Shown here piece by piece: positions 1 to 34,933 of a stretch of 34,933 nt of DNA. This DNA comes from Alphaproteobacteria bacterium (GTDB lineage: Bacteria > Pseudomonadota > Alphaproteobacteria > ATCC43930 > CGMCC-115725), in the NCBI GenBank assembly GCA_019237135.1, contig JAFAHQ010000184.1, positions 1-34,933 on the forward strand, written 5' to 3'. A program made the position numbers and the translations under genes. The stretch's first letter is position 1; each line of letters begins with the position of its first letter. The notes beneath the pieces are model-generated. The model saw only the letters and a program-made list of their open reading frames with translations, did not search any database and had not been told where the DNA came from.

Positions 1-349
1 GACCCTTTCCGGACCTTCGGCCTGCGTATGAAAATCGAGGCGTTTCCCGCGACTTCCAATGGGGGCTTATGCGGCTTCTTGCGATTTCCTCGTTTCTCCG
101 CCGGAGGGGCACGATCAGGACTAGCGCAGGCGCGGAGGTGGAAAAGCAGAGGGGGCCTTCGCAGGCCCCCTGGTGCGTCGCTCGCGCGACGAGGTCGAAA
201 GCCTTGCAGCGGAACTGCAAAGCTAGAACGCCCCGGCTGAAACCAGGTCGCAATGAGCGATTTACGCCTTGGAGCAGGGAGGTTCAAGATGGCGGGACTC
301 GGGAGAACCAGAGCATCTCGAGCACGGGAGTTATTGCACAGAAACCTAA

Positions 350-625
350 TTGATATGCCCTCGCCATACCGAGGAGAGTGGCGGTTTGTTGATCAAGCAT
401 CGCGCCCGGTTCGGGCGATTGTTCTGCTGTGATTTCCCGACCGATGCGCCACCCGAGGAGTTCCATGCGGAACATCCGGTTGTTGTCGTGCGAAAACCCG
501 AACCGCCCGCTGCAGGCGCGGTCGGGACAGGCGCTCGCGCCCCCAACACCGGCCGGCTCTTTCGTCCCAAACCCGGAGCAAGTGGTCCTATGCACAAACG
601 TCAAAGCTGCCCCGATAATTGCTAA
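350..625 (+). pseudogene. Possible decayed PemK/MazF-like toxin fragment
   Basis: Translation contains RFGRLFCCDFPTDAPPEEFHAEHPVVVVRKPE, resembling the N-terminus of PemK/MazF-family toxins (G-x-hydrophobic-CDFP...RPVVVhRK). The rest of the domain is not recognisable in frame. Confidence 0.3.
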
Positions 626-626
626 A

Positions 627-656
627 TTGACAAGCAATGGTTAAGCGTGGTATCAA
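627..656 (+). promoter_or_regulatory. Candidate sigma70-type promoter upstream of the DUF5681 ORF
   Basis: TTGACA at 627-632, then TATCAA at 651-656 (18-nt spacer, 4/6 match to TATAAT). AAGGAGG at 679-685 lies just before the TTG start at 693. Confidence 0.3.
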
Positions 657-692
657 CCGCGCAACTCAGACCGATTCTAAGGAGGCACAGGT

Positions 693-1217
693 TTGGAACG
701 AGACACAGGACAAACGACCGAAAACGCGATGGTAGATTTGCAGACAGAGAATTCGCCTGCGCCTGATAATTTCCTGCAGAAGCAGGTCGAGCGGACCCCC
801 GAAGGCCACTTCGTTAAGGGTCAATCGGGCAACCCGGCGGGCCGGGCGGTCGGGTGCCGAAACAAGGCGACGCGGATCGCCGAGGCATTGCTCGACGGCG
901 ATGTCGAGGCGCTGACAAAAAAAGCCGTGTCGCTTGCTCTCGATGGCGATCCGTCCGCGATGCGGCTCTGCTTCGACCGGATCATCGCACCGCGCCGCGC
1001 ACGGCCGGTGCAGCTCGATCTGCCGCCGATCACCGAGGCGGCGGACATCGCGCGCGCGATGGCCGCGATCACAGCGGCGGTTGCCGAAGGCGCCATCACG
1101 CCGGCCGAAGGGGCCGAAGTCGGAATGGTTGTCGAGACCTACCTTCGGGCACTCGAGGCGAGCGATTTCGACAGACGGCTGAAAGCGCTGGAAGCCGCCC
1201 ATGCGGCGGTTTCTTGA
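693..1217 (+). CDS. DUF5681 domain-containing protein
   Basis: EGHFVKGQSGNPAGRAVGCRNKATRIAEALLDGDVEALTKKAVSLALDGDPSAMRLCFDRIIAPRRARPV is typical of DUF5681. AAGGAGG ribosome-binding site at 679-685. Confidence 0.8.
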   Translation: MERDTGQTTENAMVDLQTENSPAPDNFLQKQVERTPEGHFVKGQSGNPAGRAVGCRNKATRIAEALLDGDVEALTKKAVSLALDGDPSAMRLCFDRIIAPRRARPVQLDLPPITEAADIARAMAAITAAVAEGAITPAEGAEVGMVVETYLRALEASDFDRRLKALEAAHAAVS

Positions 1218-1689
1218 TACCCGGCTGGCGCGAGTCACGAAGGCCAAAGCGCCGCGCGATTTGACCGAGGCGCGCCACCGCTCGCTGCTCAGAGGGCGAG
1301 CCGTGGTGCGCACCCTGTTGCGCGAGCGACTGGTCCAGCCGGACGCTGGGCAGGCATTTGCCGGGATGTTGCGGCTCGGTGACGCGGCCGCGGCCGAGCT
1401 CGCCGGCATCCCGGATACACAAGAACTGCGCGAGACCGATTTGGCATTGCTCGCCCGCGATCACGCGGGAGCGGAGGAGATGTTCGAGGCGGGGCTGTTG
1501 CGCCTCGTACGGCAATGCTCAGACGGTCGCGAGCTCGGCACGGCAACCGCGTCTCCGGCCGAGTTGCTCGCGGGGTATGTCGCGCAGGCCGCGGGCGGTG
1601 GAGCCGCCAGCGGCGGGCCGTCCGGCTACGCCGCTTCGGCCGTCACGATCTCGCCGATCACCAGGCCCTTGTCGCCGGCACCGACGTGA
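1201..1689 (+). CDS. Hypothetical protein overlapping the DUF5681 ORF
   Basis: ATG at 1201 overlaps the upstream stop by 17 bp. 162-aa ORF running antiparallel over the 3' end of clpB by about 64 bp. Confidence 0.5.
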
Positions 1690-4220
1690 ACCGTCGCCCC
1701 GTCCGGGATGTGGCCTTCGAGGATTTGCTGGGCTAACGGGTTCTGCAGCTCGCGCTGGATCACCCGCTTCAACGGCCGGGCGCCATAGACCGGATCGTAG
1801 CCGGCATTGGCAAGCCAAGCGCTCGCCGCCGCGTCGACCTCAAGGGTGATCTTGCGGTCGGCGAGCAGTTTTCGCAGCCGTTCGAGCTGGATCGTGACGA
1901 TCCCCTTCAGGTCGTCGCGCGATAGCCGCCGGAACAGCAGGATCTCGTCGAGCCGGTTCAGGAACTCCGGCCGGAACGCATCGCGCACCGCGGCCATCAC
2001 CGCGCTGCGCGCCACCGCCGCCTCCGCGCCCTCCGGCAAGCTCGCCAAGGCCTCGCTGCCGAGGTTCGAGGTCAGCACGATCAAGGTGTTGCGGAAGTCG
2101 ACCGTGCGGCCCTGGCCGTCGGTCAAGCGGCCGTCGTCGAGCACCTGCAGAAGGACGTTGAAGACGTCGGGGTGGGCCTTCTCGACCTCGTCGAACAGGA
2201 TCACCTGGTAGGGCCGGCGCCGCACCGCCTCGGTCAGGGAGCCGCCCTCGTCGTAACCGACATATCCGGGGGGTGCCCCGATCAGACGCGCGACCGAGTG
2301 CTTCTCCATGTATTCCGACATGTCGATGCGCACCATCGCGCTCTCGTCGTCGAACAGGAATTCCGCCAAGGCCCGCGTCAGCTCGGTTTTGCCGACACCG
2401 GTCGGTCCGAGAAACAGGAACGAGCCCAGCGGCCGGTTCGGATCCTGCAGCCCGGCTCGAGCACGGCGGATGGCGTTAGACACAGCGATGATCGCCTCGT
2501 CCTGACCGACCACCCGACGGCGCAAATTCTGCTCCATGTTGAGAAGCTTCTCCCGCTCGCCCGACAGCATCTTGTCGACCGGTATCCCAGTCCAGCGCGA
2601 CACCACGGCGGCGATGTGCTCCTCGGTGACGGCTTCCTCGACCATCCGCCCCGCCTCGGCGCTCTCGACCTCGTTGAGCTTGCGTTCGAGCTCGGGGATC
2701 ACGCCATAGGTCAGCTCGCCGGCCCGGCTCCAATCGCCGCGGCGTTGCACGATGTCGAGCTCGGCGCGCGCCTGGTCGAGCTGCTCCTTCAATTTCTGCG
2801 CCCCGGCGAGCTTGTCCTTTTCGGCGCGCCATTGCGCGGTCAGCTCGGCCGATCGCTGCTCGAGCTCTTCGAGCTCCCTAACCAGCCTTTCGAGGCGGTC
2901 GCGCGAGGCCGGGTCGTTTTCCTTTTTCAGCGCTTCGCGCTCGATCTTGAGCTGCACGATGCGGCGGTCGAGTTCGTCGATCGCTTCCGGCTTCGAGTCG
3001 ACCTCCATGCGCAGCCGGGAGGCCGCCTCGTCCATCAGGTCGATCGCCTTGTCCGGCAAAAACCGGTCGGTAATGTAGCGGTTCGACAAGGTCGCGGCGG
3101 CGACGATCGCCCCATCGGTGATGCGCACGCCGTGATGCAGCTCGTATTTCTCCTTGATCCCGCGGAGGATCGAAATCGTGTCTTCGACCGACGGCTCGTC
3201 GACAAAGACCGGCTGAAAACGCCGCGCCAGAGCGGCGTCCTTCTCAATGTTTTTGCGGTATTCGTCGAGTGTGGTGGCGCCGATGCAATGCAGTTCGCCG
3301 CGGGCCAAAGCCGGCTTCAGCATGTTGGAGGCGTCCATCGCCCCTTCCGCCTTGCCGGCGCCGACGAGGGTGTGTAGTTCGTCGATGAACAGCACGATCT
3401 CGCCGGCGGCGGCGGTGATCTCGGACAAGACTGCCTTCAGCCGCTCTTCGAACTCGCCGCGGTATTTGGAGCCGGCGACCATCGCGCCGAGATCGAGCGC
3501 AAGCAGGCGCTTGTCCTTGAGGCCCTCAGGCACGTCGCCATTGACGATGCGCAGCGCCAAGCCCTCGACGATCGCGGTCTTGCCGACCCCGGGCTCCCCG
3601 ATCAACACCGGGTTGTTCTTGGTCCGCCGCGACAGCACCTGCATCGTGCGGCGAATCTCCTCGTCCCGGCCGATCACGGGGTCGAGCTTGCCTTCGCGGG
3701 CCACGGCGGTCAGGTCGCGGGCATAGCGTTTGAGCGCGTCGTACCCTTCCTCGGCCGATGCGCTGTCGGCCTTGCGGCCCTTGCGCAGATCTTCGATCGC
3801 CGCGTTGAGCTTCTGCGGTGTGACGCCGCCGGCGGCTAGCGCCTTGCCGGCGGGTGTTTCCCTGGCCATCGCTAGTGCCAGCAGCAGCCGCTCTACGGTG
3901 ACAAAGCTGTCGCCGGCCTTCTCGGCGATCTGTTCTGCTTGCTCGAAGACCCGAGCGATCTCGGGCGTCAGATATACCTGGCCGGCGCCACTCCCCTCGA
4001 CCCGTGGCTGCTTGCCGAGTTCGGTTTCGACCGCGCTCAGGACGGTCTGTGGATCGCCGCCCGCCGCTCGGATCAAATTGCCGCAAAGACCTTCCTTATC
4101 ATCGAGGAGAGTCTTCAGGAGATGTTCGGGCGTCAGCCGCTGATGGCCACTGCGCAACGCCAAGCCCTGGGCCGATTGGATGAATCCTTTCGACCGCTCG
4201 GTATATTTCTCGAATTCCAT
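1626..4220 (-). CDS. clpB: ATP-dependent chaperone ClpB
   Basis: 864 aa. Two AAA+ Walker A motifs ([27 protein letters not shown]), Clp N-domain, middle coiled coil. Confidence 0.98.
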
Positions 4221-4364
4221 GATTTACTCGCTCTGCTGAACCGGCCGTGGCACCCCTGTTCAGGCGATCCCGCAACCCTTCAGCAGGCAATATGGTGCGG
4301 GCGGGTTGGCGCTCAACCCCAACCGGGGCGGCCCCGTGAGCGCCGTTGGCTTACGCCCGCAGGA

Positions 4365-4808
4365 CTAGGCGAACGGGGGGGTATCGCTCGAATTGGGCAG
4401 CTCGGTACGAAGCGGCTGCTCGTCGCTCGCCGGCGGCGGCGAGGGTTGTGCGAAAGCCTCGTTCGTCTCGCGACTTTCGGCCTCGGACCCGCCCGCCTCT
4501 AGATCGGCCGGCGTCATCGGGCGTGGTGCCCCATGCGGGTGGCCTTCTCCGTTCGCATTCATGACGCGGAAATAATGCTCCGCGTGCTGATAGAGGTTTT
4601 CGGCCGCAATCCGATCGCCGCTGGACGCTGCTTCGCGTGCCAAGGCCACATAGCGTTCGAAAACTTGATAAGCGTTGCCGCGAATTTTTACGTTTGGACC
4701 ATTGCTGTCGAAAGTTTGTATTCGGTGGGGCATCCGCGGTCGGTTGTGGTGCGGATTGCCTCCGTTGCCGCGACCGCGCGATCGCTTGTTTGGTCCTGGT
4801 CTCATCAC
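4365..4808 (-). CDS. DUF4167 domain-containing protein
   Basis: MMRPGPNKRSRGRGNGG...FDSNGPNVKIRGNAYQVFERYVALAREAASSGDRIAAENLYQHAEHYFRVMNA is the DUF4167 signature. Confidence 0.9.
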   Translation of the reverse strand: MMRPGPNKRSRGRGNGGNPHHNRPRMPHRIQTFDSNGPNVKIRGNAYQVFERYVALAREAASSGDRIAAENLYQHAEHYFRVMNANGEGHPHGAPRPMTPADLEAGGSEAESRETNEAFAQPSPPPASDEQPLRTELPNSSDTPPFA

Positions 4809-4965
4809 ACCTGTCTAATCGCGGTGAACACAGTTGGACCGATGTCCGGCGGGAGCTTACCACGCCCTCTCGGGTGGTTGCGGCCACGTCGCCGCGTTCC
4901 CAGACGATGTTGAGCCCCCGAGCACCTCCACCCTAGACGGGACCGCCGCGCATTCCAACAGTTTT

Positions 4966-5817
4966 CTACAGAGCGCGAGCCACTACGCAGCGCCTGATGC
5001 CGGCGAGGTCCCTCTCACAACTCTCGATCGCCAGCCCGCTTGCCTGCAAAATTGCTGCGACAGCCGAGGCCTGACCCAGCCCGACCTCAGATACAAAAAC
5101 CGCCCCCGGCTTTAGCAACCGGGGGAGGTCCCGCACGAGAGACCGATAAGCGCCAAGACCGTCGGCGCCGCCGTCGAGGGCCAAACAGGGGTCGTAAAGG
5201 GCGACTTCGCACGGCAAATTGGCGAGTGCCGCACTGGCGATATAAGGCGGGTTCGAAACGATTACCTCAAACCCGCCCGTTAGAGCCGCTCCCCAATCGC
5301 CAACAAAGAAATGAGCACGCTTGGCAAGGCCGATCGCCGCTGCATTGCGACGCGCGGTGATCATCGCGCCCGCGACGATATCGACCCCAATCCCGGTCGC
5401 GGCCGGGAGTTCTGAAAGGAGCGCGAGTAGGATGCACCCGGTGCCGGCCCCGAGGTCGAGAAGGCGGAACGGTGCCCGCCGATCGGAAACGCGCCGCAAC
5501 ACGGCTTCGACGACGGTTTCGGTCTCCGGTCGCGGATCGAGTGTGTCGGGCGATAGCTCGAATTCCAGGCTCCAGAATTCACGGCGGCCGAGGATGCGGC
5601 TCAATGGCTCGCGCCCGGCCATTCGATCCAAAGCCAGCCGAAAGCGACTGGTCTGTTGCTCATCGAGCACCTGTTCCGGATGGCCCAGAAGCTCGGCAGG
5701 CGTCAGATCAAGCGCCCTGGCCACCAACCGTCGGGCCAGACGGCGGGGCTCCGCAAATCCGGCTCGCGACAGCGTAGAGGCAGCCTCGCCGAGTAAGGAG
5801 ATGAGCGTCTCCCTCAC
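4966..5817 (-). CDS. prmC: Peptide chain release factor N(5)-glutamine methyltransferase
   Basis: NPPY motif (VSNPPYIASAAL), LDLGAGTGCILLALL motif, located after prfA. GTG start at 5817 proposed; the ORF extends to 5877. Confidence 0.93.
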   Translation of the reverse strand: MRETLISLLGEAASTLSRAGFAEPRRLARRLVARALDLTPAELLGHPEQVLDEQQTSRFRLALDRMAGREPLSRILGRREFWSLEFELSPDTLDPRPETETVVEAVLRRVSDRRAPFRLLDLGAGTGCILLALLSELPAATGIGVDIVAGAMITARRNAAAIGLAKRAHFFVGDWGAALTGGFEVIVSNPPYIASAALANLPCEVALYDPCLALDGGADGLGAYRSLVRDLPRLLKPGAVFVSEVGLGQASAVAAILQASGLAIESCERDLAGIRRCVVARAL

Positions 5818-5830
5818 ATTGACCTCACCC

Positions 5831-6904
5831 CTAAATGGTTGCCAATCGAGCAGCTTGGTCCTCGGCGAGAAGGGCATCGATGATCTCGTCGAGCGCCTCG
5901 CCGCTCATCACCTTGTCGATCTTGTATAGGGTCAGGTTGATGCGGTGGTCGGTGACTCGGCCTTGCGGGAAATTGTAGGTGCGGATGCGTTCCGATCGAT
6001 CGCCGCTGCCGACCTGGCTCTTGCGCTGGGCCGCACGCGCGCTGTCACGCGCTTGCCGTTCCATCTCGTAGAGGCGCGAGCGTAACACCTTAAGCGCCCT
6101 CGCCTTGTTCTTGTGCTGTGACTTCTCGTCCTGCTGGATGACGACGAGCGCGGTCGGCAAATGGGTAATCCGTACCGCGCTGTCGGTCGTATTGACCGAT
6201 TGGCCACCGGGTCCGCTCGCCCTGAAGACGTCGATGCGCAAATCCCTCTCATCAATCCGGATATCGACCTCTTCTGCCTCGCGTAACACGGCGATGGTGG
6301 CGGCGGAAGTATGGATGCGCCCGCTTGCTTCGGTCTCGGGTACACGCTGGACGCGGTGCACCCCTGATTCGAACTTGAGCCGGGCGAACACGTCTCGCCC
6401 GCTGATCAGTGCGCTCGCCTCCTTGAAACCGCCGAGGCCAGTCTCTGAGAGATCGAGGACTTCGAAGCGCCAGCCTTGCACGTCGGCATAGCGCTGATAC
6501 ATGCGAAAGAGTTCGGCGGCAAACAGCGCCGCCTCCTCTCCCCCGGTGCCCGCGCGCACCTCGAGGATGGCGTTGCGCGCGTCGTCGGCATCCCTCGGCA
6601 ACAGCGCCAGTTTGACCTGCTGCTCAAGCTCCGGAAGGCGTTCGCGCAAGATCCGCACCTCGCCTTCGGCGAGCGCCTTGAGTTCCGGATCTTCGTTCGA
6701 CCGGGCAATTTCGATAAGCGAGGCGAGTTCGTCGCGTGCGCGGCGCAACGCAGCGATGCTCTCGACGATCGGGCTCAGCTCGCTGTACTCCTTCGACAAT
6801 CGCGCAAAATCGACACCGGTGAGCTCGCTGCCGCCGAGCACGTCGCGCAGCTCCGCATGACGGCGGACGAGCTGCTCCAGATGCGCTTCGAGAGATGCCT
6901 CCAC
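5831..6904 (-). CDS. prfA: Peptide chain release factor 1
   Basis: GGQ motif in [26 protein letters not shown]; 357 aa. Confidence 0.97.
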
Positions 6905-6916
6905 CGTGCCCCGAAC

Positions 6917-8176
6917 TCAGAAAAGGATTTGCTCGTCGGCCAGCGCTTTGAGTCGCGCCGGCAGTTCGGCAAGGGTGACTTCGGTCTGCTCCCCGTTGGC
7001 GAGATTGCGCAAGGTCGCCGCGCCTCGTGCCAGCTCATCATCGCCCAGCAAGATGGCAGCAAACGCGTTGATCCGATTGGCTCGCCGCAGGCGACGCGCG
7101 AGGTTGCCGGAATATCCGAGATCGATCGTGAAACCGGAGCCGCGAAGATCCTCGGCGAGCTTCAGCGCGACGGTTTCGCCGACCTCGCCGATCGGCACCA
7201 GCGCAACCGGGCTCGGCGGCGGCGGTGGAGCGATCAGCATCGCCAGCCGCTCGATGCCTGCGGCCCAGCCGACCCCGGGCAACGCCGGGCCACCCATCAG
7301 CTCGACGAGACCGTCATATCGACCGCCGCCCATAACCGTGCCCTGCGCTCCGAGCTCGGCGGTCACGAACTCGAAGGCGGTATGGGTGTAATAGTCAAGT
7401 CCTCGCACGAGCTGTGGGTTCAACCGATAATTTATCCCGAGCCGATCGAGCCCGATACGGACCAGATCAAAAAAACGGCGCGACTCGGGATTCAGATAAT
7501 CGGCAAACGCCGGCGCATACCGAGCGACGCGCTGGTCGGTTTTTTCTTTCGAATCGAAGATACGCAGCGGGTTACGTTCGAGGCGCCGCTGGCTGTCCTC
7601 CGACAATTCGGAAGCCCGAGCGGAAAAATAGGCAACGAGCGCCTCGCGATAGGAGGCCCGGCTCGCGGGATCGCCCAAAGTGTTGAGCTGGAGCTCGACG
7701 CGATCACCGATCCCGAGCGCTGCGAGGATGCGGCCGCCGAGTGCGATCACCTCGATGTCGGCTTGCGGCTGCGCCACCCCGATCAGCTCGACCCCGATCT
7801 GGTGAAACTGGCGGAACCGGCCCTTTTGCGGGCGCTCATAGCGGAACATCGGGCCGCTATAGAAGAATTTCAGCGGCACGCTCTGGGCAAGGCCATTGGA
7901 GATCAACGCACGAACCACGCCGGCTGTGTTCTCCGGCCGCAAGGTCAACTCCTCACCGCCACGGTCGTTGAAGGTGTACATCTCCTTGGCAACAATGTCG
8001 GTGTGCTCGCCGATGGGGCGCGCGAAAACCTCGGTGAACTCGAAAATCGGCGTCGCCATTTCGGCAAAGCCGTAGAGTTCGGCTGCGGCCCGCGCAGTCT
8101 CGACCACCCGGCGGTGGCGCCGCGCCGCCTCGGGAAGAACATCTTGAGTACCGCGGACCGCCTGCAAGGCGCGCAT
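6917..8176 (-). CDS. hisS: Histidine--tRNA ligase
   Basis: Class II aaRS motifs: [44 protein letters not shown]. Confidence 0.97.
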
Positions 8177-8314
8177 GCAAAATACCCAGACCGCTCTCCG
8201 CGGAGAACCAGTCGTTGTCGATCGTCTACGCCAAGGTGTTGCTTGTCGACGGACTCTTCAACCGTTCACACAGAGCCCGTCCCTCGGCCTCCGCCGGCAT
8301 CATCTGCTTGGAGC

Positions 8315-9535
8315 CTAGTGATACGGGTCGGCGGCATCGCGCAACCCGTCGCCGAAAAAGTTGAACGCCAAGACGGTAATGACGACATTTGCCACTGGCA
8401 GCATCAACCATGGGTAAAGTGCTACGACATTAATGTTCTGCGCTTCGTTGAGCAGAACACCCCAGCTCGTCATTGGTGGCCGCAGCCCGAGACCGAGGAA
8501 AGAAAGTGCCGTCTCGCCCAGGATCATCCCCGGGATGACCAAGGTCGCCGAGGCGATCAGATGGCTCATGAAACTTGGTAGGAGGTGCCGGCCGATAATG
8601 CGCGCTGGTCGCGCGCCCATCAGTACCGCGGCGGTGCAGAAGTCCTCCTCGCGCAACGCCAAGAGCTTGGACCGAACGGCTCGGGCAAGGTGGGTCCATT
8701 CGATCATCCCGAGGATCAATGTGATGCCGACGTAAACAAGGATCGGGCTCCAACTAACTGGCAATATCGCCGAAAGCGCCATCCACAGCGGCAAGTGAGG
8801 AAAGGATTGGACAACTTCGATCCCGCGCTGAATCAGGATATCGGTCCAACCGCCATAATAACCGGCGATCCCACCGATCAAGATCCCGAGTGTAAAGCTC
8901 ACGGCAACGCCGAGGAGTCCGACCGTCAGCGAGATCCGCGCCCCATACACCATCCGTGAAAGGAGATCGCGACCGAGCCGATCTGTGCCCAGTAAGAAGA
9001 GCTGCCCGGCGTGGGCCGGGCAAGCAAGATGCAGGTCGGCACGGAACAATCCCCAGAACAAATATTCCTCGCCACGACAAAAGAAACGGATAGTCTGGCG
9101 TTTTTCTGGGTTCGGCGTGTATACCCGCTCGAGAGCCGCCATGTCAAGCCGATAGTCGAACCCATAGACGAAAGGCGGGACAAGTCGGCCATCGTGAAAG
9201 ATCCGCACGCGTTGCGGCGGCGCGAAGATGAAATCGGTGTTGCGCGTGTCGAGACCGTAGGGAGCGAGAAACTCGCAGATCAGAATAGATAGGTACATCG
9301 TCAGCAGGACCGCACCGGATATAACGGCGACCCGGTGGCGGCAAAGCTTCCACCACATCATCCGCCACTGCGACGCCATATAGAAGCGCTCTTGCGCCGG
9401 CGTCATACGCTCGACCGCGTAGGGGTCGAAAGGCGCGTCCGAGACGAAGTGCGCCAGCTCATTGTCGGTGTGAACGGCCGTCGCCTCGTTGCCGCGGCGC
9501 GGCAGGCCGCCGGACGCGAAGGCCAAATCGCTCAT
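8315..9535 (-). CDS. Oligopeptide-type ABC transporter permease (OppC-like)
   Basis: BPD_transp_1-like permease: GTDRLGRDLLSRMVYGARISLTVG, EWTHLARAVRSKLLALREEDF, WGVLLNEAQN. Confidence 0.92.
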   Translation of the reverse strand: MSDLAFASGGLPRRGNEATAVHTDNELAHFVSDAPFDPYAVERMTPAQERFYMASQWRMMWWKLCRHRVAVISGAVLLTMYLSILICEFLAPYGLDTRNTDFIFAPPQRVRIFHDGRLVPPFVYGFDYRLDMAALERVYTPNPEKRQTIRFFCRGEEYLFWGLFRADLHLACPAHAGQLFLLGTDRLGRDLLSRMVYGARISLTVGLLGVAVSFTLGILIGGIAGYYGGWTDILIQRGIEVVQSFPHLPLWMALSAILPVSWSPILVYVGITLILGMIEWTHLARAVRSKLLALREEDFCTAAVLMGARPARIIGRHLLPSFMSHLIASATLVIPGMILGETALSFLGLGLRPPMTSWGVLLNEAQNINVVALYPWLMLPVANVVITVLAFNFFGDGLRDAADPYH

Positions 9536-10530
9536 CGACGTCGGCCCGCCTGCAGGCGGATCCTCGGATCGAGTACGGCGAGCGCAAAATCGGACACGAA
9601 TACGCCGATTACCGTCAAGAATGCCATAAACATCAAGAATGAGCCGGCAAGATACATATCTTGGCTGCGTAGCGCTTCGAGCAGCATCGGTCCGGTGGTC
9701 GGCAAAGACATTACAACCGAGACGATCGCTGCGCCGGAGATAACATGCGGCAATAAAGAGCCAATATCGGAAATAAACGGGTTCAGAGCCATCCGCAACG
9801 GATATTTGAACAACACTTTGAGGGGGGATAGCCCCTTCGCACGTGCGGTCACTACATATTGCTTTTGCAGTTCGTCGAGCAGGTTAGCACGCAGCCGCCG
9901 GATCATGCTTGCGGTTCCCGCCGTACCGATGACAATGACTGGAATCCAGATATGAGCGAGCACAGAAAGCGTCTTGTTCCAAGTCCAAGGCTGATCGACG
10001 TATTGAGGGTCCATCAGGCCGCCGATTGAAATTCCAAAATACACATTCGCCAAGTATAGCAGGACGAGAGCAAGAAGAAAGCTGGGTGTAGCCAGCCCGA
10101 GAAACCCCAGCAACGTCAAACAGTGGTCCGTCCAACTATACTGGTGTGTCGCCGAATAGACACCGATCGGGAAGGCAACGAGGTAGGTAAAGATGATCGT
10201 CGTGAAGGAAACAAGAAAGGTGAGGAAAAGACGATCGCCTACCACTTTCGTAACCGGCAGGTTATAGGTAAATGAGTATCCTAGGTCCCCCCGAAGAAGC
10301 CCGCCGGCCCAATACACGTATTGCTCCCACAGCGGGCGGTCGAAGCCGTACTCGGCCTCCAAAAAATGGATTTTGGCTAGATCTGCCGGTTCGCCCGATT
10401 CCTGCAGCTCGGCGATGTAGGTCGTGAAATAATTGCCCTGGGGCAGGTTGATGATGGTGAAGATCACAATACTGATCGCGATCAAAGTCGGGATCATGAT
10501 CAGGATCCGGTGAACTAAGTAACTAAGCAT
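9532..10530 (-). CDS. Oligopeptide-type ABC transporter permease (OppB-like)
   Basis: N-terminal MLSYLVHRILIMIPTLIAISIVIFTII; RLRANLLDELQKQYVVTARAKGLS EAA-like loop. 4-bp ATGA overlap with the next gene. Confidence 0.92.
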   Translation of the reverse strand: MLSYLVHRILIMIPTLIAISIVIFTIINLPQGNYFTTYIAELQESGEPADLAKIHFLEAEYGFDRPLWEQYVYWAGGLLRGDLGYSFTYNLPVTKVVGDRLFLTFLVSFTTIIFTYLVAFPIGVYSATHQYSWTDHCLTLLGFLGLATPSFLLALVLLYLANVYFGISIGGLMDPQYVDQPWTWNKTLSVLAHIWIPVIVIGTAGTASMIRRLRANLLDELQKQYVVTARAKGLSPLKVLFKYPLRMALNPFISDIGSLLPHVISGAAIVSVVMSLPTTGPMLLEALRSQDMYLAGSFLMFMAFLTVIGVFVSDFALAVLDPRIRLQAGRRR

Positions 10531-10574
10531 AGGGCCGATCTAGCCAGATTTCAGCAATCGTATCCAGTCCGTCG

Positions 10575-12506
10575 TCAGGGATGCACCGGCGTTGAGACGT
10601 CTGAAGACGCCGATTTCGCTCGCGCGTCGGAAGTGTCCAGCCAGAACGTATCCGGCTTGAAGATCCCGAAAAAAGCCCCGGGATCCCAATTGTAGGACCC
10701 TTCTTCCGGGACGTTGCGGAGTCTTTCGCTCACCACCACCGGCTGGAGGACACCCGCAACCGTGCCGATCGAAAAAACCTCATCGGCCCATATCTGCAGC
10801 ATGGCATGCCAAATCCGGGACTGGTCCGCCGGCAGTGCTGCGCCGAGCCAATCCTCGTAGAGCTCCTTCAGCCGCGTCGCAGACGGCAAATCAGGGGATT
10901 CGCCGGCCTTACCCTTCGTCTCATAATATTGACCCCATTTTGGCCATTGCAGCTGCTGTTGACTCGTAGGGGCGAATTCCCAGGGCGACATCTGGGCCGT
11001 CGCAAGACCGTTCTCGATCCCTTTGTCGATCGACATCAACGTCTCACCTGAGAAGACCCGACGCCGGAACAAGGTCAGCTGCAAGGGCTTGGCAAAAAGC
11101 CTTATTCCGATGCGCCGCCAAGAATCGCGTACCAGCTCCAATACGTCCGATTGTTCGGTCGATTCACCTGAATTCTCTACGATGATCTCCATGGGTCGAT
11201 TATCCGGAAGGAGACGCATACCATCACTGTCGCGCTTTGTAAGCCCGATCAAATCGAGAAGGCGGTTGGCCTCACGCGGGTCGAAGTTTGCCCAGGCCGA
11301 GCGATACTCGGGTTCGTAAAGCGGGCTCTGCGGCAAAACCGTGTTCTGTCCCTCGATCGCCAGCCCGAAGTAGATCGCCTGATTGATCTCGTGTCGGTTG
11401 ACCGCCAGCGACAAGGCGCGACGAAAGCGCAGGTCGCGAACTAAGGCCCGCCAAGTCTCATCGTTTACGTTGAGGTTTGGATAAAGAGCGAGCTGACTGC
11501 CTGGACCGGTGCGCCAGAGGTGTACCTTGTAATTGTTGCGCTGCTCGCTTTCTTTGAGAAATGTGTAATTATCGAAGCGCAGATAGCGCGCCTGGAGGTC
11601 GCTCTCGCCCGCGCCCGTTTTTGCCGGGATGATCTTGCTGTCGGCAATCGACATTATGACGCGGTCGATATATGGAAGCTGATGCCCGGCTTCGTCGACA
11701 CGATAATAATAAGGATTTCTTTCGAATATAAACCTATCCGAAGGTGGTTTCGTCTTCAGTATCCAGGGTTCCAAGGATGGCAGGTTAGGGTTGTCGTTGC
11801 GGTACATCGTATCCATCCTGGCATGCAGCGCCGCCCAATTGCGTTGGTTATGTGTTTTGACGAGCGCGTCGAGCGTGACCTTATCAGCGAATTTTTCATG
11901 GAATTGCTTCAGATAATGTGACGGGCAATAGATGTAGAGCGGGTCTGCCCCGGCAAGATTAGGCAGAAACAATGGATTCGGCCGGGTCCAGACGTAGCGA
12001 ACCGTAGTTTCGTCGAGGACTTCGAACCGAGGCATCTCGCCTTGCACCATCATCGATACGGGTAGGCCTGAGGGCGATAACTGGTTATTTTGCGCGACAT
12101 CCTCGAACCAATAGCGGAAGTCCTCGGAGGTAAAGGGATGCCCGTCCGACCATTTGTGTCCGCTACGCAAATGGAGCGTGAAGATCCGGCCATCTTGGAC
12201 ATCCGCCGAGGTCAGGATATCGGGCACGAGGGTCAGCGCAGGTGTATAACCCACCAGCCGTGCATACCCGTAAACCACCATCATACGGGTGTCCTTTGGC
12301 CCGCCCATCAACATCCGCAACTCGCCGCCGGGATTGCCGATTGTTTCGGATCCCGCCACCTCCGGGTCGCTTGGCAACCGTTCGTTAACCCTGGACAGCT
12401 TTCCGCTGGCTACTTCCTGCGTGAAAAACGGCGACTCCTGCAGCTCGCCTCGCACTGTGCTGGGAACTGCTATCGAGAGAGCCAAGACGAGGCCGATCGT
12501 CTTCAC
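10575..12506 (-). CDS. ABC transporter substrate-binding protein, family 5 (peptide/Opp type)
   Basis: SBP_bac_5-like sequence (LVPDILTSADVQDGRIFTLHLRSGHKWSDGHPFTSEDF). GTG start at 12506 preceded by GGGAGGAG, giving a signal peptide VKTIGLVLALSIAVPSTVRG; the ORF extends to 12572. Confidence 0.9.
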   Translation of the reverse strand: MKTIGLVLALSIAVPSTVRGELQESPFFTQEVASGKLSRVNERLPSDPEVAGSETIGNPGGELRMLMGGPKDTRMMVVYGYARLVGYTPALTLVPDILTSADVQDGRIFTLHLRSGHKWSDGHPFTSEDFRYWFEDVAQNNQLSPSGLPVSMMVQGEMPRFEVLDETTVRYVWTRPNPLFLPNLAGADPLYIYCPSHYLKQFHEKFADKVTLDALVKTHNQRNWAALHARMDTMYRNDNPNLPSLEPWILKTKPPSDRFIFERNPYYYRVDEAGHQLPYIDRVIMSIADSKIIPAKTGAGESDLQARYLRFDNYTFLKESEQRNNYKVHLWRTGPGSQLALYPNLNVNDETWRALVRDLRFRRALSLAVNRHEINQAIYFGLAIEGQNTVLPQSPLYEPEYRSAWANFDPREANRLLDLIGLTKRDSDGMRLLPDNRPMEIIVENSGESTEQSDVLELVRDSWRRIGIRLFAKPLQLTLFRRRVFSGETLMSIDKGIENGLATAQMSPWEFAPTSQQQLQWPKWGQYYETKGKAGESPDLPSATRLKELYEDWLGAALPADQSRIWHAMLQIWADEVFSIGTVAGVLQPVVVSERLRNVPEEGSYNWDPGAFFGIFKPDTFWLDTSDARAKSASSDVSTPVHP

Positions 12507-12540
12507 ACCGCTCCTCCCTATCGGTTTTTCGTCTCTCCAA

Positions 12541-14448
12541 TTATGCCGAGACGGCGTTGCTGGCCTGAGCAACCCTCGCAGACGGCGACATCCTGGCCTC
12601 CACCCAATGGTCTGGACCGATCTCGATGAGAGGCGGTGCGTTCAACGGTTCACGGCGAAACGGCTCGGGCCAAGAGGCCGGGTCCGAGGCTTTGTCCTCC
12701 ATTAACCGGTGGAAGTCGAGGGAGCGCGACGGGTCAGGCGTGGGCACGGCCGCGAGCAGGGCCAAGGTGTAGGGATGGACTGGGTTGCGAAACAGCGTTG
12801 CGCGATCGGCGATTTCGACGATCCGACCGGCACACATGACTGCGATACGATCGGCAATATAGTCGATAACCGCGAGGTTGTGGGAAATGAAAAGGTACGT
12901 GAGCGAGAGCTTTTTCTTCAAATCCACTAACAGATTGAGAATCTGCGCTTGGATCGAAACGTCGAGCGCCGATGTCGGCTCATCGCAGATCACTAGATCA
13001 GGCCGCAACGCAAGGGCGCGCGCAATACCGATGCGCTGGCGCTGACCTCCGGAAAAGCTGTGGGGGTAACGTTTGAGATGGCGGGGGTCGAGGCCAACGA
13101 GGATGACCAGTTCATGCACCATCTCACGACGCGAGCGAACATCACCGATCCCGTGGATCACGAGTGGCTCTTCGATGATATCATAGACCGTCATCCGCGG
13201 GTTCAGCGATCCGAACGGGTCCTGGAAGATGAATTGCACCTGCCGCCTAAACCGCTTCAAATCCTCGCCATCCAGACGGAGCACATCGATGAGCCTTCCG
13301 CGGTCGTTGAAGCGGATCGCTCCTGAATCGGGTGATACAGCCCGCAGCAGCAGTTTGCTCAAAGTCGTTTTCCCGCACCCACTCTCGCCGACCAGCCCAA
13401 GACACTCGCCGCGCTCGATTCTCAGGCTGATCCCATCGACGGCAACGACTTGAGGACCCGATCGTCCGCCTCCAAACCACCCGCTCTTGCGGATGGTAAA
13501 GGTCTTTCGTACGCCGACGCACTCGACCAGCGGGCCATCTGCACCAACTGGCCATTCCGCTTTTTCGGCCATCAGATGCGGCGCATCTCCAGGGCGGATT
13601 TCGCGGATTGGGACGAGACGCTCGCCGGGCTTCATGTCGAAGTGGGGAACGGCCCGCAGCAGCGCCCGCAGATAAGGATGCTCCGCTTGACGAAAGATAT
13701 CATCGAGGGTACCGCTCTCCATGACCTCGCCGTGGTACATCACCACAATTTCCTCGGCGACATTGGCAACGACACCAAGGTCGTGGGTGATCAACAGCAC
13801 TGCCATGCTGAGCTCATGTTGGAGCTCTATGATCAGCTTAAGGATTTGCGCCTGGATGGTCACATCGAGCGCGGTCGTCGGCTCGTCAGCAATCAGCAGC
13901 GCGGGGCGGCAGACCAGCGCCATTGCAATCATAGCGCGCTGACGCAGCCCGCCGGACAGCTCAAAAGGGTAGCTACGCAGAGCCCGCTTGGGGTCTGGAA
14001 ATCCAACGAGTCGCAGCATCTCCTCCGTCAATTCAGAGGCTTGTGCAGCGCTCACTGGTCGATGGAGGCGCAGCGCTTCGCTGACCTGATTGCCGATGGT
14101 ATGAACGGGGGACAACGAGGTCATAGGCTCTTGGAAAATGATCGAAATGCGCCCACCTCGGATCGCTCGCATCTGCGGACCATTGTCCGGCAGTTTCACG
14201 AGATCGACGACCTCGCCGTCGAGCCGGGGATCAGTAAACAAGATCTCGCCGCGGGTGATCACCCCGCTACGCGGCAGGATGCGGAGGATGGTCTGACTGA
14301 CCACCGACTTTCCTGAGCCGGATTCGCCGACGAGCGCCACGGTTGATCGCGGTCGCACGCGGAACGAAACTCCCCTAACCGCCCGGATAAAGCCGCCTGG
14401 GGCGGCGAAGCGAACATGAAGGTCGCGGATTGTGAGGAGATCGGTCAA
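12541..14448 (-). CDS. Fused dual-ATPase Opp-type ABC transporter ATP-binding protein (OppD-OppF-like)
   Basis: Two NBDs: Walker A GESGSGKS and GESGCGKT; signatures LSGGLRQR and FSGGQRQR; Walker [13 protein letters not shown] and [12 protein letters not shown]. Confidence 0.95.
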
Positions 14449-14975
14449 ACTGGATGCCCTCCCACGTGCGGGATGCGGGGCTCGGTGTGTAGACTGACCC
14501 CAAGGGCAGCCAGATTGGCTAAGGTGGTCGCGTTAAGTGTTAACCCGCAGGAGTGCGCAGTTCTAGCCGACTTATCAACCAGCTCGGCAAAACCCTCGAT
14601 CCGGCTGTCCAACTTTACCTTCGTCCGGCCGGAGCGAAGTTCGAGTTGCATCCAGCCGTCGCGCCGGTCGCGGCGAGTGGAATAATAAGCGAGCGTCATA
14701 CGATCGAGCTTCCCCCAAGTGATCGAGGCACGACGCAGTCCCGACGCCCGCAGAGCCGACTTAGTCATCTCGAAACGGGTCCCGTGGCGAAGTATCGTGC
14801 GCACGCCGAATACCGCAAAGAGTGCTGCAAAGCCGCTCAACACCGTGGCGGCAACCACGCCGATGGGCATGATCACGAGGATTGCTGCGGTCGGGACGAA
14901 CCCGGCAGCGGCGCGGAGATAATCACCATACATAGCTGAAGTCGGGTACGCGTAACGGGTCATCGCCTGGGTCAC
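14445..14975 (-). CDS. Small membrane protein with possible PH-like domain
   Basis: Hydrophobic segments AAAGFVPTAAILVIMPIGVVAATVLSGFAALFAVFGV, then a soluble region (RFEMTKSALRASGLRRASITWGKLDRMTLAYYSTRR) like bacterial PH/YdbT-type domains. 4-bp overlaps with both neighbours. Confidence 0.6.
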   Translation of the reverse strand: MTQAMTRYAYPTSAMYGDYLRAAAGFVPTAAILVIMPIGVVAATVLSGFAALFAVFGVRTILRHGTRFEMTKSALRASGLRRASITWGKLDRMTLAYYSTRRDRRDGWMQLELRSGRTKVKLDSRIEGFAELVDKSARTAHSCGLTLNATTLANLAALGVSLHTEPRIPHVGGHPV

Positions 14976-15781
14976 AGGGCGTCCGCGAATACTTCCGCGG
15001 CATCGAGCCAGCTTGTCGCAGGGTGTACCTGGGTGATTGCGATGAGCTTGGAAAGGAATGCATCTGTCGCCTCGTCCTGCACTAGGTGGTGCGTCAAGAT
15101 TCCGGTTGGCTCCTCGGCGTCGACTTCGCCAAGGCGACGGGCCTGCAAGTGTCTAACGATGCCACCTAGCGCCGCTTCTTCACCTATAAAACCGCGATCC
15201 TCTGCCCACGCGACGAGATCGATATGAACGTTGACCTCGGTGATGCCCGGCGCCGGCCAAGGGGTGCCCCGCGGCTTTACGCGTGAGATCGCGCTGAGGC
15301 CGCAAGAGGGGAGGAGCGGCAGAAAACAAGAAGCAAAGCGATTCCAGGGCGGCGTCAAGACCGGGAGCGCGCGGGTCCCGAACAACGTGGTTAGTATCTT
15401 TCGGCCCGCCGTCAGCTCGGATCTCACAACGTGGCAGGGACGTTCCGCTGGAAACTCATTCTTCTTGCCGTCGATGGAACGGCTCGTGTGGCGCCATCCG
15501 TGTTGCAAGACAAAGAGGCGGCTCGCTTCACGGGGCCGAGACGGGTGAGCAACCCATGCAGCAAGTCCTGGGTCCGCAGTCGCTGGAATCACGGCGAGCG
15601 AAATCGGGACGTCGCCTGCGGTAGAAACCAAGCGGTCCAGGCGGCAGCTTGCCATCACCGCGTCGTCATCACGCCACCAGAGGGTCGCGGTACGGCCTCC
15701 CTCTCCCCATTGGTCGAACTCGCCGACCAGATCCGACCATCCTGCTGTCCTCACCAAATCTTCGCGCAGCAAAGACCTCAT
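14972..15781 (-). CDS. Polysaccharide deacetylase-like protein
   Basis: WWRDDDAV, QHGWRH, PPWNR and THH motifs match NodB-like deacetylase active-site segments. Confidence 0.7.
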   Translation of the reverse strand: MRSLLREDLVRTAGWSDLVGEFDQWGEGGRTATLWWRDDDAVMASCRLDRLVSTAGDVPISLAVIPATADPGLAAWVAHPSRPREASRLFVLQHGWRHTSRSIDGKKNEFPAERPCHVVRSELTAGRKILTTLFGTRALPVLTPPWNRFASCFLPLLPSCGLSAISRVKPRGTPWPAPGITEVNVHIDLVAWAEDRGFIGEEAALGGIVRHLQARRLGEVDAEEPTGILTHHLVQDEATDAFLSKLIAITQVHPATSWLDAAEVFADAL

Positions 15782-16995
15782 GCGCCGATAATACCGCCGG
15801 CCGACCGTGATACAAAATTTCCGTTCGTGCGCCCGATAACACTCGCGGGATCACGGATGATGTTCGCGATTAGGCGGGCCGAACGGCGTGCCCCGCCCGT
15901 GTCGACCGAAATCGTCAGAGGATCGCGCCTGATCGCGCGTTGGACAGCTTTAGCGAGTCGTGTGGGGGTAAGCAGAGGCTCCGGAATCATTTCCAGCGCC
16001 CCACGGGCAGCCAAGCGCTCCGCTCGCAACTGTTGTTCGGTTTCCCGCTCGGATGCGAACGGCACGACCACGGCTCGAGCGCCGGCCGCGAGTATGTCGA
16101 GAATAGTATTATATCCGGCTTGGCTCACCGATACGCGACAGCGCCGCAGCATTTGGGGGAATTCCTGGCGATAGCGCTCGAGGACCACATCCTCGGGCAA
16201 AGCATCCGCGAGTGTGCCAAACGCCGGCTCTGGCAAGTTGGGTCCGGCGAGCAGACGCCAAGTGAGACTGGCGAGGCAGCCGCGTCGCCTCGCCTCAAGC
16301 GCCGTCGATAAAAGAGCGGTGCCGACCGCACCGCCGCCAACCGAGACCAATACCTCGTTCGCCCCCACGGTCTCATCTCCTCCAACGGCCTGATCTGGGT
16401 CACCGATGTAACCAGTATAGATAAGACGGTCGGCGATCTCGGATACGGCAGAGAAACTCGCGCCCAGAGATATAAAGGCCGGATCTCCATGAACGAGCAC
16501 GAAGTCGAAATCGGAACGCACCCGATCGACGATCTCGCGCAGGCGGCTCGCATCGTCGGGTACGACTACAATGTCCCGAACAGAACACAGAATTCGCGGT
16601 CGCGGACAGCGCGATCGCGCCGCTTTGATCAGCGCTTCAATCTCGAAGCGGAACGCGCGCCGCCCGAATGGAAATGCTTCGATTACGACCGCATCGGGCC
16701 GGGCCGACTTGAAGGCGGCAAGCAGCGCGTTCCGACGAGCTTGTTGCAGTTTTTCGTCGATCGGCTGGCCGTCCGGACCAACAAGTTCTTTGAAGGTCGC
16801 GTCGCGAGCTTTGATCGGCGCGAGCTGAACAATGCGCGCGGACTGCGTACAGAGGGGTCCTAGGGGAGGTTCTCCGCCTGAGACCAGGGTAACCCCGATC
16901 CCTTCCCGCGCGACCGCGTCGGCAATCCGGAAAGTGCGCTGCATGTGCCCGATGCCGAGCAGGTGCTGGACGTAAAACAGGACGGAGGCGTTCAC
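15778..16995 (-). CDS. MurG/COG4671-like glycosyltransferase
   Basis: VLFYVQHLLGIGHMQRTFRIADAVAREGIGVTLVSGG N-terminus; C-terminal RCRVSVSQAGYNTILDILAAGARAVVVPFASERETEQQLRAERL. Confidence 0.8.
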   Translation of the reverse strand: MNASVLFYVQHLLGIGHMQRTFRIADAVAREGIGVTLVSGGEPPLGPLCTQSARIVQLAPIKARDATFKELVGPDGQPIDEKLQQARRNALLAAFKSARPDAVVIEAFPFGRRAFRFEIEALIKAARSRCPRPRILCSVRDIVVVPDDASRLREIVDRVRSDFDFVLVHGDPAFISLGASFSAVSEIADRLIYTGYIGDPDQAVGGDETVGANEVLVSVGGGAVGTALLSTALEARRRGCLASLTWRLLAGPNLPEPAFGTLADALPEDVVLERYRQEFPQMLRRCRVSVSQAGYNTILDILAAGARAVVVPFASERETEQQLRAERLAARGALEMIPEPLLTPTRLAKAVQRAIRRDPLTISVDTGGARRSARLIANIIRDPASVIGRTNGNFVSRSAGGIIGA

Positions 16996-17034
16996 GAAAT
17001 CTTACCGAAAGAATTGCCACAGTCCGCACCCACC

Positions 17035-17054
17035 GGCCTCCTGGTCAGGAGGCC
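17035..17054. other. Inverted repeat / hairpin between two glycosyltransferase genes
   Basis: GGCCTCCT-GGTC-AGGAGGCC: perfect 8-bp stem with a 4-nt loop in the 75-bp gap. No T-tract on either side. Confidence 0.6.
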
Positions 17055-17070
17055 TGTCTCCACGCTTGTA

Positions 17071-18177
17071 TCACGCTGCACAAGGACGACAGACCGCATC
17101 GATCACCGCAGCCAGTCGACGAGCAGCGGCCGGGAGATCATGCTCCACGAGTACGCGCCGCCGCGCCGCTTTTGCGAACACCGACCGCCGACCGCGATTG
17201 AGGATCACACTACGCACCGCCGCAGCAAAGGCAAGGGCGTCACCAGGCGCAACGAGAAGTCCAGTGACCTCCGGCACGACGATTTCTCCAACTCCACCGA
17301 CTGCCCCGGCCACCACGGGCAACCCACTGGCCTGCGCCTCGAGCAGCGCCATGCCATAGGCTTCGTTGCAGGCGGGCCAGACGAAGAGATCCGCCACGGC
17401 AAGTCGCTCCGCGATCGCCGCATGGTCGAGCGACCCCATCCAGGTCACCCGCTCGTTGAGCGGCGCGAGTGCATTCTCAGCATCGCGTCGGGCCGGACCG
17501 TCGCCGACCACTTCCAACGACCAAGGCAAATCGAGCAGATGAGACAGCGAGTCACCCAGAAGGCGATACGAGGCGAGCTTGTCGCCCTGGCGCATCATCG
17601 CGACCGTTATCAGGCGGGGCGGCCCGCCCGCCGGTTTCCATATTTGACCGTAGCTCGCCGCATCGACAAACGGCTTGAGGGCAGCCCAGCGCCAAGGCTC
17701 CCGCAGCAACGGCAAGATGCATTCCCGATCTTTCGAGTTCAGTCCGATTACCGCGTCAGCTTTTCGGATCGCGCTTTCGGCGGCGCGATGGCCCACCGCC
17801 CAAGCACCGCATCTCTGTGTCGGGGTCACGGAAGCCTCGGCGATGACATACGGGATGCCAAGCCTGCCCGCGATTGTCGGCCCCAACCAATCGGGCGCCT
17901 TGTGATAGACATGATAAGAGAACCAAAGTTCTGGCGTAAATTCAGGAAACGCTTGGTAGTGGCGGAGAAGACGGTCCGCGATCCGCTCTCCGAGTACGGC
18001 GAGTCGGGCCTGTCGAGGCGCGTCGCCACACCCCTCAAAGCTGCGAAAGCGTGAGACGAGAATGGGCTCATGTTTGACAAGGCGTAAGGCGGCGAGGAAG
18101 AGCTGCGCAATTTGACGATCACCCGACGGGACCGGATGATCAGGCGGTTTCAACGGCGCGTAGAAGCCGATGCGCAT
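17071..18177 (-). CDS. Glycosyltransferase, family 4 (GT-B)
   Basis: EVVGDGPARRDAE, VADLFVWPACNEAYGMALLEAQASGLPVVAGAVGGVGEIV. Start MRIGFYAPLKPPDHPVPSGDRQIAQLFL proposed at 18177. Confidence 0.88.
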   Translation of the reverse strand: MRIGFYAPLKPPDHPVPSGDRQIAQLFLAALRLVKHEPILVSRFRSFEGCGDAPRQARLAVLGERIADRLLRHYQAFPEFTPELWFSYHVYHKAPDWLGPTIAGRLGIPYVIAEASVTPTQRCGAWAVGHRAAESAIRKADAVIGLNSKDRECILPLLREPWRWAALKPFVDAASYGQIWKPAGGPPRLITVAMMRQGDKLASYRLLGDSLSHLLDLPWSLEVVGDGPARRDAENALAPLNERVTWMGSLDHAAIAERLAVADLFVWPACNEAYGMALLEAQASGLPVVAGAVGGVGEIVVPEVTGLLVAPGDALAFAAAVRSVILNRGRRSVFAKAARRRVLVEHDLPAAARRLAAVIDAVCRPCAA

Positions 18178-18244
18178 GCGCCTAGGACCATGCTGTTGAG
18201 CTATTTCTACAACCGTTGAGGCAGGAGAACGGAGAACCGGCTGC

Positions 18245-19573
18245 CTACAAAACCGCATCTACCCCAAGGCGATGGGTATCGCGCAACGACCGGGAGGCAT
18301 CCCGCAAACTAAGCGGCCGCCCATTGGCCGGAAGCAGTCCAAAGCGCACCGCGAGCACATCGATCCCAGATTTCATAGCGAAGTTGCGGTGCACGCGGCG
18401 TTCCCCAGCGGCGCCCAGCACCGCACGCCTTGAGGGATCGCGGATTAGCGCGCTCATGGCTTGAGCAAGCCCGACCGGGTCATCGGGAGGCACGAGCAAC
18501 CCCGTCACTCCTTGCTCGACCAACTCGGGGATCCCTGATACATCGGTTGCAACACACGCGAGCCGCTGGCTCTGTGCCTCGAGCAAGACGTTCGGTAGGC
18601 CATCGCGGTCGCCGTCCTTCGCTACTTTCGAGGCGAGCACAAACAGATCCGCTTGACGATAAGCAGCGAGCACGTCGGGTTGGGCCAAGGCGCCGCGCCA
18701 TTCGATGCGGTGCGACAGACCCAGACGCCGGGCTCGATTGGTCAGCGCGGTCGAGAGCACGCCCCCGCCGACATGGATAAAACGCCATTCGAGGCGGCTC
18801 GGCAAAAGCGCAAGTGCATCCAGCAGATCGTCATAGCCCTTCTTGGCGACCAGCCGGCCGACCGAGACGATAATGACAGGATGCTCGAGATCGCTGCCGT
18901 CCGCGCCCTTTGAGCGGATCGGGGGCGGCGGAAATCGCTCAAGGTCGAGCCCATGATAGCAGAGTGTAACCGCATCCGGGCGCGAAGCGAGGTTGGCGAG
19001 ATGACTGCGCCCGGCCTCGGTGCAGGTTACCACCCAGCTCGCCTCGGCAAGCTTTTTGCGCTTCTCCCATGCCGGAAGCGTCCAGATGTCCTTGGCGTGC
19101 GCTGAAACCGTCCATCTGAGACCGACAGTCATGGCGGCATAGCGGGCGACGGAGGCCGGGGTATGGAGGAAATGCGCGTGGAGATGGTTGACGTCTGCGG
19201 GAAGCTCCGCCACCAGCACCATGGCTTGGCCGAAGCGGCGGATACGGTTCGGGGTCGGGTCCCGCCACAAATCCGCGAGCCACGCAGATCTGGCTGCGCC
19301 GTAGCCCGGCAGCCGGCGCGAGCGCCGCCAGCCGCGCCACACCCGGTGGGGCTCCTGGTATAAATATTCCGGAAGATAGAGCAGCGCGGCGTGGATCAAC
19401 TGCTGGACCGGATGCGTGGCGCGATCTGTCGGGTGGCGCAGCGACACGATCAGGATTTCGAGCCCGCGTCGCTCGAGAGCAGCGATTTCTTGAGCGATAA
19501 AGGTCTCGGAAAGCCGCGGATACCCTTTCAGAACGAAGGCGACGCGACCGGGGCCTCCGGGGAATGGCTGCAC
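18245..19573 (-). CDS. Glycosyltransferase, family 4 (colanic acid/WcaL-like)
   Basis: KGYPRLSETFIAQEIAALERRGLEILIVSLR, SVGRLVAKKGYDDLLDAL, GLPNVLLEAQSQRLACVATDVSGIPELVEQGVTGLLVPPDDP. GTG start at 19573 proposed; the ORF extends to 19636. Confidence 0.9.
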   Translation of the reverse strand: MQPFPGGPGRVAFVLKGYPRLSETFIAQEIAALERRGLEILIVSLRHPTDRATHPVQQLIHAALLYLPEYLYQEPHRVWRGWRRSRRLPGYGAARSAWLADLWRDPTPNRIRRFGQAMVLVAELPADVNHLHAHFLHTPASVARYAAMTVGLRWTVSAHAKDIWTLPAWEKRKKLAEASWVVTCTEAGRSHLANLASRPDAVTLCYHGLDLERFPPPPIRSKGADGSDLEHPVIIVSVGRLVAKKGYDDLLDALALLPSRLEWRFIHVGGGVLSTALTNRARRLGLSHRIEWRGALAQPDVLAAYRQADLFVLASKVAKDGDRDGLPNVLLEAQSQRLACVATDVSGIPELVEQGVTGLLVPPDDPVGLAQAMSALIRDPSRRAVLGAAGERRVHRNFAMKSGIDVLAVRFGLLPANGRPLSLRDASRSLRDTHRLGVDAVL

Positions 19574-19578
19574 CGACC

Positions 19579-20805
19579 TTAGGCCTCGAGACGCTCGCGG
19601 GCCGCAAAGCAGCCAGCCCTGCCCTCGTCGAGCCATCTTCGCGCACGCCGATTGACGGTTCGCATGCCGTCCAGCAACCCCGGGATCATCGCGGTCGAGG
19701 GCGGCGGCTGCTCGGTCAGCCGCCGGATTGCCCCCGCCATCACTCTGGGGTCGCGTCCCTCTTCCTCGGGAAGCATCGTCAGAAGGCCGAGTTCGGCAGC
19801 GCGTCGCGCCCTGATGAACTGCTCGAGACGGGGGGCTGTTCGCGGCACGATCAGCGCTTTCTTGTCGAAGGACAGAATTTCGCAGAAGGTGTTGTAACCA
19901 CCCATCGCGACCACGCCGGCGGCGCGCGCCATCAGTGACTCGAGGCGGGCGTTAAAGGTGATCGTCCGGACGTTCTCGAGACGCGCGGCACGGCTTGCGA
20001 ACCACGCTCGTTGCTCGGGTTGCATGAAGGGCCCGAAGACGATCAGTGCAGGCAGCGGCATGGCTCGGTCATGTTCGTAAACTGCCAACACCAAATCGAT
20101 CAGCGCTTCGCCGTCGCCTCCGCCGCCGGGTGTCACCAGCACGAAATCCCTTTCGAGAAGATCCAGAATATCGGGGGTAGCCTGAGGCTCGGACGCGCTG
20201 CGTCGAAGATAACCGGTGTAGGTCATCCGGCGTCGCACGCTGGTCGGCACCGGAAGCCCCGCGAGTGGATCGCAGATTTCCGGCAGGCCGTATACCCAGA
20301 TATCGTCGTAATACTCCGCCAGCGCCGGGACCGCTTGCTTGCGTTCCCACTCGCTCTCGAGCGCCTCGGGATCGTCCATCACGTCGCGCAATCCCAGGAC
20401 CAGCGCCGTCCCGCGGCGTTGCAATAAATCCAACGTGTCGCGCACCTCGCCGCGCAGTCCCAAGGGCTCCTTGTCGACGATCAAGAGATCGGGGTCGAAG
20501 ATGTCTGCGGTATGGCGGATAATCGAGGAGCGCATCGCCAGGGTCTCCTCGATATCGATGTGCAAACTAAGCGAGACATATTCTCCGTTGCGCAGCTTGA
20601 TCACCCCCGGCACGCGCACAAAATCGACGCGAGAGCGGAAATCGAAACTGCCGATGATCGGCGACCCGGAAAGAATCAGCACCGAAACGGCAGGGTCCTC
20701 ATCCACGAGGGAATGAGCGATTGCCCGACAGCGACGCAAATGCCCAAGCCCGAAGCTATCGTGGCTATAGACGAGCACCCGTTTATGGTGACGGCGAACG
20801 GTCAC
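19579..20805 (-). CDS. MurG/COG4671-like glycosyltransferase
   Basis: RVLVYSHDSFGLGHLRRCRAIAHSLV N-terminus; AAGVVAMGGYNTFCEILSFDKKALIVPRTAPRLEQFIRARRAAELG donor-site-like C-terminus. Confidence 0.82.
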   Translation of the reverse strand: MTVRRHHKRVLVYSHDSFGLGHLRRCRAIAHSLVDEDPAVSVLILSGSPIIGSFDFRSRVDFVRVPGVIKLRNGEYVSLSLHIDIEETLAMRSSIIRHTADIFDPDLLIVDKEPLGLRGEVRDTLDLLQRRGTALVLGLRDVMDDPEALESEWERKQAVPALAEYYDDIWVYGLPEICDPLAGLPVPTSVRRRMTYTGYLRRSASEPQATPDILDLLERDFVLVTPGGGGDGEALIDLVLAVYEHDRAMPLPALIVFGPFMQPEQRAWFASRAARLENVRTITFNARLESLMARAAGVVAMGGYNTFCEILSFDKKALIVPRTAPRLEQFIRARRAAELGLLTMLPEEEGRDPRVMAGAIRRLTEQPPPSTAMIPGLLDGMRTVNRRARRWLDEGRAGCFAARERLEA

Positions 20806-20875
20806 GGGGACCCCTCTCGTCTAACCGTGCCGAGGGACTATTGCATAGGGCGCCTCGGCGGGAAATGATCTTTTC

Positions 20876-23686
20876 ATGAAGGCGATCGCCGTCAAAGGAG
20901 TGTCAGCGCTGCTCAGCACCGCCGAAGAGGCCCTTCGGCCGGCACGGTATTGGCTCGGATTTGCCCCATGGCGGCACAAAGCAGCGGCTCCCGCACCGGC
21001 GAGGAAGCCGAAACCGGAAGCCGAAGACCCGAGCGCGCTGGAGCCGACACTCTATCGCTTCATTCTTCGGCACAGCTTAGGGGCACAGATTTTTCTTCTC
21101 GTGCTGACGCTTATCTCTTTCCCCTTTCTTTACTATTCGCTCCTGCTCCCGAAAACGATTACCGACGGCGCGATCAAAGGCGGCAAACAGTTTCCACTGC
21201 ACATTCTGGGGTTCGAGCTTGATCAGATCAGCTATTTGATGGTCCTCTGCGCCGCGTTTTTGGGTCTCGTTTTTATAAACGGCGGATTCAAATACTACAT
21301 CAATACTTACAAAGGACGGCTCGGAGAACGGATGCTGCGGCGGTTCCGTTATCAGCTGTATCAGCGTATGTTGCTGTTCCCACTGTCGTATTTTCATAAG
21401 AACTCGTCAGCCCAGATCATTCCGATGATCACCGTTGAGTGCGAGCAGCTGGGCGGGTTCATCGGCGACTCGTTTGTTACCCCGCTGTCCAACGGGGGCC
21501 AGTTGCTGACGAATATTTTCTTCATGTTCATGCAGGATTGGATCCTCGGCTTGGCGGCGGTCGCGCTATACCCCGTGCAGGGCTACTTGATCCCGAAATT
21601 GCAGTTCAAGGTAAACCAACTCGCCAGGCGCCGGGTGCGCACGATCCGCCAGGTAGCCGACCGCGTCCAGGAATCGGCGACCGGCATTGCCGACATCCAA
21701 GCCAATGACAACGCTCGCCTTCAACTGAGCGGTTTTGCCCATCTGCTGGGCACGATTTACGACATCCGCTTCGAGAGCTATCAACGCAAATTTTTTGTCA
21801 AGTTCCTAAACAACTTTTTGGGACAACTAACACCCTTCTTTTTCTTTTCGATTGGCGGTTACCTGGTGCTCATAAATAAGCTTTCTGTGGGCGCGCTCGC
21901 GGCGGTGCTTCTCTCCCAAAGGGAGCTGGCGTCGCCGTGGAATGAACTGCTCGGCTTTTATCAGATCTTCCAGACCTCCAAGATCACGTACGAGCAGATC
22001 GTCGAGCAATTCCAGCCCGCCGGCATGATGGATGCTCGGCTCCAGCTCGAGGAGCCGGGCGTGGTGACGCCGCTGACCGGCGAACTCGTCGTCGCCAATT
22101 TGTCGCTCGCCGAGGACGGCGGTAGCCGCATACTCGACGGCATCACCTTCAGCGTCCCGCTGGAAGCACATGTAGCAGTCATCGGCCAAGGCGGCAGCGG
22201 CAAAAACGAGCTTGCTCTGGTGCTCGCGCGCCTGACCCGGCCGACAAGCGGCCGCATACTGATCGGCGGCATGGACCTTGCCGCCCTGCCGACCGCCGTA
22301 ACCGGCCGCCGGATCGGCTATGCCGGGGCGGCTCCCTATCTGTTTGCCGGAACCTTACGCGACAATCTTTTGCTCGGCCTGCGCCACCGCCCGATCCGAC
22401 CGGCCGAATACGATCCGGGGAGCGACAAACGTCGTTCTTCCCAGATCTACGAAGCGCGGCGGTCCGGCAACATCGACTTCGACCTTCACGCCGACTGGCT
22501 TGATTACGAGAGCGCCGGGGTCGCCGACAAAGCGGGTCTATCGGCGCGCATAACCGAAGTTCTGGCCCGTCTCGATTTCGACGAGGTCGTCTACACTTTG
22601 GGGCTGCGTTGGCGGCTTGATCCCGAAGCCCAGTCCGAAGCAGCTGCACGGCTTCTCGAAGCGCGCAGGACGCTTGCCCGTCGGCTCAGTGAGGACGGCA
22701 TCGCCAACCTCGTTGAGACTTACGACGCCGATCGGTTCAACCTCAACGCATCGGTCGCGGAGAACCTGCTCTTCGGAACTCCGATCGGTCCGGCCTTCGA
22801 CTTCGAGGCGCTCGCCGACAATACCTACGTGTTGCAGGTTCTGACCAAGGTCGGGCTGATCGACGACCTCGTCGAAGTCGGTAAGCAGGTGGCCGAGACG
22901 ATGATCGAATTGTTCGCCGACCTGCCAGCCGATCACGAGTTCTTCGAACAATTCAGCTTTATCAGCGCGACCGACCTGCCGGAGTTCGTCGCGATCCTCG
23001 GGCGCATCGGCGCCGATGGGACGAGGGCACTCTCCAGAGCCGATCGCACCAAGCTGCTCTCGTTGCCGTTCAAGCTCATCCCGGCGAGACACCGGCTCGA
23101 CGTTCTCGACCAGACGATGCAAGACCGCTTGCTCGAGGCGCGCAAGGTGTTTCGAGCCGATCTTCCGGCGGAGGCGCAGTCGCAGATCGAGTTCTTTGAT
23201 GCGGAGCGCTATAACGCGGCCGCCTCGGTACAGGACAATATCCTGTTTGGTAAGATCGCTTATGGCGAGGCCGACGCACCGGTCCGCGTTCCTTCCGCGG
23301 TTGCCGAGGTGGTCGACGAGTTGTCCCTGCGGCAAACCATCATCGAGGTCGGGCTCGAGTACAATGTCGGGACCGGCGGATCGCGGCTGTCTTTCGCCGA
23401 GCGCCAAAAGGCGGGGATAGCCCGCGAGGTGCTCAAGCGTCCTGATCTCTTGATCCTCAACGAGGCGACCTCGGCGCTCGACGGACAGGGGCAGTCGAGA
23501 GTGACCAAGGGCTTGAAGGACGAGTTTGCGGGTCGAGGCATCATTTGGGTGCTGCATCGAGCCAACCTCGCCAAGGACTTCGATCGCGTTCTCGTTCTCA
23601 GCAATGGCAAGTTGGAGGAGCAAGGCGCGCCGTCCGAGCTCGACGGCAACGGGTCGCTGATGTCCTTGCTGATCGCCGCCGAATGA
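20876..23686 (+). CDS. ABC exporter (TMD-NBD fusion) with enlarged, atypical nucleotide-binding domain
   Basis: ABC_membrane-type N-terminal half, then an NBD with Walker A GQGGSGKN, signature LSFAE, Walker B LLILNEATSALD, H-loop VLHR; about 240 extra residues between the Q-loop region and the signature. Confidence 0.9.
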   Translation: MKAIAVKGVSALLSTAEEALRPARYWLGFAPWRHKAAAPAPARKPKPEAEDPSALEPTLYRFILRHSLGAQIFLLVLTLISFPFLYYSLLLPKTITDGAIKGGKQFPLHILGFELDQISYLMVLCAAFLGLVFINGGFKYYINTYKGRLGERMLRRFRYQLYQRMLLFPLSYFHKNSSAQIIPMITVECEQLGGFIGDSFVTPLSNGGQLLTNIFFMFMQDWILGLAAVALYPVQGYLIPKLQFKVNQLARRRVRTIRQVADRVQESATGIADIQANDNARLQLSGFAHLLGTIYDIRFESYQRKFFVKFLNNFLGQLTPFFFFSIGGYLVLINKLSVGALAAVLLSQRELASPWNELLGFYQIFQTSKITYEQIVEQFQPAGMMDARLQLEEPGVVTPLTGELVVANLSLAEDGGSRILDGITFSVPLEAHVAVIGQGGSGKNELALVLARLTRPTSGRILIGGMDLAALPTAVTGRRIGYAGAAPYLFAGTLRDNLLLGLRHRPIRPAEYDPGSDKRRSSQIYEARRSGNIDFDLHADWLDYESAGVADKAGLSARITEVLARLDFDEVVYTLGLRWRLDPEAQSEAAARLLEARRTLARRLSEDGIANLVETYDADRFNLNASVAENLLFGTPIGPAFDFEALADNTYVLQVLTKVGLIDDLVEVGKQVAETMIELFADLPADHEFFEQFSFISATDLPEFVAILGRIGADGTRALSRADRTKLLSLPFKLIPARHRLDVLDQTMQDRLLEARKVFRADLPAEAQSQIEFFDAERYNAAASVQDNILFGKIAYGEADAPVRVPSAVAEVVDELSLRQTIIEVGLEYNVGTGGSRLSFAERQKAGIAREVLKRPDLLILNEATSALDGQGQSRVTKGLKDEFAGRGIIWVLHRANLAKDFDRVLVLSNGKLEEQGAPSELDGNGSLMSLLIAAE
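22721..23251 (+). repeat. Repeated protein-coding segment inside the ABC NBD
   Basis: YDADRFNLNASVAENLLFG (22721-22777) and FDAERYNAAASVQDNILFG (23195-23251), each preceded by RLLEAR(R/K). GTLRDNLLLG (22349-22378) is a third, shorter occurrence of the same motif. Confidence 0.75.
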
Positions 23687-23711
23687 CCGAGATGGGCATG
23701 GGAGGAAAAGA

Positions 23712-24194
23712 ATGAGCCTGAAGGAAGAATTCGAGCTGCTTCGTCGCGTGCCGATCTTTGCGGAGATCGAGCCCTCCAAGCTGAAATTGTTGGCCTTCAT
23801 GAGCGAGCGGATCGGCTTCGATCCCGGCAAACGGCTGGTGCAGCAGGGCGACTCCGCCGACGCGGCATATCTGATCATCGACGGCCATGCCGAGGTCGTC
23901 CTCGAAACCGCTGCCGGACCGGTGGTCGTCGCGACACTTGGCGCCAACGAAACCGTCGGGGAGATGGGGATATTGGGCGACGTGCCGCGCAACGCGACGG
24001 TCCGTGCCAAAGATCGGCTCATCGTTTTGCGCATCTCCAAGGACCCGTTCATGCGGATGGTGCGCGAATTCCCGAACATGGCAGTCTCGATCATGCGGGA
24101 ACTGGCGCAGCGGCTCGATGCGACGAACCATCAGCTGAGCGCGGCGCTCGCCGAAGTTAAACGATTGCGCGATCAAGCCGGCATCGCCGCCTGA
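23712..24194 (+). CDS. Cyclic nucleotide-binding domain protein without HTH
   Basis: LLRRVPIFAEIEPSKLKLLAF...LVQQGDSADAAYLIIDGHAEV...VGEMGILGDVPRNATVRA matches the Crp/cNMP fold; about 40 residues follow with no DNA-binding domain. GGGAGG upstream of the ATG. Confidence 0.9.
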   Translation: MSLKEEFELLRRVPIFAEIEPSKLKLLAFMSERIGFDPGKRLVQQGDSADAAYLIIDGHAEVVLETAAGPVVVATLGANETVGEMGILGDVPRNATVRAKDRLIVLRISKDPFMRMVREFPNMAVSIMRELAQRLDATNHQLSAALAEVKRLRDQAGIAA

Positions 24195-24701
24195 TTGCTC
24201 GTGAGCCGGCTCGACAGCTTTATCCGCCGCCTCAAGGCGCAGCGCGCATGCCTCGATCTGGCAGCCCGTCTAATCGCGGAATTGGATGGGGACGTCCTCG
24301 AGTTGGGGCTCGGCAACGGCCGGACCTACGACCATCTGCGCTGGCTTTTTCCAGACCGGAAAATATACGTCTGCGAGCGGAGCGTTGCCGCCCACCCCGA
24401 TTGCGTGCCGCCGCCCGAACTCCTCATCCTGGGCGACATGCGTGATACCTTGCAAACAGCCCACGAGCTGCTTGGAGGTCGTATGGCTCTCGCCCATCTC
24501 GACCCTTCTACTGGGGACAGTGTGGCAAGCAAAGCACTCGCGGCGGAGGTTGCACCCCTAATCCTGCTGCTTCTGCGTCCAAGCGGGTTGCTGGTCAGCG
24601 AGCCTGCGATCGCCGACGATCGGCTGGTCCCCTTACCGCTACCAGAAAGGGTCGCTCAAGGCCGTTATAATATCTACCGGTACGTCAGTTGCCGATCGTA
24701 A
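24195..24701 (+). CDS. Class I SAM-dependent methyltransferase
   Basis: RLDSFIRRLKAQRACLDLAARLIAELDGDVLELGLGNGRTYDHLRWLFPDRKIYVCER: SAM-binding motif I, resembling the small Methyltransf_17-type family. TTG (24195) or GTG (24201) start directly after the upstream stop. Confidence 0.78.
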   Translation: MLVSRLDSFIRRLKAQRACLDLAARLIAELDGDVLELGLGNGRTYDHLRWLFPDRKIYVCERSVAAHPDCVPPPELLILGDMRDTLQTAHELLGGRMALAHLDPSTGDSVASKALAAEVAPLILLLLRPSGLLVSEPAIADDRLVPLPLPERVAQGRYNIYRYVSCRS

Positions 24702-25482
24702 GCATGACCGGGACGTGGTCGGAGGCTTTGTCCCAACCCCGGCTCTCTCGGTAAACGCGGGCCTCGGAGAGTTCGCCCGCGAGCGCGTCCGTTACCCAGA
24801 TATGATCCAGCCGGCGGCCCCGGTTCGAAGCCGCCCAGTCCCGTGCCCGATAACTCCACCAGGTGTAGAGGCGCTCGTGCTCCGGCACGAAATGCCTGAC
24901 TGCGTCGACAAACCCACCGGCGCGCTGCAAAAGCCCGAGGCGCTCTACCTCGACAGGCGTGTGGCTGACGACCGTCAGGAGCTGCTTGTGCGACCAGACG
25001 TCAGTCGCTAGCGGAGCAATGTTCAGATCGCCCATCGCAATCATCCGCCGTCCGTCCTGCCGTTTTGCCGCGAACCATGCCGCCACCTCGTCGAGAAACC
25101 TTAGCTTATGGGCGAATTTCGGGTTGCGCTCCGGGTCCGGCACGTCGCCACCCGCCGGCACGTAGATGTTGTGAAGCTCGATGCCACCGGGCAGCTCGAC
25201 CGTAGCATGGCGGCAATCGGCGCGGGCGCACCAGGCGCGGATCTGAGGCCACCGGAATGGGATCCGCGACAGAATGGCAACGCCGTTGTAGCCTTTCATG
25301 CCGTGCACCAGCATCTGGCGGTAGCCAAGCGCGCCAAATGCTTCGCGAGGGAAGAGATCGTCCGGCGTCTTGGTCTCCTGCAGACATAGGACTTCTGGGG
25401 CCCATTCCGCGACCAGCCGGCGAACATTGGCGATCCTTAACCGAATCGAGTTGATGTTCCAGGTGATGACGCGCAACGCCAT
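24685..25482 (-). CDS. xth: Exodeoxyribonuclease III
   Basis: MALRVITWNINSIRLR...LCLQETKTPDDLFP; IAMGDLNIAP; DHIWVTDAL; SDHVPVML. Confidence 0.95.
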   Translation of the reverse strand: MALRVITWNINSIRLRIANVRRLVAEWAPEVLCLQETKTPDDLFPREAFGALGYRQMLVHGMKGYNGVAILSRIPFRWPQIRAWCARADCRHATVELPGGIELHNIYVPAGGDVPDPERNPKFAHKLRFLDEVAAWFAAKRQDGRRMIAMGDLNIAPLATDVWSHKQLLTVVSHTPVEVERLGLLQRAGGFVDAVRHFVPEHERLYTWWSYRARDWAASNRGRRLDHIWVTDALAGELSEARVYRESRGWDKASDHVPVMLTIGN

Positions 25483-25579
25483 CGCTCATCCGACGCGTTC
25501 GACCGGGGTTTCGGTACCTGAATGAAACATGAGGCAACGGCTAGGGCAACCTGTGACGGGAGCTGGCGGGCAAAACATC

Positions 25580-25610
25580 GGCGCCCGGTCGGGGGGGAAG
25601 ACCGGGCGCC
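25580..25610. other. Strong intergenic hairpin
   Basis: GGCGCCCGGTC (25580-25590), loop GGGGGGGAA, GACCGGGCGCC (25600-25610): perfect 11-bp stem. On the minus strand it is followed by CGATGTTTTG (weakly T-rich). Confidence 0.75.
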
Positions 25611-25769
25611 TGCATGTCAGAAGCGTTTGGGGGAAATCGGGCCTACAGGGGACACAGACCCGTTCTGAGCAGAGCTGCTGCTCTCTCCGCTTCCGGGTTA
25701 ACGAAGTGGGGCGGCATGATGGAAAACAAAGGCGCGATTTCTGCATGCCCGCAGCGGCAAAAATGCATG

Positions 25770-26570
25770 CTACGCTCGGGAACCAACTGTAATTCCCTCA
25801 TACCGCGTTGAAGATAGACAGGATCCCGCAGTGGCTGCGCCACATGCCTCAGCAAAGGCCGAAAACAGGGCGCTCGAGAACGGGTTCCCCAGGGCCTTAT
25901 ACTCGGGATGCCACTGCACGCCGACGACAAATCGCGCCTCGGGCAGACTGACTGCCTCGATCTGCCCATCCGGCGCCACCGCCTCGACGCGAAGTCTGGG
26001 GGCGGGACGATCGATACCCTGGGAATGCAACGAATTGACCATCACCTCGGTGGCGCCGGCAAGAGACGTCAGAAGCCCGCCCGCGGTCAATGTCACGCTG
26101 TGGGCCGGACCGTACGGCCCATCGGGAGCGTCTCTGCGCGAGCGATGATTGAGGCGGCCGGGAACATCTTGCACTCGCTGATGCAGTGTGCCGCCGAGCG
26201 CCACGTTCAACTCCTGGATGCCACGACAAATTGCCAAGAGCGGTAGGTCGCGCCGGATCGCTTCACGAATCAGCGGCAGCGTCGTCGCGTCCCGCTCCTG
26301 ATCGTGGAGGATTTCGGGGTGGCTCGGTTCGGCGCCGTAATGTCTGGGATGGACATTTGTCGGACTGCCCGTCAGCAGCAGTCCGTCGAGCCGGTCTAGC
26401 AGCACACAGACGTCGACCTTCGACCCGATCGCTGGGATCAATACCGGCAAACATCCTGCTGCGTCGATCACCGCACTCGGATATCTCTCGTTAACCCCAT
26501 GGAAGACCCGCTCGTTAAGCACACGGAGACAGGTAGGGATGCCGACCAGCGGCATGAGGCAGGCGGGCAT
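25770..26570 (-). CDS. Gamma-glutamyl-gamma-aminobutyrate hydrolase family protein (peptidase C26)
   Basis: LLLTGSPTNVHPRHYG, PLLAICRGIQELNVALGGTLHQ, VGVQWHPEY: class I glutamine amidotransferase-like catalytic motifs. Confidence 0.92.
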   Translation of the reverse strand: MPACLMPLVGIPTCLRVLNERVFHGVNERYPSAVIDAAGCLPVLIPAIGSKVDVCVLLDRLDGLLLTGSPTNVHPRHYGAEPSHPEILHDQERDATTLPLIREAIRRDLPLLAICRGIQELNVALGGTLHQRVQDVPGRLNHRSRRDAPDGPYGPAHSVTLTAGGLLTSLAGATEVMVNSLHSQGIDRPAPRLRVEAVAPDGQIEAVSLPEARFVVGVQWHPEYKALGNPFSSALFSAFAEACGAATAGSCLSSTRYEGITVGSRA

Positions 26571-26581
26571 CAGGGTTGAAC

Positions 26582-27304
26582 TCAGGGTTGGTACTGACGG
26601 CGTCCAGCAGCAAACGGATCGTGGTATACAAACAACTCCGGGTCTAGCGCTACCCCGAACTGTGAGTCAAAGATCGAAACCGTCGTAGTCTTGCGCTGTT
26701 GATCAACGATCATCCACTGGCGCAGCGCCACCGGCTTACTGTTGAATACCATGGTCAGGCTGCCGTTGTCCGGTTCTGTCGGCTCGATGACAGTAATGGC
26801 CAACGCGTTCGCACCTCGCTCGAAACGCGTGATGACGAGATCGTCAAAGGTAATGGGGTCGCGTAACAGAAACCATGCCGGCGTCGACTTCAACCCGACT
26901 TTCGACATCTCAGCGAGCTGTTTGTCCACATAATAGACATAGAACCGGTCGGCGATTAGCAGGATCGGCGAAGGTGGGTCGTATTCGAACCGCATACGGC
27001 CGGGCCGCGCCATCCACAAGCCTCCGGTTGCGGTACCGCTGCTAGAGGAGGACTGTCGGAACCGGGCGGTCATCGTGTGTATGCCATTCAGATAGGCGGT
27101 GATTCGCTGCAAGTCCTCCGTGTCCAGTGGGGTCAGCACGGCCGGCGCCGATGGAACGGCTGCGCTTGAGAGGGCGGCCTGCAACATTGTCGCCGGCGGC
27201 AAAAGGGATGCGATAACAACACGGCGGCTGACGCGATGCCGCTGGACGTAAGTCGAAACCCTGTCCCTGCAAAGGCGATCACCGACGATTTCCACTCGTT
27301 TCAT
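26582..27304 (-). CDS. lolA: Outer membrane lipoprotein carrier protein LolA family
   Basis: LQRITAYLNGIHTMTARFRQSSSSSGTATGGLWMARPGRMRFEYDPPSPILLIADRFYVYYVD; located after ftsK. Start MKRVEIVG proposed at 27304; the ORF extends to 27352. Confidence 0.88.
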   Translation of the reverse strand: MKRVEIVGDRLCRDRVSTYVQRHRVSRRVVIASLLPPATMLQAALSSAAVPSAPAVLTPLDTEDLQRITAYLNGIHTMTARFRQSSSSSGTATGGLWMARPGRMRFEYDPPSPILLIADRFYVYYVDKQLAEMSKVGLKSTPAWFLLRDPITFDDLVITRFERGANALAITVIEPTEPDNGSLTMVFNSKPVALRQWMIVDQQRKTTTVSIFDSQFGVALDPELFVYHDPFAAGRRQYQP

Positions 27305-27361
27305 TTCAGCGGCTCCCGCGACTTTTCGCAGACATGAGCCAGCGGCCGCCACCGAGCGCGG

Positions 27362-29833
27362 TCAATCACAGCCCCTCGCCAAAACCTCGCGTTTGCCGAC
27401 GTGGTTGGCAGCGCTGACGATGCCCTCTGCTTCCATCCGCTCGATGATGCGGGCCGCGCGATTGTACCCGATCTGCAGATGGCGCTGCACGAAGCTTGTT
27501 GAGGCTTTGCGCTCGCGGCACACCACGGCAACAGCCTGTCCATAGAGCGCGTCGCCAGCACCACCGTCGTCCTCGTTTCCCTGAAGGTCGAGCGGGCCAC
27601 CGTCATCCTCGGTGATTTCGTCGATGAAATCGGGCTCTCCGCGCGTCTTGAGGAACGACACAACGCGCTCGACCTCCTCGTCCGAGACAAAGGGGCCGTG
27701 GACACGCGTGATGCGCCCGCCCCCCGCCATGTAGAGCATGTCGCCGCGGCCCAGGAGCTGCTCGGCGCCGCCTTCGCCAAGGATCGTGCGGCTGTCGATC
27801 TTTGACGTCACCTGAAAGCTGATTCGGGTCGGGAAATTTGCTTTGATGGTACCCGTGATAACATCGACCGAGGGGCGCTGGGTGGCCATGATAATGTGAA
27901 TACCGGCAGCGCGCGCCATTTGCGCCAACCGCTGGATCGCCGCTTCGATCTCCTTACCAGCGACCAGCATAAGATCCGCCATCTCGTCTACGACGACGAC
28001 GATCAGCGGCAGCTCGCTGGCGTCGAACGGCTGCGATTCAAAGATCGGCCGACCAGTTTCCGCATCGAAGCCGGTTTGCACTTTGCTGATCAGGCTCTCG
28101 CCCTTGCGCCGCGCTTCCGCGAGCCGCGCATTAAACCCGTCGATGTTGCGCACCCCGAGCTTCGACATCTTGCGATAACGGGTTTCCATTTCGCGCACCG
28201 TCCATTTGAGCGCCATAACGGCTTTGCGGGGATCGGTGACCACCGGGGCCAGGAGATGTGGGATCCCGTCGTAGACTGAAAGTTCCAGCATCTTCGGATC
28301 GACCATGATGAATTTGCAACGATCGGGCGGCATCCGGTACAGGATGGATAAGATCATCGTGTTGATGCCGACCGACTTGCCCGACCCTGTCGTTCCCGCG
28401 ATCAACAGATGCGGCATCTTTGCCAAGTCGGCGATGACCGGCTCGCCTGAAATATCTTTTCCCAGGATCAAGGCGAGACGTCCGGGATGCTTGTCATGGA
28501 CCGGGGAGGCGAGAAGTTCGCGCAGAAAGACTGTTTCGGCTCTGCGGTTTGGCAGCTCGATTCCGATCACGTTGCGTCCGGGCACAACAGCAACCCGCAC
28601 CGAGATCGCGCTCATCGAGCGTGCGATGTCGTCGGCGAGCCCAATGATCCGCGAGGCCTTGATCCCTGGCGCTGGCTCGAGCTCGTAAAGCGTCACGACT
28701 GGCCCAGGACGAATTTGTACAATCTGGCCTCGGACCCCGAAGTCCTCGAGCACCGTCTCGAGAAGGCGAGCATTTTTTCCCAGCGCTTCCTCGTCAACCT
28801 CCTCGGTCTTGATTACCTGCGGTCTGGCCAAGAGTTCGAGAGAGGGCAGCAAGGGTTGCCCATCTGGTTCCAGATCGAGTGTTGGCTGGCGCTCCTGATT
28901 GGAACGCGTTCCGGGTGCGAGCGGCTTTGCCCTAGGCGCGATGAAGCGAATGAGCCCGCCGCGATCGCGCCCCCCGCCCATGGTACTCGATGCGCCGTGA
29001 TCAAGGCGCGGCTCCTGCCGGTTTGGCAACCCCGTCGATACAGCCGGCTCATCCGGCCCGGATAAACCGGAGGAGCTTGCGGTTGCATCGGGGGGGCGGC
29101 CGCCCCGCCAATAGCGAACCAGTCGATCGGCGACCCCCGCTGCTACGATCGTGCGGCGGCCGGAAAACGTGCCGATGCGAGACATACTGCGCCCTGCCTC
29201 CTCACCAATGTCGCGCCAGTCCCGCCAAGAGAGGCCTATAATCAACAGCAGCAGCAGGCCGACGATGCCCGCCGCTGCCAACGAAATTGGCAACGCCGCG
29301 GAGCTGAGGGACGCACGCATCAGCAGCCCCTGCAGCCCCCATCCTACAGCGCCGCCGAACTTAACCTCCTGAGAGCGGGTCCCGAGATCAAGAACCGATA
29401 GTGCGAATGCCCCCAACACGAGAACCACCGGAAGCAGTGCCACTTTGAGCCCGAGCGATACGAGTGGACGATTTAGCAGCAGACGAAAGCACCAGCCGAG
29501 CAACACCATCGGGATCAAAAAAGCAGCAAGGCCGAGGCTCTGCCGCAAGAGATCCACAAGAACAGCCCCACTATAGCCGAGAAAGTTATGAGGTGCTGCG
29601 TCGACAGCTGTGTTGAGCGACGGGTCCCGCGAGTCGTAGGTCAGCAATGCCAGCACCAGTAAAAAGCATGCGAGCAATAGGGCCAAGCCTAAGGATTCAA
29701 GCAAGCGCCGCTTCAGCCTAGCCAATACATCCGCCCATCCTCGCATACCCCGGACAGTTCCGCGCGCCGAATATCCTACTGATCGGGCCATGCTGCCCCC
29801 CTCCGGTGCCGGCCTTCTCCGTGCTCTGTCCAT
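27362..29833 (-). CDS. ftsK: DNA translocase FtsK
   Basis: N-terminal TM helices; [54 protein letters not shown]-terminal gamma domain. Confidence 0.97.
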
Positions 29834-29916
29834 CCCCTGATGGCACGAAACGGTAGCAAGCTTACGTGATTAGCAGCGGTCGCGAAAGCGCCTGACCCGA
29901 TCGAGATCTGGACAGT

Positions 29917-31158
29917 TTGCCGGCTCCGCTCCATCCTTTTGCGGTGAGCGAGGATGTCGAGGTCTTGATCGCCGGCGCCGGCCTGATCGGGCTGTTGCTC
30001 GGCGTCGCGTGCGCCGGCGCCGGACTTGAGGTCGCGATCGTCGATCCGACCGACCCTGCAGCAGCGCTCAACGAAGGGTTTGACGGCCGCTGTTCGGCGA
30101 TTGGCTACGGATCGCGCCGGGTCTGGGACGCCCTCGGCCTGTGGCCTGAGATCGCCGCGCGGGCCGAGCCGATTCTTGAGATCCGGGTCGCCGACGATGA
30201 TTCGGCGCTGTTCCTCCATTACGACCATCGCCAACTCGGAGCCGGCGCCCCGCTTGGCTACGTCGTCGAGAACCGGGTGCTCCGCCGCGCACTGATCGAG
30301 AGGGCCAGATCGCTTCCAGGCCTCTCCCTTCTTGCTCCGCTCGCCGTCGGGGGAGTCGAGACTTCGCCCTTTGCCGCGGTCGCTATGCTCTCCGACGGAC
30401 GACTGGTTTCGTCTCGCCTCGTCGTCGCAGCCGACGGTCAAAAGTCCCCTTTGCGTCGGAGAGCAGGCATCGGCGCTGTAGAGTGGCGCTACCGCCAGAC
30501 CGGTATCGTGACTACGGTGCGCCACGAGCGCCCCCATCGCGGCGTCGCGGTCGAGCACTTTCTGCCGGCGGGTCCATTTGCGATCCTGCCCATGACCGGC
30601 AACCGCTCCTCGATCGTGTGGACCGAACGGGCCGAGCTCAGCGATCGGCTGATCGTGTTGCCCGATACCCAGTTTTCGGCGGAGCTCGCCGCGCGTTTCG
30701 GCGACTTTCTTGGCGCGGTCGAGCCCATTGGGCCACGCTCGACCTATCCGCTCGGGCTGATGCTGGCGGAGCGCTACGTCGCGCGCCGGCTGGCGCTGGT
30801 CGGCGAGGCAGCGCATGTGATTCATCCTATCGCCGGGCAAGGTCTCAATCTCGGCACCCGCGACGTCGCCGCACTCGCCGAGCTCGTGATTGACACGCGT
30901 CGGCTTGGTCTCGACATCGGCGATGACGCCGTGCTCGACCGCTACCAGCGATGGCGTCGTTTCGACACTCTCTTGCTCGCCGGCGTCACAGATGGACTCA
31001 ACCGTTTGTTTTCGAACTCGCTCCCGTCTGTGCGGCTCGCTCGTGATTTCGGCTTTGCCGTGGTTCAACGCCTGCCGCCGCTCAAACGCTTGCTGATGCG
31101 CGATGCAATGGGGCTGGTCGGCGACCTGCCGCGCCTCGTCCGCGGCCAGCCCTTGTAG
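29917..31158 (+). CDS. UbiH/UbiF/COQ6-family FAD-dependent hydroxylase
   Basis: VLIAGAGLIGLLLGVACAGAGLEVAIVD (FAD-binding), VVAADGQKSPLRRRAG, LALVGEAAHVIHPIAGQGLNLGTRDVAAL. A GTG at 29944 is an alternative start. Confidence 0.92.
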   Translation: MPAPLHPFAVSEDVEVLIAGAGLIGLLLGVACAGAGLEVAIVDPTDPAAALNEGFDGRCSAIGYGSRRVWDALGLWPEIAARAEPILEIRVADDDSALFLHYDHRQLGAGAPLGYVVENRVLRRALIERARSLPGLSLLAPLAVGGVETSPFAAVAMLSDGRLVSSRLVVAADGQKSPLRRRAGIGAVEWRYRQTGIVTTVRHERPHRGVAVEHFLPAGPFAILPMTGNRSSIVWTERAELSDRLIVLPDTQFSAELAARFGDFLGAVEPIGPRSTYPLGLMLAERYVARRLALVGEAAHVIHPIAGQGLNLGTRDVAALAELVIDTRRLGLDIGDDAVLDRYQRWRRFDTLLLAGVTDGLNRLFSNSLPSVRLARDFGFAVVQRLPPLKRLLMRDAMGLVGDLPRLVRGQPL

Positions 31159-31716
31159 CTCCTGTCCTCGAATCGTCTCTCTCGGGCTCGGTCTCGCCTG
31201 ATTCAAAGCGGGTGTCCAGGGAAATGGCGACGTTCTTGGAGCCGCCGCGGGCTCTGGCCTGCAATCAGAAATTGCATCGATTGTTGTCGGTCGCTGCGCC
31301 TGCAGCAAATCTGCAGCAAAACCTCTCGCATTGGTTGAAGTACAAACTGAGTGCGGCGACGCGTCTCAGCCGCACCGGAGCTGCCAACCCATCGTCTCTG
31401 CTTGCTACGAATTGCAATCATCGGCTTCTTCGTGTTTGCCGATTTTGTCAAAACAGCTAAGTTGGAATTATCTTCAAAATTATCCTCATCATAATTGCTC
31501 GCCTTCACAACCTGCAGCAGATCGAGTTTTTTGCTTCATTGTTTCGATCGCTGCCACGAAATACCCCGGCGGTGCATTCCGACTCTAGCTCAAGACTCTA
31601 ATCCACAAACCTTCTATTAGCATATAAATGAGAATTTATCAATGATAAATGTTCGGACCGCAATATAAAGCCGGTCGGTGGCCGTTTTCCATCGTGTATT
31701 GTCGTCTCGCCTTCCG

Positions 31717-32080
31717 CTAACGCCCCTTGCAATCATGGCCTCTCGCTAAGCGAAAGCCAACGACCCGACGACGCCTGTAGCCGAGTCGCAAAATCTCATT
31801 TTGGCAGAAGAGGTTGTCGTCAAAGGCTTCGTTCGGAATGGTACCCTCGGCGTGGCCGGTTTGTCCATTGGCCTCAAGTGCGAGAGGTGCCCTTGCCCCC
31901 TGGACTACGAAGTCGATCTCGCGCGTTTGGCCTATTCGATCCAGAAATGGATATTGGGGATTATGTGATGAATTTGTTGTCCAAGAGCGGATAGAGAAAT
32001 TTTTTGCCAAATTCGCTCCGAGTCCTACGCAATGTGTGCTTCGATTGTATTGAGATATTTTGATAGATCCATACGTTCGT
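31717..32080 (-). pseudogene. Remnant of a helicase/endonuclease-like protein
   Basis: Minus-strand frame reads NPQYPFLDRIGQTREIDFVVQGARAPLALEANGQTGHAEGTIPNEAFDDNLFCQNEILRLGYRRRRV. Apparent continuation upstream in another frame (SERIWQKISLSALGQQIHHIIP), implying a frameshift and an in-frame stop. Confidence 0.45.
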
Positions 32081-32440
32081 CTTCAGACAAAACCGGGGCA
32101 TGTCAGACCAGCACTCGTTGACATTGCGCCAAATTGATCAGGTGCGATCAGAAGTCTCCGCCATCGAAAAGCGACCTTCAGTTCGTCACGAGCGAGCGAC
32201 CCGGGCGCAACAGCCTAGGCGGAAGGAAATATGGCGCACCGTCCCGCTCGGGATGCTGGGCGGGAGGCTCGTCCAGCCTCTCGCCTTCGTGTTCTTGTAG
32301 CGCGACCGCCGCTGGCCGACGCTTGGTCCGCCCGGTAAGAAAGCTACATAGTCCGGGCGATTTCGGCAATCGGAGCGCGATCCCGATTCCGTCAGAGCCT
32401 CACTGCGGGAGAGGCAGGGTAAGGGCTGCAATTTCACCCG

Positions 32441-32466
32441 ACCCTAGCTTCGCAACCCTAGCTTCG
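32441..32466. repeat. Short direct repeat ACCCTAGCTTCG x2
   Basis: ACCCTAGCTTCG at 32441-32452 and 32455-32466. Confidence 0.6.
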
Positions 32467-32530
32467 TCCCCTGTTGTCACCCCCAGCTGGCCCTCCTTGG
32501 CTCGTGGAGGAGGAACGGCCGAGGGGACCG

Positions 32531-34045
32531 CTAGCCGCGGGCTAGCTGCCTCGCCTCGCGCCGCCTCACCACAGGGGTCGTCCCGAGAGATCGGGCAAGC
32601 ACATCGAGGCGCCTTTGTACCGCTTCACCGACGAAGAGGCTGCCCGAGCAGGGGATCTCAAGGACAAGGCTGTCCCCTTCGCGACCGAGCCACAGCTCGG
32701 ATAGGAGGTCGATCGTCCCGCCACACAGGGTGTAAGCGAGGCGAAGTGCAAGACCGAGGGTACGCACCTCCCCAGCGGCTTGCTCGTCGAGCATCAGCCG
32801 GGTCGGATCCTTGACCGGGTCATCCGCTGCGCCACCGTAGCGGGTGTGCAGCACCGTTGCGACGAACACGCGATCGGCATGACCAATGGCGGCAAACGGC
32901 ATCCTGAGGCTGCGGGTAAAGGCAAGTTCGGCGCGGTAGTCGGGGTGCTCGCTCCAAGCAATGTCGCTAAGCCAGCAGGCGGCGCGATGAAGCCGGCGTG
33001 ACCCCTCTGATAAGCTTGGGAACAGTGGCGCCGTCCAGCGCTGCAATTGGTCGCCTTCGAGGTGGAAGCGACTCTGGCTTCGGGCGATTGCCGCGCAAGC
33101 CGCGATCAGTGGATCCGGCCCACGCTCCCACGCCGAGATAAGGCCGTACGCATAACCCTCGCGCAGCCCGAATGCAGAAAAGATAACGCTTTGGGGTCCC
33201 GCTACAGCGATCAGCTTGCGTAGGACGAGTGAGGCGGCAGGCACCAACTCGAGACGTTTACGCGCGATCGAGGTGATTCGTTCGAGCGACTTGTGCGACT
33301 GCCGTCCGATGATGTCGAAGAAGGCTTCGGCATCGCGGCGGCCAATCGTGTATTGGTGAACGATGTGGAGCGGATAGTGGGTGTGCTCCATGTGCAGCCG
33401 GGCGATGGCCCGCGCCGCCCCGCCGACAAGGTACAAATTCTTCCCGGGTGTCGTTCGTAAGACAGGTGCCACCACGAAAGCGCGCTCGGCAGCTTCGGAG
33501 ATGGCTTTAACGCTGCCGCCGAGTGCTGCCAGACGCAACGGCCCCAGCGGGAGGGTAATCCCCGGTCCGATCTGCACGATTTCGCCGGCTACCGCTGCCC
33601 TTATCCGAACCAATTCGACGCTGCCCCCGCCGAGATCGCCGACGAGCCCATCCGCCTCGGGAATTCCGGCTAGTACCCCGGCCGCGGACAATCGTGCCTC
33701 TTCGGCACCGTCGATGATTTTGACCGGCACGCGGCACTGTTGCTCGACCTCGGCGGCAAAGGAGAGGCCATCGCTGGCATCGCGGACCGCCGCTGTCGCA
33801 AGCACCGCAAGATGTTCGGCGCCGAGGGCGCGGGCAAGCGCGACGAACCGGCGCAGGTTGGCCAGCGCGAGCGTCACGCCCTCGGCGTTCAGCCGGCCGG
33901 TCGAGGCGATCCCTCGACCGAGCCCGCACATGACTTTCTCGTTCAGGAGGGGGAACAGGGCGCCGCCCAGCCGCTCGAACACGACAAGGCGTAACGAGTT
34001 CGAGCCCAAATCGATGACGGCGATACGGCCGATAATTTCCATCAC
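32531..34045 (-). CDS. Exopolyphosphatase / Ppx-GppA family phosphatase
   Basis: IAVIDLGSNSLRLVVFE, VLATAAVRDASDG, VGDLGGGSVELV; followed upstream by ppk. Confidence 0.94.
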   Translation of the reverse strand: MMEIIGRIAVIDLGSNSLRLVVFERLGGALFPLLNEKVMCGLGRGIASTGRLNAEGVTLALANLRRFVALARALGAEHLAVLATAAVRDASDGLSFAAEVEQQCRVPVKIIDGAEEARLSAAGVLAGIPEADGLVGDLGGGSVELVRIRAAVAGEIVQIGPGITLPLGPLRLAALGGSVKAISEAAERAFVVAPVLRTTPGKNLYLVGGAARAIARLHMEHTHYPLHIVHQYTIGRRDAEAFFDIIGRQSHKSLERITSIARKRLELVPAASLVLRKLIAVAGPQSVIFSAFGLREGYAYGLISAWERGPDPLIAACAAIARSQSRFHLEGDQLQRWTAPLFPSLSEGSRRLHRAACWLSDIAWSEHPDYRAELAFTRSLRMPFAAIGHADRVFVATVLHTRYGGAADDPVKDPTRLMLDEQAAGEVRTLGLALRLAYTLCGGTIDLLSELWLGREGDSLVLEIPCSGSLFVGEAVQRRLDVLARSLGTTPVVRRREARQLARG

Positions 34046-34063
34046 ACCCGGTCGGAAATCAGT

Positions 34064-34933
34064 TTAGCGAACGACAAGCCTCGGCTGTCCTCGCTTGAGC
34101 GCGGTCCCTCGCCCCGACAGGCTTGGATTCGTCATGAAATAAGTATGGGCCGAGAAGGCTTCCTCATCGAGCGGCACGCGCCCGTAGCCTCCGTCTGGTG
34201 AAAGGCTCCAGCTCTGTGAGGTATCGCGCAGATTTGCTACCATGATCTCGTCGAGCACCTGGCGGTGCACGGTCTGGTTCTCGATCGGTACAAGCGCTTC
34301 GACCCGCCCGTCGAAATTGCGCGGCATCCAGTCGGCGGAGCTGATAAAGACCTTGGCCCGGTCTGAAGGCAGCTTCTTGCCGTTGGCGAAGCAGACGATG
34401 CGTCCGTGCTCAAGGAAGCGGCCGATGATGCTCTTGACCCGGATGTTGTCGGAGAGTCCAGGGACGCCGGGACGCAGGCAGCAGATGCCGCGCACCACGA
34501 GTTCAATCCTGACGCCCGCCTGTCCGGCGCGATAGAGGCAATCGATGAGGCCGGGGTCGACGAGGGAATTGAGCTTCACCCAGATCGCGGCCGGCCGGCC
34601 GGCGCGGGCATGTCCGATTTCTTCTTCGATCGCGTCGACCAGGACTCCGCGCAGGTTGACCGGCGAGACGGCGACTTTTTTCAAGCCCACGGGCTCGGCA
34701 TAACCGGTGACATAGTTGAACAGCTGCGAGGCGTCGCTGCCAAGATCCGGATCGGCGCTGAACAAAGACAGGTCCGTGTAGATCTTCGCCGTTTGCGGAT
34801 GATAGTTGCCGGTGCCGAAGTGAACATAGCTCCTGAGCTGGCCTTGCTCGCGACGGACCACGAGACTCACCTTCGCGTGCGTCTTGAGTTCGATGAACCC
34901 GTAGACGACCTGCACACCCGCACGCTCGAGGTC
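34064..34933 (-). CDS. ppk: Polyphosphate kinase 1, C-terminal part (truncated by window edge)
   Basis: [71 protein letters not shown]. The reading frame remains open to the window end. Confidence 0.95.

Follow-up and report, generated by a model that had tools for sequence, protein, structure and literature searches.

A class-wide alphaproteobacterial family of ABC-exporter-like proteins with a repeated Q-loop segment, degenerate catalytic motifs and a conserved cyclic-nucleotide-binding partner

The window (the whole stretch of DNA analysed, 34,933 nucleotides) encoded an ABC-exporter-like protein of 936 aa (20876–23686, + strand) with a triplicated Q-loop/helical segment. This protein is a member of an unnamed, class-wide family and is not a strain oddity. 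The repetition of the segment inside the nucleotide-binding domain (NBD) was well supported. The designation of the NBD as a pseudo-ATPase was also well supported by the sequences, although the absence of ATPase activity itself is inferred. The original prediction had been drawn from this one protein, and its extension to a class-wide family was supported by the homologous sequences.

The source contig (C271) belonged to an alphaproteobacterial assembly, which was 77% complete and consisted of 423 contigs. The transmembrane domain (residues 55–390; 21038–22045, +) matched ABC_membrane (PF00664, E 5.3e-18) and had the type IV exporter fold according to Foldseek. In the whole protein, Pfam placed ABC_membrane at residues 106–346 and ABC_tran at residues 420–527. 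The latter match was truncated (model positions 1–88 of 137), as the C-terminal half of the NBD was located some 300 residues further on. Pfam gave these two domains only, and the C39 peptidase domain was absent. The best Foldseek matches of the protein were TmrAB, MsbA and TM287/288, with E values down to 4e-19. Thus, the domain arrangement of the type IV exporters, in which an NBD of the exporter fold is joined C-terminally to ABC_membrane, was present according to Pfam, AlphaFold2 and Foldseek. No NCBIfam model fitted the protein, and the best one was MsbA (193.6 bits versus a cut-off of 602 bits). An antisense ORF of 518 aa (22538–24094, −) overlapped the ABC gene and the gene following it, and similar ORFs recurred in the relatives; it is best explained as a shadow of the high-GC coding sequence.

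The catalytic motifs of the NBD were compared with their consensus forms. Walker A was GQGGSGKN (22184–22207, +), in which the final residue was N and the consensus GxxGxGK[S/T] was not met. The Q-loop YAGAAPYLF (22319–22345, +) had A485 in the position where Gln was expected. The signature was degenerate, LSFAE instead of LSGGQ (23387–23401, +). Walker B was LLILNE (23447–23464, +), in which the Asp of the Asp–Glu pair was lost to N862 and the catalytic Glu (E863) was kept. Only the H-loop passed, with the His H894 of WVLH (23555–23557, +). These readings, which had been given in the original prediction, were all verified letter by letter. The canonical exporters of the same genome had intact motifs (GPSGAGKST, the Q-loop Gln, LSGGQ or LSxG, and LDE); hence, the deviation of the 936-aa protein was not a genome-wide property.

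The NxLxG motif occurred three times in the NBD, as had been predicted. Copy 1 (22319–22378, +) consisted of the strand, the Gln-less Q-loop with A485 and the helix GTLRDNLLLG, with NxLxG at 22349–22378. Copy 2, LVETYDADRFNLNASVAENLLFG (22709–22777, +), had NxLxG at 22748–22777 and contained N630. Copy 3, IEFFDAERYNAAASVQDNILFG (23186–23251, +), had NxLxG at 23222–23251 and contained N788, and its distance to the signature was the canonical one. Of the motif positions proposed earlier, 22349 was right, whereas 22721 and 23195 were the starts of the longer blocks. The proposed spacing of 474 bp between the last two blocks was right, and RLLEAR was located at 22649 and 23126. The estimate of about 240 extra residues was too low. 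The distance from NxLxG copy 1 to the signature was 336 residues, compared with about 40 in the canonical exporters of the same genome, so that roughly 295 residues between them were extra. The 936-aa protein therefore shares the order of ABC_membrane and NBD with MsbA, TmrAB and TM287/288 but differs from them in these extra Q-loop-to-signature residues, which are partly repeated NBD segments. It also differs in having no intact catalytic site and in scoring far below every NCBIfam cut-off shown.

The repetition was evaluated by comparing family profiles with HHalign, in which unit 1 was residues 395–602, unit 2 was 603–760 and unit 3 was 761–936. Units 2 and 3 aligned over 62 columns with a score of 59.8 (P 3.3e-9), whereas the maximum over 200 column shuffles was 21, and the match took in the helices after NxLFG. 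The score for units 1 and 3 was 29.6 (P about 1e-4; shuffle maximum 18.1, n = 60). The direct similarity of units 1 and 2 was borderline (30.5 versus a shuffle maximum of 30.3). Moreover, a six-frame search with the insert profile independently retrieved unit 3 via unit-2 positions 107–168 (E = 6.2e-6). In comparisons with NBDs of canonical exporters from the same genome, unit 1 covered canonical positions 4–105 (P 9e-25), its end lying within the Q-loop helix. Unit 3 covered positions 78–241 (P 2.6e-36) and started before the Q-loop strand. Positions 78–105 were covered by both units, indicating that the segment was truly duplicated, without any internal repeat being assumed. The score of unit 2 against the canonical NBD profile was 19.4, which was inside the shuffle range (maximum 28.1). 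Hence, the link of unit 2 with the NBD rested on unit 3 alone. Furthermore, about 65–70 residues of unit 2 (about 677–745; FADLPADHEFFEQFSFIS to about 745) had no counterpart in the other units. Chance repetition of the motif was excluded by the shuffle-tested profile scores. A global repeat of whole units, with the "AR" helix as the equivalent of the signature helix, was suggestive by eye and by secondary structure but received no support from the global alignment of units 1 and 2 (P 0.028).

The AlphaFold2 model, which was a monomer without the cyclic-nucleotide-binding (CNB) protein, had a mean pLDDT of 81.9, and about 90 over the NBD and the insert. The same strand–loop–helix–strand pattern was predicted at all three copies (E480–483/H494–502/E503–508; E613–615/H627–632/E634–636; E771–773/H785–790/E792–794). 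The proposal that the helical subdomain had been duplicated or triplicated inside one NBD was supported by the profile comparison together with these repeated elements. Two outcomes that would have refuted it did not occur, namely, a lack of self-similarity, given the match of units 2 and 3, and an unrelated insertion in the predicted structure, given the repeated pattern of the insert. The family-specific insert comprised 269 aa (residues 504–772; 22385–23191, +) in alignment A2 of 64 homologues. In isolation, it was predicted to fold with a pLDDT of 87. No relative was found in a PDB fold search with the isolated insert (best E 0.86), and a PDB sequence search with the insert returned chance-level matches only (E 0.08 and 0.77). 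The length of the insert was nearly constant across the family, and the lobe residues W541, D543, E614, N630, H687 and H739 were among the most conserved of the C-terminal half.

When the GTDB contigs were searched with the protein, 388 encoding stretches were confirmed, of which the best 80 were kept. Nearly all of the titles were alphaproteobacterial. One exception (L106) was titled "Mycobacterium sp. KBS0706", was very like the Inquilinus copies and is probably a misnamed isolate; the other (L096) was titled "Anaerolineae bacterium" and is probably a misbinned contig. Of the 378 good genomes sampled from the class, 143 (about 38%) had a match to the insert profile, as did 92 of 264 genera. 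In a phylum-wide draw, every match to it besides the own genome fell in the same class. Many Rhizobium plasmids carried members, among them Rhizobium etli p42e (RHE_RS24195) and R. johnstonii pRL11 (RL_RS29995), and these were annotated as, for example, "ABC transporter ATP-binding protein". No pseudo-ATPase family of such kind, and no such locus, was described in the literature searched. Insertion data for pRL110043/44 were set aside, as these are probably MFS and hypothetical genes beside the locus, judging from gene order and product; this is not proven. A separate observation concerned a second paralogue in the own genome (G000 C4:15662–15901, L067). Of its unit 2, about 80 aa (FDRYNANSPVAANLLFGTPIGSVF) were present before the frame was lost. 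The fragment adjoined a WbaP-like sugar transferase and an MFS-type gene. Second paralogues were intact in sister genomes (L031, L032, L035), and the fragment is apparently a pseudogene remnant.

ABC exporters are textbook ATP machines, and the degenerate ones described so far retain one working site or more. The state of the catalytic motifs across the family was counted in 127 aligned sequences. The selection of homologues started from the 936-aa protein; thus, the motif frequencies describe the sampled set only. The Walker A Ser/Thr position was occupied by Asp or Glu in 79/127 and by Ser/Thr in 20/127, and the Q-loop Gln was present in 19/127. The two Gly positions of the signature were rarely retained. 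The Walker B Asp position was Asp in 16/127 and Asn in 85/127, the catalytic Glu was found in 84/127 and the H-loop His in 62/127. After weighting, the frequencies were 49% for the Walker A Lys, about 16% for Ser/Thr, 12% for the Q-loop Gln, 19% for the Walker B Asp, 53% for the catalytic Glu and 39% for the H-loop His. The weighted frequencies for the Asn of the repeat copies were 99% (N497), 100% (N630) and 96% (N788), the rest being gaps. The Walker A K–S/T and the Walker B D–E were jointly kept in only two of the 127 homologues (L070 and L048), and the motifs of L070 were nearly complete. Co-variation between the Walker A Ser/Thr and Walker B Asp positions, i.e., a possible swap of the acidic residue, was unsupported (Fisher P 0.28).

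Changes were also mapped by Fitch parsimony on a midpoint-rooted FastTree tree that was built from the membrane domain only, so that the change counts are minima. Each catalytic position changed at least 11–19 times, and the NxLxG Asn changed 1, 0 and 0 times in copies 1, 2 and 3; N788 was present in 121/121 tree sequences. The Walker A Lys, Walker B Asp, catalytic Glu and H-loop His were all lost in R. etli (GSGAEAF, FNRP, VLSN) while the locus was intact, and the sampled Rhizobium branch was wholly without the Walker A Lys. Hence, decay in a single strain, with homologues retaining canonical motifs, was excluded by the degenerate motifs and repeated changes throughout the family. This outcome would have refuted the earlier suggestion of a non-canonical, ATPase-weak NBD. 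That suggestion has support at the sequence level and was strengthened by the family-wide degeneration, with the activity itself being untested.

The ABC gene was followed by a gene for a CNB protein of 160 aa (23712–24194, +; PF00027). This partner was conserved, being encoded directly 3′ of the ABC gene or fused to it in 76 of the 77 loci with enough flank. A C-terminal fusion occurred in eight members (L048, L060–062, L065, L066, L126 and L137). The phosphate-binding cassette of the CNB proteins (GE and R[TN]A) retained Gly in 79/80, Glu in 77/80, Arg in 80/80 and Ala in 80/80. The partner thus had the G-E ... R-S/T-A cassette of the CRP/cNMP-binding family, without any ligand data. The own genome had 23 matches to class III nucleotidyl cyclases (PF00211). 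In L126 and L137, the fusions were extended about 150–180 aa past the CNB domain, and the extension was degenerate-GGDEF-like by eye. A CNB-type domain is also linked to an ABC exporter in HetC, in which this domain is essential and bound ppGpp and not cAMP, and in which the ATPase catalytic residue is essential (PMC10986499). The ligand of the CNB partner is uncertain for this reason. HetC further differs in having a C39 peptidase and an N-terminal CNB domain, whereas the CNB of the present family is separate or C-terminal, its cassette is intact and no peptidase is present. The evidence on regulation points to the CNB partner at least as much as to the extra lobes, and the regulation by the lobes that had been suggested earlier is unproven.

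The CNB gene was followed by a Methyltransf_17 protein (24195–24701, +) in 59/75 loci. Upstream and divergent were two GT28-like glycosyltransferases (19579–20805, −, the divergent neighbour; 15778–16995, −) and two GT4 glycosyltransferases (18245–19636, −; 17071–18258, −), with matches in 50–52 of 53 loci. A polysaccharide-deacetylase-like protein (14972–15781, −), judged from the orthologue sequence, was matched in 44/53 loci, and a conserved 176-aa protein of unknown family (14445–14975, −) in 42/53; neither of these two proteins matched a Pfam or NCBIfam model. An oligopeptide-type ABC importer with fused ATPases, a binding protein and two permeases came next (8315–14448, −). Its ATPase gene was found in 43/53 loci, and in R. 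etli and R. johnstonii the family gene was likewise flanked by the whole importer. A histidine phosphatase gene located between the glycosyltransferases in 51/53 related loci was missing from the window (15778–18258, −), and only distant phosphatases were found elsewhere in the own incomplete genome. The gene order was conserved from Rhizobium to SAR116.

The ATP site was lost many times, in contrast to the repeated lobe, the gene neighbourhood and the CNB site, all of which were kept. This asymmetry favours a pseudo-ATPase ABC-exporter frame that is gated by CNB and serves glycoconjugate assembly or export. This reading is tentative and falls short of being probable. The computations establish the repeats, the catalytic decay across the family, the linkage and fusion of the CNB, its conserved cassette and the glycosyltransferase locus, whereas the absence of ATPase activity, the homodimer, the docking, the gating and the substrate are all inferred. 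The frame would be of the homodimer type, with its NBD turned into a pseudo-ATPase. Two added copies of the Q-loop strand, NxLFG helix and helical hairpin would have formed the large conserved helical lobe. The pseudo-NBD dimer may not drive transport by ATP hydrolysis and may instead be a structural and regulatory platform, on which the adjacent or fused CNB subunit would dock at the lobe. Binding of a cyclic or related nucleotide to the CNB subunit would then open or close the exporter-fold membrane domain, which may pass or present a glycoconjugate that the glycosyltransferases encoded nearby would make. In a stronger and rather unlikely form of the idea, the cyclic nucleotide would replace ATP throughout the class-wide family, and the pseudo-NBD dimer, enlarged by the tandem copies of its helical segment and opened or closed by CNB, would amount to a flippase or channel that is built on the ABC-exporter fold and gated by cyclic nucleotides. 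An ATP-binding switch or slow ATPase, in which ATP is tightly bound without Mg-dependent turnover and the protein is still an ATP-dependent exporter, is possible but doubtful. The 936-aa protein keeps the Walker A Lys, the catalytic Glu and the His, so that slow hydrolysis or stable ATP binding could occur. By weight, the P-loop glycines were kept at 82% (G437) and 84% (G442), Lys or Arg at about three quarters and the Glu as given above, and the P-loop region was predicted with a pLDDT above 90. Degenerate sites elsewhere bind ATP stably, and the exporters concerned (TM287/288, TAP and CFTR) retain one canonical site (PMC7756269). As in the present family, their fold and ABC-type membrane domain persist after the loss of catalytic residues. 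However, the same degenerate NBD would supply both sites of a homodimer here, whereas the known cases pair a degenerate site with a canonical one. Moreover, whole branches of the family are without the Walker A Lys, and several, including Rhizobium, have lost Lys, Glu and His together while keeping the lobe and the CNB partner.

A canonical site could also be supplied by a second subunit, with the 936-aa protein being the regulatory half of a heterodimer and a canonical ABC half being encoded elsewhere. There are well-known heterodimeric exporters with a degenerate subunit, and the own genome has canonical exporters. However, the two halves of heterodimeric bacterial exporters usually share one operon, and the conserved neighbours of the family members included no canonical exporter half. 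A partner elsewhere is not excluded, and the arrangement is considered improbable. A pure scaffold, in which the frame does not transport and the enlarged lobe, controlled by CNB, assembles the glycosyltransferases at the membrane, would agree with the high conservation of the lobe residues named above and with the four glycosyltransferases conserved alongside. It is nevertheless quite unlikely, as conservation was also high in the membrane domain, where many polar residues were invariant, which points to a functioning path or gate. The degenerate motifs might finally reflect relaxed decay of a gene without function or a misread sequence. The open reading frames, which were full-length in hundreds of genomes, the invariant lobe residues, the constant insert length and the conserved gene order refute this at the family level, and it deserves hardly any credence.

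Hundreds of genes annotated simply as "ABC transporter ATP-binding protein" are probably misnamed. The family marks out a conserved, apparently unstudied locus of the glycoconjugate type. Furthermore, it would make directly testable whether an ABC frame is able to work without hydrolysis, and what powers or gates that frame.
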